Shown here: positions 1-64,000 of the stretch, one piece after another
How positions within the stretch are numbered: the stretch's first letter is position 1
How the letters are laid out: each line of letters starts with the position of its first letter
The notes under the pieces: generated by a model
The model's database searches: none
The model's input: the letters and a program-made list of their open reading frames with translations, nothing else
What the model was told of the DNA's origin: nothing
Position numbers and translations under genes: made by a program
Source of the DNA: Rhizobium sp. SG_E_25_P2
Lineage (GTDB): Bacteria > Pseudomonadota > Alphaproteobacteria > Rhizobiales > Rhizobiaceae
Reading direction: 5' to 3'
NCBI RefSeq assembly: GCF_029892285.1
Contig: NZ_JARXVM010000002.1
Coordinates: 248,001 to 312,000 of the forward strand
Length of the DNA stretch: 64,000 nucleotides

Positions 1-2
1 GC

Positions 3-260
3 CGTGACTTCGGGCGATACCTGACAAAGCTCGGCTTGAAAGATGGCCGTGGCCTTTCTCTCTATAGCTTCAGGCATAGCGCCACCGACGCCCTACGCCG
101 CGCCGGATACCTTGATGAACAATTCGGCTTCATCCTTGGGCATACGAAGGCGACCATGACGGGCCGCTACGGCATTCTTCCGCAGGGTATGCTTGAACAG
201 CGCGTGGAACTGATCAACGCCATCAAATACCCGGACTTGAAAATAGATCACTTATTTTGA
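3..260 (+). CDS. Tyrosine recombinase/integrase, C-terminal fragment (cut by window edge)
   Basis: The frame is open to the left edge, so the 5' part is missing. The visible 85 residues carry the end of a tyrosine recombinase catalytic domain: an FRHSATDALRRAG block with the second catalytic Arg, then the LGHTKATMTGRYG block containing the GH pair and the nucleophilic Tyr. This is the site-specific recombinase expected to insert and excise the element at tRNA-Gln. The gene ends about 100 bp before the portal gene. That is unusual, since integrases normally sit beside regulatory rather than structural genes. Family assignment is firm; the exact subfamily cannot be judged from the fragment. Confidence 0.85.
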   Translation, partial: RDFGRYLTKLGLKDGRGLSLYSFRHSATDALRRAGYLDEQFGFILGHTKATMTGRYGILPQGMLEQRVELINAIKYPDLKIDHLF

Positions 261-363
261 TGGTTTAAGCTAAAAACATCAATTTCTGTGATTTTTAGGA
301 TTCACAGACGATTCGACCCGTGTCAGAATATTGCCAAGTCAAAGAAAGGGCTTGGCAATATCG

Positions 364-1575
364 ATGCGAAACGCATTCAAGAACGTGTTGGAAATCTTCA
401 AAGGTGAACGGTCGATAAAGAAGGCCGTATCTGCCGCCGATCCCGCAGTTCTCAGCTTTTTCGGTCTTTATCCAACCGCCTCGAATATTGAAGTCACGCC
501 TTCCATTGCTATGCAGGTTCCCGCTGTATTCTGCGCAGTCGGGACTATCTCGGGAAAAGTCGGTGATCTTCCTGCGAAGTTGTTTGATCGCAAGACCCGT
601 GAAGCCATCAAAGATCATGATGGTTACAAGCTGATCCACGACGAAGCGAACGCCTTCACGTCTGCTTCAGAGCTACGCCAGCAACTGACCCGTGACGCCT
701 TGCTCACCGGCCATGGCTTTGCTGAAGTGGTCCGCTCTTTCGACGGGCGCCCGTTGGAACTCAACCGGCTGAACCCTCATTCGGTTCAATGTAATGAATA
801 TGACGACGGCACCCCCTATTACATCGTGTCTTCCAAGAACGGTGGGCAGGTTCGGTTTGACTTCACCGACATCCTGCACATTGCCGCACCGGACGGCTCG
901 CCCGTCGTCAAAGCGCGCGAAGCCATCGCCCTGACCATCGCCTTCGAACGCCACATTGCCAGCTTGTTCGCCAACGGCGGGCGCCCTTCCGGCGTCATTC
1001 TGTCTCCGAAGGTAATCGATCAGGATGGCAAAAAGAACCTGGCTTCCTCGTGGTTCAGCAGCCACTCGGGAAACCGGGCCGGTGGCACCGCCATTCTTGA
1101 TGAAGGCATGGATTACCGCCCCCTTTCCACCACGCTCGCAGATGCGCAGTTTGCCGAAAACCGCCTTGAGCAGATCCGCGAAATCGCCCGCGCCTTCAAT
1201 ATCCCGCCGACCATGATTTTCGAGCTTTCGCGCGGCACGTGGTCGAACGTCGCGGAACTGAATCAGCAGTTCCTGACCATGACCCTGAAGCCTTGGCTGA
1301 CCCGGTGGGCTTGGGCTTATGCCCGTTGCTTGCTCACCCCTGAAGAGCGCGCCCGGTTCTACGTCGAATTCGTGACCGAAGACATCGTTTCGACCGATGA
1401 AGTCGCCCGGTCAACCGCCTTCAGTAACTACCGCAGCATGGGCGCCATGACCGCGAATGATGTTCGCGCAAAGCTGAATATGCCGCCCATTTCCGGCGGC
1501 GATGACAACGCCAATCCCTACACGACATCAAACAGCGCCGGGCCGGTTACGGCGCCGCAGGAATCCGCACAATGA
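364..1575 (+). CDS. Phage portal protein (HK97 family)
   Basis: Forms the dodecameric ring at the capsid vertex through which DNA is packaged and to which the tail connects. About 403 residues with the HK97-portal pattern: an N-terminal helical start, a region like QVPAVFCAVGTISGKVGDLP, the block FERHIASLFANGGRPSGVI, and a C-terminal stretch (IREIARAFNIPPTMIFEL, NVAELNQQFLTMTL) typical of the clip and stem regions. I prefer the ATG at 364 because an A/G-rich GAAAGGG lies upstream; a TTG at 331 would add 11 residues. The stop overlaps the next start by 4 nt, which suggests translational coupling. It is the first gene of the structural operon, with no terminase in front of it. Confidence 0.92.
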   Translation: MRNAFKNVLEIFKGERSIKKAVSAADPAVLSFFGLYPTASNIEVTPSIAMQVPAVFCAVGTISGKVGDLPAKLFDRKTREAIKDHDGYKLIHDEANAFTSASELRQQLTRDALLTGHGFAEVVRSFDGRPLELNRLNPHSVQCNEYDDGTPYYIVSSKNGGQVRFDFTDILHIAAPDGSPVVKAREAIALTIAFERHIASLFANGGRPSGVILSPKVIDQDGKKNLASSWFSSHSGNRAGGTAILDEGMDYRPLSTTLADAQFAENRLEQIREIARAFNIPPTMIFELSRGTWSNVAELNQQFLTMTLKPWLTRWAWAYARCLLTPEERARFYVEFVTEDIVSTDEVARSTAFSNYRSMGAMTANDVRAKLNMPPISGGDDNANPYTTSNSAGPVTAPQESAQ

Positions 1576-2006
1576 CAGACCCGACCAAACACCGCGCCTA
1601 TTTTGGCGATGGCGAACACGACTTCGCTCTTTCGTTCGAAATTGTGGACGAGCTTCAGCGCAAGACCGGCGTTGGCGTCGGTGAGCTTTACCAGCGGATC
1701 ACCGCCAGACTCTTTTACATCTCCGATATTGTCGAGGTGATCCGATGCGGCCTGATCGGTGGCGGCACCGCCCCTATTCGAGCGCAGCAGCTTGTAGACG
1801 CCTACGCGAAGAACCGCCCGTTCGCTGAAACCCTTCCACTCGCCCTCGATATCCTTGATGCACGGTGGGCAGGCATCCCCGAACACGTCGAACCCGCAAT
1901 CTGGGTGAACGAAGCCGATGCTGGCGTCGTCCATCGCGGCGAATTTGTTGTGTCGAAAGAGGCGAGCAACGCCATCAATGACGCCCTTGAACAGGTGGCA
2001 GAATGA
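1572..2006 (+). CDS. Tail assembly chaperone-like protein (GTA-gp10 / Phage_TAC_11 type) with tape-measure-like tail peptide
   Basis: About 144 residues. Residues 8-60 follow the gene-transfer-agent gp10 pattern: FGDGEHDFALSF, ELQRKTGVGVGELYQRI and DIVEVIRCGLIGGG. Proteins of this family belong to tail modules and are thought to chaperone the tape measure during tail assembly. Two oddities stand out. It sits between portal and capsid genes instead of beside the tape measure gene. Its C-terminus (AGVVHRGEFVVSKEAS) closely resembles a segment near the C-terminus of the element's own tape measure protein (AGIVHRGEYVMSKDAT). The start overlaps the portal stop and the end overlaps the next start by 4 nt. 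Confidence 0.7.
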   Translation: MTDPTKHRAYFGDGEHDFALSFEIVDELQRKTGVGVGELYQRITARLFYISDIVEVIRCGLIGGGTAPIRAQQLVDAYAKNRPFAETLPLALDILDARWAGIPEHVEPAIWVNEADAGVVHRGEFVVSKEASNAINDALEQVAE

Positions 2007-3523
2007 CCGGCGCCGACAACCTGATCATCAAGGGTGAATTCTCTATCGATGAGGCTGGCACCGTGACCGGCATCGCATGGCCGTTCGATACGGTCGATAC
2101 GCAGGGCGACCGTATTGAGAAGGGCGCCTTCAAGTTCGCCGCCGACGTGCCGATGTTCATGGAACATCAGGAAGGCGCTATCGGCATTTGGGATTCCTTC
2201 AAGGAAACAGACGCGGGCCTTGAAGTTACCGGGCGCCTCTTTCTTGAGTCGTCCCGCGCCGCCCGGGCTGCATACGACAAGCTTCGGAAGGGCCTGATTG
2301 ACGGCCTGTCCGTGAGCGGCATCGTCACCGCCGCTCGCATGATTGCTGATGGCGTTCGATCCATCACCGACACCCGCATCCTCGAAATCTCGCTCTGCCG
2401 ACGCCCGGTCAATCCGGGCGCCCGCGTCACCATCGTCAAATCCCTAAATGAGGAAGAAAACATGAAACCCGAAGAAATCCAGAATGAACCGGAAACGAAC
2501 AGCGATCCGGTTGCCACGCCCGATGAACTGAAGCTTCTGAAGGCCCGCATGGACGCCATCGAAGCCAAGGCTTCCCGCCTTCGCGGCGTCAACAATAACA
2601 ACGCATCCGCCGACAATGACAACGAAGAGGTGAAAGCCTTTTTCGACGGTCTGCGCAGCACCGGCATTCAGAAGGCGCTCACCACTGCGACCGGCGCCTC
2701 TCTGATTCCAAGCGCCCTAATGAACAAGGTGATCGTAAAACTGATGGCGCAATCGCCCGTTCGGCGCTTCGCTAACGTGATCACCGTGGAAGGCCCGTCT
2801 ATCGAGGTTCCCAGCCTTGTCACCGACGTGACGATTGGCGAAGTCACGGAAACGTCGCCGCGCCCCGAATCCTCGCCGGAATTCGGCTCCAAGTTTCTGC
2901 GTGTCTTTGAATCGAGCGTTATCGTCCCGATCACGCGCCAGATGCTCGAAGATTCCGCCGTCATGCTGGAATCGTTTTTCGTCAACCGGCTGGCACAGGG
3001 CTACGCTGAAAAAGAACAGTCGCAGTTCATCGGCGGCAATGGCACGACGCAGGCCGAAGGCATCCTGACCGCTGCCGAAGTTCAGGCGCCCATCACCACA
3101 GCTTCATCGACGGCATTCACCGCCGACGAACTCATCGAACTCTTCTATTCGCTGAAGAGCGCCTATCGCGATAACGGCGTTTGGCTGATGCACAGCAAAT
3201 CCCTTGCCAAGTTGCGCCAGCTTACGGATGCCAGCGGAACGCATATCTGGCAGAGCAGCCTTGCCGCCGGTCAGCCCGATTTGCTGCTTGGCCGCCCGGT
3301 CTTCGCTGCCGACCACATGCCGAACCCGGTGGCAGGCGCCACACCGATTGTGTTCGGCGACATCGGCGAAGCCTACACCATCGTTGATCGCGTCCGCCCC
3401 TCTATCGAGTGGGATTATCAGACCGGCTTCAGCACCGGCCTTGTGAAGGGCAACACCCGCGCCCGCTTCGGCGGCGGCGTCGTCAACGGCGAAGCCATCG
3501 TTAAGCTGAAGATGAAGGCTTAA
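2003..3523 (+). CDS. Fused HK97-type prohead protease and major capsid protein
   Basis: A single 506-residue frame. Residues 1-150 are a caudoviral prohead protease: GDRIEKGAF, then EHQEG with a candidate catalytic His55, GLSVSG with Ser103, and LEIS with Glu128. Residues 154 onward are the capsid half. These start with an acidic, lysine-rich coiled-coil delta/scaffold-like stretch (to about 200), followed by an HK97-fold coat domain with TATGASLIPSALMNKVI, a WLMHSKSLAKLRQL block and the terminal MKA. The protease matures the shell by cutting the scaffold segment. Fusions of these two genes occur in some siphoviruses. A strong internal ribosome site and ATG at the domain junction (2462) may give a separate 353-residue capsid protein. 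Confidence 0.93.
   Translation: MTGADNLIIKGEFSIDEAGTVTGIAWPFDTVDTQGDRIEKGAFKFAADVPMFMEHQEGAIGIWDSFKETDAGLEVTGRLFLESSRAARAAYDKLRKGLIDGLSVSGIVTAARMIADGVRSITDTRILEISLCRRPVNPGARVTIVKSLNEEENMKPEEIQNEPETNSDPVATPDELKLLKARMDAIEAKASRLRGVNNNNASADNDNEEVKAFFDGLRSTGIQKALTTATGASLIPSALMNKVIVKLMAQSPVRRFANVITVEGPSIEVPSLVTDVTIGEVTETSPRPESSPEFGSKFLRVFESSVIVPITRQMLEDSAVMLESFFVNRLAQGYAEKEQSQFIGGNGTTQAEGILTAAEVQAPITTASSTAFTADELIELFYSLKSAYRDNGVWLMHSKSLAKLRQLTDASGTHIWQSSLAAGQPDLLLGRPVFAADHMPNPVAGATPIVFGDIGEAYTIVDRVRPSIEWDYQTGFSTGLVKGNTRARFGGGVVNGEAIVKLKMKA
2450..2464 (+). promoter_or_regulatory. Internal ribosome binding site and ATG at the protease/capsid junction
   Basis: GAGGAAG at 2450-2456 precedes an in-frame ATG at 2462 with good spacing, exactly where the protease domain ends and the acidic scaffold-like segment of the capsid begins. 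It could let ribosomes make free coat protein in excess of the fused protease form. Seen in sequence; use of the site is inferred. Confidence 0.5.
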
Positions 3524-3526
3524 CCT

Positions 3527-4159
3527 ATGACCATCCGGCTCGCAAAGTCTCCGATCACCCTTCAGGCTGGCGGCATCACCGCCATCTTGAAGCCGTCTTT
3601 GCGGGCCGGTTTTCTCATGGCCGAAAGATGGACCTTGGCCGAACTCGACAAGGGAATTGCGGAACTCGATTTCCCGATGATTTGCGGCATCGCAGCCCTT
3701 GGCGCCGACGATCCCGTGAAAGCGCTGCGCATCTTCGCACTTGAAGTATCCGACCGCAAAGCCATTCCCCGGCTTCAGGTTCATATCCCCGCCATTCGCG
3801 AATTCGTGTCGCGCTCGCTCGGCCTTGTCACAGACGAACCGACGCAGCCCCGCGCCGACGCCACCGCACAGACCACACAACCGAACCTGATCGAAGAGCT
3901 AACCGAACTCTTCGAATTCGCGACCGGCGTCCTGCATTGGACGCCTGCCGATACCTGGGCCGCAACGCCGGCTGAAATCATCGCCGCACAACGCGGCCAT
4001 CTTGCCTATATGAAGCAGCTTCACGGCGCCGGGACCGACAAGCCCACTCAGTCCGAAACCTACACCACCGACCGCCTGAAGCGCGTTGAACAGCTTGGGT
4101 ATGATCCCGCCTTTGACCGCGATGCATTCAACAGCCTTCGGCAAAAGGGTAGCGCATGA
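3527..4159 (+). CDS. Tail assembly chaperone-like protein (GTA DUF2376 / TAC_6-like C-terminus)
   Basis: 210 residues. The N-terminal 100 residues (ITLQAGGITAILKPSL, ELDFPMICGIAALG) resemble small phage tail-assembly proteins only loosely. Residues 125-165 (LFEFATGVLHWTPADTWAAT followed by PAEI) match the pattern of a small GTA tail protein family, DUF2376 (rcc01693-like). In gene transfer agents that gene lies next to gp10 just before the tape measure gene. Here it is separated from both its usual partners and follows the capsid gene by 3 nt. The function is inferred from family resemblance; a fused two-domain origin is possible. Confidence 0.5.
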   Translation: MTIRLAKSPITLQAGGITAILKPSLRAGFLMAERWTLAELDKGIAELDFPMICGIAALGADDPVKALRIFALEVSDRKAIPRLQVHIPAIREFVSRSLGLVTDEPTQPRADATAQTTQPNLIEELTELFEFATGVLHWTPADTWAATPAEIIAAQRGHLAYMKQLHGAGTDKPTQSETYTTDRLKRVEQLGYDPAFDRDAFNSLRQKGSA

Positions 4160-4506
4160 AGCCGCCCCGCCTTTGCCATTGCGGCCAGACCGTGCCAGCC
4201 GGTGAGCGTTGCCAGTGCCAGCGTAAGCAGGACCGCGAACGCAAGCGCCGCCACGATCAGAACCGGCTCAATTCCCGTGATCGCGGCTATGATCGCGATT
4301 GGGAAGAGCTACGCCGCTACTTCCTCGGCAAGTATCCGCATTGCCGCATGTGCGCAGCCATGGGCAAGACCACACCGGCAACCGTCGCTGATCATATCAT
4401 CCCGATCCGCCTCGCACCCCATCGGCGCCTCGATCCGTCCAACCTGCAACCCCTCTGCGCTTTCCACCACAACAGCGTGAAGCAGAAGCAGGAGCGCAGC
4501 CAATGA
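4156..4506 (+). CDS. HNH endonuclease
   Basis: 116 residues. The N-terminus has a zinc-ribbon-like CHCGQ...CQC pattern and a very basic stretch. Next come CRMC, then the HNH core: ADHIIPIR (first His), DPSNLQPLC, and HHNSVK. In HK97-like and P27-like phages an HNH nuclease of this size works with the terminase in cutting concatemeric DNA at cos and is usually encoded beside it. Here the terminase genes are 1.9 kb downstream. The gene overlaps both neighbours by 4 nt, so it belongs to the structural operon. Confidence 0.88.
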   Translation: MKPPRLCHCGQTVPAGERCQCQRKQDRERKRRHDQNRLNSRDRGYDRDWEELRRYFLGKYPHCRMCAAMGKTTPATVADHIIPIRLAPHRRLDPSNLQPLCAFHHNSVKQKQERSQ

Positions 4507-4961
4507 CGCCCGCCACCAACGCCAGCGCAATCGAGTTTGAAGACATCCACGCGCTTCCACACGTCTTCTCGGACCTTTGGCGCGCTGTGCTTCTGACAGC
4601 CATCGAAGACGCCGTTCATGGGCCACCCCATGCCGGTTCGCACACCCAAAAGCTTCGCGAGATCGGAGCAGCCCGCGCCTACATCCTGAAGCCGAACCCC
4701 GATTTCGCTGAAGTCTGCACCCTTGCCGGATGCGACCCTGAAGCCGTTCGCGACCGTGTTGCCGTGATGATCAGCAAGGCGCCATCACCTGACACGCTGG
4801 CAGCAGCGCAGGAAAAGAAGAAGCCCATCCACACGGTGAGATCCAGCCGCCAGACCGGGGGTGGGTCTCGACTTGCCAGCGCTATAGGGACCGGCGGGGG
4901 GAGACGCGCTCGCTATAAAGTCGAAAAGGAATTTTCCAACATGGACACCGAAGCCCGATGA
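4503..4961 (+). CDS. Hypothetical phage protein
   Basis: 152 residues, family not recognised. Residues 60-95 contain ARAYILKPNPDFAEVCTLAG followed by CDPEAVRDRV, which looks like a small helix-turn-helix-like unit seen in various alphaproteobacterial phage proteins. The last 45 residues are Gly/Arg/Ser-rich and of low complexity, because the DNA there (4853-4910) is an unusual G-run segment that resembles phage packaging sites. The reading frame overlaps HNH upstream and the connector gene downstream by 4 nt each, which supports translation through the whole frame. A DNA-binding or packaging role would fit the context but is a guess. Confidence 0.55.
   Translation: MTPATNASAIEFEDIHALPHVFSDLWRAVLLTAIEDAVHGPPHAGSHTQKLREIGAARAYILKPNPDFAEVCTLAGCDPEAVRDRVAVMISKAPSPDTLAAAQEKKKPIHTVRSSRQTGGGSRLASAIGTGGGRRARYKVEKEFSNMDTEAR
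4853..4910 (+). other. Candidate cos/packaging recognition segment (G-run element)
   Basis: A GGGGGTGGGTCTC run at 4857-4869 is followed about 30 bp later by GGCGGGGGGAGACGCG (4893-4908). The arms GTCTC (4865-4869) and GAGAC (4901-4905) are complementary. Several cos-type siphophages carry a comparable GGGGGTGGGTC...GGCGGGG segment right after the HNH gene and before terS. Here it lies in the coding region just after HNH, far from terS. Resemblance from memory only; moderate to low confidence. Confidence 0.3.
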
Positions 4962-5296
4962 GCATCGTCACCCTTTCCCTGTTCAAGGCCCATATCGGGC
5001 ATGATGAAGTCATTGAAAGCGGCGCGCTCGGCAACCTCGCCAGCGGCACCGATGAACTGCTTCAGCACTTTATCGACGCAGCCGAAGAGCGCGTGATTGC
5101 GTTGCTCGGGCGCCCGCTGTCCGATTTCACCGTCATCCCGGCATCGGTCAAGCAGGCCGTTTTGCTGCTTGCTGCGCACAGTTTTGAGAACCGCGAGCCC
5201 TTCCTGATTGGTGTTTCCGGCTCCGAAATCCCCAATTCCGTGGTCGATTACTTGCGCCCATACCGTATCGAGGTGACGGGCCGTGTCATCGAATAA
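4958..5296 (+). CDS. Head-tail connector protein (HK97 gp6-like)
   Basis: 112 residues with the all-helical pattern of the gp6/gp15 connector family: an N-terminal FKAHIGHD segment, then HFIDAAEERVIALLGRPLSD, VKQAVLLLAAHSFENRE, and the closing VVDYLRPYR. The protein forms the first adaptor ring below the portal. It overlaps the previous gene by 4 nt and the next by 14 nt. The length matches the family. It starts the four-gene connector block, which here precedes the terminase genes instead of following the capsid gene directly. Confidence 0.85.
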   Translation: MSIVTLSLFKAHIGHDEVIESGALGNLASGTDELLQHFIDAAEERVIALLGRPLSDFTVIPASVKQAVLLLAAHSFENREPFLIGVSGSEIPNSVVDYLRPYRIEVTGRVIE

Positions 5297-5711
5297 GACC
5301 CTCACCGAACAATCGCGCGATCTTGAGCGGCGCCTGAACGCGGTCCCGGCGCAAATCCTTGCCGCCCTTCGCCCGGCCTTGATCCGCTCGGCCAATGAGG
5401 TTGCTGCGAACGCGCGGGCGCTGGCGCCGAAGGACACAGGCGAGCTTGTCGATTCCATCGCAGTCACCGGACCCGGTGAGACAACCCCGGCTTATGCCGC
5501 GCAAGGTGGGCAGCGCACCGCAGGCCCTAATCAGGCGCTTGTGACCGTTGGGGATGCGTATGTTCGCTACGCCCACATGCTCGAATTCGGGACCGTCAAA
5601 ATGGAAGCGCAGCCCTTCCTTCGCCCTAGCTGGCGGTTGGCGCGAACGCGCATCCTGAACCGCCTCACGCGCACCATCAACGCAGTCACCAAAAAGCTGA
5701 ACCCGAAATGA
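5283..5711 (+). CDS. HK97 gp10-like tail component protein
   Basis: 142 residues. The order ALRPALIRSANEVAANARAL, PKDTGELVDSI, then AHMLEFGTVKMEAQPFLRP is the hallmark of the HK97 gp10 family, a small protein at the head-tail interface or tail completion stage. The EFGT...PFLRP motif is especially diagnostic. The gene overlaps its upstream neighbour by 14 nt and the downstream one by 4 nt. Confidence 0.88.
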   Translation: MSSNKTLTEQSRDLERRLNAVPAQILAALRPALIRSANEVAANARALAPKDTGELVDSIAVTGPGETTPAYAAQGGQRTAGPNQALVTVGDAYVRYAHMLEFGTVKMEAQPFLRPSWRLARTRILNRLTRTINAVTKKLNPK

Positions 5712-6124
5712 TCGAACCGACAATCGCCCTTCAAGAGGCCATCCGCGCCAAGCTGATCAACTCCCCGGCTGTGATCGCGCTTGTTCCCGCCGACCGGATC
5801 AAGGCCGGCACGACGCGCCCCGATGAATGCCCGTGCATCCGCATCGGTGAGGCACATACGATCATGCACGGCAATGACTATTCAGCGCAGCGCATGGCCG
5901 AAATCTTCATTGATGTTCACGTTTGGACCGTCAACGAAGGCGAGCGGCAGGCCAAGGAAATCACATGGGCGGTTCAATGCGCCCTTGATGGCAAGCTGAC
6001 TGTTCCCGGCTGCGACTGCTTCGAATTCAAGATCACTGGCGCCCGCTACCCGCGCGACCCTGAACCCGACGCCTACGGTCATGGGGTTTTGTCGGTGGAA
6101 GCTCTTGTTCGTTGGGTGATCTGA
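5708..6124 (+). CDS. DUF3168 family tail terminator/completion protein
   Basis: 138 residues. ALQEAIRAKLINSPAVIALV at the start, then IRIGEAHTIM and a central IFIDVHVWTVNEGERQAKEI are typical of DUF3168, the family containing SPP1 gp17-like tail completion proteins that cap the tail tube beneath the head. Its presence implies that the particle is built to accept a tail, although no tail tube gene is seen in the window. It overlaps the head closure gene start by 1 nt (TGATG). Confidence 0.82.
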   Translation: MIEPTIALQEAIRAKLINSPAVIALVPADRIKAGTTRPDECPCIRIGEAHTIMHGNDYSAQRMAEIFIDVHVWTVNEGERQAKEITWAVQCALDGKLTVPGCDCFEFKITGARYPRDPEPDAYGHGVLSVEALVRWVI

Positions 6125-6438
6125 TGCGGGCCGGAAAGCTGAAGCACGCCCTCATGATCGAACGGGAAGTGAAGGCTGTTGATGCAGCCGGTTACGTCAC
6201 TTCCACGTGGATGCTGATCGGCACCATCAGGGCCGAACTTGCGCAGCAGGCGACGACCGAAGGCGCCACCGGCTACGGCGAAGCGGGAACCGCTGGCCTG
6301 ACATTCAAGACCCGATACCTCACCGGCCTGACCACGGCTGATCGCATCCGATACCTGGGCCGCGCCTATAACCTGAAGTCCATCACGGATTTCGGGCCGC
6401 GTGGTGGCCTAGAATTGACCGTGGACGCGCTCGAATGA
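6124..6438 (+). CDS. Head closure / head-tail adaptor protein (SPP1 gp16-like)
   Basis: 104 residues. MRAGKLKHALMIEREVKAVD, then VTSTWMLIGTIRAEL, FKTRYLTGLTTADRIRYLGR and the end LTVDAL are typical of the head closure family, which forms the gate ring between connector and tail. I chose the ATG at 6124, which overlaps the preceding stop; an upstream start at 6112 is possible. In ordinary siphophages this gene precedes gp10 and DUF3168; here it follows them. Confidence 0.85.
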   Translation: MRAGKLKHALMIEREVKAVDAAGYVTSTWMLIGTIRAELAQQATTEGATGYGEAGTAGLTFKTRYLTGLTTADRIRYLGRAYNLKSITDFGPRGGLELTVDALE

Positions 6439-6827
6439 CCCGTGGCCTGAAGCCTTCGACCATCACGCCCGGAACATCGCCCGTCACCACGGTTCAGGCG
6501 CCGCCGTCTTATCTGTCAAAGGACGCGAAAGCGGAATGGCGCCGTGTCGCGCCGATCTTGATCACCGAACGCCGCGTGTTGACCGTCGCTGATCTAGGCG
6601 TCCTTGAAAACTACTGCATTGGCTTCGGCACCATGCGCGAACTTCACCGGCTGCTTCAGGTGGAAGGCCACGTTCTGCCATCCGGCAAGCGGCACCCCGC
6701 AAGCACCGCACTCATTCAAGCGCAGCAAATGCAGCTTCGCGCCGCCGCTGAACTTGGCCTGACGCCCTCGGCTCGATCCCGCGCCGCCCTTGGCGAACTC
6801 CCTGATGAAGATGAAGACTTTCTATGA
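6435..6827 (+). CDS. Terminase small subunit (P27 family)
   Basis: 130 residues. APPSYLSKDAKAEWRRVAPI, then VLTVADLGVLENYCIGF and the C-terminal ELGLTPSARSRAALGEL are diagnostic of P27-type small terminases. The protein recognises the packaging site and hands DNA to the large subunit. It overlaps both neighbours by 4 nt (ATGA arrangement). The unusual point is position: terS and terL follow the connector genes and directly precede the tape measure gene, instead of standing first in the late operon. Confidence 0.9.
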   Translation: MTRGLKPSTITPGTSPVTTVQAPPSYLSKDAKAEWRRVAPILITERRVLTVADLGVLENYCIGFGTMRELHRLLQVEGHVLPSGKRHPASTALIQAQQMQLRAAAELGLTPSARSRAALGELPDEDEDFL

Positions 6828-8440
6828 GCACCCTTGTTATCCGCCCCGAATGGCTTTTTGACGGTTCCCCTATTCCCGATCCGCTCGGCTATGGCGAGCG
6901 CGCCGTTCAATGGCTGCGCAAAAACCGCCATCCGAAGAACCCCGCGCCCGGCCATCCTTTCCAGTTGGCGCCGTGGCAGGAGCGTATCATTCGCGCCATC
7001 TTCGGGCCGCGTAACCCGGACGGAACCCGGATCATCAAGAAAGTTGTGATTCAGCTTGGCCGCGGATCGCGCAAGACAGCGCTTGCCGCAGCTATCGTCC
7101 TGCTTTGCGCCTTCGGTCCTGAAGCGGTTCCCGGTGGCCTGATTCAGTCGGCAGCGATGCATAGGAAGCAGGCGCGCGAACTCTTCGAAGAGGTGGCGCT
7201 GATCATCAGCCAAGACAAGCGGTATAACGGCAAGGCCAAAATCCGCGACTACAAATCCCAGATCCAGAACAGCAAGACCCGCACCCGGTATGAAGCAATT
7301 TCTTCCGAAGGCATGGGCCATCACGGTTCCACCCCCAACGTGGTGATTGCCGATGAGCTTCACGCATGGACAACGGAAAAGCACCGCGAGCTTTGGCGCG
7401 TCCTGTCATCGGCAGCGGACAAGACGAGCAACAGCCTGACCGTCGTCTTGACCACGGCAGGCCGTGGGCAGGAAACGCTCGGCTATAAGGAAGTCGCCGC
7501 CGCGAAGCGCATCCAGCTTGGGCAGATCACCGACCCCCACACCTTGCCGATCATCTTCGAATGTCCCGCCGATGTTGACTGGCGTGATGAAGCGATCTGG
7601 CACCAGATGCTTCCCGGTCTAGCCGATGGCTATCCTTCGCTTCAGGCTCTCCGCGAACGCAGGATCAAGGCCGAATATTCGGTGATCGAACGCGAAGTTT
7701 TGCAGCAGCTTTACCTCGGCGTTTGGCAAAACCAGTCTTCATCGCCCTTTGTTGCGATGGAGGCTTTTGACCGGTGCGGATCGATCCCGGTGGATTTCAA
7801 CGCCTTGAAGGGCCGCCCCTGCTTCATCGGCGTTGACCTCGCACAGGTGAACGACCTTGGCGCCGTGGTCGCGGCATGGCCGACCGATGACGGCGGTTAT
7901 ATCATCCGCCCGTGGTTCTTCGCGCCAGCCGACGCCATCGCGGAAAAATCCCGCACCGAAGGCGTGAACTATAGCGAGTGGGAAAAGGCCGGTTACGTAA
8001 CCGCCACGCCCGGCGCCACCATCGATTTCGATTTCATCGAAGAGCGCATTCGGGAAATCTGCAAAGAGCACGATGTCCGCCAGATCGCCTTTGACCCGTG
8101 GCGAGCGCAGAAGCTTCAGCAAAACCTGATGGCCGATAACTTCCCGGTTGTCGATTTCAGACAGGGCTTCATTTCCATGTCGCCAGCTTGTGACGTAACG
8201 GAAAAGGCCATCCTTGACGGCAAGTTTTACCACGCCGCCAACCCGGTCTTGCGCTGGAACTTCGACAACGTCGCCGTGGTCAGAGACGCCGCAGGCAATC
8301 GCAAATTCGACAAGTCCAAGTCCCGCGACAAGATCGACGGCGCCGTGGCGGCGCTGATGGCTGTCCGTTGCGCTGCGATCTATCAGGACAACCGATCCAC
8401 CTACAACAACCCCGATAACGGCGGCGTCTTCATCTTCTAA
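6824..8440 (+). CDS. Terminase large subunit (packaging ATPase and nuclease)
   Basis: 538 residues, a full-length terminase. The N-terminal ATPase has FQLAPWQERIIRAIFG, a Walker A variant QLGRGSRKT at about 78-86, and a Walker B NVVIADELHAW at about 165-175, followed by a coupling motif around VVLTTAG. The C-terminal RNase H-like nuclease has IGVDLAQVNDL near residue 335, IAFDPWRAQKL, and a final DKIDGAVAALMA motif with an acidic residue. It translocates DNA into the prohead and cuts it. All catalytic motifs look intact, so packaging by this element's own machinery is plausible. Confidence 0.95.
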   Translation: MSTLVIRPEWLFDGSPIPDPLGYGERAVQWLRKNRHPKNPAPGHPFQLAPWQERIIRAIFGPRNPDGTRIIKKVVIQLGRGSRKTALAAAIVLLCAFGPEAVPGGLIQSAAMHRKQARELFEEVALIISQDKRYNGKAKIRDYKSQIQNSKTRTRYEAISSEGMGHHGSTPNVVIADELHAWTTEKHRELWRVLSSAADKTSNSLTVVLTTAGRGQETLGYKEVAAAKRIQLGQITDPHTLPIIFECPADVDWRDEAIWHQMLPGLADGYPSLQALRERRIKAEYSVIEREVLQQLYLGVWQNQSSSPFVAMEAFDRCGSIPVDFNALKGRPCFIGVDLAQVNDLGAVVAAWPTDDGGYIIRPWFFAPADAIAEKSRTEGVNYSEWEKAGYVTATPGATIDFDFIEERIREICKEHDVRQIAFDPWRAQKLQQNLMADNFPVVDFRQGFISMSPACDVTEKAILDGKFYHAANPVLRWNFDNVAVVRDAAGNRKFDKSKSRDKIDGAVAALMAVRCAAIYQDNRSTYNNPDNGGVFIF

Positions 8441-8450
8441 GGAATGACAA

Positions 8451-11138
8451 ATGGTTGAAATTGCACCGCTCGGCGCTCTTGTGGTCGATATTGAAGCCCG
8501 CGTCGACAAGCTCGAAAAGGGCATTGCCAAGGCCAACGCTGCGCAGCGGCGCGGTGCCACCGAAATGGAAAACCGCGCCCGGCAATCGGCGCGGAAGATC
8601 GAAGACACTTATTCCCGGTCATTCGACCGGATCGGCAAGACCATCGAAAACGGCTTCGCCGCCTTCAGCCGTGGCAGCGCGGCGGTTGCTGGCGCTGGCG
8701 CGGCTGCGCTCGCCTTCAAGGAGATCGCGAATTCGGTTGCGGAAGTGGACCGCGAAGCCCGCAAGGCTGGCGTGTCTGCGAAGGTTTGGCAGCAATGGGC
8801 GTTTGTCGCCAAAGCGACCGGCGCAAGCGTTGACGGCGTCACCGACGCCCTGAAGGAAATGAACATCCGGGCCAACGAATTCGCGCTCACCGGCAAAGGC
8901 GGCGGCGCCGAATGGTTCACGCGCTTCGGCTATTCTGCCGAAGAAGTGGGCCGCAAGCTTCGCGAGCCGAACGCCTTCCTCGATGAACTGATCGGCAAGA
9001 TCAAACAGCTTGATCAGGCGGGCCAGACGCGCGCCGTTGATGAACTGTTCGGCGGGACCGGCGCGGAAGAGCTATCGAAAGCCCTTGGCTTGTCCGTCGA
9101 GCAAATCCAGAAGCTACGCAGCGAAGCCGCGACCTTCAGCGCCGAACAGATCGAATCCGCAAAGCGTGTAAACGCCGCATGGGATACCATGTGGGCGAAC
9201 TTCACGGTTCGCGCCAAGGCCGCAGCCATTGAAGGCGCGAATATCGCCGCCTCAATTGCGCAGTCTATCAGGGACGCAGGCGAAAGCGTTGGCGCCGATA
9301 AGTGGCTTGATGGCACTCGGCTTGCACCGGGCGCCCTTGAAGCCGGGCGCCGCGACTATGATCAGCGGCAGGAACTCGCGGAGCTGAACGACCTTCTGAA
9401 GCAGCGCGCCGAACTCATGGCAGAGCTTGAAGGCATGTCGCCGCTTGCCCGCTCACTCGGCTTTGACGAGAGCGTCAAGGCAAACCTTCGGGAAGTGGAC
9501 GCCCGCATTCGCGAGGTGCAACAGGCATTGCAGGATACCCGCCCGGTCATCGATGGCGTCAAGGATTCCAGCGAAGCGCTTTCGCCCGCCTTCGACCGCA
9601 ACGCCACGGCGGCAATAAACTTCAAAACCGCCCTGGCTGAACTGAAGGCGCTTGTTCCGGGCCTGAAGGCCGACTTTGACGCGCTCGCACAGTCCGACGC
9701 CCTGAACACCGCATATCAGAACGCCGCGCGCAACGCCCGCTCTATGGGCGAACTGTGGCAGGCGACGGACATTGCCAGCCGCGCCCGATCGATCGCGACC
9801 TATGGTCAGCACGACAATATCCTCGACTTGATTGGCGCCGCCGAAGGGACCGACAGAGGGCGCGGCTATAACGAAACGCTCGGCTATGGCGCCTTTACCG
9901 GTGGCGCGCAAAACCTTACAGGCATGACGCTTGATGAGATCATGGCGCTTCAGGGCCGCATGCTCGCCAACCCGGCCAACACCTTCAATTCATCCGCCGT
10001 GGGCCGCTACCAGATCACGCGCCAGACGCTTCAGGACGCCATGCGGCAGATGAACCTTGCCGGTGATCGGACCTTTGACGCAGCCACACAGGATGAAATC
10101 GCCCGCTGGCTTCTGCGCAGCACGGGCGGCAACGTTGACGCCTTGCGTGGCCGCTGGGAGGGATTGCAGCGCGTGGATGTTTCCACCATCCGCAACGCCT
10201 ATGCAGGCACCCCCACCGCTGCGCAGAACCTTGACCCATCGCCGGGGCAGCAGCGCCAGACTGATCTTCTAAGGCAGCAGACCGACGCCCGCCGCAACCT
10301 GAACCAGACCGTTCAGGAAGGGCTTGATCAGGCCCGCTTTGAGCAGTCCATTTCCGGCATGTCGGAACGGCAGCGCCGTATCGAGCTAGAAGTTTATCGA
10401 GCGCAGCAGCAGGCCAAGCGCGAAGGCATCACGCTATCCGATCAGGAGCTTCAGAAGATCCGCGAAAAGATCGCGATGACGCAGCAGCTAGAGGCCAAGA
10501 ATCAGCAGGTGGCGGCATCGACAGAAGGATTGAAGCAGGGGCAACAGTTCTTCGCGGAATCTTTCACACAGTCACTCTCCGGGCTTCTGACCGGCACGAC
10601 CACATTGCAGGGCGCCGTTCAAAGCCTTCTGAATTCCCTGATCGACGCGACCCTGCAGGCTGCACTTCTCGGTAAGGGACCGCTTTCCGGTATCCTCGGC
10701 GGCGGCACCGGCTTGCTCGGTATGATCTTCGGCTTCAGCAGCGGCGGCTATACCGGTGATGGCGGCAAGTTCGAACCAGCTGGCATCGTGCACCGTGGCG
10801 AATATGTCATGTCAAAGGACGCGACCAAGAGGCTGGGCGCCGCGAACCTCGAAGCGCTTCATCGTGCTGCGCTCGGGAAGCCCGGCTATGCCAAGGGCGG
10901 GCTTGTCGGATCACCGGCCAAGCTGGCGCCCGTGTCATCGGAACATCGCGGCGGCGGCGTGACTGCGCAGGCCATCACCATCAACAGCCCTGTCACCGTC
11001 AACGCGACGGGCGGCGATGCGCAGCAAAATGCCGATCTTGCCCGGCAAGTTGCGAAGGAACATGAAAACATGATGCGCGCCGTGGTGCGGCAGGAAGTGT
11101 TCAACATGCAGAAGCCCGGAAACTTGCTGAACCGGTAG
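8451..11138 (+). CDS. Tail tape measure protein with embedded lysozyme-like domain
   Basis: 895 residues, mostly helical. Early residues carry coiled coil (DKLEKGIAKANAAQRRGATE) and a membrane-like AAVAGAGAAALAFKEIA stretch. The FKEIANSVAEVDREARKAGV and VWQQWAFVAKATG region is typical of tape measures of alphaproteobacterial phages. Residues about 450-555 look like a lysozyme/transglycosylase insert (LIGAAEGTDRG with a candidate catalytic Glu, then SSAVGRYQITRQTLQDA), suited to local peptidoglycan cutting on DNA entry. The C-terminus has Gly-rich repeats and GIVHRGEYVMSKDAT. By the usual 1.5 angstrom per residue rule the tail would be roughly 130 nm. No tail tube or tip gene follows it. Confidence 0.9.
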   Translation: MVEIAPLGALVVDIEARVDKLEKGIAKANAAQRRGATEMENRARQSARKIEDTYSRSFDRIGKTIENGFAAFSRGSAAVAGAGAAALAFKEIANSVAEVDREARKAGVSAKVWQQWAFVAKATGASVDGVTDALKEMNIRANEFALTGKGGGAEWFTRFGYSAEEVGRKLREPNAFLDELIGKIKQLDQAGQTRAVDELFGGTGAEELSKALGLSVEQIQKLRSEAATFSAEQIESAKRVNAAWDTMWANFTVRAKAAAIEGANIAASIAQSIRDAGESVGADKWLDGTRLAPGALEAGRRDYDQRQELAELNDLLKQRAELMAELEGMSPLARSLGFDESVKANLREVDARIREVQQALQDTRPVIDGVKDSSEALSPAFDRNATAAINFKTALAELKALVPGLKADFDALAQSDALNTAYQNAARNARSMGELWQATDIASRARSIATYGQHDNILDLIGAAEGTDRGRGYNETLGYGAFTGGAQNLTGMTLDEIMALQGRMLANPANTFNSSAVGRYQITRQTLQDAMRQMNLAGDRTFDAATQDEIARWLLRSTGGNVDALRGRWEGLQRVDVSTIRNAYAGTPTAAQNLDPSPGQQRQTDLLRQQTDARRNLNQTVQEGLDQARFEQSISGMSERQRRIELEVYRAQQQAKREGITLSDQELQKIREKIAMTQQLEAKNQQVAASTEGLKQGQQFFAESFTQSLSGLLTGTTTLQGAVQSLLNSLIDATLQAALLGKGPLSGILGGGTGLLGMIFGFSSGGYTGDGGKFEPAGIVHRGEYVMSKDATKRLGAANLEALHRAALGKPGYAKGGLVGSPAKLAPVSSEHRGGGVTAQAITINSPVTVNATGGDAQQNADLARQVAKEHENMMRAVVRQEVFNMQKPGNLLNR

Positions 11139-11144
11139 CGCCCT

Positions 11145-11178
11145 GCATATCCCGCTTGCACCCCATGGCGGGATATGC
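11145..11178 (+). terminator. Hairpin after tape measure gene (possible terminator)
   Basis: GCATATCCCGC (11145-11155) and GCGGGATATGC (11168-11178) form a perfect 11-bp stem with a 12-nt loop, 7 bp after the tape measure stop. No clear T-run follows, so it may be a processing or Rho-assisted end of the late operon or a protein-binding palindrome. Confidence 0.5.
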
Positions 11179-11255
11179 GATTCTATTAGCATAAACGTGC
11201 CAGCCAGCCGACGAACCTACCAGCTTACGCGCCTCGCAAAATCCCCTCAGCATTC

Positions 11256-11271
11256 TGCTATATAGAAACCG
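11256..11271 (+). promoter_or_regulatory. Candidate promoter A (TGCTATATA, extended -10)
   Basis: CTGCTATATAG at 11255-11265 matches the Rhizobiales -10 (CTATAT) with a TG extension. Two further copies of TGCTATATA occur in this element (12243, 12834), each ahead of a structured transcript. No good -35 is visible. Transcription would begin near 11271 and run into the structured RNA region. Confidence 0.45.
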
Positions 11272-11720
11272 CTCATGGCGTCATCCATGCGCGCACCATA
11301 CTGGCACCGTTTACAAGGGCGACACCGGGACTCTAGACCGGCGCCATCAGCTGGCCAGAAGCAACCGGAAGATCAGCCGACAAGCTCCCCTGAATAAGGA
11401 CGCCCCGGCGGGTTATCGCCGCCTGCCTCGGCAGGGAATGGATGCAAGAAAATGACAAGCGCACTGTGGCACTCTTCGGAGGGACACAACGCTTGGCTAC
11501 GGATCGATTGAAGGCAAGTCGGTTCGTAGTGCGCACTCTTCGGAGTGTAACCGCTTCGGTCGCAAGACCGGGATAGCGGGGCGAATATCAGGTAAGGGAA
11601 GCCGCCTGATGCAGATTGACTATCTTTAGCCCTTCACCACCTGTTGCACGGTAACAGATATCCCCCTCTGGTAAGAACACAAATGGCAGCTTCTATCTGT
11701 CTGTTCTTACCAGAGGGGGA
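11270..11720 (+). ncRNA. Candidate large structured noncoding RNA
   Basis: No protein gene fits, but short perfect stems follow one another in order. AAGCG(11457)/CGCTT(11494) encloses a CTC-TTCG-GAG hairpin. A G-U-rich stem joins TACG (11498-11501) to CGTA (11525-11528). GCACTC-TTCG-GAGTGT spans 11533-11548. CCGCT (11551) to AGCGG (11579) encloses CGGTC-GCAA-GACCG, a GNRA tetraloop. ATCAGG (11587) pairs with CCTGAT (11610), and CTGTT (11641) with AACAG (11657). A 19-bp hairpin ends the series at 11720. UUCG and GNRA loops and G-U pairs point to function as RNA. The 5' part (11310-11450) also has short helices, such as GGCG/CGCC around 11407-11419. I do not recognise a known family; large phage RNAs such as GOLLD or ROOL are only analogies. 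Confidence 0.5.
11661..11720. repeat. 19-bp perfect inverted repeat
   Basis: TCCCCCTCTGGTAAGAACA (11661-11679) is perfectly complementary to 11702-11720, with a 22-nt loop. The arms are not followed by a T-run. It could be the 3' boundary or an RNase-processed stem of the structured RNA, a replication-origin hairpin, or a protein-binding site. Confidence 0.85.
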
Positions 11721-11786
11721 AAGTCCTATTCCCGGTGGCATATGATCAGAGCAACAAACCACCGGCACCACGAAACAGGTCAAGAG

Positions 11787-11849
11787 AACGCCGCGAAGCG
11801 GCGGCAAGGCCGAAGGCCGCGCAGGCGAGCGCAGCGAGCAACAGGCGTT
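11787..11849. repeat. Hairpin array closed by AACGCC/GGCGTT
   Basis: AACGCC (11787-11792) pairs with GGCGTT (11844-11849) and encloses small GAA-loop hairpins (CCGC-GAA-GCGG at 11791-11801 and GGCC-GAA-GGCC at 11808-11818) and a repeated GCGAGC. It looks like a multibranched fold in RNA or single-stranded DNA. A short frame reading through it (11742-11924) has low-complexity Arg-rich sequence and is unlikely to be a gene. Confidence 0.6.
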
Positions 11850-12098
11850 AGTCACCACCATTTGCATCGCTTCCCAAAACCGTATGCAGCTAAGATCACC
11901 AACACGGCAATAATTGCTGTCTGACCGGACGCCGACAGTTCGACCACGTCAATGATTTTGATTGTGAGGGAATTGGTTGTTTCGTTCACAGCGCGCACCT
12001 TTCACCAAAAAGGAAGGAGCACTCTTGCGCTGCATTTAAGTAGTTAGCTCCGATTCGGTGGGGCTGTCTAGCGGTTTGCTTTATCCAATCTAGCCGCA
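11850..12098. other. Gap without recognisable gene
   Basis: AT-richer than its surroundings. I see no gene, no convincing ribosome site with an open frame, and no strong hairpin. An AAAAAGGAAGGAG purine block at 12006-12018 resembles a ribosome site but has no sensible frame behind it. Confidence 0.5.
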
Positions 12099-12101
12099 CA
12101 T

Positions 12102-12126
12102 GCCCGGTTCGGCTTCGGGTTTCTTT
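12102..12126 (+). terminator. Weak candidate terminator
   Basis: CCCG (12103-12106) and CGGG (12116-12119) form a short stem followed by TTTCTTT (12120-12126). It may end transcription from the structured RNA region before promoter B. Confidence 0.4.
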
Positions 12127-12240
12127 AACTGATTGAAATTGTTTTGGAAATATGTGATTCTATGTTCCGAATTCTGATCGTGGTGCAAATGTCAAGATAT
12201 TTGCCTGCGACTGAAGAAAATTCAAAAAGCCTGACCGAAC

Positions 12241-12257
12241 TTGCTATATATTCATCA
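12241..12257 (+). promoter_or_regulatory. Candidate promoter B (TTGCTATATA)
   Basis: TTGCTATATA at 12241-12250 in the context AGCCTGACCGAACTTGCTAT, closely similar to promoter C at 12832. Predicted start near 12257, directly ahead of a short hairpin-rich unit with a strong terminator. Confidence 0.55.
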
Positions 12258-12344
12258 GCAGCCGAAACGGCTTCCAACTCTTCCGGCTGCCAGACAAAGG
12301 ACGACCTGAACCCCGCGTGTGCCTTCCACGCGGGGTTTCTTTTT
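12257..12344 (+). ncRNA. Candidate small RNA of about 88 nt with intrinsic terminator
   Basis: Between promoter B and a strong terminator there is no sensible open frame. The 5' part can fold in two ways: AGCCG-AAA-CGGCT as a local hairpin, or GCAGCCG with the later CGGCTGC, so alternative conformations are possible. The 3' end is AACCCCGCGTG (12309-12319) paired with CACGCGGGGTT (12327-12337), followed by TTCTTTTT. Promoter, compact fold and terminator together support a genuine small transcript; targets and partners are unknown. Confidence 0.6.
12309..12344 (+). terminator. Rho-independent terminator of small RNA
   Basis: 11-bp GC-rich stem (12309-12319 with 12327-12337), 7-nt loop, and a T-rich tail to 12344. 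Confidence 0.85.
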
Positions 12345-12364
12345 GCCTGCCATGTCCTGAAACG

Positions 12365-12402
12365 CAAACACCCCCACTGCCGTGAAGCAATGAGGGTGTT
12401 TG
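12365..12402. repeat. 9-bp inverted repeat CAAACACCC/GGGTGTTTG
   Basis: CAAACACCC (12365-12373) and GGGTGTTTG (12394-12402) are perfectly complementary with a 20-nt loop. Possibly a second terminator acting on minus-strand transcription, or an operator. Confidence 0.55.
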
Positions 12403-12618
12403 TGGGAGAGTGCCAGCCGTAGCACGTCTGCCGTTGCGAGTATTATAATACCACATTTCAGCGCCTTGTGAATCCCCGGCTGCGAAATTTCTTGAAGGCC
12501 AAAGGTCAGTCACCGGTGCCTTAACCTACTGTATTCATTATTAAAATAGCGATTTCGGGTATTGACGCGATTCCGCAAATCAGCAAGATTCTGCCTGTCA
12601 CCAATCGGAGGGTTACAG

Positions 12619-12789
12619 ATGGATGATGTTTACGTCGCTGATGAAGATTACGCCCGGCTGCTTGACCACCTGCTTGATTGCAGGCTCGGGGAGATGCTTG
12701 CGGCTTACCGGGATGAACTGCGCAGCATGTTGACCATGGCGCTCGGGCTTCAGGCGGGGGTTTGGCCGGAGTCGTCTAAGGTCGATTAA
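12619..12789 (+). CDS. Small hypothetical protein (56 aa)
   Basis: MDDVYVADEDYARLLDHLLD and onward: an acidic, probably all-helical protein of 56 residues, family not recognised. The start is supported by GGAGGG (12607-12612) 6 nt before the ATG. An upstream TTGACG (about 12562) could be a -35. It lies in the small-gene region to the right of the tape measure gene, where phages and satellites often keep regulators, but there is no direct evidence of function. Confidence 0.6.
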   Translation: MDDVYVADEDYARLLDHLLDCRLGEMLAAYRDELRSMLTMALGLQAGVWPESSKVD

Positions 12790-12831
12790 TTTTCGACCAC
12801 CTTCATTTTTCCGAAGGGAGCCTACGACCGA

Positions 12832-12848
12832 TTGCTATATAGTCGGCA
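12832..12848 (+). promoter_or_regulatory. Candidate promoter C (TTGCTATATA) with flanking palindrome
   Basis: TTGCTATATA at 12832-12841, flanked by CCGA (12828-12831) and TCGG (12843-12846), which form an inverted repeat around the -10 and could be an operator. It resembles promoter B over about 35 bp, including CAGCA just downstream. It drives the structured leader and the 12942 gene. Confidence 0.55.
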
Positions 12849-12911
12849 GCAAACAGACATCACCGAATTCGAGCCGGGAAGATACCATTCCCGGCAACGG
12901 CACCTGTTTGC
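12849..12911 (+). promoter_or_regulatory. Structured 5' leader of the 12942 gene
   Basis: GCAAACAG (12849-12856) pairs perfectly with CTGTTTGC (12904-12911) and encloses a second perfect stem, CCGGGAA (12874-12880) with TTCCCGG (12888-12894). This nested fold lies between promoter C and the ribosome site (AAGGAG, 12926-12931), the position expected of a translational or antitermination control element. No known riboswitch class is recognised. Confidence 0.5.
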
Positions 12912-12941
12912 CTCATAGTCAGCAGAAGGAGTTAAGCAGCT

Positions 12942-13259
12942 ATGACTATTGTATCTGACAGCCCGGTCACCCTCTCGGCACGAGACGAAACCACGTTCGA
13001 AATCGCCGCCATCATTGATGAAATGCGACTGTCCGCCGAACCCTTCGGCACCTATGACGTTGCCAAGCGCGTCATGGAGATTTCACATGCGCATTTTCTT
13101 GCGCAACTTCAGGGCGCCCTTGAGAAAGAATTGGCGCCCATCCGCGAAATGACATCGAAACTCGCCGACCACTTCAAAGCGATCAGACAGCAGAACATCA
13201 ATCTACCGCCCGACGTGGTGAGCGGCATCAGGCGCGAATTTGGCGACAATCGCCACTGA
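12942..13259 (+). CDS. Hypothetical protein (105 aa)
   Basis: 105 residues, predominantly helical, with the segment FEIAAIIDEMRLSAEPFGTY followed by a likely coiled coil (LQGALEKELAPIREMTSKLA). Family not recognised. The ATG is preceded by AAGGAG at 12926-12931 and by a structured leader with its own promoter; a strong terminator follows 5 nt after the stop. It is therefore a single-gene unit, clearly expressed by design, with an unknown role in the element. Regulator or helper-interaction protein are possibilities without direct support. Confidence 0.65.
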   Translation: MTIVSDSPVTLSARDETTFEIAAIIDEMRLSAEPFGTYDVAKRVMEISHAHFLAQLQGALEKELAPIREMTSKLADHFKAIRQQNINLPPDVVSGIRREFGDNRH

Positions 13260-13263
13260 CAAC

Positions 13264-13293
13264 AAAGCCCGCCGATCCTCACCGGCGGGCTTT
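13264..13293. terminator. Bidirectional terminator
   Basis: AAAGCCCGCCG (13264-13274) with CGGCGGGCTTT (13283-13293), 8-nt loop, A-rich on one side and T-rich on the other. It serves the convergent 12942 gene and the protease gene, whose stop lies inside the loop region. Confidence 0.85.
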
Positions 13294-14127
13294 ATTATGT
13301 TTCCATGGCGGCATTTTAGCGTCGCCCGCTTTAACTAGCTCATTGATGGTTAGATGAACATTGCCGTCTTCTAATTCATCGAGGTCATCGAAGCCCAATT
13401 CTCTGTCGGAACCAATGCTAGTGACAAATGACAAATCAGTTTGGCCGTCAAAGCTTGTGCAATTTATTCCGACAACCCTGCCACTCGCATTGAACACCGG
13501 CCCGCCGCTCGCGCCACCGTGTATGTGGAAATCTACGCGGAAGTTTTGCCACGGCGTCATCGTGCCAATGCCACTTAGTGAGACTTCATGCACTATTCCT
13601 CGGTAGAAGCCCCCGTTTAGCCAAATTTCCCGTTTTTTTCCGTCTTCCACAATCGTGGATTCAGGAAATGCGTATGTGAAGACCGTGTCACCAACTTGGG
13701 GCAATTTTCCCGTAAGCGGTAGGCAAGGTTGACCGGCAACTTTTGCCGGCTCAACTTTAACCATACATATGTCGGCACGAGCTGACATCACACTGCGAAT
13801 AACTTGTCTTATCTCATGCGTGCCATCAGCCGATTGCTGAACGATGACGTGGCGGAAAACTTGAGCCGCTTCTTTCGCATCGGGGTCGCTTCCATCCCAA
13901 GCATAGCTCCGCTTAAGTGAAAACTTATGTTCAAAGACATGTCGCGCTGTGATCAAAATGTCTTTGGCAACGAAGAACCCTGTTCCGGTGGCTGCCCACT
14001 TGCCGTCGTCGGGGTCGATCTCAAACATTGCCACGATAGATTGACCGACGTCACCTTGCCTATTGAAATCATCAATGACTGAATACTTATCGGGCACGTC
14101 TGTCCCGTCGAGTTTCTTAAAGGCCAT
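13279..14127 (-). CDS. Trypsin-like serine protease (possible cargo/moron)
   Basis: 282 residues, no signal peptide, so probably cytoplasmic. The trypsin-like catalytic triad is visible: GTGFFVAKDILITARHVF with His63, SARADICMVKV with Asp119, and HGGASGGPVFNASG with Ser207. The protein ends with an acidic segment and lacks a PDZ domain. It is transcribed against the rest of the element and has its own flanking terminators, the usual arrangement of accessory cargo near an attachment site. Stand-alone and fused trypsin-like proteases occur in anti-phage systems, but no partner sensor gene is adjacent here, so a defence role is only a suggestion. Base composition seems AT-richer than the structural genes. 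Confidence 0.85.
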   Translation of the reverse strand: MAFKKLDGTDVPDKYSVIDDFNRQGDVGQSIVAMFEIDPDDGKWAATGTGFFVAKDILITARHVFEHKFSLKRSYAWDGSDPDAKEAAQVFRHVIVQQSADGTHEIRQVIRSVMSARADICMVKVEPAKVAGQPCLPLTGKLPQVGDTVFTYAFPESTIVEDGKKREIWLNGGFYRGIVHEVSLSGIGTMTPWQNFRVDFHIHGGASGGPVFNASGRVVGINCTSFDGQTDLSFVTSIGSDRELGFDDLDELEDGNVHLTINELVKAGDAKMPPWKHNKARR

Positions 14128-14221
14128 CGCGCTTCACTTAATGACAGAATCGATTCATGCCGAAATCATCGCCCAATTTGCCGCAAATGGCAAAATTCCC
14201 AGAGCAATAGCGTCTCCCATG

Positions 14222-14355
14222 CGATGATCCAACACCTCGCCGAAATCGCCCGCCATGTAGACAAGGATGCCCACGCCATCCTCGTCATGGACCAGGCAGG
14301 CTTGCATGCGCCACAGACAAAGAAGCCCGCCTGTGAAGATCGGCGGGCTTTTTCA
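14222..14355 (+). pseudogene. IS630-family transposase remnant
   Basis: A frame of about 33 codons reads MIQHLAEIARHVDKDAHAIL followed by VMDQAGLH, a close match to the segment around the second catalytic Asp of IS630-type DDE transposases (usual form: LAEIA..VAPGAHAVLVMD.AGWH). It runs into an unrelated terminator hairpin and stops at 14355. No start, no flanking inverted repeats and no other part of the transposase are seen, so this is a dead scrap of an insertion sequence. Confidence 0.6.
14323..14353. terminator. Terminator hairpin after IS scrap
   Basis: AAGCCCGCC (14323-14331) with GGCGGGCTT (14342-14350) and TTTTT following. The stem is nearly identical to the one at 13264-13293, so the protease gene is bracketed by two similar terminators. 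Confidence 0.75.
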
Positions 14356-14362
14356 TAAGTGC

Positions 14363-14761
14363 TTAAAGTTGGCGTAGCGCTTCTAGCTCGGGGAAAGCCT
14401 GCCACTTCAACGAAGGACTATTGCATGCGGGGCTGTTCGGCAGGTTGCTGACTAGCTGACCATTCCGCACCACCACCTCTACCGCCTGCCGACCAGTATA
14501 GCCGCCCATCCGGTTCTTGGCGTTCGCCTTCACGCATACCCAGTGTAATTTGCTGTGCTTGTTGAATTGCATGTAGGATATTTCGGCATCCCTGACCGAA
14601 TAGGGATCAACGAGGTAGTCGCGGGCGTCGCGCACAATAGCAGCCTTTACCGATGCGGGGGCAGGCTTCGCCTCGGTCATCGCAGTTTGCAGTTCAGCTT
14701 GAGTCTGGCAACCCGATAAAGCCATTCCAGCGATGGCGAGCATTAGCAGCTTCTGTTTCAT
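14363..14761 (-). CDS. Small lipoprotein
   Basis: 132 residues from the ATG at 14761. MKQKLLMLAIAGMALSGC is a lipoprotein signal peptide with a lipobox ending in Cys18, so the product should be anchored in a membrane and exposed to the periplasm. The mature part contains VRDARDYLVDPYSVRDAEIS and WVCVKANAKNRMGGYTGRQA, a pattern recalled from small conserved rhizobial lipoproteins of unknown function. Longer frames starting at 14842 would destroy the signal peptide. It may be the last element gene or the first chromosomal one. Confidence 0.75.
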   Translation of the reverse strand: MKQKLLMLAIAGMALSGCQTQAELQTAMTEAKPAPASVKAAIVRDARDYLVDPYSVRDAEISYMQFNKHSKLHWVCVKANAKNRMGGYTGRQAVEVVVRNGQLVSNLPNSPACNSPSLKWQAFPELEALRQL

Positions 14762-14963
14762 GAGATTCTTCAGGTGTGGGGTTATTGACGCGCGGAACCT
14801 AATCGCGCCTTCCGCAAGTTGCAAGTTGGTTATCGGCCACACTACACCCGTTCGGGGTGTTCAAATACGGCGGCGATGGTCCACGTGTGTCAGCCACAAG
14901 ACTGTAACACTTAGCATCTCGCGATATTCGTTAAGTTGTTGAATTTACTTGAAAAAGAAGACA

Positions 14964-15037
14964 TGGCTGGGGAACCTGGATTCGAACCAGGACTAACGGA
15001 GTCAGAGTCCGTGGGTCTACCGTTAACCTATTCCCCA
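14964..15037 (-). tRNA. tRNA-Gln (anticodon CTG)
   Basis: 74 nt, CCA encoded. The acceptor stem TGGGGAA/TTCCCCA, a G discriminator, the T-loop GGTTCGAATCC and the anticodon loop CTCTGAC (anticodon CTG) are all intact. It reads CAG codons. Its 3' end points at the phage-like element, so it is the likely attachment site. Confidence 0.97.
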
Positions 15038-15310
15038 GCAAGCGTTTTCACGCTGTCCTGCCGTCAGGCGCTTTGGAAGCGCTTGGCCGTCGGTGAGGCG
15101 GCTTCTAGCATATTGACGGCGAGGTTCAAGCGGAAAATCGGTTTCGTGTGAAAGAAATTTGTCAGGCGGGTTCGATAAAAGCGCCTTTCTGCGCAGGCGC
15201 AAAAACAAATTGTCGTTTCAGCGGCGAACTGGTACATTCCTTGCCAACACTGAACAGAGACTTGCGCCTGCCGCAGCCGATTGGCGCGCAGAGCGCCGTG
15301 GAACATTACC

Positions 15311-16801
15311 GTGAGTGACCCCGAATCCGGCGTAAAGCCGTCTGACGCCGGGGCGTCCGGGGCAGGATCGAAGCCGGGAGACAGCTCTTCCCGGCGTGCG
15401 AAACGTCGGCGCAAGCGTGCGCAGGCTTCCGCTATACGTCCGCCCGAAGCCGTCGAGACGCGCAAGTCCGTCGGCGAGACGCCCGATCCTGTTGCGCCGG
15501 GCAAAGCCCCGGATCGCAAGAAAAAGCGCCGCAAGCGGTCGCGGGGCGCGTCTGCGTGTACTCCGCCGCGCGCACAGGCCGAAACCTCCGCCGCTGCCGT
15601 CAAGAACAGCCAGGACAAGCCCGCGTCGACCAAGAAAAGCGGTCGGCATCGCCGGCGGCTGCAGGCGCGGCCCCTGCCGCAGGAAACCTCGCCGCGCGCG
15701 CATGGCAAGCCGTCTACCGATCGCGCCGAGACGGCGTCGCGCGCGGATCTTCCCCGACCGAAGCCTGCGGCGCCGGAATTTCCGCCGCCCGACACGCTCT
15801 ACGCCGCGCTTGATCTCGGCACCAACAATTGCCGGCTGCTGATTGCCCAGCCGACGCGACCCGGCCAGTTCCGGGTCGTCGACGCGTTTTCTCGCATCGT
15901 CCGGCTCGGCGAGGGGCTCGGCGCGACCGGCCGCCTTTCCGAAGACGCGATGGATCGCGCCGCCGAGGCGCTCAAAGTCTGCGCCTCCAAACTTGCCGCC
16001 CGCAAGGTGCGCCGTATGCGGTTGATCGCCACCGAAGCCTGCCGCGCCGCCTCCAATGGCGAGACCTTTCTCGAACGGGTGGCGCGGGAGACCGGTCTCG
16101 AGCTCGAGGTGATCAATCGCGAGACCGAGGCGCGCCTCGCCGTCTCCGGCTGCGCCTCTCTGGTCGGCCGCGATGCGCGCTCGGCCGTGCTGTTCGATAT
16201 CGGCGGCGGTTCGTCGGAAATCGCCATCCTGCAGATCAGCGGCCAGCGCTCGCCGCGGCTCGCCAATCACATCACCCACTGGACCTCGCTGCCGGTGGGC
16301 GTCGTGACCTTGTCCGAACGGCATGGCGGCCGCCATGTCACGCCCGACATTTTCGCCGCCATGGTCGCGGAAGTGGAAGATATGCTGTCGCGCTTCTCCG
16401 CGCCGCTGGCTTCGGAGCTCAACGGCGCCGATAGCGGCTTTCACATGATCGGCACGTCCGGCACTGTCACCACGCTTGCCGGCGTCTATCTCAACCTGCC
16501 GCGCTATGATCGCCGCCAGGTCGACGGCCTCTGGATGGACGCCGCCGATGTGACGGCCATGCAGGACCGGCTGGTCGGGCTCGATTTCGCCGGCCGCGCC
16601 GCCAATCCCTGCATCGGGCCGGATCGCGCCGATCTGGTGTTGGCCGGCTGCGCCATTCTCGAGGCCATCCGCAGGCGGTTTCCGGTCGAGCGCATGCGCG
16701 TCGCCGACAGGGGCTTGCGCGAAGGCCTGCTCACGGAAATGATGGCGGATGACGGCGCCTGGCGCAGAGCCAGGCCGCGCCCGCCCTTTCACAGGATCTG
16801 A
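15311..16801 (+). CDS. Ppx/GppA-family phosphatase with long basic N-terminal extension
   Basis: About 496 residues from the GTG at 15311 (a start at 15281 would add 10). Residues 1-155 are low-complexity and rich in Arg/Lys/Ser/Pro (SSRRAKRRRKRAQ, KKKRRKRSRG). The ASKHA phosphatase domain then begins: YAALDLGTNNCRLLIA, VVDAFSRIVRLGEGLGATG, a FDIGGGSSEIAIL phosphate-binding loop and MIGTSGTVTTLAG. Such enzymes hydrolyse polyphosphate and/or pppGpp. The next gene, rlmE, starts 3 nt later, a pair often seen in this order. The extension could bind nucleic acid or polyphosphate; that is inference. Confidence 0.9.
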   Translation: MSDPESGVKPSDAGASGAGSKPGDSSSRRAKRRRKRAQASAIRPPEAVETRKSVGETPDPVAPGKAPDRKKKRRKRSRGASACTPPRAQAETSAAAVKNSQDKPASTKKSGRHRRRLQARPLPQETSPRAHGKPSTDRAETASRADLPRPKPAAPEFPPPDTLYAALDLGTNNCRLLIAQPTRPGQFRVVDAFSRIVRLGEGLGATGRLSEDAMDRAAEALKVCASKLAARKVRRMRLIATEACRAASNGETFLERVARETGLELEVINRETEARLAVSGCASLVGRDARSAVLFDIGGGSSEIAILQISGQRSPRLANHITHWTSLPVGVVTLSERHGGRHVTPDIFAAMVAEVEDMLSRFSAPLASELNGADSGFHMIGTSGTVTTLAGVYLNLPRYDRRQVDGLWMDAADVTAMQDRLVGLDFAGRAANPCIGPDRADLVLAGCAILEAIRRRFPVERMRVADRGLREGLLTEMMADDGAWRRARPRPPFHRI

Positions 16802-16804
16802 CCC

Positions 16805-17581
16805 ATGACGAGCAAACCCACCGGCGGCAAGGGAACCGGCCGCAAGCTGACCCAGCATGTGAAGAAGAAGAAGCTGAAGGAATCGTCGCGCCGCTGGCTG
16901 CAGCGCCATATCAACGATCCCTATGTGCAGCGCTCCCGCCTGGAGGGATATCGCTCGCGCGCGGTCTACAAATTGCTGGAAATCGACGAGAAACATCACA
17001 TTCTCTCGGGCGCCCGGCGCATCATCGATCTGGGCGCCGCCCCCGGCGGCTGGTCGCAGATCGCCGCCCGCGTCACCGATTCCACCAATGACAATATCCG
17101 CGTCGTCGCCATCGATTTTCTCGAAATGGACGCCATTCCCGGCGTGCATTTCCTGCAGATGGACTTTCTCGATGACGCCGCGCCACAGGCGTTGATGGAT
17201 GCGCTGGGCGGCATTCCCGATCTGGTGATTTCCGATATGGCCGCGCCCACCACCGGCCACCAGCGCACCGACCATTTGCGCACCATGCATCTGTGCGAAG
17301 TGGCGGCGCATTTTGCTGTCCAGGTGCTGCGCGAGGGCGGCCATTTTCTCGCCAAGACCTTCCAGGGCGGCGCCGAGAAGGAACTTCTTGACATGCTCAA
17401 GCGGAATTTCCGGCAGGTCGTGCATGTCAAGCCGCAGGCCTCGCGGGCGGAATCGGTGGAGATGTTCATTCTCGCCAAGGGTTTCCGCGGACCGAAAGTC
17501 GGCGCCATTGGCCATGAAGAGGCTGCCGAAAGCGACATGCAGGCCGGCGATCACAGGGACAATCGCGACGACGAGGAATGA
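16805..17581 (+). CDS. rlmE: 23S rRNA (uridine2552-2'-O)-methyltransferase RlmE (FtsJ)
   Basis: 258 residues. It methylates the ribose of U2552 in the A-loop of 23S rRNA during late 50S assembly. [20 protein letters not shown] and [17 protein letters not shown] give the first catalytic Lys. [13 protein letters not shown] is the SAM-binding motif, DMAAPTTGH carries the catalytic Asp, and FLAKTFQGG the second catalytic Lys. The basic N-terminus ([14 protein letters not shown] type) and acidic C-terminus are usual in this order. It directly follows the Ppx gene. Confidence 0.96.
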
Positions 17582-17603
17582 TTGTCGTGGCAAGGGGGAC
17601 GCA

Positions 17604-17987
17604 ATGCTGCTCTATGTGACGCTTGGAACCAACGATCTCGCCCGCGCCATCCGCTTCTATGATCCGGTTATGGCCACTCTCGGGCTGACGCGGCAGGTCA
17701 CCGAGGAGGATGAGGCAGGCTATGGCGCCGATGGCGATGTTCGCTGCCGCCTCTGGGTCACCTATCCCTATGACAAGCAGGCGGCGACTGTTGGCAATGG
17801 CTCGATGCTTGCCTTTGACGCCGCCGATCGCGCCGCTGTCGATTCCTTTCACGCCGCAGCGCTTCTCTCAGGCGGCGCCGACGAAGGCCTGCCCGGCCTC
17901 AGGCCGTTCGGGCCGGATTTCTACGCCTGCTATGTGCGCGATCCCGATGGCAACAAGCTGTCGGCCGTGTGCGAACGGCGCGCCTGA
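17604..17987 (+). CDS. VOC (glyoxalase/bleomycin resistance-like) family protein
   Basis: 127 residues from the ATG at 17604, preceded by AAGGGGG. MLLYVTLGTNDLARAIRFYD at the start and YACYVRDPDGNKLSAVCER at the end form the two beta-alpha-beta-beta-beta modules of a vicinal oxygen chelate fold. Substrate is unknown; many single-domain members are glyoxalase-like or bind small molecules. It may be co-transcribed with rlmE (22 bp gap). Confidence 0.88.
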   Translation: MLLYVTLGTNDLARAIRFYDPVMATLGLTRQVTEEDEAGYGADGDVRCRLWVTYPYDKQAATVGNGSMLAFDAADRAAVDSFHAAALLSGGADEGLPGLRPFGPDFYACYVRDPDGNKLSAVCERRA

Positions 17988-17999
17988 TCAATCCGATCG

Positions 18000-19427
18000 T
18001 CACACATGGGCGACATGACCTGACACATTCGCCCCCGCATTGGCGGGCAACCGGCTGATCGGCCAGGCGGCAAGCAGGTTGAGCGCCGCAATGGCGATGA
18101 AGGCAGTGTGGAAGCTGGAGACGCCCAGCGGCGCGCCCGTGGCCAGCGCATGCAATTCCAGAATAATGCCGGCGACGGCGACGCCCATCGCGCCGGAGAT
18201 CTGCTGCGCCACCGCGTTCATCGCCGCAGCGCGTCCCGACAGTTCCTGCTCGATATCGGCAAAGCCAAGAATATTGACGCCGGTGAAGAAGAAGGAGCGC
18301 ACGAAACCTGCGGCAAACAGCACGGTGACCAGCACGAGATAGGGCGTCTCCGGCAGAAACAACGCATTGGCCGCCGTGCCGAGCGCCGAGACGCCTGCCG
18401 CAATCAGCAGCACATTGCGAAAGCCAAACCGGTGAAACACATGCCGGGCGGCGAATTTCGTCAGCAGCGCGCCGCCGGCGCCGATGAAGGTGATCATGCC
18501 GGAGTGAAAGGGCGACAGGCCGAAGCCCAGCTGCAGCATCAGCGGCAGCAGGAAGGGCACGGCCCCCATGGCGATGCGGAAGATCGAGCCGGCGGTCACG
18601 CAGGCGCGGAAGGTCGGCACCTGAAACAAAGTGAGGTCGAGCACCGGATTCGGATGCCGCCGCGCATGCCGGATGAAGGCGACAGTCGAGATCACCCCCA
18701 CCGCCAGCGCGCCCACGCCGACGATCGGCGGCAATGCCGCCATGCTGATCACCGACAGGCCGAACACCAGGCCGGAGGCGGCAAGCCCGCTCATCACGAA
18801 GCCGCTGATGTCGAGCGGCGCCGTCTTCACCGGCGGAATGTCGGGAATGAACAGCAACGACAGGATCGCGCCGATCGCCCCCACCGGCAGATTGATGAGG
18901 AATATCCATTCCCAGCTGAAATAGGTGGTGATGAAGCCGCCGATCGGCGGTCCCACCAGCGGGCCGATCACGGCAGGGATCGTAAACAACGACATGGCCG
19001 AGACAAGATTGGCCTTATCTGTGGACCGCAGCAGGATGGCGCGGGCGACCGGGGTGGTCATGGCGCCGCCCAGGCCCTGCAGAAAGCGGGCCACCACGAA
19101 AAACGGCAGATTGGTCGCCAGCGCGCACAGCGCCGAGCCGGCTATGAACACGCCGATTGCGGTGATGAACACGCGTTTGGCGCCGAACTTATCTGCCGCC
19201 CAGCCGCTCAGCGGAATGAACACGCCGAGCGAGACGAGATAGGAGGTCATCGCGAGCTTCAGCGTGATCGGGCCGACGCCGAGATCGGCGGCGATGGCCG
19301 GCAGCGAGGTGGCGATCACGGTGGAATCCATCTGCTCCATGAACAGAGCGACGGCGAGAATGAGCGGGGCGAAGCGATGCAAGGCGCAAACCGGCGGAAA
19401 ATGAATCAATAGGCCTGAAACAGCCAT
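18000..19427 (-). CDS. MFS drug exporter (DHA2, EmrB/QacA-like)
   Basis: 475 residues with about 14 hydrophobic segments. The opening MEQMDSTVIATSLPAIAADL (motif D1 of the 14-TM group), LSGWAADKFGAKRVF (motif A) and VARFLQGLGGAMTTPVAR (motif B) identify a proton-driven multidrug exporter in the inner membrane. Substrate cannot be told. No periplasmic adaptor (EmrA-like) is adjacent. The gene is convergent with the VOC gene. Confidence 0.9.
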   Translation of the reverse strand: MAVSGLLIHFPPVCALHRFAPLILAVALFMEQMDSTVIATSLPAIAADLGVGPITLKLAMTSYLVSLGVFIPLSGWAADKFGAKRVFITAIGVFIAGSALCALATNLPFFVVARFLQGLGGAMTTPVARAILLRSTDKANLVSAMSLFTIPAVIGPLVGPPIGGFITTYFSWEWIFLINLPVGAIGAILSLLFIPDIPPVKTAPLDISGFVMSGLAASGLVFGLSVISMAALPPIVGVGALAVGVISTVAFIRHARRHPNPVLDLTLFQVPTFRACVTAGSIFRIAMGAVPFLLPLMLQLGFGLSPFHSGMITFIGAGGALLTKFAARHVFHRFGFRNVLLIAAGVSALGTAANALFLPETPYLVLVTVLFAAGFVRSFFFTGVNILGFADIEQELSGRAAAMNAVAQQISGAMGVAVAGIILELHALATGAPLGVSSFHTAFIAIAALNLLAAWPISRLPANAGANVSGHVAHV

Positions 19428-19594
19428 GGAAACATGGCGCTGGCAAGGTCGCCGGCCTCGTCAGTCGCCCTGCGACAAGCGGATCTTCACCTTCCGCTCC
19501 GGCATTGTCTCATGGGCTGCATCGGGCGGGCCTGCCGGCGCATGCAGCTTGATCATGCTCACAGCGCGCGCGCCGATCACCCGCAGCGGTTGGC

Positions 19595-20008
19595 TTACAG
19601 CCGGCGATAGCGGGCCGCAGCGGCGCGTTCGATCGCGGCGGCGGTCAGTTTGTCGAGTTCCAGCCGGGCGCGCAGCAATTGCAGGAAGCGCAATTCGGTC
19701 GGCTCGATCTGATGGTCGGCGATGGCGATTTCCACGGCCAGCGCATAGGCTGTGTCGTAGAGGCGCGGCGGCAGCGCGTCGCGAATGGTTTCGAGCGCGA
19801 TGTCGAGCCCTTCCGCGCCGGCCAGGATTTCCTGCGCCTGGCGGCTGGTCGGGATGATGTCGTCCTCGCCGAAGCCTTCAAACACCGGCAAGAGCCGCGC
19901 CAGCCGGGCAATGCCCTTGAGTTCGGGATCGGGCATATGACCGTCCGATGCAGACGCCATCACCATCACATAGATCAGCGCTGCCTGCGCCGTCACTTTT
20001 TCCGCCAT
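19595..20008 (-). CDS. TerB-like tellurite resistance family protein
   Basis: 137 residues from the ATG at 20008 (GTGAGGA ribosome site just upstream; a start at 20038 is less likely). AALIYVMVMASASDGHMPDP and LAVEIAIADHQIEPTELRFL are the paired helical repeats of TerB/DjlA-type domains with conserved acidic residues. These domains are thought to bind metal or act at membranes; there is no tellurite operon here, so the name should not be read as a phenotype. Confidence 0.8.
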   Translation of the reverse strand: MAEKVTAQAALIYVMVMASASDGHMPDPELKGIARLARLLPVFEGFGEDDIIPTSRQAQEILAGAEGLDIALETIRDALPPRLYDTAYALAVEIAIADHQIEPTELRFLQLLRARLELDKLTAAAIERAAAARYRRL

Positions 20009-20095
20009 GACATCCTCACCTGAGCCCGTTTGCGCCACAGCAAGTAAGCCGCGGCGCGGGCGAAATCAAGATGGCGCGCGCGCGGGAGAATTTTC

Positions 20096-20761
20096 CTACT
20101 GGCTGGCCCAGATGATCCGGGCGATCCAGTCCACGTCCGTCGCCTCCAGCGTGCGGCCGGGATGGTCGGGATTGAGCGACATCAGTTCGATCGTGCGCGG
20201 GGTCTGGCGCGCCAGCACCTTGGCCATCACCTCGCCCTCTCGGGTGCGCACCACCACGCGGTCGTTGCGACGCACCTGCGCGCCGGGCTCGACGATCAGC
20301 ACATCGCCGTCGCGATAGAGCGGCATCATGCTGTCGCCCTGCACCTCCAGCGCATAAACCCCCGGCTTGTGGGCGGGCGAGGCGGGAAACTCCACCACGT
20401 CCCAGCCCTGACCGGCGGGAAAGCCGCCATCGTCGAAAAAGCCGCCGGCGCCGGCCTGAGCGAAGCCGAGCAGCGGAATCGGCGAGACTTGCGGCGGAAA
20501 AGCGCCGTCCGGCAGGCCGGACGCCCTGATCACGGGATGCAGGAAGGACATGAAATCCTCGATCGTCGAGCCGGTGGCTTCGAGGATCTTATGGATCGAT
20601 TCCGTCGAAGGCCAGCGCTGGCGGCCATCGACGGAACTGCGTTTGGATTTGTTGAAGGCGGTGGGGTCGAGCCCCGCCTTGCGGGCCAGGCCGGAAGGGG
20701 TCAGGTCATGCCGCGCTGCCAGGGAATCGATGGCTTCCCAGATCTTCTCATGCGAAAACAT
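20096..20761 (-). CDS. HTH transcriptional regulator with S24 (LexA-like) peptidase domain
   Basis: 221 residues from the ATG at 20761. N-terminal helix-turn-helix (IWEAIDSLAARHDLTPSGLA RKAGL in two parts) with a KRSSVDGRQRWPSTESIHKI segment. C-terminal S24 domain has a possible Ala-Gly cleavage site in FAQAGAGGF, the nucleophile Ser in VQGDSMMPLYRDGD, and a candidate Lys in EGEVMAKVL. Related alphaproteobacterial regulators are chromosomal, and nothing phage-like surrounds this one. Autocleavage is inferred. Confidence 0.88.
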   Translation of the reverse strand: MFSHEKIWEAIDSLAARHDLTPSGLARKAGLDPTAFNKSKRSSVDGRQRWPSTESIHKILEATGSTIEDFMSFLHPVIRASGLPDGAFPPQVSPIPLLGFAQAGAGGFFDDGGFPAGQGWDVVEFPASPAHKPGVYALEVQGDSMMPLYRDGDVLIVEPGAQVRRNDRVVVRTREGEVMAKVLARQTPRTIELMSLNPDHPGRTLEATDVDWIARIIWASQ

Positions 20762-20893
20762 GGCGGACGGTCCGTCAATTGGCGGCCCGCGGCGACGCGT
20801 TACGAAAGGCGGGCGATGTCGTGGATCTCTGGCGCGGATCTTAACCATATCCCCGCGCGTGAGTAAAGGTTGCGAGGAATAAAATCCTGTGCG

Positions 20894-21553
20894 TCAATTC
20901 GCCTGCGGCAGCGCCGCGCCGATCTTGCCGATCTGGATTACGGCCTGCGTGCGACTGTCGACGTCGAGCTTGAGCAGGATGGCCGAGACATGCGCCTTCA
21001 CGGTCGCTTCGGACACGCCGAGTTCATAGGCGATCTGCTTGTTGAGCAGGCCTTCGCCGATCATGCCGAGCACGCGGGTCTGCTGCGGGGTCAGCGTTTT
21101 GAGCCGACCGATCAGGATGTCGATCTCGCTGTCCTGGTCGCGGACCGCGTCATAGCCGGGCGGGGCATAGACGCCGCCGTCCAGCACCACAGCGATGGCC
21201 GCCCTGATGTCGTCGATGCCGCTTGATTTGGAAATGAAGCCCGATGCGCCCAGATCGAGCGCGCGGCGGATGGTGGCGGCGTCATCGGTGGCAGACACGA
21301 CGGCGACAGGAATAGCTGGAAATTCGGCCCTCATCATCATCAGGCCGGACAGGCCGCTCACGCCGGGCATGGCGAGATCCAGCATCATCAGATCGGCGTC
21401 GGGATGCGTCTGGGCTGCTTTTCGCGCTTCCTCCAGCGATCCGGCCTCCACGATCGTGGTGTCCTGGCCCCCGAAAGCGAGCGCCTGTTTCAGCGCTCCA
21501 CGAAACAAGGGATGATCATCGGCGATGATGATCGTCGCGGAAGATGTCTGCAT
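20894..21553 (-). CDS. NarL/FixJ-type response regulator
   Basis: 219 residues. Receiver domain with IIIADDHPLFRGAL (acidic pocket), MLDLAMPGVSG (phosphoacceptor Asp) and SGFISKSSG (Lys). A LuxR-type HTH follows: LTPQQTRVLGMIGEGLLNKQ and IAYELGVSEATVKAHVSAIL. It is a DNA-binding two-component output protein. No sensor kinase is adjacent, so its signal is unknown. Confidence 0.92.
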   Translation of the reverse strand: MQTSSATIIIADDHPLFRGALKQALAFGGQDTTIVEAGSLEEARKAAQTHPDADLMMLDLAMPGVSGLSGLMMMRAEFPAIPVAVVSATDDAATIRRALDLGASGFISKSSGIDDIRAAIAVVLDGGVYAPPGYDAVRDQDSEIDILIGRLKTLTPQQTRVLGMIGEGLLNKQIAYELGVSEATVKAHVSAILLKLDVDSRTQAVIQIGKIGAALPQAN

Positions 21554-21747
21554 TTTCCCCCCGTGAGCCTGCTGGCAAGCCCGGATTTTCTCGTTCCAAA
21601 GAGCTTATATCAGCCCTGTTGAAACGAAAAGCATTTTGTCGCGATCGCTCGCTCCAGGGCTGCAAGGCGCCCATCTCTTCCCGTCGCCTCGGCTGTTTTC
21701 TTTCGCCGCCAGATGGGTTAGGCAGCTGTGAGCATTGGGAGGCCGCC

Positions 21748-22095
21748 ATGACCGAGCTGATTTACAAGATTGTGCCCGCCGAGACCTGGCGTCAGGCGGA
21801 AAGCGCCGGCGTTTTTGCAGGAGCCGGCATCGACCTCGCCGATGGCTTCATCCATCTGTCCACCGCTCAGCAGACCCGCCGGACGGCCGAACTGTATTTC
21901 ACGGGACAGACGGGCCTGGCGCTCGTGGCGATCGACACTGAGGCGCTCGGGCCGGCGCTGCGCTATGAGGCCTCGCGCGACGGCGCGCTGTTTCCGCATC
22001 TCTACGGACCGTTGCCTCTTTCCGCTGTCAGGGCGACTTATGCGCTGACGCTTGACGCCGAAGGACAATTCATCTTTCCGGAGGACATGCCATGA
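21748..22095 (+). CDS. DUF952 family protein
   Basis: 115 residues from the ATG at 21748 with GGGAGG just upstream. MTELIYKIVPAETWRQAESA, DGFIHLSTAQQ and RDGALFPHLYGPLPLSAV are hallmarks of DUF952, a small conserved family (some members are linked to glutathione-S-transferase-like or ADP-ribosyl-like folds) of unknown function. It overlaps pyrD by 4 nt and is therefore probably cotranscribed with it. Confidence 0.88.
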   Translation: MTELIYKIVPAETWRQAESAGVFAGAGIDLADGFIHLSTAQQTRRTAELYFTGQTGLALVAIDTEALGPALRYEASRDGALFPHLYGPLPLSAVRATYALTLDAEGQFIFPEDMP

Positions 22096-23180
22096 AGGAC
22101 GCGCTCTGGCCGCTGCTGCGATCAGGCCTGTTTCGCCTCGATCCCGAACAGGCGCATAATCTGTCGATCCGGGCTCTGTCGCTGGGGCTGGCGCCCGCCG
22201 CGCGCCTTGCTGCCGATCCCCGTCTCGCCGTTCAACTCGCCGGCCTCAGTTTCGCCAATCCGATCGGCCTGGCCGCCGGTTACGACAAGAATGCCGAGGC
22301 TCCCGAGGCCATTCTCAGGCTCGGTTTTGGCTTCACCGAGGTCGGCACGCTGACGCCGCGCCCGCAGGCCGGCAATCCCAAGCCCCGGTTGTTCCGCTTG
22401 GTGGAGGACGAAGCCGTCATCAACCGCTTCGGCTTCAACAATGAGGGCCATGCGGCGGCGCTGGCGCGGCTCGACAAGATCGACCCGCTGGCGCTGGTCG
22501 GCGTCAATATCGGCGCCAACAAGGACGCCGTCGATCGCGTCGCCGATTATGTTGCGGGCGTCAAAACCTTCTATCGCGTGGCGCGCTATTTCACCGCCAA
22601 CATTTCCTCGCCCAATACGCCTGGTCTTCGCGATCTGCAGGCGCGCGATAGCCTCCGGGAGCTCTTGTCGGCGGTGCTTGCTGCGCGCGACGAGGAAGCG
22701 GCCAAGGCCGGCCGCTCCGTGCCGGTCTTCCTCAAGATCGCGCCCGATCTCACCGAAGAGGGCATGGACGATATCGCCGGGGAAGCGCTGGCAAGCCGCC
22801 TCGACGGGTTGATCGTCTCCAACACCACGCTGTCGCGCGAGGGCTTGCGCGACCAGCGCCAGGCCGGCGAGGCGGGCGGTATGTCCGGCAAGCCGCTGTT
22901 TGACAAGGCGACTGCGGCGCTGGCGCGCATGCGCAAGCGTCTGGGTCCTGATTTCCCGATCATCGGCGTCGGCGGCGTGGATTCGGCGGAGACCGCAGCG
23001 GAGAAGATCCGCGCCGGCGCCGATCTCGTGCAGCTTTATTCGTCGATGGTCTATGGCGGCCCCGGTCTTCCTGCGCGCATCGTCACCGGTCTGTCGCGTC
23101 TCCTCGATCGCGACGGTCTCGCTTCGATCCGCGAGATCCGCGACACGAGGCTCGATCACTGGCTGGCGCGAAAACTCTGA
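22092..23180 (+). CDS. pyrD: Dihydroorotate dehydrogenase (quinone), class 2
   Basis: 362 residues. It oxidises dihydroorotate to orotate in pyrimidine synthesis, passing electrons to quinone at the inner membrane. It has the class 2 N-terminal membrane helix (LFRLDPEQAHNLSIRAL), FANPIGLAAGYDKNAEAPEA for FMN binding, EVGTLTPRPQAGNPKPRLFR, the catalytic Ser segment YFTANISSPNTPGLRDLQ, and a C-terminal GVGGVDSAETAAEKIRAGAD. Its last 25 bp overlap the convergent MATE gene. Confidence 0.97.
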   Translation: MKDALWPLLRSGLFRLDPEQAHNLSIRALSLGLAPAARLAADPRLAVQLAGLSFANPIGLAAGYDKNAEAPEAILRLGFGFTEVGTLTPRPQAGNPKPRLFRLVEDEAVINRFGFNNEGHAAALARLDKIDPLALVGVNIGANKDAVDRVADYVAGVKTFYRVARYFTANISSPNTPGLRDLQARDSLRELLSAVLAARDEEAAKAGRSVPVFLKIAPDLTEEGMDDIAGEALASRLDGLIVSNTTLSREGLRDQRQAGEAGGMSGKPLFDKATAALARMRKRLGPDFPIIGVGGVDSAETAAEKIRAGADLVQLYSSMVYGGPGLPARIVTGLSRLLDRDGLASIREIRDTRLDHWLARKL

Positions 23181-24493
23181 GCCCTCAGTTTCGGCACGGC
23201 GATGGCGAGAAATACGCCGCGCAGGAACAGAAACAGATTGAGCGACAGCCAGAGCCCGGTATTGCCCGCCAGAGGCACAAGTGACCAGAGACAGAGGCCG
23301 AAGCCGGCGAAGGCGAGCAGCATGCGGTTGCGCATCGCCTTCGACCAGGCGGCGCCGATGAAGACGCCGTCCATCAGAAAGGCGAGACAGCCGCTGATGG
23401 CGGTGATCGCCGCCCAGGGCAGGTGCTGATAGGCGATGGCCCGCACCGGCTCCGACGTGGTCAGGAAATCGATGATCGGCCGTCCTGCCAAAGCGAGGAT
23501 CAGGCTGGTGAGGATCGCAAGCATCAGCGACCAATAGCCCGTCAGCCTCAGCCCCCGGTCGAATGCGGGACGATAGCCCGCTCCCAGCGATCGGCCGATG
23601 ATGGTTTCGGCGGCATTGGCGAGGCCATCCAGCCAGAAGCCGGCGACCATGAAGAAATTCATCAGCACCGCGTTCGCAGCCAGTGTCTCCGCGCCGAATT
23701 GCGCGCCGATCCGCGTCATCAGGAAAAAGGCGCCGAGCAGCACGAAGGAGCGGATCATGATGTCGGCGTTCAGCGAAAACAGCCGCGCCAGTTTGCCCCG
23801 TTCCAGCAGCCCCGATATCCGGCGTGGATCCCGCGCCTGAAAACCCCTGAGCACGATGACGAGGCCCGCGATCATGCCGACGACTTCGCCTGTGACGGTG
23901 GCGAGAGCAATACCCGCGATGCCGCCTTGCATTGTGAGGCCGAACAGCACCGACAGCGCGATATTGACGCCATTGATCAGCGCCTGCAGGAGAAGTCCGG
24001 TCTTGGAGCGGCCCTGTCCCAGCAGAAAGCCGAGAATGGCGTAATTGGCGAGCGTGGCCGGTCCCGACAGGATGCGCAGCGAAAACCATTCTCCCGTCGC
24101 CCGCGCCGCGCCCTCGGTCGGGCTCATCAGCAGAAGGCCCAGCTTCAAAAGCAATGGCCCGGCGAGCATGACGGCCGCGCCGATCGCCAGCGCGCTGATG
24201 AGCGCCCGCCAGAACACCGCCTCCTGCTCCGCCGTCTCGCCGCGTCCCCAGGCTTGCGCGGTCAGCGCCGTGGTAGAGGCGCGCAGGAAGTTGAAGCTCG
24301 CAAAAATCAGGTCGAAAAGCACAGCGCCGATCGCCAGTCCCGCCAGCGCGTCGGCGTCGCCCAGCCGTCCGGCCACTGCCGTGTCGGTGATGCCGAGCAG
24401 CGGCGTGGTCAAAAAGCCGAGCGTCATCGGCAGGGCCAGACCCAGCACCATGCGATGGGTCACCTCGAAGCCGCCGCCCGCCCCCGCCCGCAT
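23156..24493 (-). CDS. MATE family efflux transporter (DinF-like)
   Basis: 445 residues from the ATG at 24493, which overlaps the stop of the CAP gene (ATGA). It has 12 hydrophobic segments in two halves. LALPMTLGFLTTPLLGITDT, FWLDGLANAAETIIGRSLGA and the opening after residue 10 match the DinF/NorM group. A cation-coupled exporter in the inner membrane; substrate unknown. Third gene of a minus-strand operon with the CAP and DUF6460 genes. Confidence 0.9.
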   Translation of the reverse strand: MRAGAGGGFEVTHRMVLGLALPMTLGFLTTPLLGITDTAVAGRLGDADALAGLAIGAVLFDLIFASFNFLRASTTALTAQAWGRGETAEQEAVFWRALISALAIGAAVMLAGPLLLKLGLLLMSPTEGAARATGEWFSLRILSGPATLANYAILGFLLGQGRSKTGLLLQALINGVNIALSVLFGLTMQGGIAGIALATVTGEVVGMIAGLVIVLRGFQARDPRRISGLLERGKLARLFSLNADIMIRSFVLLGAFFLMTRIGAQFGAETLAANAVLMNFFMVAGFWLDGLANAAETIIGRSLGAGYRPAFDRGLRLTGYWSLMLAILTSLILALAGRPIIDFLTTSEPVRAIAYQHLPWAAITAISGCLAFLMDGVFIGAAWSKAMRNRMLLAFAGFGLCLWSLVPLAGNTGLWLSLNLFLFLRGVFLAIAVPKLRAQSFRASQ

Positions 24494-25056
24494 CAGAACA
24501 GCTTCAGGGGAAAGCGGGCGAGCGGACCTTGGTCGGCGCGTGGGCGCGAGCCGAGCACCATGGCCCAATAAGGCCTGCCGTCAGCGCTGTTGGCGGCGCG
24601 GACGACGCCCAGCGTCTCGAAGCGGCCCATCATATTCTCATAGTGGCGGGGCGAGGTGATCCAGGCGGCGACGGCCGCCTCCACACTGCGCTGACCCGAG
24701 GCGATGTTCTCGGCCGCCGGCAACGGCACTTTCATGCGCCGCATGCGCGCGCCGAACTCTTCCGAGCCGAGCTTGTGGGCCATCTTGCCGGCGCTGGCCA
24801 TATGTTCGGCCTGGTCGCGGGCGGCGGCGATCACGGTCGCGTCGGCGATGAGCGGCGGCAGGCCCTTCTTGGCGCGCGCCTGATTGACCAGCGGCAGCGC
24901 CTCGGTGGTCTGATCCATCACCGGGCCGACAGGGGCGACGGGGGATAGAGCGGTAGTGGTCGAACAGGCAGATAGCGCCGCGATCGCGGCAAGGCCGAAG
25001 CCGGCGGCAAGAACGCCGCGACGGGAAATGTCAGAAAAGCTCACGATTTGCGCCAA
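24493..25056 (-). CDS. CAP (SCP/PR-1) domain protein, probable lipoprotein
   Basis: 187 residues. SRRGVLAAGFGLAAIAALSA followed by Cys looks like a Tat-type (SRRG) lipoprotein signal. The CAP domain follows: LPLVNQARAKKGLPPL, AAARDQAEHMASAGKMAHK, then VEAAVAAWITSPRHYENMMG and PYWAMVLGSRP. Secreted CAP proteins in bacteria are of varied or unknown function. It overlaps DUF6460 upstream by 16 nt and MATE downstream. Confidence 0.88.
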   Translation of the reverse strand: MAQIVSFSDISRRGVLAAGFGLAAIAALSACSTTTALSPVAPVGPVMDQTTEALPLVNQARAKKGLPPLIADATVIAAARDQAEHMASAGKMAHKLGSEEFGARMRRMKVPLPAAENIASGQRSVEAAVAAWITSPRHYENMMGRFETLGVVRAANSADGRPYWAMVLGSRPRADQGPLARFPLKLF

Positions 25057-25310
25057 CTCAGAATGCGGATCAGGATGAAAACGGGGATGACCACGACAGC
25101 GCCGATCAGCAGATAATCGCCGACGCGTCCCAAGGCGCGGAAGCCGGTGCGCCAGAGATCACCAATGAAATCCTGCGCCCAGAATAGAATGTCGGTGGGA
25201 TAAACGCCGAATGTATGCATGGCGAAGCCGACCAGCAGCGACACGACGATCAGCTTGATCGCCACGCGCAGCGGCGTATCGCCCAGAAAACGATTGAAGC
25301 CTTCGGCCAT
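25041..25310 (-). CDS. DUF6460-like small membrane protein
   Basis: 89 residues with two hydrophobic segments (AIKLIVVSLLVGFAMHTFGV and LLIGAVVVIPVFILIRIL) around a soluble WAQDFIGDLWRTGF loop. This matches a small integral membrane protein family that is conserved in Hyphomicrobiales. It starts the minus-strand operon; function unknown. Confidence 0.78.
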   Translation of the reverse strand: MAEGFNRFLGDTPLRVAIKLIVVSLLVGFAMHTFGVYPTDILFWAQDFIGDLWRTGFRALGRVGDYLLIGAVVVIPVFILIRILSWRKS

Positions 25311-25405
25311 GTCACACTCCAGTTTGCGGAAACGAGGAATCGCTTGACCGCGTCACACGGCGGAAATTAGACAAATCCGCCCAACATGAAAAGAAATCTC
25401 CCGCC

Positions 25406-26341
25406 ATGGCTCCCAAACGCATTTTGACATCAGGCGATCTCGTCGCCGATCGCCGCGCCGATTACGCCGCCATGCTGGCTGAAAGCGGCGATGTCGCCGC
25501 AGCAGCCGAATTGATGGAGCAGGCGCTGGAGCTCGCGCCCGGCTGGACCGCCGGCTGGGTCAAGCTCGGCGACTATCGCGAAAAAGCGGGGCTGACAGAT
25601 CTGGCTGTTGACGCCTATCGCCGCGTTGCGGCCTCGTCTGACGCCGCTCTGTTCGGCGCAGATCTCAAGCTCGCCGCGCTCGGCGCCGCCGAGACGCCGG
25701 CTCTGCCGCCCAGCGCCTATGTCGAAGGCCTGTTCGACGATTACGCCGACCGTTTCGAAAGCGCGCTCATCGACAAGCTCGGCTATTCCGTGCCGAGAAA
25801 GCTCGCCGCCCTGATCCGCAATCACAAGGGCCAAGTCCCCTTCGCGCTTGCGGTCGATCTCGGCTGCGGCACCGGGCTTCTCGGCCCAGAGATCGCCGAT
25901 TGCGTTTCCGCGCTCGAAGGCTACGATCTCTCTGAAAACATGCTGGCCAAAGCGCGCGACAAGGGCGTCTACAACCATCTCGCCCGCGCCGATCTGTCCT
26001 TGTCTCCGGAGGCTTCGGGACTGTTTAACGGCCTCGTCAAGGCGCGCGCCGATCTGGTCGCCGCCGCCGATGTGATGATGTATCTCGGCGATCTCGACGC
26101 CGCCTTCGCCAACGCCGCAGCGCTCGCTGCAGCTGGCGGTCTCTTCGCCTTTTCGGTGGAGAAGGACGAGGCGGAAACAGGCTTTTCACTCCGCCCCTCG
26201 CTGCGTTACGCGCATTCCCGCGCTCATGTCGAGACTATCCTCGCCCGCCACGGTTTTGCGCCCATCGCCTCGGAGGAGACGGTGATCCGCATGGATGCGG
26301 GGCAGCCGATCACCGGCCTGCTGTTCCTGGCGCGAAAGTAA
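25406..26341 (+). CDS. TPR-containing class I SAM-dependent methyltransferase
   Basis: 311 residues. Residues 20-85 hold two TPR-like helical pairs (AAAAELMEQALELAPGWTAG). A Rossmann methyltransferase follows: FALAVDLGCGTGLLGPEI, YDLSENMLAKARDKGVY, and ADVMMYLGDLDAAFANAAAL. Similar proteins are widespread in Rhizobiales with unknown substrate; the TPR part probably recruits a protein partner. Divergent from the DUF6460 operon, in a 95-bp shared control region. Confidence 0.87.
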   Translation: MAPKRILTSGDLVADRRADYAAMLAESGDVAAAAELMEQALELAPGWTAGWVKLGDYREKAGLTDLAVDAYRRVAASSDAALFGADLKLAALGAAETPALPPSAYVEGLFDDYADRFESALIDKLGYSVPRKLAALIRNHKGQVPFALAVDLGCGTGLLGPEIADCVSALEGYDLSENMLAKARDKGVYNHLARADLSLSPEASGLFNGLVKARADLVAAADVMMYLGDLDAAFANAAALAAAGGLFAFSVEKDEAETGFSLRPSLRYAHSRAHVETILARHGFAPIASEETVIRMDAGQPITGLLFLARK

Positions 26342-26365
26342 GGTCTGGCTGTTCCCCTGGCGCGG

Positions 26366-26394
26366 AAATTATGTCAGTATGGTTGACATAATTT
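26366..26394. promoter_or_regulatory. Palindromic operator overlapping the -35 of the yitT-like gene
   Basis: AAATTATGTCA (26366-26376) is perfectly complementary to TGACATAATTT (26384-26394) with a 7-nt centre. A consensus TTGACA -35 (26383-26388) lies in the right arm, 37 bp before the start codon, so a bound dimer would block RNA polymerase. The regulator is unknown; GntR- or MarR-type proteins bind sites of this shape. Confidence 0.6.
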
Positions 26395-26424
26395 GCAAAA
26401 GCGAAATCGGCGCGCGGGGATAGA

Positions 26425-27048
26425 ATGGGAAAAATCGGCATCTGGAACACCGACCCCACCAAACATTCCTTGTTTGAGGATGCGCAGGGGGTGTTCACCG
26501 GCACCGTGCTTGCCTCTCTCGGCGTCATGCTGCTGACCAAAGCGGGCTTAGTGACCGGCGGCGTGGCCGGCATGGCCTTTCTCCTCAAATACACCTTTGG
26601 GATCAATTTCGGTCTCGGCTTCTTCCTGATCAACCTGCCGTTCTATTACCTCGCCTATAAGCGCATGGGCAAAGCCTTCACCATCAAGACTTTCTGCTCC
26701 GTGGCGCTGCTTGCGCTACTCACCCAGTATCAGCCGCAATGGCTGGAAATCGGTTATGTGCATCCGGTCTGGGCGGCGGTGCTCGGCGGGTTGTTGATCG
26801 GCATGGGCATGCTGGCGCTGTTTCGCCATCGCGCCAGCATCGGCGGCATCGGCATTCTCGCGCTCTATCTGCAGGATCGCTTCGGCTGGCGGGCGGGGCT
26901 GGTGCAGATGAGCATCGATCTGGTCATCCTCGCTCTCGCTTTTTTTGTGACGAGCCCCTTCATCGTGCTTTGCTCCGTGCTCGGCGCGGCGGCGTTGAAT
27001 TTCTTCATCGCAGTCAACCACCGCACCGATCGCTATATTGCGATGTGA
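26425..27048 (+). CDS. YitT-like membrane protein
   Basis: 207 residues, five to six hydrophobic segments. The first half has VFTGTVLASLGVMLLTKAGL and GGVAGMAFLLKYTFGINFGL, the signature of the YitT/DUF161 family. It lacks the extra C-terminal cytoplasmic domain of some members, so it is of the short type. Transport substrate is unknown. Single gene behind a well-formed palindromic operator. Confidence 0.86.
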   Translation: MGKIGIWNTDPTKHSLFEDAQGVFTGTVLASLGVMLLTKAGLVTGGVAGMAFLLKYTFGINFGLGFFLINLPFYYLAYKRMGKAFTIKTFCSVALLALLTQYQPQWLEIGYVHPVWAAVLGGLLIGMGMLALFRHRASIGGIGILALYLQDRFGWRAGLVQMSIDLVILALAFFVTSPFIVLCSVLGAAALNFFIAVNHRTDRYIAM

Positions 27049-27061
27049 CAGCGCGAGGCGA

Positions 27062-27523
27062 TCAGGCGGCGCGGGCCGGCTGATCGATCGGATGCGGCGT
27101 CCGCGCGCCCACGGCCAGCCGGTTCCAGACATTGATGACGCCAATCGCGACGGTGATGTCGGTGATGTCCTTCTCAGAAAAATGCGCCGCCAGCGCCTGA
27201 TAGGCGTCGTCAGGCGCGCCGGTGTCTGCAAGCCGCGTCACGGCGTCGACCCACCCCAGAAGCGCCCGCTCCTTGGCGTCATAGACGGGCGATTCCCGCC
27301 ACACGCTCATCAGGTTGATCCATTGTTCGCCGAGCCCGTCATGGCGGGATTCCTTCACATGCATGTCCACGCAATAGGCGCAGCCATTGATCTGCGAGGC
27401 GCGCAGCTTGATGAGATGAATGAAGCGCCGCTCGAGGCCGCTGTTCTGGACATAGTTTTCCAAGCCCAGCACGGCCTTGTAGGCGTCAGGGGACGCCTTG
27501 GCGAAGTTGAAGCGGGGATGCAT
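27062..27523 (-). CDS. Carboxymuconolactone decarboxylase / AhpD-like family protein
   Basis: 152 residues from the ATG at 27523 (start at 27583 would run back into the regulator gene). LIKLRASQINGCAYCVDMHV carries the CxxC and His of the AhpD alkylhydroperoxidase core. MHPRFNFAKASPDAYKAVLG at the start is typical of the group that is found with Rrf2 or sigma factor genes. It probably acts as a redox-active enzyme against peroxides or electrophiles. It is the second gene of an operon after the Rrf2 regulator (14 bp gap). Confidence 0.9.
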   Translation of the reverse strand: MHPRFNFAKASPDAYKAVLGLENYVQNSGLERRFIHLIKLRASQINGCAYCVDMHVKESRHDGLGEQWINLMSVWRESPVYDAKERALLGWVDAVTRLADTGAPDDAYQALAAHFSEKDITDITVAIGVINVWNRLAVGARTPHPIDQPARAA

Positions 27524-27537
27524 GGCAATTTCCTTTC

Positions 27538-28041
27538 TTAGGTCGAGGGGGATTTGCGTTCGTGGAGGTCGAGAAAGGCGCAACCGCGCGCGGCGATGGC
27601 GTCTCCCCGATCGCTTTCAGAGGTTTCGCGGGCCAGGTCCGCGATCGTCACCGACTTCAACTCCGCCCGGTAGGCGCGCTCGGCCTTCAGCATCGCCGAG
27701 GCGATGCCGCAGGGCCGCGTCGGTTTGCCCGGCAGCGGGTTTGGTCCCCGCTGGCGGATTTCGTTGCAGCGGAAGGCCGGCTCAGGCCCCTCCACGGCGA
27801 GCACGATGTCGAGAAGCGTGATGTCGTTCACCGCCTTGGCCAGCCGGTAGCCGCCGCGCGGGCCGGGCACGGTCCGGACGACGCCGGCCGCCGACAGCGC
27901 CTGAAGATGTTTGAGCAGGTAACTCGTCGATACGCCGTGAAACTCCGCCAGCGCGGCGGCCGGCAGAACGCCATCCTCGCTCAGTCCCGCCAGAAGCGTG
28001 ACGCAGTGAATGGCCTGTTCGACGCCGTCGCTGAGTTTCAT
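27538..28041 (-). CDS. Rrf2 family transcriptional regulator
   Basis: 167 residues. MKLSDGVEQAIHCVTLLAGL and FHGVSTSYLLKHLQALSAAG form the winged helix; GPRGGYRLAKAVNDITLLDI is the Rrf2 hallmark. Two to three Cys (FRCNEI, TRPCGIAS, RGCAF) are arranged roughly as in cluster- or redox-sensing members, suggesting response to redox stress or a metal centre. A palindrome just upstream (28054-28078) is the likely autoregulatory operator. Confidence 0.92.
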   Translation of the reverse strand: MKLSDGVEQAIHCVTLLAGLSEDGVLPAAALAEFHGVSTSYLLKHLQALSAAGVVRTVPGPRGGYRLAKAVNDITLLDIVLAVEGPEPAFRCNEIRQRGPNPLPGKPTRPCGIASAMLKAERAYRAELKSVTIADLARETSESDRGDAIAARGCAFLDLHERKSPST

Positions 28042-28053
28042 GGCTTTCTCCTA

Positions 28054-28078
28054 ATCGTGGATAAAACATATCCATGAT
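28054..28078. promoter_or_regulatory. Palindromic operator for Rrf2 regulator
   Basis: ATCGTGGATA (28054-28063) and TATCCATGAT (28069-28078) form an inverted repeat (core TGGATA-5-TATCCA) 13 bp upstream of the regulator's start. Such sites are typical for autoregulated Rrf2 operons. Confidence 0.7.
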
Positions 28079-28157
28079 TCTCCTGCGCGTCAATCCGTCT
28101 TCGCCCTTGTCTCCGGCGGTTGAGCCTCTATCTTCCGGCAAGGCGAGGGAGTGACGG

Positions 28158-30668
28158 ATGGACGCGAAGACAGAATGGAGCGGCGAGGGTGGTTTGCCGC
28201 CTCTGTTCACCCGTTGGTTTGCCGAGCGCGGCTGGTCGCCACGTCCGCATCAGCTGGCGCTGCTCGACAAGACGGCTGACGGTCGCTCGGCGCTGCTCAT
28301 TGCCCCCACCGGCGCCGGCAAGACGCTGGCCGGTTTCCTGCCTTCGCTCGTCAATCTCCACCGGCGCGGCAAGCCCAAGCCCGGAACCGGCTTTCACGGC
28401 GTCCACACGCTCTACATTTCGCCGCTCAAGGCGCTGGCTGTCGACATTGAGCGCAATCTCGAACGTCCGGTCGCCGAGATGGGTCTGCCCGTCACCATCG
28501 AGACGCGCACCGGCGATACGCCGCAGCACAAGCGCTCGCGCCAAAGGCTCAATCCGCCCGATATCCTGCTGACGACGCCCGAACAGCTGGCGCTGCTGAT
28601 CGCCTCAAAGGAGGCCGAGCGGTTCTTTAGGGAATTACGCTTCGTCGTGTTCGACGAATTGCATTCGCTGGTCACCTCCAAGCGCGGCCATCTCCTGTCG
28701 CTCGGGCTCGCCCGGCTGCGCAAGCTCGCGCCGGAGGTTCGCACGATCGGGCTGTCGGCCACCGTCGCCGATCCCGATGATCTCCGGCGCTGGCTGGTGG
28801 CGCAGCGGCCCGGCGAGAAAGGGCTTTCGGAACTGGTGACAGTGTCGGGCGGCGCCCGGCCGGTCATCACCATTCTCGACACGGAAGAGCGCATTCCCTG
28901 GTCCGGCCATTCGGCGCGCTACGCCATGGGCGAGGTTTACAAGGCGATCGGCGAGCACCGCACCACGATCCTGTTCGTCAACACCCGCTCGCAGGCCGAG
29001 ATGCTGTTTCAGGAACTCTGGCGCATCAATGACGACAATCTGCCGATCGCGCTGCATCACGGCTCGCTCGACGCCAGCCAGCGCCGCAAGGTCGAGGCGG
29101 CCATGGCGGAGAATCGACTGCGCGCCGTGGTCGCCACCTCCACGCTGGATCTCGGGCTCGATTGGGGCGATGTCGATCTCGTCATCCATATCGGCGCGCC
29201 CAAGGGCGCCTCACGGCTCGCCCAGCGCATCGGTCGCTCCAATCACCGCATGGATGAGCCCAGCAAGGCTATTCTCGTGCCGGCCAATCGCTTCGAGGTG
29301 ATGGAATGCCAGGCGGCGCTCGACGCCAATTATATCGGCGCGCAGGATACGCCGCCGGTGGGCGAGGGCGCGCTCGATGTGCTCTGCCAGCACATCATGG
29401 GGCTCGCCTGCGCCGATCCCTTCGATGCGCTTGAGGTCTATGAGGAGATCAGCAGCGCCTCGCCTTATGCGCATCTAAGCTGGGAATCATTCGAACGCGC
29501 GCTCGATTTCGTCGCCACCGGCGGCTATGCGCTGCGAACCTATGAGCGCTACGCCAAGATCCGCAAGACCAAATACGGGCTGTGGCGGGTCTCCCATCCG
29601 GCATACGCCCAGCAATATCGGCTCAATGTCGGCACCATCATCGAAGCGCCGATGATGAATGTCCGCATGGTGCGCAAGGGCAAGGGCGCGGTCGGTCGCG
29701 GCGGTCCGGTGCTTGGTCAGGTCGAGGAATATTTCCTCGAACAGCTTTCGGCCGGCGACACATTCCTGTTTTCCGGCAAGGTGCTGCGTTTCGAAGGCAT
29801 CCGCGAAAACGAATGCCTGGTCTCCGACGCCTTATCGCAGGATCCGAAGATCCCGGCCTATGCCGGCGGCAAGTTTCCGCTCTCCACCTATCTCGCCGAG
29901 GGCGTGCGCGCCATGCTGGATGATCCGGACAAGCGCAAGACCCTCCCCGATCAGGTGCGCGACTGGTTGTCGATCCAGGCGGAGAAATCCGTGCTGCCGA
30001 AGCGCGACGAGTTGCTGATCGAGACCTTTCCGCGCGGCGACCGCTTCTACATGGTCGCCTATCCTTTCGAGGGCCGGCTCGCGCATCAGACTTTGGGCAT
30101 GCTGCTCACCCGAAGGCTCGATCGCGTCGGCGCCAAGCCGCTCGGCTTCGTCGCCACCGATTATGCGTTGGCCATCTGGGGGCTCGAGGATATGGGCGCG
30201 CATTTCGCCAACCGCCGCCCCTCGATCCAGGACCTCTTCGACGAGGACATGCTGGGCGATGATCTCGAAGCCTGGCTCAACGAGACATGGCTGCTCAAGC
30301 GCACCTTCCGCTATTGCGCCGTCATCGCCGGCCTGATTGAACGCCGTCATCCCGGCAAGGAAAAGACCGGTCGGCAGGTCACGGTGTCATCAGATCTCAT
30401 CTATGACGTGCTTCGCAACCATCAACCCGATCACATCCTGCTGGAGGCCACGCGTCACGACGCCGCGCAGGGGCTTTTGGACATTCAGCGGCTTGGCGAT
30501 ATGCTCAAGCGAATCAAAGGGCATATCCGGCTCAAGCGCCTCGAGCGGATCTCGCCGCTCGCTGTGCCGATCATGCTCGAAGTCGGCAAGGAGTCGGTCG
30601 GCTCCGCCGCCGACGAAGCGCTGCTGACGGAAGCCTCGGACGATCTGATACGGGATGCGCTGAATTGA
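28158..30668 (+). CDS. Ligase-associated DNA damage response DEXH-box helicase (Lhr-type)
   Basis: 836 residues. Superfamily 2 helicase with PRPHQLALLDKT (Q-like motif), IAPTGAGKTLAGFLPSL (motif I), LLTTPEQLALLI, VVFDELHSL (DEVH-type motif II; here DELH), GLSATVADPDDL (III), NTRSQAEMLFQEL, ATSTLDLGLDWGDVD (V) and RLAQRIGRSNHRMD (VI), then a winged-helix and beta-barrel region. The family is encoded with an ATP-dependent ligase, an exonuclease and the PdeM nuclease in a DNA repair set; here PdeM follows after a repeat, while the ligase and exonuclease lie elsewhere or outside the window. Confidence 0.93.
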   Translation: MDAKTEWSGEGGLPPLFTRWFAERGWSPRPHQLALLDKTADGRSALLIAPTGAGKTLAGFLPSLVNLHRRGKPKPGTGFHGVHTLYISPLKALAVDIERNLERPVAEMGLPVTIETRTGDTPQHKRSRQRLNPPDILLTTPEQLALLIASKEAERFFRELRFVVFDELHSLVTSKRGHLLSLGLARLRKLAPEVRTIGLSATVADPDDLRRWLVAQRPGEKGLSELVTVSGGARPVITILDTEERIPWSGHSARYAMGEVYKAIGEHRTTILFVNTRSQAEMLFQELWRINDDNLPIALHHGSLDASQRRKVEAAMAENRLRAVVATSTLDLGLDWGDVDLVIHIGAPKGASRLAQRIGRSNHRMDEPSKAILVPANRFEVMECQAALDANYIGAQDTPPVGEGALDVLCQHIMGLACADPFDALEVYEEISSASPYAHLSWESFERALDFVATGGYALRTYERYAKIRKTKYGLWRVSHPAYAQQYRLNVGTIIEAPMMNVRMVRKGKGAVGRGGPVLGQVEEYFLEQLSAGDTFLFSGKVLRFEGIRENECLVSDALSQDPKIPAYAGGKFPLSTYLAEGVRAMLDDPDKRKTLPDQVRDWLSIQAEKSVLPKRDELLIETFPRGDRFYMVAYPFEGRLAHQTLGMLLTRRLDRVGAKPLGFVATDYALAIWGLEDMGAHFANRRPSIQDLFDEDMLGDDLEAWLNETWLLKRTFRYCAVIAGLIERRHPGKEKTGRQVTVSSDLIYDVLRNHQPDHILLEATRHDAAQGLLDIQRLGDMLKRIKGHIRLKRLERISPLAVPIMLEVGKESVGSAADEALLTEASDDLIRDALN

Positions 30669-30695
30669 ACTGGACTGATCCGAGCGTTGGGCTAG

Positions 30696-30848
30696 CCCCC
30701 TCTGCCCTGCCGGGCATCTCCCCCTCAGGGGGGGAGATTGGCTGGCGGGACGACCTTCGCCCGGATTTCGGCGGTTGTTGTCAGGGCGAGAGCCATCCTC
30801 CTTTGATCTCCCCCCTTGAGGGGGAGATGCCCGGCAGGGCAGAGGGGG
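30696..30848. repeat. RIME-like intergenic inverted repeat
   Basis: A 31-nt arm (30696-30726; CCCCCTCTGCCCTGCCGGGC and on) is repeated as its perfect inverse at 30818-30848, separated by 91 bp. Sequences with CTGCCCTGCCGGGCATCTCC are common between genes in rhizobia (RIME/mosaic elements). It sits between the helicase and PdeM genes. Confidence 0.88.
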
Positions 30849-30858
30849 GTAACCCCGC

Positions 30859-31581
30859 ATGACCCGCCTTGCCAGAAACCTCCAAACACCGCACGACCCC
30901 GCCGCCGCCTGCGAAGCCGAACTGAACGGCCAGCGCCTCATTTTCGATCCGCTCGGCGCGCTCGTGATGCCCGATCACGGTCTGCTCTGCGTCTCCGATC
31001 TTCATTTGGAAAAGAGCGCGGCCTATGCCCGTCGCGGCCAGATGCTGCCGCCCTGGGACACGCTCGCCACGCTCAGGCTTCTTGAAGCCGTCATTGCCCG
31101 CCATAATCCCAGCGTCGTCGTCTCGCTCGGCGACAATTTTCACGACCGGCGCGGCGCCGATCTGATGCCCGGGGAATTTCGCTCTTATCTCGAAAGCCTG
31201 ATGTCAGGCCGCGAATGGATCTGGATCACCGGCAACCATGATCCCGATGGCGTCGGCACACTGTCCGGAACACAAGCCGACAGCCTGCATTTTGCCGGCC
31301 TTACCTTTCGGCATGAGCCGGGCGCTGCTTGCGAGGCGGGCGAGGTCGCCGGCCATCTGCATCCGGCGGCCACGCTGGTGCGCCGCGCGCGCGGCGTGCG
31401 CCGCCCCTGCTTCGCGCTCGATGCCCGCAGGCTGATCATGCCCTCCTTCGGGGTGATGACAGGCGGGCTCGATCTCGATCACCGCGCCTTCAACGGCTTG
31501 TTCGAAAAAGATAAGCTCACCGCGCATCTCTTGAGCCAAGGGCGGGTTCATTCTTTTGCCTACAAGGCTCTACGCGGATAA
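30859..31581 (+). CDS. pdeM: Ligase-associated DNA damage response endonuclease PdeM
   Basis: 240 residues. Calcineurin-like phosphoesterase motifs: LLCVSDLHLEKSAAY (DxH), VVSLGDNFHD (GDxxD-like), WIWITGNHDPD (GNHD), and a late GEVAGHLHP. The enzyme is a metal-dependent nuclease/phosphodiesterase acting with the Lhr-type helicase in repair. It is placed in the same direction 190 bp downstream of the helicase gene. Confidence 0.9.
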   Translation: MTRLARNLQTPHDPAAACEAELNGQRLIFDPLGALVMPDHGLLCVSDLHLEKSAAYARRGQMLPPWDTLATLRLLEAVIARHNPSVVVSLGDNFHDRRGADLMPGEFRSYLESLMSGREWIWITGNHDPDGVGTLSGTQADSLHFAGLTFRHEPGAACEAGEVAGHLHPAATLVRRARGVRRPCFALDARRLIMPSFGVMTGGLDLDHRAFNGLFEKDKLTAHLLSQGRVHSFAYKALRG

Positions 31582-31584
31582 GAA

Positions 31585-32385
31585 TCAATCCCGCCTGAAC
31601 ATCACGCTCGCCGTCCAGCCGGTCAGTCCGGCGAGGAACACCGCGAAGATTCCGTAATAGAGTGGATCATCCTCGGCGGCGCGGGTGATCATCTGCTCAA
31701 GGCCGGTCTTCTGCACATGCAGCTTGAGTTCTTTTTCGGCGACATATTGGCCCGATTTGAACACCACGGCGCGGATCGTATGGGTGCCGTTGGGAATGTC
31801 GGCGGGAATATGGATATTCGCCTGGAACAGCGAGGAGGACACGAAGGACACGCCTCCCGGATTGGTCTGGTAGAGCCTTGCCTTCTCCTTCAGCCCGAGA
31901 AAGGCGTCGCGATATTCGGCGAGTTCCTCGGCGCGGCCGGAAAAAGTCGAAGGCACCACTCTCACGCGGGGCAAGCCGACATTGTGGGTGTAGAGTTCGA
32001 GCGGCGTGCCGATATCGGCGATCACCTTGGTCGAGGCCATCGACAGCGACTCCGGCATGCGTTCGAAGGTCACGGCGTGGCGGTTGATCCACACGCCCAT
32101 CACCCGCTCCTTCTTGCGGACGGTGACAAAGTCGCGGGGGCCTTCCAGCGAAACCACGATGTCATAGACGCCGATGGCGAGCAGATAGGGATCGACATTT
32201 TCGAGCGAGCCGAACACGGTGACGTCGGTGCCGGCGAAATCAGGGGCAATGGCGATTTCGCGCGAGGAGACGCCGATATTGATCGCTTCGCGCTGCACGG
32301 GGCGTGGCGGCCCGCCGATCGGTTCGGCCAGAGCCGGCGCCGACAGAAGCGCCAGCAAGGCGAGAAGAATCGTCGTCGCTTTCAT
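31585..32385 (-). CDS. TIGR02186 family membrane-anchored periplasmic protein
   Basis: 266 residues from the ATG at 32385. Signal peptide MKATTILLALLALLSAPALA, a beta-rich periplasmic domain (EAINIGVSSREIAIAPDFAG, VWINRHAVTFERMPESLSMA) and a C-terminal TM helix (YYGIFAVFLAGLTGWTASV). The family is always found next to a TauE/SafE-type exporter in alphaproteobacteria, as here (4-nt overlap), and probably works with it. Function unknown. Confidence 0.88.
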   Translation of the reverse strand: MKATTILLALLALLSAPALAEPIGGPPRPVQREAINIGVSSREIAIAPDFAGTDVTVFGSLENVDPYLLAIGVYDIVVSLEGPRDFVTVRKKERVMGVWINRHAVTFERMPESLSMASTKVIADIGTPLELYTHNVGLPRVRVVPSTFSGRAEELAEYRDAFLGLKEKARLYQTNPGGVSFVSSSLFQANIHIPADIPNGTHTIRAVVFKSGQYVAEKELKLHVQKTGLEQMITRAAEDDPLYYGIFAVFLAGLTGWTASVMFRRD

Positions 32386-33305
32386 TGTCCCGCCCCCGAA
32401 CGCGCGATCGAATAGAGATCGGCCGGCGGCAGGAAGAGATCGATGGCGAGGCGCAGGCCGACGGCGAGGATCAGGAGCGCAAGCAGCGCGCGCAATTGTT
32501 CCGCTTTCAGTTTCTGGCCGACGCGGACGCCATATTGCGCCGCCACCACGCCCGACAGCATCAGGATGAAGGCAAGCACGATGTCGACCGTGTGGTTGGC
32601 CACCGCCTGCACGATGGTCGAATAGGTCGAGACGAAGATGATCTGGAACAGCGATGTGCCGACCACCACGCTTGTCGGGATGCGCAGCAGATAGATCATC
32701 GCCGGCACCATGATGAAGCCGCCGCCCACGCCCATCACCGAGGTCAATACGCCAACGGCGAAGCCGAGGCCCGCCACCGGGATGACCGACAGATAGATCT
32801 TGGATTTCTTGAAGCGCATCTTGAACGGCAGCCGATGCACCCAATTGTGCTGGGCGCGCTTGACCGTCACCGTCTCGTTGCGCCGGGCGCGGCGCATGGC
32901 GTTGACGCTTTCCCACATCATCAGCCCGCCCACTGAGGTGAGGAGAACGACATAGAGCAGCGAGATCACCAGGTCGAGCTGGCCGAGCGCGCGCAAGGCG
33001 GAGAAGATCCATATGCCCACCGTCGCGCCGGCCAGGCCGCCAAGCAACAGCACCGTGCCCAGCTTCAGGTCGATCGTGCCGCGCCGGAAATGGGTGATTG
33101 CGCCGGAAACTGAAGAGGCCACCACCTGATTGGCGCCGGTGGCCACCGCGATGGCCGGCGGCACATTGTAGAAGATCAGCAGCGGCGTGATGAGAAAGCC
33201 GCCGCCGACGCCGAACATGCCCGACAGGAAGCCGACTGCGGCGCCCATGCCGAGAATGATCAGGATATTGGCCGACAATTCGGCGATCGGCAGATAGATC
33301 GTCAC
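32382..33305 (-). CDS. TauE/SafE (TSUP) family sulfite/organosulfur exporter
   Basis: 307 residues, eight or so TM segments. AAVGFLSGMFGVGGGFLITP and VGVLTSVMGVGGGFIMVPAM are the duplicated TSUP signatures. A cytoplasmic loop of about 50 residues (MWESVNAMRRARRNETVTV) separates the halves, typical of the type coupled to TIGR02186. Probable anion exporter for sulfur compounds; substrate is inferred. Confidence 0.92.
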   Translation of the reverse strand: MTIYLPIAELSANILIILGMGAAVGFLSGMFGVGGGFLITPLLIFYNVPPAIAVATGANQVVASSVSGAITHFRRGTIDLKLGTVLLLGGLAGATVGIWIFSALRALGQLDLVISLLYVVLLTSVGGLMMWESVNAMRRARRNETVTVKRAQHNWVHRLPFKMRFKKSKIYLSVIPVAGLGFAVGVLTSVMGVGGGFIMVPAMIYLLRIPTSVVVGTSLFQIIFVSTYSTIVQAVANHTVDIVLAFILMLSGVVAAQYGVRVGQKLKAEQLRALLALLILAVGLRLAIDLFLPPADLYSIARSGAGQ

Positions 33306-33417
33306 GCGCGCTCCTTGCGGAAAAAAGGAGTTTGACAGAGCGGGTCGCCCCGGCCTGTTTCAGAGTGTTGCAGAATGGCTTTAAGGAACTGTTGCGCCGC
33401 GAAAATGGCGGTGTCAA

Positions 33418-33440
33418 CCGCGACGGACAGGCCGTCGCGG
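33418..33440 (-). terminator. Hairpin downstream of podJ
   Basis: CCGCGACGG (33418-33426) and CCGTCGCGG (33432-33440), perfect 9-bp stem with 5-nt loop, about 70 bp past the podJ stop. There is no T-run, so termination is tentative. Confidence 0.5.
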
Positions 33441-33511
33441 ATATAATGAATTAACCATTTCGCCATGGATTCCACCGGTTAAGTGGAATACCTCGCGTCA
33501 GGGGAGATGTG

Positions 33512-36500
33512 TCAGGACGGCTTCTTGTTGTGCTTGAGAAGCTCCTTGACAAGCGCCTCGTCGATCTTGCCGGTCGGCTCCTGGCCGACCTTCTTCTGGA
33601 AGGCCTTGATCGCCTCCACCGTCTTCTTGCCGATCGCGCCATCGGCAGGGCCGGCGTCGAAACCGTTGTTGTTGAGGATCGCCTGGATGTTGCGGATCAC
33701 CTTCTTCATGTCGACGCTGGCGGTGGTGTTGGCTTTCGCCACCCAGTCGTCGGGCACAACAGGATTGTTGGCGTCCTCATTGACAGGGGCTGCGCGCCAC
33801 AGGTCCACTTCGGCCTTGGCGGCTTTCAGTTTCTCGGCGCCAAGCGCATTGGCGACTTCGTCGCGCTTTTGCGCCGCGTCCTGATCTCCCTGCATGGCCG
33901 CGACCGCGAACCATTTGTAGGACTGGGTGAGGTCCTGCGGCACGCCGTTGCCGCGCGCATAGAGTATGGCGAGATTGTATTGGCTGTCGCGCACATTGTG
34001 CTCGGCGGCTTCCTTGAACCAGCGGGCGGCTTCCGCGAAATCCGGCTTGCCTTCCGCGCCAGTGGCGTTCAACACTGCGAGATTGTGCATGGCGCTGGTG
34101 TTGCCCTGCGCTGCGGCCTCTGCATAGAGCGTGCGCGCCTTGGCGATGTCGCGGTCGACGCCGAGGCCCTTCTCGTAAATGCTGGCGAGACGGTATTGGG
34201 CGGGCGCGAAGCCGGCGTCGGCGGCGCGCTGATACCAGGTTATCGCCGCCTTGGGGTCGGCGGCGAGGCCGCGCCCGTCAGCGAAACGTGCGCCGATTTC
34301 GAAAAAGGCGAGCGGATCGGCCTTTTTGGCGGCGGCGGCCAGCGAAGCGGGCTTGAGATCGGCGGGCGTTTCGATCTCGGCGGCCTGCTGCGCTTGCGCG
34401 GTCACCGGCGCGGCGCTTTCAGCGACCGGCGTCGGAGCAGTCAATTCGGTCGCGGTCGGCTCGGCGGCGGCCAGAGTGTCCTCGCCTCCGGCATCGACCT
34501 CCGGCATGGCCGGCGGCGGTGCGGAATTGGCCGCATCGGCGGTTTCCACCGGCGCCATCTCGGCCTGAGCCGGCGCGGAGTTTTCCGCGATCGTCGGCTG
34601 CACCGCGCTTTCGATATCGCCGCTGGTCTTGTCTTCCGCCGGCGCGGAGACGGCCTGCGGCGGCTCCGACTTGTTGTTGATCAGGTTGGACACCAGCGGA
34701 TAGGACAGCATCAGGAGCAGCACTGCGCCCGCCGCCAGCAGCAGCGGTCGGCGCGCCTGTCCGTCGGCCTGTTTCGCCGCGCCCTTTGCGCTGGGTTTCG
34801 CCGTCGCCTTGCCGGATTTCAGCGGCTGCTGCATCCCGGCTTCGCGGGCGGCGGCCTGGGCGGCGCGGCGGGCGGCCGCGATCACATCGGCGGGGCCCGC
34901 CCCCGCCTCGGAGGCGCGACCGGATTTCTGGCCGGCGCGGACTTTTTCCATGATCTTGCGAACATCGGGCGCAGTTCCGCCGGGTTCGATCAGCATGCCG
35001 TCGTCGGGCTCGCCATCATCGGACGAATCAAGGGCGGGTGGGGGATCGACCGGCATGCGACCGGCGTCTGTCTTCTTTGACGGCCGCAGCTTGGCCGCGA
35101 GGCTGGCGATCAGGCTGGTCGGACGCGCCTTGGCCTGTTCCACGCGAGGCTCGTCGACCGGATCGAGCGCCTGGGCATCCTGAGAGACGGATGCTGCTGC
35201 GGCCTCGGCGAAATCCTCGTCTTCATACACGTCCACGGTCGCCGCCGCGCGCGGCGCGGGCCGCTGCTGCGGCGGGACGGCGGGTTGCGCCGCCGGCGCT
35301 GCCGGGCGCGGCGCAGGCGCATCTTCTTGTCGCGGAGCCATCTGGACATGCGCCTCTGGCGCGCGAGGCATGACCGGCGCCTCCTCGCGGCGCGAGCGTT
35401 CCGTCGCAAGCCCGATGTCGTCAAGCCGGCGGGCGATCTGCGTCAACGTCTGGTGAAGGGCCGAGAAGGTTTCCGCCGTGCGTTCTTCGCTTGAGCGCGC
35501 ATAGGTTTCGAGCGCCCGGAGATCTTCGGTCAGGGCGGCGAAGGTCGACAGGTCGACGCCAGCGGCGCCCTGGGCATGCGATCCAGCCCGCGCATAGGCT
35601 TCCACCACGGCCTCAGCCGCCTGCCGCGCAGCCTCGACAATGAATTCATCGCTGGTGGCGATATAATCCTCGATCACCGCCATGCTGCGGGTCAACTCTT
35701 CCGGCGCAGCCTGCGTCGGCGCGGGTTGGCTCAAAAGCGAAGACAGAGAGGCGATCTGCTGCTCGAGATTTGCAAGCGCGCGCGTGTCGGAGGGCGCCGC
35801 AGAGGCGGTTTCTTCCAGCCGCGCCGCGATATCGGACAAGCGATTTTCGAGATGGCTGAAATCCGGCGCGACAAAGGTGGTCGGCTCGACCGGGCGGTCG
35901 AGATCGTCAAGCCGGCGCGCCAGGTGGTCGAGCCGGTTGATCAGCGGCGCGGAGTCATTGTCGCCGAGGCGATCGATCTTGCGCGACAGATCGGCGAGAT
36001 GGCCGGCGAGACCGGAGTCGTCGCGATCTTCCAGGCTGCGTTCGATCAGACCGGAAAGTTCGGCGATCCGCAGTTCAAGCTTCTGGGTTTCCTCGTCGCC
36101 GGCGAGTTCCTCGATCCGGTTGGTCAACAATTCGATGCGCTGGGCGAGGCCAGATTCTTCGTTTTGGCGATGCAGCGCATCGATGTGTCGGCCGAGGTCG
36201 CCGATGCGTTTCTCGATCGACTGCAGCGCGGCGTGATCCTTGCCGTTGTCAGCCTGGCGGACGCTGGCGGCGATGGCGCGGGTGATTTCGTCCAGACGGC
36301 GGTCGAGCCCTTCGAACTGTCCGCCGAGATCGCTCTTGGCCTCCACGCTGCGGCCGACGGATTCCACTGCGTCCGCCAGCGTGATCAGCTTGTCTTCAAG
36401 CGAACGGATGGCCGGCGCGGCGTTGATTTCGCCGAGACCGGACTTGATGCCGTCGATGCGCCAGGCGATCTGCACCAGTTCTTCCCGAAGCGAATCCTGG

Positions 36501-37237
36501 TCCAGTTCGTCGACCTTGCGGGCAGTATGATCCCAGATCTGTTCGGCGCGGCTCCATTTGTCGTCCAGCCGCCGGAAACTGTCCTCCCGCGCCAGGCCGG
36601 TCGCCATTGTCCTGAGATCCTCGATCTCCGAAAGGAGATCGTCGACGCGCGGCGCTTGTTCGGTTTCCCCCAGCCGGCGAATGGTCTCGTTGAGCTTGAG
36701 GATTTCCTTGCGGACCAGGTCGCTTGCGCCGACGCCGCCGGCGGCTGCGCCCTTCAAGCCGCGGATTTCCTCGCGGATCGAGTCGAGGCTGTTGTGGCTC
36801 AGGCCCTGCCGCAGCTCAGCGCGCAACGCTTCGAGCGTCGCGGCGATCTCGGCGAGCGCGTCATGGGTTTGCGGATGTTGCGCATAGGCCGGCGGCTGGG
36901 GTGCGATGTCCCGGGCGCGCGGCGGTTCGCGCCGCATGTCGGCGTCGTCGCGGTCGCGGCGCATCGGGCGTTCGCGCGGTTCGGCGCGGCTCCGCTCCGC
37001 ATCGGCGCGCAGCGTCCTGTCGGCGGCCGCCACGCGTTCGCGGACCGAGGACAGCATCCTTTGCCGCTCGAGAATCTCGTCTACGGAGCCTGGGTCCATG
37101 TAAGCAGGGCGGCTCGGCGGCCGCCTTTCGCCCACCAGGCCTTGGATACGCGCTTCCAGTCCCTCGATCGTTTTGCTCAACTGATCGAACGATGGCTTGC
37201 CGCCATAACTAGAATACTGTGATCGTGATCCGTTCAT
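33512..37237 (-). CDS. podJ: PodJ-like polar localization protein (coiled coil, TM, Sel1 repeats, PG-binding domain)
   Basis: 1241 residues. N-terminal 600 residues are almost wholly coiled coil (FDQLSKTIEGLEARIQGLVG; many ...LDDLDR..., ...RIEELAGDEE blocks) with an Arg/Pro-rich linker. A single TM helix (PLLLAAGAVLLLMLSYPLVS) is near residue 840. The periplasmic part is a long Ala/Pro/Glu-rich stretch, four Sel1-type TPR repeats (DPKAAITWYQRAADAGFAPA and on) and a C-terminal peptidoglycan-binding domain (IRNIQAILNNNGFDAGPADG). This order matches PodJ/PodJL proteins that organise the cell pole in alphaproteobacteria. Confidence 0.88.
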   Translation of the reverse strand: MNGSRSQYSSYGGKPSFDQLSKTIEGLEARIQGLVGERRPPSRPAYMDPGSVDEILERQRMLSSVRERVAAADRTLRADAERSRAEPRERPMRRDRDDADMRREPPRARDIAPQPPAYAQHPQTHDALAEIAATLEALRAELRQGLSHNSLDSIREEIRGLKGAAAGGVGASDLVRKEILKLNETIRRLGETEQAPRVDDLLSEIEDLRTMATGLAREDSFRRLDDKWSRAEQIWDHTARKVDELDQDSLREELVQIAWRIDGIKSGLGEINAAPAIRSLEDKLITLADAVESVGRSVEAKSDLGGQFEGLDRRLDEITRAIAASVRQADNGKDHAALQSIEKRIGDLGRHIDALHRQNEESGLAQRIELLTNRIEELAGDEETQKLELRIAELSGLIERSLEDRDDSGLAGHLADLSRKIDRLGDNDSAPLINRLDHLARRLDDLDRPVEPTTFVAPDFSHLENRLSDIAARLEETASAAPSDTRALANLEQQIASLSSLLSQPAPTQAAPEELTRSMAVIEDYIATSDEFIVEAARQAAEAVVEAYARAGSHAQGAAGVDLSTFAALTEDLRALETYARSSEERTAETFSALHQTLTQIARRLDDIGLATERSRREEAPVMPRAPEAHVQMAPRQEDAPAPRPAAPAAQPAVPPQQRPAPRAAATVDVYEDEDFAEAAAASVSQDAQALDPVDEPRVEQAKARPTSLIASLAAKLRPSKKTDAGRMPVDPPPALDSSDDGEPDDGMLIEPGGTAPDVRKIMEKVRAGQKSGRASEAGAGPADVIAAARRAAQAAAREAGMQQPLKSGKATAKPSAKGAAKQADGQARRPLLLAAGAVLLLMLSYPLVSNLINNKSEPPQAVSAPAEDKTSGDIESAVQPTIAENSAPAQAEMAPVETADAANSAPPPAMPEVDAGGEDTLAAAEPTATELTAPTPVAESAAPVTAQAQQAAEIETPADLKPASLAAAAKKADPLAFFEIGARFADGRGLAADPKAAITWYQRAADAGFAPAQYRLASIYEKGLGVDRDIAKARTLYAEAAAQGNTSAMHNLAVLNATGAEGKPDFAEAARWFKEAAEHNVRDSQYNLAILYARGNGVPQDLTQSYKWFAVAAMQGDQDAAQKRDEVANALGAEKLKAAKAEVDLWRAAPVNEDANNPVVPDDWVAKANTTASVDMKKVIRNIQAILNNNGFDAGPADGAIGKKTVEAIKAFQKKVGQEPTGKIDEALVKELLKHNKKPS

Positions 37238-37663
37238 GTCTCAGCTCGCTCGACGTCCAGGCCGGAATTGAGGTTGACCGATCGCGTCTCAAATGTCGGC
37301 TTGGACAAGTCTGGCCCAAGCGCTTCGCGATAGCATTCGAGGCTTTCCTCTGGCTTTCCGCCTGCTTCGCTCGTAGACGCAATCTCAATCTTCCTTAACT
37401 GATGAAGCATGGATAGTTAAACAGGGTAAACAAAAAGTTAATTTCGGGGCTTTGCGTCGTAACGAAGTATGAAAACTAACTGATTTGCATGAAGTTGTAA
37501 CTATCTTCTATCAGTGTTACATATGTGACGAAGCAGACTCGCTTATTTACTATTTATTAACCATTTTGCTTTCGCAAGGCCGGCGCAGTTGCGATTTGTG
37601 GCGTAAGTCCAAAAGTCACAGAAATCTGATGATGCGTCGTCTGGAAACGAGCCAGTCCGCGAT
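37238..37663. other. Intergenic control region between podJ and the beta-oxidation operon
   Basis: AT-rich gap of the divergent pair. It contains TTAA-rich stretches (37399-37440, 37550-37562) that could hold cell-cycle regulator sites for podJ, but I see no clean CtrA box. Short frames here (for example 37485-37697) have no support as genes. Confidence 0.5.
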
Positions 37664-37689
37664 TTTTGACGTTTACGCAAACGTCAAAA
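37664..37689. promoter_or_regulatory. Perfect palindromic operator of beta-oxidation operon
   Basis: TTTTGACGTTT (37664-37674), a 4-nt centre ACGC, and AAACGTCAAAA (37679-37689). A perfect 11-bp inverted repeat, 53 bp before the acyl-CoA dehydrogenase start. Regulators of fatty or branched-chain acyl-CoA catabolism in proteobacteria (TetR or MerR types) bind TTGACGTN...-like or TTTACG-like palindromes; the regulator is not encoded next to it. Confidence 0.7.
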
Positions 37690-37741
37690 TTTTGTAGTAG
37701 TGCTATTCAGATTGATTTACGGCGAAGGCGAGGAGGCGTTC

Positions 37742-39535
37742 ATGCCCGTTTACAAGGCTCCGGTCGACGACACGATGTTCGTGCTCAATGATGTCCTGGG
37801 GATCCAGAAGTTCAACAACCTTCCCGGCTTTTCCGAGGCGTCGCCCGATGTCGTGGAAGCAATCGTTGCTGAAGCCGGGAAGCTGGCCGAGGAAGTGCTG
37901 TTTCCGCTCAATCTCTCCGGCGATCAGGAAGGCTGCGTCCGCCATGAGGATGGTTCGGTCACGCCGCCCAACGGGTTCAAGCAAGCCTATGAAGCCTATT
38001 CCCTGGGCGGCTGGATCGGGCTTTCGGTGCCGGAAGCCTATGGCGGCCAGAACCTGCCTTATGTGCTGCACACCGCCGTCGGCGAGTTCATGTCGTCCGC
38101 CAACATGGCCTTCGCCATGTATCCCGGCCTGACCAATGGCGCGATCGCCGCGATCCTGGTGCATGGGTCTGAGGCTCAGAAAGAGACCTATCTGCCGAAA
38201 ATGGTCGAGGGCGTCTGGACCGGCACGATGAACCTCACCGAGCCGCATTGCGGCACCGATCTTGGGCTGTTGCGCACCAAGGCGGTTCCGCAGGCCGACG
38301 GCTCTTACAAGATTTCCGGCCAGAAGATCTTCATCTCCGCTGGCGAACACGACATGTCCGACAATATCATCCATCTGGTGCTCGCCCGTATCGAAGGCGC
38401 GCCAGAGGGCACCAAGGGCATTTCGCTGTTCATCGTGCCGAAATTCCTGGTGAATGAAGACGGCTCGCTCGGAGCCCGCAACGGCGTCAGTTGCGGCGCG
38501 ATCGAACACAAGATGGGCATTCACGCCAACGCCACCTGCGTCATGAATCATGACGAGGCGACGGGCTATCTGATCGGACAGGAAAATCGCGGTCTGGCCG
38601 CCATGTTCGTGATGATGAACGAGGCCCGTCTCGGCGTCGGCCTGCAGGGGCTGTCGATCTCGGAAGCCGCTTATCAGTCGGCCGCCCAATATGCCCGCGA
38701 CCGCATTCAGGGTCGCTCGCTTACCGGCCCCAAGGCGCCGGACAAGAAGGCCGATCCGATCATCGTCCATCCCGATGTCCGTCGCACGCTGATGCAGATC
38801 AAAGCGATCAACGAGGCCGGCCGCGCGTTTGCGCTCTATTCGGCGCTGCAGTCCGATATCGCGCATCGCTCCGAAGACGCTGCTGCGCGTCAGAACGCCG
38901 ACGATATTCTTTCGATCATGACCCCGGTCCTCAAGGGCGTGATGACCGATCGCGGCTTCGACAATGCGGTAGCCGCCCAGCAAATGTTCGGCGGTCACGG
39001 CTATATCGAGGAATACGGCATGAGCCAGTATGTCCGCGACGCCCGCATCGCCATGATCTATGAAGGCGCCAATGGCGTTCAGGCCATGGATCTGGTCGGC
39101 CGCAAGCTCGGCGCCAATGGCGGCCGCGCCGTCATGGCCGTGTTCAAGGACATCGGCGATTTCTGCGAAGAGAACCGCGCCAATGAAAAACTCGCCCCCT
39201 TCACCAAGGCGATCAAGAAAGGCTTGAACGATCTTCAGGCCGCCACCATGTGGTTCATGAGCAACGCCATGGCCAAGCCCGACAATGCCGGCGCCGGCGC
39301 CACCGACTATATGCATCTCTTCGGCTTGGTCATTCTCGGCTATATGTGGGGACGTCAGGCCAAGGCGGCGCAGGAGCTTCTCGACGCCGGCGATGCGCGC
39401 GCCGAGTTCCTCGCCAACAAGTTGATCACGGCGCGCTTCTTCATGGAGCGGATGATGCCTGAGACGGCGCTGCGCAAGACCCGCATCGAAGCCGGCGCCG
39501 ACAGCGTCATGGCCCTGGACGCAGCGGCGTTCTAA
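37742..39535 (+). CDS. Acyl-CoA dehydrogenase (long, C-terminally extended type)
   Basis: 597 residues from the ATG at 37742, with GAGGAGG upstream. FAD-dependent first step of beta-oxidation. Signatures: [20 protein letters not shown] (FAD/substrate loop), [15 protein letters not shown], and [20 protein letters not shown] with [20 protein letters not shown], where Glu in YEG is the likely catalytic base. The N-terminal lid ([19 protein letters not shown]) and 130-residue C-terminal extension place it among FadE-like/DmdC-like enzymes. First gene of a three-gene operon. Confidence 0.95.
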
Positions 39536-39638
39536 AGATTGCACGGGATGATGTTCCGGCGTTTGATGTCGTCTCGACGACGGCCATCGCCGGAACAAAG
39601 TTATGGAGAGCCGCAGCATGCGGCATTGGGAGACAAAA

Positions 39639-40847
39639 ATGACCGAAGCCTTTGTCTTTGACCATGTCCGGACGCCGCGCGGCCGCGGCAAGAAGGACGG
39701 CGCCTTGCATGAGGTGCCGACGCCCCGTCTTGCGGCGCATACGCTTGCCGCGCTGCGCGACCGCAACGGTTTGGACACATCCACCGTCGACGACATCATT
39801 TTCGGCTGCGTCGATCCGGTGATGGAAGCCGGCGCGGTGATCCCGCGTTCGGCCGCCTTCGAGGCCGGCTATGATTTCAAGGCGCCGGGCATGCAGATCT
39901 CGCGCTTCTGCGCCTCGGGTCTCGACGCCATCAATCTCGCTGCTTCGAAAATCGCGTTCGGCGCCGACGATATCGTCATCGCCGGCGGTGTGGAATCCAT
40001 GAGTCGCGTCGGCATGGGCATGGCGGGCGGCTCCTGGCCGGTCGATCCCTCCGTCGCCATTCCCGGCTATTTCATGCCGCAGGGCGTCTCGGCCGATCTG
40101 ATCGCCAGCAAATACGGTTTTTCGCGCGATGACGTCGATGCCTATGCCGTTGAGAGCCAGAAGCGCGCCGCACATTCCTGGGCGCAGGGCTATTTCGCCC
40201 GTTCGGTCGTGCCGGTCACCGACGTCAACGGTCTGACTATTCTCGCCCGCGACGAGCATATGCGGCCTGGCGCCGACATGCAGTCGCTCGGCCAACTGCA
40301 GCCCTCCTTTCAGATGATGGGCGAAATGGGCGGTTTTGACGCCGTCGCCATCGATGCGCATCCGGATGTCGAGCGCATTTCCTATGTCCATCATGCCGGC
40401 AATTCCTCAGGGATCGTCGATGGCGCGGGCGCTGTCCTGCTGGGCTCCAAGGCCGGCGGCGAGGCGATGGGGCTGAAGCCGCGCGCCCGCATCCGCACTT
40501 TCGCCAATATCGGCTCCGAGCCGGCGATCATGCTGACTGGCCCTGTCGACGTCACCGAAAAGCTCTTGAAGCGCGCCGGCATGACCATCGGCGACATCGA
40601 TCTCTTCGAGTTGAACGAAGCCTTCGCCGCCGTGGTCCTGCGCTATATGCAGGCTTTCGACATTCCGCATGACAAGATCAACGTCAATGGCGGCGCCATC
40701 GCGCTCGGCCATCCGCTCGGCGCAACCGGCGCGATGATCTTCGGCACCGTGCTCGACGAGCTGGAACGCCGCGGCCTGGGCACCGCGCTGGTGACCCTCT
40801 GCATCGGCGCTGGCATGGGCACAGCCACGATCATCGAGCGCGTCTGA
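39639..40847 (+). CDS. Acetyl-CoA C-acyltransferase (thiolase, FadA-like)
   Basis: 402 residues from the ATG at 39639, GGGAGA just upstream. It cleaves 3-ketoacyl-CoA in the last step of beta-oxidation. [16 protein letters not shown] holds the nucleophilic Cys, [12 protein letters not shown] the thiolase signature, and [20 protein letters not shown] and [13 protein letters not shown] the His and second Cys. Located between acyl-CoA dehydrogenase and the multifunctional enzyme gene; clearly one pathway. Confidence 0.95.
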
Positions 40848-40862
40848 GATTGGGAGAGAGAG

Positions 40863-43073
40863 ATGACTTACAAGAATTTCACCCTCGACATTGACGCCGA
40901 TGGCGCAGCGCTCGTCACCTGGGATATGCCGGGCAAGAGCATGAATGTCTTTACGCTCGAGGTGATGGACGAGATCGAGGCGATCCTCGCCGCCGTCGTG
41001 ACTGACGAAAAGGTCAAGGGCGTCGTCTTCGCCTCCGGCAAATCCGCCTTCTCCGGCGGCGCCGATCTCACCATGATCGAGGGCATGTTCTCGATGCTGG
41101 AAGAGGCGAAGGCCGCCGATCCAACTGCGGCCGCGCAGAAACTGTTCGACGCCGCCGGCCGCATGAGCGGTCTCTGGCGCAAGATCGAGACTTGCGGAAA
41201 GCCCTGGGTCGCCGCCATCAACGGAACCTGCATGGGCGGCGCCACCGAACTCGCCATGTCCTGCCACGCCCGCGTTGCCTCAAACGCCAAATCGGTCAAG
41301 ATCGCGCTGCCGGAAGTCAAGGTCGGCATCTTCCCGGGCGCCGGCGGCACCCAGCGCCTGCCGCGCCTGATCAACACCCAGGACGCGCTGCAGATCATGA
41401 CCACGGGTTCGGACCTGACAGCCTCACGCGCCAAGGCGCTTGGTCTGGTCAACGAGGTGGTCGATCCCGACAAACTGATCGAAGCGGCCAAGACGCTGAT
41501 CAAGAACGGCGTCGATCCGGTCGCGCCCTGGGACAAGAAGGGCTTCAAGGCGCCGGGCGGAACCATCTGGTCGCCGCAGGGCGTGCAGCTGTTCTCGGCC
41601 GCCAACGCCATTCTGCGCCGCGAAACGCATATGAATTATCCCGGCGCCGAAGCGATCGTGAAATGCGTCTATGAAGGCCTCCAACTGCCCTTCGACCTCG
41701 CGCTCAAGGTCGAGCTGCGCTATTTCACCCAGATCCTCAACAATGTTTCGGCCCGCTCCATGGTCCGGTCGCTGTTCGTGTCGATGCAGGAGCTCGGCAA
41801 GGGCGCGCGCCGTCCGGCAGGCGTTCCCGCCACGACATTCTCCAAGATCGGCGTGGTCGGCGCAGGCTTCATGGGCGCCTCCATCGCCTATGTCACCGCG
41901 CGGGCCGGCATTCCCGTGGTTCTGATCGACCGCGACCAGACCGCCGCCGACAAGGGCAAGGCCCATTCCGAAGAGCTGATCAAGGGCGCGATCGCCAAGG
42001 GCAAGTCGACCAAGGAAGAGGGCGAAAAGCTGTTGTCGCTGATCACCGCGACCTCCGACTATAGCCAGATTGCTGACGCCGATCTCGTCATTGAAGCGGT
42101 GTTCGAAGACCGCACCGTCAAGAAGGCGGTGATCGAACAGGTCGAGGCGGTGCTGCCGGAAAGCTCGATCTTCGCCTCCAACACGTCGACGCTGCCGATC
42201 ACCGGGCTTGCGGAAAATTCCAAGCGCCCCGACCAGTTCATCGGCGTGCATTTCTTCTCGCCGGTCGAGAAGATGCTGCTGGTGGAAGTGATCCTCGGCG
42301 AAAAGACCGGCGACAAGGCGCTGGCCGCCGCGCTCGATTATGTCGCCGCGATCCGCAAGACGCCGATCGTCGTCAACGACACGCGCGGCTTCTACGTCAA
42401 TCGCTGCGTCTTCCGCTACATCAACGAAGCCTATGACATGCTGATCGAAGGCGTGCCGGCGGTGATGATCGAAAACATCGCCAAGGCCGCCGGAATGCCG
42501 GTCGGGCCCCTGTCGCTCAACGACGAAGTCGCCGTTGATTTGAGCCAGAAGATCATGAAGGCCTCGATCGCCGATTTGGGCGAAGCGTCCGTCAAGCCGG
42601 AGCACATGACGCTGATCGACAAGATGGTCAACGATCTCGACCGTCGCGGTCGCAAGAACGGTCGAGGCTTCTACGACTATCCGGCGAAGCCCGCTAAGAA
42701 ATCGCTCTGGCCGGGCCTCAAGGACTTCTATCCGCAGAAGAAGGCCGAAGAGGTTGATGTCAAGACGATCAAGGATCGTCTGCTCGCCACCATTGCGCTG
42801 GAAGCCGCCCGCACCATGGAAGAGGGCGTGGTCACCGATCCGCGCGAGGCCGATGTCGGCTCTATCCTCGGCTTCGGCTTCGCCCCTTACACGGGCGGCA
42901 CGCTGAGTTATATCGACGGCATGGGTGTGAAAGCCTTCGTGGCGCTGTGCGAAAAGCTGGCCGCAAGTTACGGCGACCACTTCAAGCCGACGCTGCTGCT
43001 GCTGGACATGGCCGCCAAGGGCGAGAGCTTCTACAGCCGCTTCAATCCGAAGGCGGTGAAGGCGGCGGCGTAA
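40863..43073 (+). CDS. Bifunctional enoyl-CoA hydratase / 3-hydroxyacyl-CoA dehydrogenase (FadJ/FadB-like)
   Basis: 736 residues. N-terminal crotonase: [19 protein letters not shown] (oxyanion hole), [20 protein letters not shown] and [20 protein letters not shown] with the catalytic Glu region. C-terminal dehydrogenase from about 320: [20 protein letters not shown] (NAD-binding GxGxxG), [13 protein letters not shown], and [20 protein letters not shown] with the His, then [10 protein letters not shown]. It performs hydration and oxidation steps between the other two operon enzymes. The ribosome site GGGAGAG precedes the start. Confidence 0.96.
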
Positions 43074-43181
43074 CGTTTTTGGCGTCGGGGGCATCCCTCC
43101 CGGCGCCGTCTCCCTTGGGCTTGTCCCGAGGGTCTGCTGTCAGTTCTGCTATTCCTTCTCAGCGTGGGGCCAGAGGCCTTA

Positions 43182-43679
43182 TCAATCCGCCTCTTCAGCG
43201 CCGGGATCAAGACGTGGCTTCAGTCGCTGCATGTCTGCCTGGAACATTGCAAAAGCTTCAAGAGCGTCGCTGACGCGCTCCTCCACGATCTCCGGATCGA
43301 GCGAGAGCCCATAGGAATTCCTCTGCCGATGCCGAAACGCCCGCAATCCGTCCAATGCGCGATAGGTGTCATCTGAAAGCACACGATCGCGAATGCCCGG
43401 ATAGTCGTTGTGCATCCGCCGAAGCAGCGTTGCATGCCAGCCGTCATCGCGCGACACCGCATTGCCGTCGATCCTCGAAGCGACCGTTGACATGACTCGT
43501 TCGCAGCCGGAGTAGAGTTTCTCTATTCCCGACGCGAGGCCGCTGACAGCCAGCCAGCGCATATGCGGCTCAAGGTCTCTTTTCGTCGCTTTATATGTAG
43601 TCAACGCCAGGCCCAGCATTTCTGCCTCGGCGGCAATTTCCCGGATGTCGTTGTCCAGATCAACGAAGATCGCCCGCAT
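43182..43679 (-). CDS. HepT-like toxin component (type VII toxin-antitoxin)
   Basis: 165 residues, all helical, HEPN-like: LEPHMRWLAVSGLASGIEKL, then WHATLLRRMHNDYPGIRD, and LRAFRHRQRNSYGLSLDPEI near the active centre. HepT toxins have an RX4-6HXY motif whose Tyr is AMPylated by the partner; here the run R-H-R-Q-R-N-S-Y has the spacing but Asn where the His is expected. The gene overlaps the nucleotidyltransferase gene by 20 nt. RNase activity is family knowledge and is uncertain with the changed residue. Confidence 0.68.
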   Translation of the reverse strand: MRAIFVDLDNDIREIAAEAEMLGLALTTYKATKRDLEPHMRWLAVSGLASGIEKLYSGCERVMSTVASRIDGNAVSRDDGWHATLLRRMHNDYPGIRDRVLSDDTYRALDGLRAFRHRQRNSYGLSLDPEIVEERVSDALEAFAMFQADMQRLKPRLDPGAEEAD

Positions 43680-43986
43680 CGGTCACGGTCTCCAGGAAAC
43701 GGTGGCGTCGATGCGCGGGAATTTCGTCGAGATAGACAACATCGAAGCGGAAGCCGGGCAGCCCATCCTCCACAAGTCCTTCGATCTTATATTTGAGGTG
43801 GCGCGGGCATTCGGTCACGAGCAGGTCGATGTCGGATTGCGCGTTGAATTTGCCCGACGAGAGCGAACCGAAGATTTTTGCGTCGACTCCGATGTCAGCC
43901 AGACGCGCGACAAGCTGCTTCGTCAAGGATACTGCTGACGCTCTCCTCGCACCAAGATCCATATCGGACAAAACCGCAATGCTCAT
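43660..43986 (-). CDS. MNT-type nucleotidyltransferase antitoxin (MntA-like)
   Basis: 108 residues from the ATG at 43986. The motif GSLSSGKFNAQSDID fits GSX10DXD of minimal nucleotidyltransferases exactly, and FDVVYLDEIP gives the third acidic residue. MntA proteins neutralise HepT by adding AMP to its active-site Tyr. It is the first gene of the pair and overlaps the toxin-like gene, which argues for coordinated translation. Mobile toxin-antitoxin cargo on the chromosome is the likely origin. Confidence 0.8.
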   Translation of the reverse strand: MSIAVLSDMDLGARRASAVSLTKQLVARLADIGVDAKIFGSLSSGKFNAQSDIDLLVTECPRHLKYKIEGLVEDGLPGFRFDVVYLDEIPAHRRHRFLETVTDAGDLR

Positions 43987-44151
43987 GACCCGCCTCTGCT
44001 TGCCCGGGGGATTATTGGCCTGTCCGGCAATCGAGTCAACTTTTGCCGATTGCGTAGAATATTCCGCGTGCTTGGCGGCGCTGTGAACACGACACATGGC
44101 CGCGAGACCGGCGAGACGATCCCTCTCCCCGCCGTTCTCTCTCGATAAAGC

Positions 44152-45141
44152 TCAGAGCGCGAACTGATAGGTCGCCGGATTGTAGCGATAACCTTCGCCC
44201 TGTTTCTCGACATATCCCACCGCCGGGAAGGGCATGTGATAGCCGATAAAGGCCAGCCGGTCGGTGGCGATCATGTCGAACACCCGCTTGCGGGCTTCCG
44301 CCGCCTTGGCCTTGTCCATGTCGAATTTCACTTCCCAGTCAGGCCGCTGCAGCGACAGCACGAAGTGGTTGGCGGTGTCGGCGGTCAGGATCAGGGTCTG
44401 GCCCTCGCTTTCGAGGCGATAGATCATATGCCCAGGCGAATGGCCGAAGGCGGCCATACCGGTCACGCCGGGGGCCACATCGGCATTGTCCTTGACGAAG
44501 GTCGCTTTCTCGGCGAGCGGCGCGATGTTTTTCATCACCCCCTTATGGCCGTTTTCCGCCGGCGTGCCCATGCGGGCAGTGTCTTTCCAGAAGGCGAATT
44601 CCGCCTCGCCGAACACATAGCGCGCATTCGCGAAGGCCGGTTTTCCGCCTTCCATCAAGCCGCTGATATGGTCGCCATGCATATGGGTGATCACCACCAG
44701 CGTCACATCCTCGGGCTTGTAGCCGGCCGCCTGAATGCCGGCGCGCAATTGTCCGGCGCCCCATTCGCGGCCGCCTTCGCCCATGCCGGTGTCGAACAGG
44801 ATGAGGTCTGCGCCGGTCTTGACCAGCACCGGCGAAAAGCCGTTGACGAATTTGTCGGTCGGCAGGAAATTGGCGGTCAAAAGCGCCGCTACGTCTTCCG
44901 GCTTCTGGTTGGTTCCGAAGGTTTCGTTCGGCTTGTCGGCGGCGCGGGTGCCGTCGCTAATGACGGTCACGTCCATCGCGCCGAATTTGAAGCTGTTGAA
45001 ACGAGGCATTGCCGCAGGCGCAGCCTGGGCGGCGGCAGGCGCGGCGGCAAGAAGCGATGTGGTCAGGATCGCCGGGGCGGCGAGGGCCCCGGTTGCGGCG
45101 GTGGCGAACAGACTGCGACGCGAAATGGTCAGGATCGTCAT
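44152..45141 (-). CDS. Tat-exported MBL-fold metallo-hydrolase
   Basis: 329 residues from the ATG at 45141. Signal: ISRRSLFATAATGALAAPAI (SRRS Tat motif), cleavage after AAPAAAQA likely. Metallo-beta-lactamase motifs: VVITHMHGDHISGLMEG (HxHxDH), GHSPGHMIYRLES, LTADTANHFVLSL, and a final YHMPFPAVGYVEK. It is related to periplasmic lactonase- or quorum-quenching-type hydrolases; substrate not determinable. A longer frame starting at 45291 would lack the signal at its N-terminus. Confidence 0.9.
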   Translation of the reverse strand: MTILTISRRSLFATAATGALAAPAILTTSLLAAAPAAAQAAPAAMPRFNSFKFGAMDVTVISDGTRAADKPNETFGTNQKPEDVAALLTANFLPTDKFVNGFSPVLVKTGADLILFDTGMGEGGREWGAGQLRAGIQAAGYKPEDVTLVVITHMHGDHISGLMEGGKPAFANARYVFGEAEFAFWKDTARMGTPAENGHKGVMKNIAPLAEKATFVKDNADVAPGVTGMAAFGHSPGHMIYRLESEGQTLILTADTANHFVLSLQRPDWEVKFDMDKAKAAEARKRVFDMIATDRLAFIGYHMPFPAVGYVEKQGEGYRYNPATYQFAL

Positions 45142-45310
45142 GGCTTTTCTCCCTTGTTGAGCCCAGAAGTTTACGCACAAACTCCGGAAAAGATCGGTCA
45201 CGTTCCGCTCACAGCTTCGTGAGCGCCCGCATCCATCCGGAATGACCGTGCTGTCCGGAACCAAACGACGTGTATCTCGTTGTCGAAGCACATCGGGGAT
45301 CGGCTCACAT

Positions 45311-46405
45311 ATGCGCGCACGCGGCTTTCAGCTCAAAACCATCCGGCTTGCTCCGCAGTCGGGCATTGATCAGGCGTCTGTAATTGGCGCGCGGATCGCG
45401 CAAATCCTCATTGCGCTCATCGTCGGCGTTGCGGCGCTGGATTACGCCGAAGTCATCCTGGCGCCGATCCTGCTCGGCGTGGTGATCGGGCTGATGTTCT
45501 CGCCGGTCGCCAAGGCGATCGAGCGGCGCGGCCTGCCGGCCTGGGTGTCGGGGCTGGCCATCGTCATCCTGTTTATCGCGCTCGTCGTCATTCTGGTCGG
45601 GGCGCTCGCCATGCCATTGTCGGCCTGGGTCGACAAGGCGCCGGTGATCTGGGAAAGCCTGAAGCTGCATATCGCCGATTGGAAAGACATGATGGCGTCG
45701 TTCCAGTCGATGCAGAAGCAGTTGGGCTCCGCCATGGGCGAGACCGGCGGCGTCATGGTCAAGGTCGATCAGGGCGGCGGCGCGGTCGAAAGCGTCGTCA
45801 CGCTCGGCCCCACCATCATCGCCGAACTGCTGTTGTTTTTCGCCAGCATCTATTTCTTCGTCGCCACGCGCGATCAGTTCCGCATAGCGTTGCTGAAGCT
45901 CTGCATTTCCCGCCGGGTGCGCTGGCGGATCGCGCATTTCTTCCGCGACACCGAGCAGTTGATCTCGCGCTATCTGATGACGATCACCTTGGTCAATATC
46001 GGGCTGGGCTGCGCCGTCGCCTTCTGTCTCTGGCTGGTCGGCATGCCGTCGCCGCTGTTGTGGGGCGTGCTCGCCGCCGTGCTCAATTACGTCGTCTATG
46101 TCGGGCCGGCGATGATGGCGATCCTGCTCACCTGCATCAGCCTCGCCACCCGTCAGGGCGGCATCGACATCCTCACGCCGCCGGCGATCTATCTCGGCCT
46201 GCACTTCATCGAATCGCAATTCGTCACCACCCAGGTGCTCGGCGTCACCATGACCATGAACCCGTTCCTGGTGTTTCTGGCGCTGGCCTTCTGGATCTGG
46301 CTTTGGGGGCCGGTTGGCGGCTTCATCGCGGTTCCCTCCCTGCTTATCCTCTATGCCTTCATGCGCAACACCATCAAGATGCGCGATCGCGTCAGCACTG
46401 TTTGA
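45311..46405 (+). CDS. AI-2E family (PerM/TqsA-like) transporter
   Basis: About 364 residues from the ATG at 45311 (an ATG at 45242 adds 23 and is not excluded). Eight TM segments in two groups around a soluble stretch (MASFQSMQKQLGSAMGETGG). Typical features: LAPILLGVVIGLMFSPVAKA, then YVVYVGPAMMAILLTCISLA and the C-terminal FWIWLWGPVGGFIAVPSLLI. Members transport signalling compounds or ions, or act in Na+/H+ antiport; substrate unknown. Confidence 0.88.
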   Translation: MRARGFQLKTIRLAPQSGIDQASVIGARIAQILIALIVGVAALDYAEVILAPILLGVVIGLMFSPVAKAIERRGLPAWVSGLAIVILFIALVVILVGALAMPLSAWVDKAPVIWESLKLHIADWKDMMASFQSMQKQLGSAMGETGGVMVKVDQGGGAVESVVTLGPTIIAELLLFFASIYFFVATRDQFRIALLKLCISRRVRWRIAHFFRDTEQLISRYLMTITLVNIGLGCAVAFCLWLVGMPSPLLWGVLAAVLNYVVYVGPAMMAILLTCISLATRQGGIDILTPPAIYLGLHFIESQFVTTQVLGVTMTMNPFLVFLALAFWIWLWGPVGGFIAVPSLLILYAFMRNTIKMRDRVSTV

Positions 46406-46414
46406 GGCCCGTTC

Positions 46415-47503
46415 ATGAAAATCTTCTCCTGCCAGAATTGCGGCAACACGCTCCACTTCAACAACAATGTCTGCCTCAAATGCGGTTTCAAGGTCGGCTA
46501 TATCGCCGATCTCTCCACCATGTCGGCGCTCGCGCCGGAGGGCGAGGCGTTTCGCGCCATGGCCGCGCCTGACAGGCTGTTCATCACCTGCGACAATGCC
46601 GAAAACGCGGCCTGCAACTGGCTGGTCGACAAGGACGAGGACGAAAGCTTCTGCCTCGCCTGCCGCTACAATCTCACCATTCCCGATCTCTCCGTGTCCG
46701 ACAATCTCGGCCGCTGGCAGAAGATCGAGCAGGCCAAGCGGCATCTGTTCTATTCGCTGACCCGGTTCGAACTGCCGATCCCGTCACGGCTGGACGACCC
46801 CGACCACGGCCTCGCCTTCGAGTTCCTGGCCGACGTCGTCACTCCCGAAGGCGCGATCGAACCTGTCATGACCGGCCACGACAACGGCCTCATCTCCCTC
46901 AACATCGCCGAGGCCGACGACGCCGAGCGCGAAAAGCGCCGGACATCAATGGGAGAACCCTATCGCACGCTGATCGGCCATTTCCGCCATGAGATCGGCC
47001 ATTTTTACTGGGATCTGCTCGTCAAGGACGGCGACCGCATTAACAGGTTCAAGGCGCTGTTCGGCGATCCCACAGAGGATTACGCCGCCGCCCTGCAACG
47101 CCATTACGCCGAAGGCGCGCCTGTCGATTGGCAGGAAAACTATATCTCGGCTTACGCCTCGGCCCATCCTTGGGAGGATTTCGCCGAGACCTGGGCGCAT
47201 TGCTTTCACATGGTTGATGGGCTGGAGACAGCCCGCGTCTACGGTATCTCGCCGGAGATCGAATTTCTGCCCGGCGCCGGCCCCAAGCCGGGCCCGCATT
47301 TCGATGCCTACAAGGCCACCTCGATCCGTCCCGTCATCGCCTCCTGGATCCCGCTCACGGTCGCCATCAACGCGCTTAACCGCAGCCTGGGGCAGCCGGA
47401 TTTCTACCCCTTCGTGGTCTCGGGCAAGGTCATCACCAAGATCGATTTCGTGCTGAGGCTGATCGTCAGCGCCCAGAAGGAGCAGGATCAGGAAGCGGCG
47501 TGA
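46415..47503 (+). CDS. Zinc-ribbon metallopeptidase (putative zinc-binding, DUF2248-like)
   Basis: 362 residues. The start MKIFSCQNCGNTLHFNNNVC with the following LKCG is a zinc ribbon. A second Cys set (ENAACNW, FCLACRY) follows. The peptidase core is IGHFRHEIGHFYWDLLV, an HExGH-type zinc site, with EDFAETWAHCFHMVDGLETA providing a further ligand. Cytoplasmic; substrate unknown. The gene starts 9 bp after the transporter gene ends, so they probably share a transcript. Confidence 0.88.
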   Translation: MKIFSCQNCGNTLHFNNNVCLKCGFKVGYIADLSTMSALAPEGEAFRAMAAPDRLFITCDNAENAACNWLVDKDEDESFCLACRYNLTIPDLSVSDNLGRWQKIEQAKRHLFYSLTRFELPIPSRLDDPDHGLAFEFLADVVTPEGAIEPVMTGHDNGLISLNIAEADDAEREKRRTSMGEPYRTLIGHFRHEIGHFYWDLLVKDGDRINRFKALFGDPTEDYAAALQRHYAEGAPVDWQENYISAYASAHPWEDFAETWAHCFHMVDGLETARVYGISPEIEFLPGAGPKPGPHFDAYKATSIRPVIASWIPLTVAINALNRSLGQPDFYPFVVSGKVITKIDFVLRLIVSAQKEQDQEAA

Positions 47504-47568
47504 GGGTGCATGGCCTTTCCTCTTCTTCGAATGGACGTCCTGCTTCGCCCCTATTCCCCCTGCCGGGG

Positions 47569-47654
47569 CCTTCTCCCCGCGCCTGCGGGGAGAAGGCGGG
47601 TGGCGCGCCGACATTGCCCCGATCGCCCTTCTCCCCGCAGGCGCGGGGAGAAGG
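47569..47654. repeat. Paired intergenic hairpin repeats (CCTTCTCCCCGC type)
   Basis: Two hairpins, CCTTCTCCCCGC-4-GCGGGGAGAAGG, at 47569-47596 and 47627-47654 with identical stems. This is a frequent intergenic repeat in rhizobial genomes. No gene is evident here. Confidence 0.85.
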
Positions 47655-47820
47655 TGGCGGCAGCCGGATGAGGAGCTGTGCACGCCGTCAACCGCATACA
47701 GACTAAAACCCTCGTCGTCGTCATGCTCGGGCCTCTCCCGAGCATCTGCAACGCTTTGATTTTGCTCTATGGCTTAGATCCTCGGCACAAGGCCGAGGAT
47801 GACGATGGAGCGGGGGGAAA

Positions 47821-47970
47821 CCCCTCCCCAACCCCTCCCCACAAGGGGGAGGGGCTTGCGCTGCCTCACCCTCCAAACCCAAGCGACCTCTCCTCTGCTA
47901 GGCTGAACTGTGGGACGCCGGCGGCAGACCTGGGTTAAGCCCCTCCCCTTGTGGGAGGGGTGGGGGAGGG
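47821..47970. repeat. Second intergenic inverted-repeat family (CCCCTCCCC type)
   Basis: CCCCTCCCC-ACAA-GGGGGAGGGG near 47832-47854 and its counterpart CCCCTCCCCTTGTGGGAGGGG near 47940-47960 are inverted copies about 90 bp apart. A typical rhizobial palindromic repeat; no coding sequence. Confidence 0.75.
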
Positions 47971-48114
47971 CCTTCTTCAAAAAATCACCCCCTCAAAAAT
48001 ATTTCCATCCCCCACCATCCCACGCCGCTTATCCTCATCTCGTCCCATCATCGGCTACACCGCGAGGCGTCGCGGCGAGATGGGGCCGGCGCTGGGGAAA
48101 GGGGGACGACGTGC

Positions 48115-48207
48115 ATCCCTTTCTCCGGGGCTTCGAGAAACGACGACCCCCGAACACTGGGGACTTGACGTGAAAGCGTCCCCCCAGGGTGGCGTCTCGA
48201 AAGGGAT
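48115..48207. other. Structured intergenic element with 9-bp closing stem
   Basis: ATCCCTTTC (48115-48123) and GAAAGGGAT (48199-48207) pair perfectly around inner helices such as CCCC...GGGG and GACG...CGTC. A further perfect hairpin (CCGCAGG, 48241-48247, with CCTGCGG, 48253-48259) follows. It could be a repeat or a structured RNA; no T-run is present. The surrounding 47.97-48.43 kb holds no gene. Confidence 0.4.
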
Positions 48208-48428
48208 GTTACAGTAAGGCCCGCTTTAGAGGCGGATTACCCGCAGGCTCGACCTGCGGCGACGAGCGTCAAGTTCGAAGCACAAACCGCCGAATGCGGG
48301 GCGCGATGAGCGTCATATAAAACTAACTTAACGAGGCGTTCTTCGCGCCCCGGCCGAGCCCTTATGGGCGAAGCGAGAGAATGACGGATAACTCCGGGCG
48401 GGATGACGCGGCGGAGCGATTTGGCGCG

Positions 48429-50513
48429 TCAGCGCACGAAGACGCGCACCGTCGAGGCGCGGCCCACCGCGTCGATCACCGTCAGCGTCGAATAGCCGGC
48501 CCCATCGGGACGCCATTGGTAATTGCGCTTGCGGCTGGAGCCGTCCATCGGCCGGCCATTGGCGAGCCAGCGGAAGGGCGGGCGGCCGCCTTGCAGCTTG
48601 AGTTGCAGCGGCATGGCGTCATCGCCGCCGAGCGCGAGGTCGACTTCCGCGCCCTCGGGCGGATAGACGATTTTCGGCGCGGGTTCGCGGGCGGAGAAGG
48701 AGACGAGGCCGTTGCCGGTCAGCGCAAAGCGCTTGAGGCTCGCGGGCAATTCCGCTTCGCTCAGCCGGAAGGCGCCGGCCGGGGCCGGCGGCAGCGCGGT
48801 CTGGGCGAGTTTGGCCTTGGCGAAGGCTTCGAAGAGAATGGGGGCGGCGGTCTGAAAGCCGGATATGCCGGGAACGGCGGCGTTGTCGGCGCGGCCCACC
48901 CAGACGCCGAGCACATATTTGCCGTCATAACCGACCGTCCAGGCGTCGCGATAGCCATAGGACGTGCCGGTCTTGTAGGCGAGGCCGCGCGGAATGGCGC
49001 CGAGCGGCGGCCGCATGCCCGAGAGCACATCCGACACCTGCCAGGCGGCGATCGGGTCCATGATCGGTTCGGCTTCGATCACGCCCGGCTCCTCGCGGAC
49101 GCCATCGCCGAGCCGTACCGGAAAGCCGCGATTTGCGAGGGCGGCATAGAGCTGGACGAGATCGCGCAGGCTGACGCCCGCGCCGCCGAGCGCGATCGCC
49201 AGCCCCGGCGCTTCGCCCTGCGGCAGCTTGGGATTGACGCCAGCGCGGCGGAAGCGGCTGGTCAGCCTGGTCGGGCCAACCGCTTCGAGAAGCTTCACGG
49301 CGGGCACGTTGAGGCTCATCTGCAGCGCCTGGCGGATGGTGACGTCGCCCTGATAGCTCATGTCGAAATTCTTCGGCCGGTAGCCGAAGAAATCGGCGGG
49401 CCGGTCCTCGATGATCGTCTGCTGGGCGATCATGCCCTGCTCGAAGGCCAGACCATAGATGAAGGGCTTGAGCGTCGAGCCCGGCGAGCGCAGGGTCCGG
49501 GTCATGTCGATCCAGCCGGAGCGGGCGCCTTCGAAATAATCGGCCGAGCCAACTTCGGCGAGGATGGCGCCGGTGCGGCTCTCGGCCAGCAAGAGCGCCA
49601 CCGAGATCTTCGGCCCCAGCCGTTCGGCGGCGTCGCGGGCCACGATCTCCAGCGCCGCCTGGGCGTCGCGCTTCAGCGTCGTCTGATGGCTGAGCGCGCG
49701 AGGGTCCTTGCGGATCGCTGCTTCGGCGAGATGGGCGGCGTAAGCTGGCAGTTGCCGCCGCTTGTTGGGCACGGGCGCCAGCCGGGCGCGGCCGGCCTCG
49801 CCTTCGCCGATCACGGCGGCGACCGCGAGCCGGGTCAGCACCCGTTCGCGGGCCGCTTCGGCATTGGCGGGAAAGCGGTCGGGCCGCCTGCGCTCCGGCA
49901 ATTGCGGCAGGGCGACGAGTAGGGCCGCCTGCGCCACCGTCAGCCGCTTCGGCTCCTTGCCGAAATAAGCGAGGCTTGCGGCGCGCACGCCTTCGAGATT
50001 GCCGCCGAAAGGCGCGAGGTTGAGATAGAGATCGAGGATCTCGGCCTTGCTCAGCCGCTTCTCAATCTGGGCGGCGCGGGCGATCTGGATCAGCTTGGCG
50101 GGGATCGAACGGTCCTTGCGAGGCTCGATCAGCCGGGCGACCTGCATCGACAGGGTCGAACCGCCGGAGACGATGCGGCCATGGGCGGCCAGCTGGCCGG
50201 CGGCGCGGCCGAGCGCCCAGAGATCGACGCCGCGATGTTTCTCAAAACGCTGGTCCTCATAAGCCACCAGCATGCGAAGATAATGCGGATCGACATCGGC
50301 TGAGGTCACTGGCAGCCGCCATTTGCCGCCGCTGGTGGTGAAGGCGCGCAGCAATTGGCCGTCGCGATCCAGCACCTGGCGCGAGCGCTCCATCGCCGCC
50401 TCGAGCGGCGGCGGAAAAGCCCGGTCGGCCTTGGCGAGCCCGTAGACCATCCCGGCTGACAGGGCAGCCTGGACGGCGACAAGCGCGCCGAAGAGTTTTA
50501 CCGTCCGGGCCAA
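48429..50513 (-). CDS. pbpC: Penicillin-binding protein 1C
   Basis: 694 residues. N-terminal TM anchor (VKLFGALVAVQAALSAGMVY), then the glycosyltransferase domain with EDQRFEKHRGVD and GGSTLSMQVARLIEP. The transpeptidase has SPGSTLKPFIYGLAF (SxxK), SLN motif at MSLNVPAVKLLE, and YKTGTSYGYRDAWTVGY (KTG). The C-terminal BiPBP_C domain starts near KIVYPPEGAEVDLAL. It builds and crosslinks peptidoglycan in the periplasm. Directly downstream of the alpha-2-macroglobulin gene (3 bp), as in enterobacteria, so the two probably act together in cell wall repair. Confidence 0.95.
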   Translation of the reverse strand: MARTVKLFGALVAVQAALSAGMVYGLAKADRAFPPPLEAAMERSRQVLDRDGQLLRAFTTSGGKWRLPVTSADVDPHYLRMLVAYEDQRFEKHRGVDLWALGRAAGQLAAHGRIVSGGSTLSMQVARLIEPRKDRSIPAKLIQIARAAQIEKRLSKAEILDLYLNLAPFGGNLEGVRAASLAYFGKEPKRLTVAQAALLVALPQLPERRRPDRFPANAEAARERVLTRLAVAAVIGEGEAGRARLAPVPNKRRQLPAYAAHLAEAAIRKDPRALSHQTTLKRDAQAALEIVARDAAERLGPKISVALLLAESRTGAILAEVGSADYFEGARSGWIDMTRTLRSPGSTLKPFIYGLAFEQGMIAQQTIIEDRPADFFGYRPKNFDMSYQGDVTIRQALQMSLNVPAVKLLEAVGPTRLTSRFRRAGVNPKLPQGEAPGLAIALGGAGVSLRDLVQLYAALANRGFPVRLGDGVREEPGVIEAEPIMDPIAAWQVSDVLSGMRPPLGAIPRGLAYKTGTSYGYRDAWTVGYDGKYVLGVWVGRADNAAVPGISGFQTAAPILFEAFAKAKLAQTALPPAPAGAFRLSEAELPASLKRFALTGNGLVSFSAREPAPKIVYPPEGAEVDLALGGDDAMPLQLKLQGGRPPFRWLANGRPMDGSSRKRNYQWRPDGAGYSTLTVIDAVGRASTVRVFVR

Positions 50514-50516
50514 GGC

Positions 50517-53500
50517 TCAGTCCTTCGTCACTTGCATCCGGCCTGCAGCGGTGCGGGCGGACAATTGCGGGCGATACATGTCCTCCACGGTCGCTGCCGG
50601 GTGATCATAGACGCCCGGATTGGTGGCGCGGACGACATAAGCGAGGGTGAAGTCGTTGCTGTCGCCGGGGGCATGGTCGAGCGCGGCCAGGAAGCGGTCG
50701 TAGCGGAATTCGAGATGGGCGGCCTGGGTCTCCGGCAGCCAGTCGAAATTGGAAAGCGAGGCGGAATTGACGAGACCGGGATTGTCGATCTCGAAACCGG
50801 CCGGCAGCATGTCGGAGACCATGATGCGGCTCGTCCAGTCATTGGCCTGCTTCACCGTGAGCACCACGACATAGCGCTCGTTCTGCTTGACCTCGCTCGG
50901 ATTGGCCTCTTCGCCCTCGAGCGTGTAATAGGCGCGGGAGATCTCGAAGCCTTCGCCGCCGGCCGGCAGCGGCTCCCGGGGCGAGGCGACGGTGGTGATC
51001 ATCGCCGTCACCGGCTCACTGGCCTCGTTGCGCAGCGTGATCGGCTCTGCGGTCAGCGCGTCGCCGGTCAGCCGGTCGCGCCAGCCGCCGGTTTTCAGCG
51101 CGCCGTTGACGCTGACGCGGATCGACTGGTCCTGATCCTTGAGCGCCCGGGCCGCCAACACCATCCAGGATTCCTCCTGGGTGGAAGTGTAGCGGGTCTG
51201 GCCCCATTCGCGGCCGACAAGGTCGGTCATGGCGGGCACGATGGCGCTTTGCGGACGGCTTTCGGCGGCCAGCGCCAGGATTGCGGCGCTGTCGCGCAGG
51301 TTGGAGCCATAGTCGGAGCGGGACCAGTCGACGCTGGTCAGCCCGGCCGAGAGATTGGCGACTTCCGCGAAGATCCGCTCGGAGCGCTGGTGATCGCCGT
51401 AAAGCGCGAGCGCTGCGGCGATATGAGCCTTGGCGAGCTGGGTCGGGAACTGATCCAGCATCGTGTCGGCGTAATAGCGCAGATCGCTGATCGCGGCCTT
51501 GCGGTTGCGGGCCAGCACATAGAGCGCATAGGCCATCTGATTGCCGCGGTCGGCGACATTGGTGTCATAGGCCAGCTGGTTTTCGAGATTGTCGAGCGCT
51601 GTGGCCAGCGCCTGTTCGGGCACGTCGAATTTCTGTTCGCGAGCCCGGGTCAGGAAGTCGGTCACATAGGAATCGAGCCAGAAATCGCCGGAGCCGGGCG
51701 ACCACAGGCCGAAGCTGCCGGAGGACGACTGGTAGGACAGAACGCGCTGGATGGCGTCCTGCACCCGCTTCTTGACCTCGCCGTCGTCGGTGATGCCGGC
51801 GGCGGACGAGAGCTCGCTGAGATAGAGCAGCGGCAGCGCCCGGCTGGTGGTCTGCTCGGCGCAGCCATAGGGGTAGCGGTCGAGCGTCATCAGCAGCGAC
51901 GCAATGTCGAAGCTCGGATTGCGGGTCAGGTTCACCGAGACGGAGGCGCCCTGCATGATCGAATTGGCGAGCAGCTGGTCGTCGACCAGCAATTGCCGGC
52001 CGGGCTCGATCCGCACCATGCGCCGTTCGGTCATCGGCGGCGTCGAGGGCCTGATGGTGACGTCGAGCGCCTGCGTGAAGCGTTCGCCATTGGGGCCGGA
52101 GAGCGCGATTTCGATCTGGCCGGTTCCCGGCTCGCCGCCGGTGATCGGCAGCGTGACATCAGCTTTGCCGCCTGATGCGAGCGTGATCGGCGCCTTATCC
52201 GCCTTGGACAGGACGGAGACCAGCGCGCCGCCATTGACGTCGAGCGTATAGTCGCCGGCTGGAGCATCGGTGTTGGCGATGTCGAGGCGCAGTTCGGCCT
52301 GATCGCCGGGAGCGAGGAATTTCGGCATGGCGGCGGTCACCACGACGGGGTCGCGGATGATCACGTCGCGGCTGGCGTGACCCAGGCCCGACTTGGTCCA
52401 GGCCACCGCCATCACGCGGGCCGTGCCGTTGAACTGCGGAATGTCGAAGCTGACCTTGGCCTTGCCTTCGGCGTCCAGCGTCACGGGACCCGCGAAGAAG
52501 GCGACCAGCTTTTCGGTCGGCGGCTTGCCCAGGAGTGCGGTTTCCGCGCCGTCGCCGCCGGTGCGCAAGCGTCCGGTGGCGCCGAGCGAGCCGTCGATCA
52601 GCCGGCCATAGAGGTCGCGGATTTCGACGCCCAGGCGGCGCTGGCCGAAATACCAGTCTTCGGGGTTCGGCGGCTCATAGCCGGTGAGATTGAGAATGCC
52701 GACATCGACGGCGGCGACCGTGACATAGGCTTCCTCGCCGATACCTGCGCCCTGAACGGCGACGGAAATGTCGAGCGGCTGGCGCGGCAGGGTCTTTTCG
52801 GGCGCGTCGAGGGTCATGGCGAGCTTGCGGTCGCCGGGGTCCACCGCCAGCCATTTGACGCCGATGGCGCGCATGGGCATGCGGCTTTCGCTGTTGTCGC
52901 CGGGGCGGAAGAGGGTGGCGGTCACATAGGCGCCGGCGCCCATTTCGGCGGTGACGGGAATGTCGATCTCGCCGCCATCCTTGCCGATCGTGGCGGTCAT
53001 GGAGGTCACGAGGCTTTCGGTGCCGACATTGACCAGCGCTTCGCCCGCGAAACGCGAGGAGACGCGCAGCTTGGCGGTGTCGCCGACCTTGTAGTTCTCC
53101 TTGTCGAGCGCGATTTCGAGGCCGTCGGGCGTCTCTGTCGAACTCGCCGTCACGAACCAGCCGGCGTCGAACTCGACAGAGCTTGCGGGACCGTCGGCGG
53201 CGGCGCTCTCGATTTCGAGGCGATAGCGGCCCCAGGCCACGGGCACGCCGATCTCGCCGCCGTCGGCGGTCAGGTCGAGCTTGCCGTTGGCGACCTGCTT
53301 GGTGTTGGTGACAGGCTCATAGCGCCAGCCGGAACCGTCGCGATACCATTGGTAATTGCGTTCGATCTGCACCAGCTTCCAGATCAGTCCGGTGGCGGCC
53401 TGCTTCTGGCCCTCGCGGTCGAGCGAGATGACATGGAACTTGGCGAGCGAATTTTCCGGCACTTCGGCGTCGAATTCCGGCTTCACGCCGATCATCTCGT

Positions 53501-55967
53501 CGCCGGTATTGACCGGCAGCGTCAGATTGCGTTCGACGGCGCGGCCGCCGGCTTCGCGCATGCGGATGCTGATCTTGGCGTCAAGGAACTGGGTGGTCGA
53601 AGGCAGTTGCGGCAGCTCCACCGGAATGGCGGCCTTGCCCTGTTCGTCGAGCGTAGGCAGGCCTTCGAGGCTGTTGCGGCTTTCCTCGATCGCTTCCTCG
53701 TCGGCAAGGCCGAACTGGTACTTCGGGAAGGCCTCGCTGGCGCGGGTCGGCTTCAGCGAAATCTCGCCTTCGAGCTCCAGGCCGGCGCCCGGCGCGCCAT
53801 AGAGATAGCGGCCGTCGATATCGACGGTGACGGGCTTGCCCGGCTCGATCGCCCTGTCGGCGGTGGTCATGTCGAATTCGATCCGGTCGGGCGTGAAATC
53901 CTCGACCAGGAAGGTCTGCTCGCGGATCGACGGCTGGCTGGGATCGGTATGGACACGGACTGTCCAGGCCCCGCGCATGGCGGTCTCCAGCATCGGCAGA
54001 TCGACGGCGTAGCCGCCCAGCGCGCCGCCGGTTTCGACCAGACGCCGGTCCTCGACACCGTCAGGGCGGGTGACGATGAAGGTCAGCGGCAGTTTCTCGA
54101 TCGCCTTGCCTTCGATGTCGCGGGCGAGCGAAGCGAGATGCACGGTTTCGCCGGCGCGGTAGATGCCGCGTTCGGTCCAGGTCAGCACATCGACGGCGCC
54201 GGGGGCGGTGCGGCCCGTCACGCCACGGTCGGAGAGGTCGAAGCCGGCGCGGGTCATATCGAGGAAGACATAGTCGCCGGCGCCGTTCTGGGCCGTCAGG
54301 ATGGCCGGGGCCATGGCGGCCGAGCCGCGCATCAGGCCGGCGGAGAATACGGCTTGTCCCTGCGCGTCGGTGGTGGCGCTGCCCAGCACTTCATTGTTGC
54401 GGGCGAGCAGATTGAGGGTCACGCCGGCGAGCGGCTTGGCGCTGGCGAGCGAACGGGCGAAGACATGCAGCCCATCGGTTCCGGCATAGGTGGTGAGGCC
54501 GGTGTCGGAGACGACGAACCATTGGGTGGCCTTGCTGTCCCAGTCGTTGGTCTGGGCCTGGCTGGCGGTCGCGGTCAGCACATAGACGCCCGGCTTGCGC
54601 TCGGGGATCGCCTCGTCGACCGGGAAGGAGGTGACGACTTCCTTGTTGAGCTCGGGGGCGATGACAATGTCGCCGCTCCAGACCAACTGGCCCTGGTCGC
54701 TTTCGATCTGGGTGGCGCGATAGCCGTCGACCTGGGTGAGGAATTGCGAATTGTAGAGGATCGAGGCGATGTTGCGGTCGCCGATCCGGTAGAGCTTCAG
54801 CTGGGCGCTGTCGGTGTTGATGGAGACGAGCGGAATGCCGCGGCGGGCGGTGGAGGGCAGCACGAAGCTGTCGCCGGTGAAGCGGACGGTGGGCGCGCGG
54901 TCGCGGACATAAATGTCGAGATCGACCTGCTGGCGCAGCGCCTCATCCACCGAGGACGGCAGGCCTTCGCGGAGCGCCAGCTTGTAGCGCTCTCCATGCT
55001 GGAGGCCGCCGACACAGATTTCCGAGCCATTGGCGTCGACCGATTTGGGCGCTGCGCCATTGAGGGTGACGAAGGACGTATAATCGGTCCCCGCCTTCAC
55101 CAGCGGTTCTGAGAACTGCACGCAGGCGCGGGGATCGGCGCTGTCGGCGTCGATGGTGTTGCCGGTGACGCGGAAGCCGTAGCGCTCGATATAGTCGGCG
55201 AGCGTCAGCTTGACGGCGGGGTCCTCGACAAGCGCGAGGCTCGCCTTCAGCGCATTGATGCCGTCACGGAAAAGCTGATTGTTTTCATAGGCCTTGGCGA
55301 GCGCGGCGAGCGCCTGGGCGCGCTGGCTGCGCGTGCGGCTCAGCTGATAGGCGTTGACGGAGGCCGACAGGCCGTCGGCGTTGACCGACCAGTCCTGATT
55401 GGAGCGGCCGGCGATCCCGGCCATCTCCAGCCAGAGGTCGATATTGCCGGGGTCCTGCACCAGCGCGCTCTTGAAGGTCGCCATGGCGTGCGGATAGACG
55501 CCGTTCGTCGCATCTTGGCGTGCAATGACGAGCAGCGCCTCGACGCTCAGGCCGGACTGGCCGTCGGCGGTGGCGAGCTGCTCCTTCTGTCGGGTGGCGT
55601 CATTGTCATGCTGGGCGCTGATGAAGGGCAGTTTCGGCGCGACGCCGAGATCCGGCTCGCTTTCAACCTGGGTCACGACGATCTTGCCGGCCACCGCGCC
55701 CGGGAAGGCGTTCATCTTGTTGAAGTCGGATTTCAGGAAGCACCATTTCACCTTGGTGTTATAGGTGAAGGCCTTGCATTCCTCGTCATCGACGCAGACC
55801 TGCTTGCACTGGTCGAGCGAGACATTCTGCACCGTGCGGAGGTCGAAGCCGAAATAATCGGCGTCCTTGACGGTGACCACCTCGCGCGTTTCCGCCGCCA
55901 TCGAAGGCGCGGGAGCGAACAGCAGCGAGGAAACGAGAAGGGACGTCCAGAGTAGCGCGCGGGTCAC
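50517..55967 (-). CDS. Bacterial alpha-2-macroglobulin with N-terminal PAN/apple domain
   Basis: 1816 residues. Signal peptide SLLVSSLLFAPAPSMA. Residues 27-97 are a Cys-rich PAN/apple domain (VSLDQCKQVCVDDEECKAFT). A TPR-like helical stretch (130-260) is followed by the macroglobulin beta domains. The thioester motif GCAEQ near residue 1365 (RYPYGCAEQTTSRALP) is intact, with the alpha-alpha toroid after it. These proteins trap attacking proteases in the periplasm and work with PBP1C. It lacks a lipobox Cys, so the product is soluble rather than a lipoprotein. First gene of the two-gene operon. Confidence 0.94.
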   Translation of the reverse strand: MTRALLWTSLLVSSLLFAPAPSMAAETREVVTVKDADYFGFDLRTVQNVSLDQCKQVCVDDEECKAFTYNTKVKWCFLKSDFNKMNAFPGAVAGKIVVTQVESEPDLGVAPKLPFISAQHDNDATRQKEQLATADGQSGLSVEALLVIARQDATNGVYPHAMATFKSALVQDPGNIDLWLEMAGIAGRSNQDWSVNADGLSASVNAYQLSRTRSQRAQALAALAKAYENNQLFRDGINALKASLALVEDPAVKLTLADYIERYGFRVTGNTIDADSADPRACVQFSEPLVKAGTDYTSFVTLNGAAPKSVDANGSEICVGGLQHGERYKLALREGLPSSVDEALRQQVDLDIYVRDRAPTVRFTGDSFVLPSTARRGIPLVSINTDSAQLKLYRIGDRNIASILYNSQFLTQVDGYRATQIESDQGQLVWSGDIVIAPELNKEVVTSFPVDEAIPERKPGVYVLTATASQAQTNDWDSKATQWFVVSDTGLTTYAGTDGLHVFARSLASAKPLAGVTLNLLARNNEVLGSATTDAQGQAVFSAGLMRGSAAMAPAILTAQNGAGDYVFLDMTRAGFDLSDRGVTGRTAPGAVDVLTWTERGIYRAGETVHLASLARDIEGKAIEKLPLTFIVTRPDGVEDRRLVETGGALGGYAVDLPMLETAMRGAWTVRVHTDPSQPSIREQTFLVEDFTPDRIEFDMTTADRAIEPGKPVTVDIDGRYLYGAPGAGLELEGEISLKPTRASEAFPKYQFGLADEEAIEESRNSLEGLPTLDEQGKAAIPVELPQLPSTTQFLDAKISIRMREAGGRAVERNLTLPVNTGDEMIGVKPEFDAEVPENSLAKFHVISLDREGQKQAATGLIWKLVQIERNYQWYRDGSGWRYEPVTNTKQVANGKLDLTADGGEIGVPVAWGRYRLEIESAAADGPASSVEFDAGWFVTASSTETPDGLEIALDKENYKVGDTAKLRVSSRFAGEALVNVGTESLVTSMTATIGKDGGEIDIPVTAEMGAGAYVTATLFRPGDNSESRMPMRAIGVKWLAVDPGDRKLAMTLDAPEKTLPRQPLDISVAVQGAGIGEEAYVTVAAVDVGILNLTGYEPPNPEDWYFGQRRLGVEIRDLYGRLIDGSLGATGRLRTGGDGAETALLGKPPTEKLVAFFAGPVTLDAEGKAKVSFDIPQFNGTARVMAVAWTKSGLGHASRDVIIRDPVVVTAAMPKFLAPGDQAELRLDIANTDAPAGDYTLDVNGGALVSVLSKADKAPITLASGGKADVTLPITGGEPGTGQIEIALSGPNGERFTQALDVTIRPSTPPMTERRMVRIEPGRQLLVDDQLLANSIMQGASVSVNLTRNPSFDIASLLMTLDRYPYGCAEQTTSRALPLLYLSELSSAAGITDDGEVKKRVQDAIQRVLSYQSSSGSFGLWSPGSGDFWLDSYVTDFLTRAREQKFDVPEQALATALDNLENQLAYDTNVADRGNQMAYALYVLARNRKAAISDLRYYADTMLDQFPTQLAKAHIAAALALYGDHQRSERIFAEVANLSAGLTSVDWSRSDYGSNLRDSAAILALAAESRPQSAIVPAMTDLVGREWGQTRYTSTQEESWMVLAARALKDQDQSIRVSVNGALKTGGWRDRLTGDALTAEPITLRNEASEPVTAMITTVASPREPLPAGGEGFEISRAYYTLEGEEANPSEVKQNERYVVVLTVKQANDWTSRIMVSDMLPAGFEIDNPGLVNSASLSNFDWLPETQAAHLEFRYDRFLAALDHAPGDSNDFTLAYVVRATNPGVYDHPAATVEDMYRPQLSARTAAGRMQVTKD

Positions 55968-56324
55968 GGTCTATTCTCCCATCAACAGCCCTCAAGGGGC
56001 GCAAGTCTTTCGAAACGGTCAGGCGTGTCGAGCAAAGAGCGGGAAATCACGTCATGGGCCGAAAGGAGCGCGGCGGCCAAGTCAGGCGCAGTGTTCCCAT
56101 ATCCGGCAGATCGTCGTCGTCCCCCGCGTCGACAGTTTTCGATCTTTCGTAGCACAAACGTCCATTGGTTCTAATATATTCGCCGGCCCACCCAAAAATA
56201 ATTCGGCGAAAACAGTTCTCCTTGTTTGTCTTGACCAAAATCATGGAATGCAACGGCCTGTCCTGGGCACAGTGCGAGGCAGGGACTGTTTCAACTTTTC
56301 TCAACGCCTCTTCAGGAGCGCTGC
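55968..56324. other. Intergenic region between the macroglobulin and PfkB genes
   Basis: No gene or RNA is evident. A TCTTGACC at about 56228-56235 is the only -35-like sequence I see for the PfkB gene. The divergent promoter for the macroglobulin operon must also lie here. Confidence 0.5.
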
Positions 56325-57251
56325 ATGCGAATTTTCACCATGGCCCTCAATCCCACCCTCGACGTGTCGAGCGACGCCGACCGCGTACAGCCGACGCATA
56401 AGGTTCGAACGCGCAATCAGCGCCTGCATCCCGGCGGCGGCGGCGTCAATGTCGCCCGCGTCGTGCTGGAACTCGGCGGTTCTCCGGAACTGATGATCCT
56501 GTCGGGCGGGGCGACCGGCGCCTTGCTTGAGGATGCGCTGGGCCGCCTGCCGATCCCACTCGAACTCTTGCATGTCAAAAGCCCAACCCGCATCGCCACC
56601 ATGGTGCGGGAGGAGCAAACCGGCCTCGAATATCGCTTTGTGCCTGAAGGCGATCCGATCAGCGAGCGCGAGGCGCTTGCAGCGCTTCAGAGACTCGAAA
56701 CCGTCTCCGACGCCTTTGTCGTCGCCAGCGGCAGCCTGCCGCCTGGAGCGCCCGTCGACATGTATGCGCGGATGGCCGCCATCGCCCGCAAGAACAATTG
56801 CCGTTTTGTGCTCGACACGTCGGGTCCCGCGCTCGCCGCCGGCCTTTCCGGCGAACCCGTTTTCTTCGTCAAGCCAAGTCTCAGCGAAATGGAGGCGCTG
56901 ATCGGGGCGACGCTCGAAAAGGCCGATGCCGAGGCTGCGGCGCTCGAACTGGTCGGCAAAGGCAGCGCTCGTTATGTCGCGGTGACATTGGGGGCTGACG
57001 GCGCGATCCTGGCGGGGCCGGATGGAGCGATCCGGCTTGCCAGTCCCAAGGTGGAGGTGCGTTCGGCCGTTGGCTCAGGCGATTCCTTTGTTGGGGCGTT
57101 CGTCTGGGCGCTTTCGGAAGAAAAAGATTCGGCGGATGCGTTTCGCTGGGCGATTGCGGCGGGCGCGGCCACGGCGATGACGTCCGGAACGGATTTGTGC
57201 CGACGCGGAGACATCGAATCGCTTTTCGCGCGAATCACAGCGGTGACCTGA
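56325..57251 (+). CDS. PfkB-family sugar kinase (1-/6-phosphofructokinase-like)
   Basis: 308 residues. MRIFTMALNPTLDVSSDADR at the start, RLHPGGGGVNVARVVLELGG (substrate and PfkB signature 1) and the C-terminal VRSAVGSGDSFVGAFVWALS with the catalytic Asp and anion hole. The N-terminal ALNPTLD form is typical of the 1-phosphofructokinase/6-phosphofructokinase II branch. Likely phosphorylates a phosphorylated hexose; substrate unproven. GGAG is close to the ATG. Confidence 0.9.
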   Translation: MRIFTMALNPTLDVSSDADRVQPTHKVRTRNQRLHPGGGGVNVARVVLELGGSPELMILSGGATGALLEDALGRLPIPLELLHVKSPTRIATMVREEQTGLEYRFVPEGDPISEREALAALQRLETVSDAFVVASGSLPPGAPVDMYARMAAIARKNNCRFVLDTSGPALAAGLSGEPVFFVKPSLSEMEALIGATLEKADAEAAALELVGKGSARYVAVTLGADGAILAGPDGAIRLASPKVEVRSAVGSGDSFVGAFVWALSEEKDSADAFRWAIAAGAATAMTSGTDLCRRGDIESLFARITAVT

Positions 57252-57388
57252 TTCGCGCGTTTGATTCGTCTCTGGTCGAAGGCGTGTGAAGCGCTGGAGG
57301 GTTGCGGGCCGGTATTGGCGCGATGCGCGAATGCCTGGAACTGCTGATGCTCAGGCGCTTGGCTTTTTCGAACATTGGCCCTGAAACG

Positions 57389-57415
57389 GAGAAGCCCGCA
57401 CAAGGCGGGCTTCTC
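57389..57415 (-). terminator. Terminator of tRNA-Val
   Basis: GAGAAGCCCGC (57389-57399) with GCGGGCTTCTC (57405-57415), perfect 11-bp stem, followed on the minus strand by CGTTT. It lies about 20 bp after the tRNA 3' end. Confidence 0.75.
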
Positions 57416-57435
57416 AACGTTTTCAGTGATCTGGA

Positions 57436-57510
<75 letters not shown>

Positions 57511-57614
57511 ATCCGATGTCGGCGCATAGACCACAGTACCCTTTGCTCGTCAATAACTTTTTTCGGGTTCTGTGAAATCTCTGCTCCGGAGCCGCTCAGG
57601 AGGTCGTCTTCAGT

Positions 57615-58082
57615 TTAGCTCCTGTAGCTCGCCAGCGCTCTTGCAGCCTTGTCTTCCCGCACTGCTTTCGCAAGTTCCAGTGTGACGACGCGCCGCCCCA
57701 CGGGCCATAGTGAAATCGCAGCCAGCTTGAAGCACTGCAATCCGAACGGAATGCCGATGATTGTGATGCAATAGACGATGCCGTGCAGCACATAGGCAAG
57801 GAAAAGAGCCAGGCCAAATGTACAGGCCCATATGACGTTGAAGAGGAAGCCAATCGCACCCGTCAGCGCCGTTCTGGTCGAAAGCGTCTTGTTGTCGAGG
57901 TCGCGGATATGAACGACGTCTTTGCCAAATGGCCATGCTGACATTTTGGCCATTTCAATAGCGGCGCGGGTCAGCGGCAGTCCAATAATTGAGAGGGCGA
58001 AGACCAGCGCGCCAACAAGCCAAATGAGCGCTGTCACTGCGCCGCCAAATACAAACCAGATTACGTTGCCAGCAAATCTCAT
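57615..58082 (-). CDS. YccF-domain membrane protein
   Basis: 155 residues from the ATG at 58082 (AGAGGGATGAA ribosome site; a start at 58133 is less likely). Two repeated YccF units: MRFAGNVIWFVFGGAVTALI with SIIGLPLTRAAIEMAKMSAW, and FLFNVIWACTFGLALFLAYV with ITIIGIPFGLQCFKLAAISL. It has four hydrophobic helices in the inner membrane. Function is unknown. It stands between tRNA-Val and its decayed partial copy, so it may have been brought in or separated by a duplication event. Confidence 0.9.
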   Translation of the reverse strand: MRFAGNVIWFVFGGAVTALIWLVGALVFALSIIGLPLTRAAIEMAKMSAWPFGKDVVHIRDLDNKTLSTRTALTGAIGFLFNVIWACTFGLALFLAYVLHGIVYCITIIGIPFGLQCFKLAAISLWPVGRRVVTLELAKAVREDKAARALASYRS

Positions 58083-58187
58083 TTCATCCCTCTGAAGTTG
58101 AGCTTTTGCGCTAAAGTAGCCCTGCAGGGGCACTCAAGAACCAAAGCGCTGAGTTCGCAACTCGGTGCAATTTTAGCGCAAACGAAA

Positions 58188-58215
58188 AAAGCCGCCCCAT
58201 TTCAAAGGCGGCTTT
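58188..58215 (-). terminator. Terminator downstream of cpdR
   Basis: AAAGCCGCC (58188-58196) with GGCGGCTTT (58207-58215) and, on the minus strand, TTTTTT after the stem. It would end transcripts running through cpdR and the tRNA remnant. Confidence 0.8.
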
Positions 58216-58289
58216 CTCATATCAAAATGACTGTTTGTGACCGGACCATAGCGAAAATCGGGTTCTCTAACCCCTGCGCGAGCTATCGG

Positions 58290-58352
58290 CCTACAATGTC
58301 AACGTCGTGCTATAACTCTAAGCGATACGCCAATCCGATGTCGGCGCATAGA
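58290..58352 (-). pseudogene. Decayed partial copy of tRNA-Val (5' half plus flank)
   Basis: 53 of 63 positions match 57468-57530 without gaps; the 20 nt of upstream flank and the anticodon loop are almost perfectly kept. Changes in the D-arm and acceptor break the fold, and the 3' half (T-arm) is absent. It is not a working tRNA. Confidence 0.85.
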
Positions 58353-58379
58353 ACGCATGGTTCATTGCGCCGAAAATCC

Positions 58380-58745
58380 TCAGGCGGCCGTCAGCATCTT
58401 GTTGACCTCATCGACGAGATCACGAAGGTGGAAGGGCTTGGACAGGACCTTGGCGTCCTTGGGAGCGTTGGAATCCGGATTGAGCGCCACGGCGGCAAAA
58501 CCGGTGATGAACATGACCTTGAGATCGGGGTCGAGTTCGGTGGCGCGACGCGCCAATTCGATGCCGTCCATTTCCGGCATCACGATGTCGGTCAACAGCA
58601 GCGAGAAGGGCTCTTCCCGGAGACGGTCATAGGCGCTGGCGCCGTTGTCATAGGAGATCACCTTGTAGCCGGCTTTCTCCAGCGCCTTCACCAGAAAACG
58701 GCGCATGTCATTGTCGTCTTCGGCGAGAAGGATTTTCTGGCTCAT
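58380..58745 (-). CDS. cpdR: Single-domain response regulator CpdR
   Basis: 121 residues from the ATG at 58745. It is a receiver-only protein: ILLAEDDNDMRRFLVKALEK, TDIVMPEMDGIELARR with phosphoacceptor Asp53, FITGFAAVALNP, and LSKPFHLRDLV with Lys103. The sequence pattern is that of the cell-cycle regulator CpdR, which when unphosphorylated delivers ClpXP protease to the pole for CtrA turnover. It is controlled by the CckA-ChpT phosphorelay in relatives. A start at 58772 would add nine residues. Confidence 0.93.
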   Translation of the reverse strand: MSQKILLAEDDNDMRRFLVKALEKAGYKVISYDNGASAYDRLREEPFSLLLTDIVMPEMDGIELARRATELDPDLKVMFITGFAAVALNPDSNAPKDAKVLSKPFHLRDLVDEVNKMLTAA

Positions 58746-58999
58746 TTTTTTCTTGTACCCGTTGTCACTCAACTCGAACGCATTTCTACGCGGACTCTAG
58801 AGGCTCCGTAGTAAAAATCCCGTGAATGTTTCGCGGTTCGCCGTCCTTTGTCAAATTTCCGTCTCCAGCCTGTGGATGACGCGAATTTGCTTTGCATTCC
58901 GCCGGGAAACGGCGAGCCCTTTTGGCTGCGGCTGGACTTGTCCCGCCGTCGCTGGCAACATGACAGAATGATGATTTGGGTCGAGGGCCGATTTTTCGC

Positions 59000-59884
59000 A
59001 TGGTATGGGATTTTCGGGAGGGGGAATTATTCGAGATTCAGGAGCCTGACGACCATCAGATTCCGCTCGTCCTCAATTCTCCCCATAGCGGCCGCATCTA
59101 TCCTCGCGCCTTCGTGGAGGCTTCACGTCTCGACTATCTGAGCCTGCGTCGTTCGGAAGACCATTTCGTCGATGAACTGTTTTCAGGCGGCGTGGCGCTG
59201 GGCGCGCCGATGCTGAAGGCGCATTTTCCGCGCGCCTATGTCGATGTGAACCGCGAGCCTTATGAACTCGATCCGCGCATGTTCGACGGCCCCTTGCCGC
59301 CGCACGCCAACACAGCGTCCGTGCGCGTGGCCGGCGGGCTGGGCACCGTGCCGAAGATCGTTGCTGAGAATATGGAGATTTACGGTCGTAAACTGCCCGT
59401 CGACATGGCGCTGGAACGCGTCGAACATATCTACAAGCCCTATCACGCCGCGCTCAGGCGGCTGATCGCTCGCACGCATGCCCGGTTCGGCCGCGCCATC
59501 CTCATCGATTGCCATTCGATGCCCGGAAATATCCGCATCACGGGCAGCGCCATGCGCCCCGACGTGATCATCGGCGACCGCTATGGCACCTCCGCGTCGT
59601 CGGACCTGTCGCGGCTGGCGCTCAAGTTGCTCGAGGATCTCGGTTTTGCCGCAGTGCGGAACAAACCCTATGCCGGGGGCTTCATCACCGAACATTACGG
59701 CCGGCCGGCGCGCGGGCTGCACGCCCTGCAGATCGAAATCAACCGTTCGCTCTATATTGACGAGGCCACGCTGGAGAAGCGGCCGGACTTCGCCAAGGTG
59801 GCCGGCGCAATGCGGCAATTCCTCGAAAATCTCGCCACGGAAGTCAGCGTTCCCCAGGTTTCCACCGCTTTCGCTGCGGAGTGA
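59000..59884 (+). CDS. N-formylglutamate amidohydrolase family protein
   Basis: 294 residues from the ATG at 59000. VLNSPHSGRIYPRAFVEAS, KAHFPRAYVDVNREPYELDP, AILIDCHSMPGN and GGFITEHYGRPARGLHALQI are typical motifs of the zinc-dependent N-formylglutamate deformylase family (HutG-like). It may cleave N-formylglutamate in histidine degradation, but no hut genes are adjacent; the hisN gene nearby is biosynthetic. Confidence 0.92.
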   Translation: MVWDFREGELFEIQEPDDHQIPLVLNSPHSGRIYPRAFVEASRLDYLSLRRSEDHFVDELFSGGVALGAPMLKAHFPRAYVDVNREPYELDPRMFDGPLPPHANTASVRVAGGLGTVPKIVAENMEIYGRKLPVDMALERVEHIYKPYHAALRRLIARTHARFGRAILIDCHSMPGNIRITGSAMRPDVIIGDRYGTSASSDLSRLALKLLEDLGFAAVRNKPYAGGFITEHYGRPARGLHALQIEINRSLYIDEATLEKRPDFAKVAGAMRQFLENLATEVSVPQVSTAFAAE

Positions 59885-59909
59885 TCACGGCCGCCTTCTG
59901 CGCCGCGAC

Positions 59910-59989
59910 AAAAAAAACCGCGCCATAAGCGCGGTCAAGTCTAGGGAGGAAACACCCAAGGAGGGCATTTACAGCCGGTAAGGACTGTA
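59910..59989 (-). ncRNA. mmgR: mmgR-like small RNA (alpha-r8 family)
   Basis: About 80 nt. The 5' hairpin ACAGTC...GGCTGT is followed by a CCC...GGG hairpin, then the unpaired TTTCCTCCCT decamer typical of the family, and then the terminator ACCGCGC-TTATG-GCGCGGT with a run of eight T. The strong promoter TTGACT-N17-TTATCT is upstream. In Sinorhizobium the RNA limits polyhydroxybutyrate storage; the anti-ribosome-site decamer is thought to pair with mRNAs. Length and order fit the family closely. Confidence 0.8.
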
Positions 59990-59995
59990 GGAAAA

Positions 59996-60024
59996 AGATA
60001 ACTGCTGCAGCGCAAAAAAGTCAA
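59996..60024 (-). promoter_or_regulatory. Promoter of mmgR-like RNA
   Basis: -35 TTGACT (60019-60024 on the complement), 17-bp spacer, -10 TTATCT (59996-60001). Predicted start near 59989. Confidence 0.8.
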
Positions 60025-60160
60025 CAGGAATGATGAACGAAAAATGACATAATTTGCATCTGCGGAAAATTTCTTGCCTTGAAAATCGAGGCGCTTGATT
60101 TTTCAACCCTTTGTCGCGCACATGCCTGCGCATGCTGACATTTCACCACAGGAGTGAGTG

Positions 60161-60934
60161 ATGACGCCCGATCGCGCCTTTTTCGACCGCCTCGCCGACG
60201 CCGCGCGGGCGGAAACCCTGCCGCGTTTCCGGTCCGGCCTTTCGGTCGTGGACAAAGGCGGGCAGCATTACGATCCCGTCACCGAAGGCGACCAGGCGGC
60301 GGAAGCGGCGATCCGCACGCTGATCGAGGCGGAATTTCCCGATCACGGCATTCTGGGCGAGGAGCATGGCTCCGTTGGCCTCGATCGCGACCATGTCTGG
60401 GTGATCGACCCGATCGACGGCACCCGCGCCTTCATTTCCGGCGTGCCCGTCTGGGGCACGTTGATCGGCCTCTATCACAAGGGCCGCGCCGTGATGGGCC
60501 TGATCGACCAGCCCTTCACCGGCGAGCGCTATTTCGCCGATGGCGAAAAGTCCATCTATCGCGGCCCCGATGGGGAACGCGTCATCCGCACAAGCAATTG
60601 CGAGCGGATCGAACAGGCCAAGCTGTTCACCACCTCGCCGCATCTGTTCGAAGGCCGCGACGAGACCCTCTATCGTGCGATCGAGAAAAAGGCGCGGCTG
60701 TTCCGCTACGGCGTCGATTGTTACGCTTACGCGCTGCTCGCCGCGGGCCATGTCGATCTCGTGGTCGAATGCGCGCTGAAGCCCTATGACGTCGGCGGCA
60801 TCATCCCTGTCGTCGAACAGGCCGGCGGCGTGATGACCGACTGGCAGGGCGGCCGTCCGGAAATGGGCGGCTATATCGTGGCGGCGGCGACGGAAGCGCT
60901 GCATCGCGAAGCGCTGGAGATGCTGAACGCCTGA
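60161..60934 (+). CDS. hisN: Histidinol-phosphatase (inositol monophosphatase family, HisN)
   Basis: 257 residues from the ATG at 60161, with GGAG at 60151. It dephosphorylates histidinol phosphate in histidine synthesis. TEGDQAAEAAIR and GEEHG supply metal-binding acids; WVIDPIDGTRAFISGVPVWG is the IMPase motif; the C-terminal VECALKPYDVGGIIPVVEQA has the second motif. The ISGVPVWGTLIGL segment and overall length are typical of the alphaproteobacterial HisN. Confidence 0.92.
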   Translation: MTPDRAFFDRLADAARAETLPRFRSGLSVVDKGGQHYDPVTEGDQAAEAAIRTLIEAEFPDHGILGEEHGSVGLDRDHVWVIDPIDGTRAFISGVPVWGTLIGLYHKGRAVMGLIDQPFTGERYFADGEKSIYRGPDGERVIRTSNCERIEQAKLFTTSPHLFEGRDETLYRAIEKKARLFRYGVDCYAYALLAAGHVDLVVECALKPYDVGGIIPVVEQAGGVMTDWQGGRPEMGGYIVAAATEALHREALEMLNA

Positions 60935-60939
60935 GGCGT

Positions 60940-61905
60940 TCACTCCCCCGAATAGATCAGCGGATCGGAATCCGAGCCGGGTATGAAAGCCTTGATGGCG
61001 GCGAGCGTCTGGTCGCGGAAAATGTCGCGTTCCTGCAGCAATTCATGTTCGGCGCCTTGGATCGTCACCAGCTTTCCGGCGCGAAACCGCTGCGACAGCG
61101 CCTCGAAATACGGATAGGGCACGATCTTGTCGGCGCTGGGCGCGATCACCAGGGTGGGGATCTCGACGCGATGGAGATGCTCCATGCGGCTGACCGTTGT
61201 GATCGCCCGGATCATCGAGGCGATCCAACTCGCGGTCGGGGGGCCGATGAACAGGTCGGGATGGGCCGCCTGAATGGCGCGGTTGCGGCGATAGCGGATC
61301 GGATCCGAAGTCAGCACATTGCCAGCGAAGGGGCGGTCCAGCACGTCTTTGGAAAATTGCAGCGCGCCGAGGCCGGTGAAATGGCAGGCATTGGCAAGGA
61401 TCTTCAACAGGCTGTTGGGAATGCCGATGCCCGCCGCGCCCACAAAGGGCGCGCAGAGCGCCATGCGCTCGATGCGGTTGGAAAGCCAGGGGGCGGCCTT
61501 CAGCGCCGTCAGGGCGCCCATCGAATGGGCGACAATGAAGAACGGCATCTTGGCGTCTGGCAGCACGACTTTTTCAATGAAGGCGTCGAGATCGCGCTCA
61601 AGATCGCCGAACCGGCGCAGATGGCCCTTGCGCGGCATTGGATGCAGCCTGGTCGAGCCGCCCTGGCCGCGCCAGTCGAAGGTTGCGACCCAAAGGCCGG
61701 CCGAGGTCAGGTCGCCAATGGTCTCATAATATTTCTCGATCGTCTCGTTGCGGCCATGCAGCAGGATCACCGTGCCCTGCGCCGGGGATTGGGTGGCGCG
61801 AAAGATCGCGTAACGCAGCTTTGCGCCGTCGAAACTATCGAAAAAGCCGGCGACATGATTGTCTGGCGGAAGATTGTCTGATGTGGCGCGGAGAATTGGG
61901 GGCAT
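60940..61905 (-). CDS. Alpha/beta hydrolase (monoacylglycerol lipase/lysophospholipase-like)
   Basis: 321 residues. VILLHGRNETIEKYYETIGD (oxyanion region), TFDWRGQGGSTR, and FIVAHSMGALTAL with the nucleophilic Ser. The acid lies in VIAPSADKIVPYPYFEALSQ and the His in IQGAEHELLQERDIFR. It is a cytoplasmic serine hydrolase of the PldB/YtpA-like group; substrate probably a lysophospholipid or monoglyceride, unproven. Convergent with hisN. Confidence 0.9.
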   Translation of the reverse strand: MPPILRATSDNLPPDNHVAGFFDSFDGAKLRYAIFRATQSPAQGTVILLHGRNETIEKYYETIGDLTSAGLWVATFDWRGQGGSTRLHPMPRKGHLRRFGDLERDLDAFIEKVVLPDAKMPFFIVAHSMGALTALKAAPWLSNRIERMALCAPFVGAAGIGIPNSLLKILANACHFTGLGALQFSKDVLDRPFAGNVLTSDPIRYRRNRAIQAAHPDLFIGPPTASWIASMIRAITTVSRMEHLHRVEIPTLVIAPSADKIVPYPYFEALSQRFRAGKLVTIQGAEHELLQERDIFRDQTLAAIKAFIPGSDSDPLIYSGE

Positions 61906-62157
61906 GGCGTCCGGAAATACAATTTTGGAGCAAGGCTAGCACGATTCGCCCGGCGAAAGCGGCAAACAAAAAGGCCGGAGACCGCTGGATGGGGACAGGA
62001 GCGGCTCCGGCTTGAATTTGATCGGCGCGGAAGGGACGTCATCGCGCCGGTCACGGGAGGAACGCTCCCATGACCTTGTTTCTACGGTTATGTCCGTGAA
62101 CGTCCGCCGAACCCGCCGTTCATACTCCATTCATGTTTTTCGTCCGCCTCGCCGGGG

Positions 62158-62187
62158 CTTGAAACGGCGGAAAACGCCTCCCACCTA
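62158..62187 (+). promoter_or_regulatory. Candidate heat-shock sigma (RpoH) promoter of hsp20
   Basis: CTTGAAA (62158-62164) and CCCACCTA (62180-62187) resemble alphaproteobacterial RpoH -35 and -10 boxes with about 15-bp spacing, about 110 bp before the gene. Confidence 0.5.
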
Positions 62188-62194
62188 AGCTCTG

Positions 62195-62295
62195 CGGGAC
62201 GCCGATGTCGGGTCCCGGAACCGGGTGCGCGGGGCCGAGGAACGGGCCGCGCGCCTGAACGACACATCGCACACGTTGCTCTCAAGGAGGACACC
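62195..62295 (+). promoter_or_regulatory. ROSE-type RNA thermometer of hsp20
   Basis: The leader ends with TTGCTC (62276-62281) facing the ribosome site AGGAGGA (62285-62291), a pairing with one bulged G as in the ROSE family. GC-rich helices precede it (CCCGG-AA-CCGGG near 62214-62225; GCGCGG/CCGCGC near 62227-62252). At low temperature the hairpin hides the ribosome site; heating melts it. Rhizobial small heat-shock genes are commonly controlled this way. Confidence 0.8.
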
Positions 62296-62766
62296 ATGCG
62301 TCATTTCGATTTCTCCCCTCTCTATCGCTCCACCGTCGGCTTCGACCGCGTCTTCACGATGCTCGACAGCCTGGCCCAGCCGGAGCAGCCCACCTATCCG
62401 CCCTATAATATCGAGAAGACGGGCGATAACGCCTATCGCATCTCGATGGCGGTCGCCGGCTTCGACGAAAGCGAGCTTTCGATCGAGCTCAACCAGCATA
62501 TTCTGTCGGTGAAGGGCGAAAAGTCCGACGACAAAGCAGATGGTGCCGAGCTCCTTTATCGCGGTATCGCCAAACGCGCCTTTGAGCGGCGCTTCCAGCT
62601 CGCCGACCATGTGGAAGTACGCGCCGCGCATCTCAAGAACGGCCTGTTGCATATCGATCTCGTGCGCGAGATCCCCGAGGCGATGAAGCCGCGTCGTATC
62701 GAGATCGCCGCTCCCAGCGCGGCCGAGGCCCCCAAGGCGATCGAAGCCCAGGTGATCAATAGCTAA
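62296..62766 (+). CDS. Small heat shock protein Hsp20 (alpha-crystallin family)
   Basis: 156 residues. MRHFDFSPLYRSTVGFDRVF start and YPPYNIEKTGDNAYRISMAV leading into the alpha-crystallin beta-sandwich, with YRGIAKRAFERRFQLADHVE and HIDLVREIPEAMKPRRI (IxI-like tail). It is the class A rhizobial/IbpA-like holdase that keeps unfolded proteins soluble. The ROSE leader and ribosome site directly precede it. Confidence 0.94.
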   Translation: MRHFDFSPLYRSTVGFDRVFTMLDSLAQPEQPTYPPYNIEKTGDNAYRISMAVAGFDESELSIELNQHILSVKGEKSDDKADGAELLYRGIAKRAFERRFQLADHVEVRAAHLKNGLLHIDLVREIPEAMKPRRIEIAAPSAAEAPKAIEAQVINS

Positions 62767-62812
62767 GGCTTCATTGGCTAAAATTGCGGCGTCGAACGAC
62801 GTCCAAATTCCG

Positions 62813-62844
62813 AGCCCCGTCGCGATCCATGCGGCGGGGCTTTT
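62813..62844 (+). terminator. Terminator of hsp20
   Basis: AGCCCCG (62813-62819) with CGGGGCT (62835-62841), inner CGC/GCG pairing and TTTT after the stem. Confidence 0.75.
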
Positions 62845-62853
62845 GCTTGCCGT

Positions 62854-63909
62854 TCAGAGGAGCGCGGCGATGGCCGCAACATCCTCTTCGCGCGTCGCGA
62901 AACTGGCGATGAAACGGCGGATCTTTTCGTTTGAAGCGAGTTCGCCTTCCATGCCGCGCGGGGTCTCCCAGTCATAGAAGCGAGCGCCTGCCTGACGCAG
63001 CGCCTCGGCCTTCTCGTCGGTCATGATCAGGAAGATCTGGTTGCCCTGAGTCGGCCAAGCGATTCGCGTTTGTGCGGACATTTGGGCGGCTTCGGTCAAT
63101 TTCCGGGCCATGGCGTTGGCGTGTCGGGCCAGTTCTATCCACAGGTCGTTCTGGAGCCAGGCTTCGAACTGCGCGGCGACAAAGGCGGATTTCGAGAACA
63201 GGTTGGCGCCGCGCTTGCGCAGTCGCGGCATGGCGCGGGCGTCGGCGGGATTGAAGAAGATCACCGCTTCGGCGCACCAGCAGCCATTCTTGGTGCCGCC
63301 CAGCGAGAGGATGTCGACGCCGGCCTTCCAGGTCATCTCGGCGGGCGTGCAGCCGAGCGCGGCCACGGCGTTGGAAAAGCGTGCGCCATCCATGTGGGTC
63401 TTGAGGCCGGCGGCGGCGGCGATCGCGCTCAGGGCGCGGATTTCCTCAAGGCTGTAGACCGTGCCGGCTTCGGTGGCCTGGGTCAGGGAAAGCGCGGTCT
63501 TTTCACCCACATGCACGTCGTCATCCGGAAAAAGCGTCATTGCCAGGCGCAGGGCATCCGGGTCGATCTTGCCATGCCCGCCGGGCCCGCCGCCCACCGG
63601 AACCAGCTTGCCGCCGCCTGTTTGCAGTTCAACCGCGCCGCCTTCGTGGTGAATGACATGGGCTTCATTGTGGCAGAACATCACGCTTGCCGGACGGGCG
63701 ACGGAGGCCAGCGCCAGGGAATTGGCGGCCGTACCCGTGGCGACGAAGAACACCGCCACGTCGCGTTCGAACAAGGCTGAGAGAGCGGCGGCGGCGCGGT
63801 CGTCGACGTCGCTCCCTCCATAGGGGGCGTGATAGGCGCCGGCGGCTGTGGATAGACTGGCGGCGATGGCGGGATGCGCGCCGGCCCAGTTGTCAGAGGC
63901 GAAAATCAA
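62854..63909 (-). CDS. Low-specificity L-threonine aldolase
   Basis: 351 residues. A PLP enzyme that splits threonine to glycine and acetaldehyde. FASDNWAGAHPAIAASLSTA at the start, GTAANSLALASV, EAHVIHHEGGAVE, and VDILSLGGTKNGCWCAEAVI with the PLP-binding Lys. I prefer a TTG start at 63909, because AAGGGTGG lies 5 nt upstream; a GTG at 63918 is the alternative. The stop is close to that of hsp20 (convergent). Confidence 0.9.
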   Translation of the reverse strand: MIFASDNWAGAHPAIAASLSTAAGAYHAPYGGSDVDDRAAAALSALFERDVAVFFVATGTAANSLALASVARPASVMFCHNEAHVIHHEGGAVELQTGGGKLVPVGGGPGGHGKIDPDALRLAMTLFPDDDVHVGEKTALSLTQATEAGTVYSLEEIRALSAIAAAAGLKTHMDGARFSNAVAALGCTPAEMTWKAGVDILSLGGTKNGCWCAEAVIFFNPADARAMPRLRKRGANLFSKSAFVAAQFEAWLQNDLWIELARHANAMARKLTEAAQMSAQTRIAWPTQGNQIFLIMTDEKAEALRQAGARFYDWETPRGMEGELASNEKIRRFIASFATREEDVAAIAALL

Positions 63910-63943
63910 GAAAACCACCCTTTGCGTTTGTTCGGATTTGTTG

Positions 63944-63957
63944 TCATGTCGACATGA
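63944..63957. promoter_or_regulatory. 14-bp perfect palindrome upstream of threonine aldolase
   Basis: TCATGTCGACATGA at 63944-63957, about 35 bp before the likely start of the aldolase gene. It may be an operator; no regulator is known here. Confidence 0.45.
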
Positions 63958-64000
63958 ATGTGGCGAATTTGATTTTGCAAGAGGCGTTTGCCCAAAATCG

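Follow-up and report, generated by a model that had tools for sequence, protein, structure and literature searches.

A new family of large structured RNAs in satellite-like alphaproteobacterial elements, and a candidate role in their replication

Some 450 nucleotides lacking an evident gene follow a phage tail gene in Rhizobium sp. SG_E_25_P2, and the question they raise is what such a stretch encodes and what it does for the DNA that carries it. The locus lies in a stretch of 64,000 nucleotides analyzed here (contig NZ_JARXVM010000002.1, positions 248,001 to 312,000; hereafter the window, whose coordinates are used throughout). An original prediction made from the sequence alone proposed a possible large ornate noncoding RNA at 11270-11720, downstream of the tape measure gene. 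The position is correct, as the open reading frame at 8451-11138 (+ strand) matches the PHROG tail length tape measure family (E 1.1e-78) and the region lies directly 3' of it. The biggest frames within 11270-11720 comprise 67 aa (- strand) and 44 aa (+ strand), neither of which is kept in homologues, in agreement with the claim that there is no sensible protein frame, and a search for a protein gene or an integrated remnant gave no match. As RNA, 11262-11720 folds at -192.8 kcal/mol, compared with -156.1 ± 6.4 kcal/mol in dinucleotide shuffles (z -5.7), with 0 of 100 shuffles folding as well, and a perfect hairpin of 19 bp occupies 11661-11720. The predicted structured region was borne out except for its end, since the conserved part reaches ~11745, about 25 nt further; with both ends inferred, the RNA runs from ~11270 to ~11745 on the + strand, about 475 nt.

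No catalogued family contains this RNA. At the gathering score of Rfam release 15 the window gave no match to it, and at E up to 10 the region and three homologous loci returned only chance-level matches to unrelated families, microRNA precursors among them, which were set aside. The suggestion that the RNA may be new therefore stands, since neither its sequence nor a model match identifies it as GOLLD or ROOL; a published description of the family was not found in the open-access literature, which is no proof of novelty. Elsewhere in the window, 59903-59973 (- strand) encodes mmgR (suhB, RF00519), an ordinary chromosomal small RNA of rhizobia.

Homologues were sought at several depths. Among 101 related genomes, a blastn-type search recovered three more diverged copies, in G058, in G004 and in a second element of the same genome, all directly 3' of a tape-measure gene (copies in 3 of the 101 relatives). 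The degenerate pattern GACCGGCGCYATSAG...GCCAGA, taken from a conserved stretch and run on IMG/VR and on one-per-species genomes, matched Martelella radicis, M. mediterranea, Devosia naphthalenivorans, Brucella endophytica, Rhizobium sp. FKL33 and IMG/VR contigs. A covariance model of the 3' core (R1; 14 sequences, 164 positions) then recovered copies that had not contributed to it, with scores of 48-137 bits overall: G623 (82.5 bits), G358 (71.4), G356 (56.4) and G493 (48.5) among 397 genomes of the order, G944 (63.5) among 398 genomes of the phylum, and, among IMG/VR contigs chosen only for a related tape-measure protein, L082, L104, L108, L125, L084, L070, L106, L103 and L081 (136.8 to 52.9 bits). 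Every R1 match among the tape-measure loci lies 3' of the tape-measure gene on the same strand; L021, L024, L025, L038 and L041 were dismissed on inspection as coding or weak chance matches. The RNA is rare and essentially confined to Hyphomicrobiales, from which almost all of the 28 distinct core sequences come: copies occur in 5 of the 397 order genomes (its own and four others, one weak match being left out) and in one other genome of the 398 across the phylum, of the same class and another order, while a more general model (R2) found no copy beyond its own genome among 385 class genomes. Collections of phage and plasmid DNA, including known plasmids searched by blastn, did not yield a homologous RNA; one plasmid match that covered only 10% of the query was dismissed.

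The homologues covary strongly in two alignments. In a model-fitted alignment of the 3' core (A5, 28 distinct rows), 90.0% of cells pair and 32 of the 39 pairs show changes on both sides; double-change cells number 188 compared with 45.4 ± 5.6 in shuffles, the covariation score is 0.523 compared with 0.187 in shuffles, and sliding the partners by 1-3 columns lowers pairing to 31-43%. As A5 leans towards its own model, the test was repeated after aligning 18 full-length RNAs with plain MAFFT (A7); in this alignment 44 of 69 pairs covary, 134 double-change cells are seen where 37.2 ± 5.0 are expected, and 92.4% of cells are paired compared with 30-43% when slid. Supplied with no structure, RNAalifold predicted 73 pairs on A7, 45 of them with compensatory changes. 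Several covarying helices in diverged homologues, by which large structured bacterial or phage noncoding RNAs are recognized, are thus present, and together with a fold that beats its shuffles they confirm the window RNA as a genuine large structured noncoding RNA of a new family. Its parts are as follows.

11256-11264, + strand: extended -10 promoter element TGCTATATA, recognized by sequence; a TGCTATAAT-like extended -10 precedes most homologues, and the predicted start is ~11270
11274-11289, + strand: P1 hairpin CATGG/CCATG (A7 helix 1; double changes at 4/4 pairs, 67% of cells paired)
11301-11358, + strand: P2 CTGGC/GCCAG around P3 GGCG-CCGG/CCGG-CGCC, with conserved GGGACTCTAGACCGGCGCCAT (A7 helices 2-4)
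11375-11418, + strand: P4 domain, GCCG/CGGC around CTCCCC-hairpin-GGACG (A7 helices 5-6; double changes at 8/10 pairs)
11457-11495, + strand: P7, CAAGCG/CGCTTG and TGTG/CACA closing a UUCG hairpin (A7 helices 8-9)
11496-11530, + strand: P8, 14-bp stem with G-U pairs and loop GAAGGCA (fold; double changes in A5 helix 1, at 9/9 pairs, and in A7 helix 11)
11533-11548, + strand: P9, optional hairpin with UUCG loop, lacking in some homologues (A5 helix 3)
11551-11579, + strand: P10, CCG/CGG stem around a GCAA tetraloop hairpin (A5 helix 5; inner helix covarying at 5/5 pairs, 100% of cells paired)
11580-11634, + strand: P11-P13 junction, GGC/GCC, ATCAGG/CCTGAT with conserved GGGAAGCC, and AGAT/ATCT (A5 helices 6-8)
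11641-11657, + strand: P14 hairpin CTGTT/AACAG, its loop holding the first direct-repeat copy CGGT (11649-11652)
11661-11720, + strand: P15, long 3' hairpin with 19-bp arms and foot CCCCC/GGGGG (fold and homologues)
11721-11745, + strand: conserved tail AAGTCCTATTCCCGGTGG with the second direct-repeat copy CGGT (11733-11736); the repeat pair co-varies between subfamilies
11789-11840, + strand: string of short GC hairpins, ..GGCAAGGCCGAAGGCCGCGCAGG.., found 3' of the RNA in most homologues

All the successive helices that had been named from the sequence were recovered, among them the two UUCG hairpins (in the 11470s and at 11533-11548) and the GNRA hairpin within a second stem (the GCAA hairpin at 11557-11570, inside P10); the stem with several G-U pairs, given as 11498-11528, exists with those pairs and has its true bounds at 11496-11530. 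The family layout starts with a 5' leader that is optional, followed by the 5' domain (P1-P5), a long-range stem at the center (P7), the 3' core (P8-P14) and the terminal P15, and most homologues are about 430-520 nt long, more where the extra leader is present. Whole domains can be missing in members, as with the P4 domain and its neighbors, which are absent from L003, L005 and L009. The P15 foot, CCCC(C)/GGGG(G), recurs in nearly all homologues while the remaining stem is variable.

The promoter-like sequence noticed in front of the region has its counterpart across the family, an extended -10 of the type T(G/C)GCTATAAT preceding most copies, and the RNA is predicted from this to be transcribed from its own promoter. 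An intergenic RNA on the coding strand could serve the next gene in cis, as a leader or riboswitch; such a role is strongly disfavored and scarcely credible, because the neighboring genes differ between loci and the next one often lies on the opposite strand. Hardly better is the case for a ribozyme, intron or mobile-element RNA (a group I or II intron, a retron or a transposon guide RNA), which we consider very improbable: the RNA is large, structured and mobile, with serine or tyrosine recombinase genes alongside in some loci, but searches at E up to 10 matched no Rfam intron, retron, guide RNA or other ribozyme, neither a reverse transcriptase nor a TnpB-type gene was noted alongside, and the RNA lies between genes, not within one.

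The DNA that carries the RNA is a complete element of 16.6 kb (-1655 to 14980 in window coordinates) integrated at tRNA-Gln and bounded by 17-bp repeats, of which attL lies 1655 bases before the window and the other is within it:

14964-14980, no strand assigned: attR TGGCTGGGGAACCTGGA, at the 3' end of tRNA-Gln (14964-15037, - strand)

Its genes run in the order integrase, portal, tail tube, protease-capsid fusion, tail assembly chaperone, HNH, tail terminator, head completion, small and large terminase, tape measure, RNA and accessory genes, and no recognizable replication, lysis, tail-tip or fiber gene is found among those annotated. The second RNA copy of the genome resides in an 18.3-kb element at tRNA-Ser (G000:C14:1957-20260) with identical gene order, in which capsid, terminase, tail-tube and tape-measure genes are present and replication, lysis and fiber genes were not recognized. 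No replication initiator was recognized in either complete element; both encode many small proteins without assignment, and a helper may replicate both. About a hundred relatives occur in IMG/VR, mostly of 14-20 kb. These elements look like satellites or minimal phages, and they may depend on a helper. The RNA is set in a small satellite-like element, not in an ordinary prophage, in a slot that in close relatives seems to be filled by replication-type modules.

Comparable elements are known. Capsid-forming PICIs and the Mulch and Flayer satellites of Streptomyces (PMC10690885) are likewise small, bring their own encapsidation genes and lack key replication genes; the elements described here differ in adding tail-tube and tape-measure genes, in sitting at the 3' ends of alphaproteobacterial tRNA genes and in that part of them carry the RNA. 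Abundant large noncoding RNAs are also produced in the system of the PLE satellite and phage ICP1, in other hosts (PMC7567579). That satellites can express such RNAs (PMC7567579) is one reason to consider that this one is accessory cargo, a regulatory, decoy or anti-phage RNA acting on the helper phage or the host. The downstream parts of the elements do carry cargo (an AIPR-domain gene, a trypsin-like protease gene) and only part of the family has the RNA, but its slot and orientation after the tape-measure gene are fixed, and in elements without a tape-measure gene it adjoins integrase or recombinase genes; we regard a cargo role as unlikely. Cargo genes are seen near element ends at 13279-14127 (- strand) and L047:18772-19947 (- strand), these being a protease of the trypsin-like type and a protein with an AIPR domain. 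At 12241-12345 there is a second small RNA-like unit, with a TTGCTATATAT promoter, about 90 nt and the terminator CCCCGCGTG..CACGCGGGGTTTCTTTTT; similar promoter-hairpin-terminator units also lie near the large RNA in L034 and L037.

What occupies the slot when the RNA is absent is more informative about function. Loci with a related tape-measure gene numbered 66, comprising 20 with the RNA and 46 without, and the improved model R2 detected no hidden or diverged copy in 64 RNA-less sources. In 15 of the 46 RNA-less loci (L051, L055, L057, L068, L069, L077-L080, L086, L088, L091, L105, L121 and L124) the slot encodes an HUH-type protein of 230-430 aa. Across ten aligned slot proteins, HxH(G) and YxxK alone among the catalytic-type residues are strictly invariant, and this combination is the signature of HUH replication endonucleases. 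The only Pfam match is REP_ORF2-G2P, at a weak E of 0.0055, and an HUH profile had no match to the sequences of solved structures. A structural model of moderate quality (core pLDDT about 80-95) resembles the Rep nuclease domains of AAV, circovirus and wheat dwarf virus with probability mostly 0.8-0.97, these matches being non-significant (E above 0.02) and ranked after PII-like folds. Given the weak Pfam match and the rank and E of the fold matches, the slot protein is probably, though not provenly, an HUH Rep. The HUH family is diverse, and in some cases a ribbon-helix-helix gene stands before its gene, an arrangement reminiscent of CopG-RepB pairs.

A long inverted repeat enclosing an AT-rich loop, usually plus a ribbon-helix-helix gene, takes the slot in 13 further RNA-less loci. 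In L053, L054, L059, L074, L099 and L115 the repeat arms are 16-33 nt long around AT-rich loops, some with an extra copy of an arm nearby, and these repeats look like iteron-type origins. HUH genes are found in none of the 20 RNA loci (p 0.003), and an HUH or ribbon-helix-helix gene is present in 31 of 46 RNA-less loci compared with 2 of 20 RNA loci (p 2.8e-5), both p-values being optimistic because the loci are related and the categories were drawn after looking; about 15 RNA-less loci carry neither gene. More telling than these p-values is the exchange among close relatives, the slot holding an HUH gene in L051 (tape-measure identity to the window 81%), the RNA in L052 (76%) and an AT-rich inverted repeat in L053 (66%). 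The slot after the tape-measure gene is exchangeable, and the RNA and the other modules are mutually exclusive. In about three quarters of RNA loci the GC-hairpin string with GGCAAGGCCGAAGGCCGCGCAGG comes after the RNA, and in several RNA-less loci it adjoins the AT-rich module; that at 11789-11840 occurs without mismatch only once in its own genome. When protein genes were tested as possible linked partners of the RNA, exclusions were the main result, with only mild enrichment of one family, fam3 (10 of 20 RNA loci compared with 9 of 46 RNA-less).

Because sister elements without the RNA carry HUH Rep-like or AT-rich/ribbon-helix-helix modules in the same slot, we propose the RNA as a replication-control module; on this argument the slot would be a replication module and the RNA would perform that role. 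As a tentative reading, favored here while falling somewhat short of probable, the new family would act as the element's replication or copy-control module, likeliest as a preprimer of the ColE1 RNA II type. The bolder form of this, an RNA-only initiation or copy-control module that freely replaces an HUH Rep gene or an AT-rich ribbon-helix-helix origin and constitutes an independent, non-plasmid RNA II-like preprimer, is possible yet more doubtful. In either form the RNA would replace the protein replication modules that sister elements carry in the slot. The transcript, once folded, would stay hybridized to the template by its G-rich 3' part, the RNA:DNA hybrid would be cut by RNase H, and the cut RNA would prime synthesis near the GC-hairpin string; a promoter on the reverse strand would, in some subfamilies, supply a short antisense transcript that damps the RNA in the manner of RNA I.

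The likeness to ColE1 RNA II and RNA I consists of a structured, promoter-driven RNA of about 500 nt that is here proposed to stand in for an initiator protein, a G-rich 3' part and, in some subfamilies, a predicted short antisense transcript over the 5' end; the fold and sequence are other than those of ColE1, and the carriers of the RNA are integrative elements instead of plasmids. An extra leader of roughly 110 nt is present in about 11 homologues, and its opposite strand bears a predicted promoter, TTGAC(A/G/T)-N17-TA, with a TTGAC -35 and a spacing of exactly 17 nt; in 7 of them a terminator-like hairpin is also present on the antisense strand, so a short antisense RNA over the 5' end is predicted in this leader subgroup. 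It is suggestive only, as several of these promoters taken singly score no better than shuffles, and unlike RNA I the antisense promoter is missing from about half of the family, the window copy included.

A further family feature is a short direct repeat, one copy of which lies in the P14 loop and the other in the tail, 12-16 nt past the end of the long hairpin. Its motif switches jointly at both places by subfamily (GCAG, CGGU, GGAUGAG, GUAAGC, GAAAAG and UGAUGUAU), and the summed longest match of the repeat pairs is 101 compared with 75.2 ± 3.6 when tails are permuted, 0 of 20,000 permutations reaching as high. Such co-variation of a direct repeat suggests two strands that compete for, or are both recognized by, one partner; inspection by eye revealed no third strand that would pair with the repeats. 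Target-site duplication was rejected as their source, because conserved sequence stands between the repeat and the hairpin.

In favor of a replication role we count the fold and covariation, the held-out homologues, elements without a recognized replication gene, the slot exchange, the shared GC-hairpin string, the antisense promoters and terminators, and the conserved G5/C5 foot of the 3' hairpin. Against it, blastn gave no homologue on known plasmids, although a free replicon could be expected there; a helper phage might replicate the element; the exclusion could arise at an insertion hotspot with room for only one cargo at once; and the RNA-less loci without either gene, like the copies without an antisense promoter, count on the same side. 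The GC skew of the element gave no origin signal.

The main rival to a replication-control module sees the RNA as an ornate phage RNA that acts in trans in the way of GOLLD (RF02032) or ROOL (RF03087): it would build up on induction and assemble into a large RNA particle or scaffold, with no part in DNA replication. During lytic growth GOLLD accumulates, although it is dispensable (PMC7567579); nanocages are formed by both GOLLD and ROOL (PMC12286853), and the function of both is still unknown (PMC7567579, PMC12286853). This is a reading we take seriously without thinking it probable. Like those RNAs, the present one is large, ornate and intergenic in phage or prophage DNA, with an intricate multi-junction fold, strong covariation, a (predicted) promoter of its own and a place beside late genes, and it is sporadic among related prophages with no linked protein. 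In size it is broadly similar, though at about 475 nt it is shorter than one ROOL of 659 and many GOLLD of over 800, and no similarity to either was found by sequence or by covariance model. Location near tRNA islands is a common, though not strict, feature of GOLLD and ROOL; loci of the present RNA have only single integration-site or unrelated tRNAs nearby, with no tRNA array, and instead lie after the tape-measure gene of satellite-like elements, exchangeable with Rep-like modules. A GOLLD- or ROOL-like role leaves the exclusion of HUH and AT-rich modules unexplained.

The large and strongly supported family described here adds to the few ornate phage RNAs known, GOLLD and ROOL, for which no function has been agreed. 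In contrast to these, it comes with evolution's own experiment, in which one and the same slot is filled, from one close relative to the next, by the RNA, by an HUH gene or by an origin-like AT-rich region, and this exchange offers a concrete, testable function for a large phage RNA. It also points to a wide and little-described family of alphaproteobacterial elements of 14-20 kb that encode capsid and tail.

Follow-up and report, generated by a model that had tools for sequence, protein, structure and literature searches.

The small RNA (sRNA) unit at 12241-12344 of the window, the whole 64,000-nucleotide stretch of the Rhizobium sp. SG_E_25_P2 contig that was analysed, lies in what is best explained as an integrated phage-satellite-like element of ~16.6 kb. 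The element reaches from C2:246345, where one copy of an att-like repeat is found upstream of the integrase, to the 3' end of a tRNA-Gln, which holds the other copy (Table 1). Its genes encode a portal, a fused protease-capsid protein, head-tail connectors, TerL, a tape-measure protein and a 593-aa integrase-like frame, the last judged by position and sequence alone. The element combines the integrase-like frame with a capsid and a terminase of its own, and with these genes at so small a size it resembles capsid-forming satellites (cf-PICI-like). A tape-measure protein is present, where a satellite of that kind would have no tail genes and would need a helper.

The tape-measure gene and the sRNA are separated by a large structured RNA, and a p75-like small gene follows the sRNA on the same strand. 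Farther downstream, 12832-13293 has the look of a complete small transcription unit, with TTGCTATATA, a leader containing inverted repeats, a 105-aa frame and a terminator. The 105-aa protein belongs to no known family and has no relatives in phages or viral contigs; only C-terminal remnants were found, in G007 (L040, L041). A trypsin-like protease is encoded on the minus strand near the right end of the element (window 13279-14127). The same genome holds a second related element (L043, C14:13000-24000), which has the large RNA and the p75-like gene, no recognisable sRNA, and a gene for a 391-aa protein that by eye is AIPR abortive-infection-like.

Table 1. Features of the sRNA locus and its surroundings (positions in the window).
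Feature	Position	Strand	Basis
CTGCTATATA, promoter similar to that of the sRNA, ahead of the large RNA	11255-11264	+	One-mismatch copy of TTGCTATATA
Large non-coding RNA of about 560 nt, conserved and structured; ends approximate	11265-11850	+	Conservation, hairpins; no Rfam match
Hairpin of the large RNA that covaries, with GGAAGCCG in its loop at 11597-11604	11587-11610	+	Covariation
Extended -10 promoter of the sRNA, TTGCTATATA	12241-12250	+	Sequence; GCTATA shared by all 12 rows of the family alignment
Predicted sRNA transcript, about 88 nt	12256-12343	+	Promoter and terminator positions; start site predicted from these
Hairpin 1, GCAGCCG (12258-12264) with CGGCTGC (12284-12290), 19-nt loop	12258-12290	+	Fold P 0.999; family covariation; leave-one-out match
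Minor alternative hairpin, AGCCG (12260-12264) with CGGCT (12268-12272)	12260-12272	+	-5.3 kcal/mol, P 0.0005
CGGCTTCC, sRNA loop segment complementary to the large-RNA loop	12268-12275	+	Sequence complementarity, predicted energies
Intrinsic terminator of the sRNA, 12-pair stem and T-run	12308-12344	+	Sequence and fold
Small p75-like gene that neighbours the sRNA in relatives	12619-12789	+	Profile and alignment of p75-like genes
Second TTGCTATATA, upstream of the 105-aa frame	12832-12841	+	Sequence
105-aa frame with its own terminator (13264-13293)	12942-13259	+	Open frame; terminator
17-bp att-like repeat at the tRNA-Gln 3' end, with its second copy at C2:246345-246361	14964-14980		Repeat

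The promoter named in the preliminary description is borne out by the family alignment. In the whole 5.56-Mb genome TTGCTATATA occurs 3 times, against 2 for a reversed control pattern; two of the three copies are on the + strand of the element, 591 bp apart (12241 and 12832), and a one-mismatch copy is located at 11255. The GCTATA box of the family units is TTGCTATA in most of them. In 9 of 15 units, the window not among them, TGCA stands 17-18 nt upstream of the -10 box, and by sequence comparison TGCA and the box form a -35/-10 arrangement whose -35 element is not TTGACA. In L110 the segment TTTTGCTATACTGTCG is identical ahead of the large RNA and the sRNA. A sigma-54 promoter, with TTGC at -12 and GG at -24, was considered and rejected: the TTGC here suits -12, but by eye GG is absent at -24.

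From a predicted start near 12256 to the T-run the transcript would measure 88 nt, in agreement with the length proposed earlier. The terminator described there is also present and is strong, although its stem (12308-12338, followed by CTTTTT) has 12 pairs and not 11. The terminator accounts for most of the fold z-score of the 104-nt segment (-3.2); shuffles of the part that precedes it fold equally well in 159 of 1000 cases. The predicted transcript contains no ATG, no Pfam family matches the 92-aa frame that overlaps it, and tblastn with a 40-aa stretch of this frame gave no convincing match, so that the translated open frame that would have spoken against an sRNA was not seen. A coding reading of the frame downstream was dropped (best tblastn E 3). 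Directly after the terminator there is a second hairpin (12364-12401), and a palindrome, GTATTATAATAC, at about 12440-12452 overlaps a minus-strand promoter-like site.

BLAST with the sRNA found no homologue outside its own genome and no match in phages or plasmids. Short scattered matches at E up to 0.1 in 69 of 394 family genomes were judged background, and an IMG/VR match (L018) is no independent case, being the genome itself at 100% identity over 12,789 bases. Since BLAST was uninformative, the search was anchored on the neighbouring genes. The tape-measure protein alignment led to 4 genome loci and 12 viral loci; an alignment of p75-like genes from eight elements led to 13 viral loci, to 23 places in 21 of the 394 family genomes and to 12 places in 11 of 337 genomes of the order (own copies included in both genome counts). 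The related elements found in this way are ~12-19 kb long, phage-like and located in Hyphomicrobiales, and the sRNA unit recurs among them: many p75-like genes are preceded by a GCTATA box and, 17-18 nt downstream of where the box starts, by a hairpin with a pyrimidine-rich loop, often followed by a terminator. The window shows the same arrangement, with the covarying stem at that spacing and the p75-like gene adjacent at 12619. No recognisable unit was found in the closest tape-measure relatives (L065, L071, L070).

Twelve units were aligned by sequence only, with misalignment and gaps in the 3' arm of row L091. Of the 64 cells of the six-pair stem 96.9% are paired, and three pairs are changed on both sides; the covariation score of the stem is 0.268, compared with 0.117 +/- 0.029 in shuffles (0 of 500 as high) and at most 0.071 in slid controls. 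A covariance model built from the 11 units without the window places 12241-12289 at the top of the 64 kb (22.9 bits, E=0.0036; the next-best match has E 2.3), which puts the unit beyond chance. The full model, for which these units were themselves the input, matches upstream of the gene in 8 of the 13 viral p75 loci, and does not report at E up to 5 the units of L068, L103 and L110, which were identified by eye and not relied on. In L150, from another family of the order and outside the model, a unit was seen by eye 227 nt upstream of the p75-like gene; it ranks first of 23 loci in the model search, but the match is weak (E 0.12). Across the 394 family genomes the model finds 8 genomes at E up to 0.1, with convincing matches only in elements, at 4 places (G000, G003 and twice in G082); the other 5 places were judged background, with no p75-like gene or element seen (frames were listed for two of the five). 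No Rfam family matches the sRNA, the 12 loci with p75-like genes give 0 gathering-level matches, and scores stay well below the gathering thresholds (P15 23.3 of 70, Pseudomon-1/ErsA 19.5 of 50, sodF 20.6 of 46). Sequence comparison supports the sRNA family, its first stem, the promoter, and the large RNA with its hairpin. The recurrence of the unit and the covarying stem agree with the original proposal of an element-encoded sRNA with promoter and terminator, and 12241-12344 is likely a member of a conserved sRNA family absent from Rfam.

The proposed conformational switch, in which AGCCG would pair either with the adjacent CGGCT or, as GCAGCCG, with the later CGGCTGC, fared differently. Both pairings are present as sequence, and the CGGCU that the short form would sequester belongs to the segment complementary to the large RNA. 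The predicted energies are however -11.0 kcal/mol for the long hairpin and -5.3 for the short one, a gap of 5.7 kcal/mol; the long stem has a pair probability of 0.999 and makes up 99.9% of the ensemble, against 0.0005 for the short stem. The pattern of competing pairings itself arises in 1.25% of shuffles and in 442 of the 9136 51-mers of the window. Because one fold dominates and the long stem alone is the family fold, the two-fold switch is not supported, and on this modelling it is highly unlikely.

The large RNA is arguably the more striking feature of the region. Its CTGCTATATA box stands 30-40 nt upstream of its conserved start in the window. BLAST located it in Brucella endophytica, at 71% over 246 nt, and in others, a profile in L094 (6.5e-49) and L150 (1.5e-26), and a pattern scan in seven contigs, further viral contigs among them (L154 and L094 are one contig, the L110 unit is present as a copy in L157, and L158 is truncated); among the other four, L153, L155, L156 and L159, a recognisable sRNA was seen in L156 only. 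The RNA contains several hairpins and matches no Rfam family. One of the hairpins has the loop CAAUGGANNCC, UAAGGGAAGCCG in the window; it is paired in 94.2% of 69 cells, shows double changes in 5 of 7 pairs, and has a covariation score of 0.517 against 0.166 (0 of 500 shuffles). A long inverted repeat, CCCCCTCTGGTAAGAACA ... TGTTCTTACCAGAGGGGG, is also present in the large RNA (window 11658-11725), with counterparts in L071, L067 and L068 in which the arms differ and complementarity is kept.

The idea that the sRNA pairs with this hairpin loop is post hoc, as it arose while L067, L110 and the window were inspected, and it concerns few and partly related sequences. The longest perfect sRNA complement to the 16-nt loop region of the large RNA is 8 nt in the window, 13 in L067, 9 in L094 and 7 in L110, compared with 4 in L068 and 5 in L150; L156, found later through the large-RNA pattern, has an 11-nt complement in its sRNA. 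A complement of 7-13 bp is thereby present in 5 of the 7 elements that hold both RNAs, and L068 and L150 are without it. In the window, L067, L094 and L156 the sRNA has its longest complement anywhere in the large RNA at this loop, and L110 covaries (GGUAUCC with GGAUACC). For six elements the complements add up to 46, where shuffles give 29.4 and 0 of 1000 are as high, and cognate pairs stand at 0.8% of 720 swapped arrangements. When seven elements are tested with a strict loop, the result is 108 of 5040 for swapped pairs and 0 of 1000 for shuffles; leaving out L067 and L156, which are related, changes these values to 8% and 2 of 500, and leaving out L110 as well changes them to 21% and 10 of 500. 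The complement motif occurs in the sRNAs of 5 of the 7 elements with a full large RNA, compared with 2 of the remaining 11 (Fisher p 0.039). Net predicted pairing energies, with the costs of opening included, range from -7.6 (window) to -11.0 kcal/mol. The position of the complementary segment varies: the window and L094 have it in loop 1, L067 and L156 in a second hairpin, and L110 in the terminator loop. The evidence for pairing is suggestive, not proof, and docking of the sRNA onto the large RNA is plausible on these comparisons. Most sRNA-bearing elements lack the large RNA, and therefore pairing with it cannot be the whole function of the sRNA.

We infer that the sRNA would be transcribed from the predicted start just upstream of the conserved hairpin, expose a pyrimidine-rich loop, stop at the intrinsic terminator and act through base pairing of the loop. 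In the window element the likeliest partner would be its own large (~560 nt) structured RNA, whose hairpin loop GGAAGCCG may form a kissing duplex with the sRNA loop CGGCUUCC. Expressed from similar promoters, the two RNAs could be a regulator and its target or two parts of one complex. As the best explanation of the locus we tentatively favour, at somewhat under even chances, an ~88-nt sRNA of a satellite element that pairs through its loop with the large RNA of the element. The broader claim of a previously undescribed two-RNA module in Hyphomicrobiales satellite-like elements, an ~560-nt RNA and an sRNA that kisses its covarying loop, with similar promoters and a regulatory or assembly role, is possible and calls for more caution still.

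A conventional trans-acting sRNA, whose anti-Shine-Dalgarno-like loop would block ribosome binding on mRNAs of the host or a helper phage and whose complement to the large RNA would be incidental, is rather unlikely, and several observations fit it: loops complementary to the Shine-Dalgarno sequence such as UUGGUUCUCC, CUCGUCCUUC and GGCUUCCAACUCUUC, the maintenance of sRNAs in elements without the large RNA, and, by sequence, the own promoter and U-tailed terminator expected of Hfq-type sRNAs. Against it, the sRNAs show no preference for the ribosome-binding site of their own p75-like gene over swapped ones (loop p 0.39, whole sRNA p 0.12; 12 sites, that of L067 placed two bases off the start codon), ribosome-binding sites in the own element offer no consistent target, and the best duplex in the whole element is like that of shuffles in 5 of 6 elements (in the window, 1 of 24 shuffles is as good). 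Two anecdotal matches were seen, of the L072 loop to AAGGACGA before a downstream gene and, by eye, of the window loop to GAAGGAGUU before the 105-aa frame. Antisense pairing with host ugpB was rejected: the matches, in 2 of 61 genomes, fall within genes resembling ugpB that belong to other genomes, the best own counterpart of that protein is 39% identical, and with up to 3 mismatches the own genome yields no more than three places besides the sRNA itself.

The unit might also be the attenuated leader of the p75 operon. In that case the promoter would fire, the terminator would stop most transcripts and antitermination would turn the operon on, as in P4 immunity. The sRNA is codirectional with the p75-like genes and close upstream, and PMC7567579 describes the regulatory RNAs of P4 and PhiR73 as complementary to gene leaders. 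Such a leader is nevertheless improbable, as by eye the p75-like gene has -35/-10-like boxes of its own, a palindrome near AAGTAAGYRCTTACTTA stands between terminator and gene in most relatives with the unit, and folding predicts no competing partner for the terminator. This palindrome, probably a repressor operator, precedes the promoter of the p75-like gene in L072, L086, L087, L089-L091, L099, L100, L108 and L156, and was not seen in the window. A DNA site (an origin, a packaging or an operator region) or a chance promoter-terminator pair with no RNA function would suit an orphan by BLAST with palindromes nearby, but the near-fixed spacing of -10 box and hairpin and the compensatory changes in the stem make it very improbable.

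Several known RNAs resemble the proposed loop-pairing sRNA in part. The alphaproteobacterial alpha-r14/NfeR1 'cuckoo' RNAs also have a hairpin with a pyrimidine-rich loop and an intrinsic terminator, and carry an anti-SD motif in the loop; they are host genes and not known to be element-borne, and the alpha-r14 model misses the sRNA, with a weak match at 13201-13297 (22.7 vs 58.8 bits). GOLLD and ROOL are, like the RNA at 11265-11850, several hundred nucleotides long, structured and found in phage-like elements, but the RNA in the window matches no Rfam family. According to PMC7567579, GOLLD and ROOL are often near tRNAs, PLE satellites and ICP1 produce abundant non-coding RNAs, and the ICP1 RNA is compared in length with GOLLD and ROOL. 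The same text describes the IIR transcript of PLE, phage satellites of Vibrio cholerae, as an abundant non-coding RNA between gene clusters; unlike the sRNA, whose proposed partner is another RNA, it is flanked by inverted repeats and runs antisense to PLE leaders. The small RNAs of P4/PhiR73 and P1/P7/N15 are also named there (PMC7567579) as acting by pairing, but are said to be complementary to gene leaders, whereas no such complementarity and no Rfam match were found here; the own-element search found no complementarity to leaders of the own operons, as a P4 CI/C4-type RNA would have. A titles-level literature search on satellite small RNAs, Rhizobiales satellites, cuckoo RNAs, P4 CI RNA and cf-PICIs, with most subscription papers outside its scope, gave no description of the sRNA or the large RNA.

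RNA regulation in phage satellites is little known beyond a few models, and a conserved, covarying sRNA makes it testable in culturable rhizobia. If the pairing is true, an sRNA acting on a large RNA of the ornate type would provide a first handle on the role of large phage RNAs.
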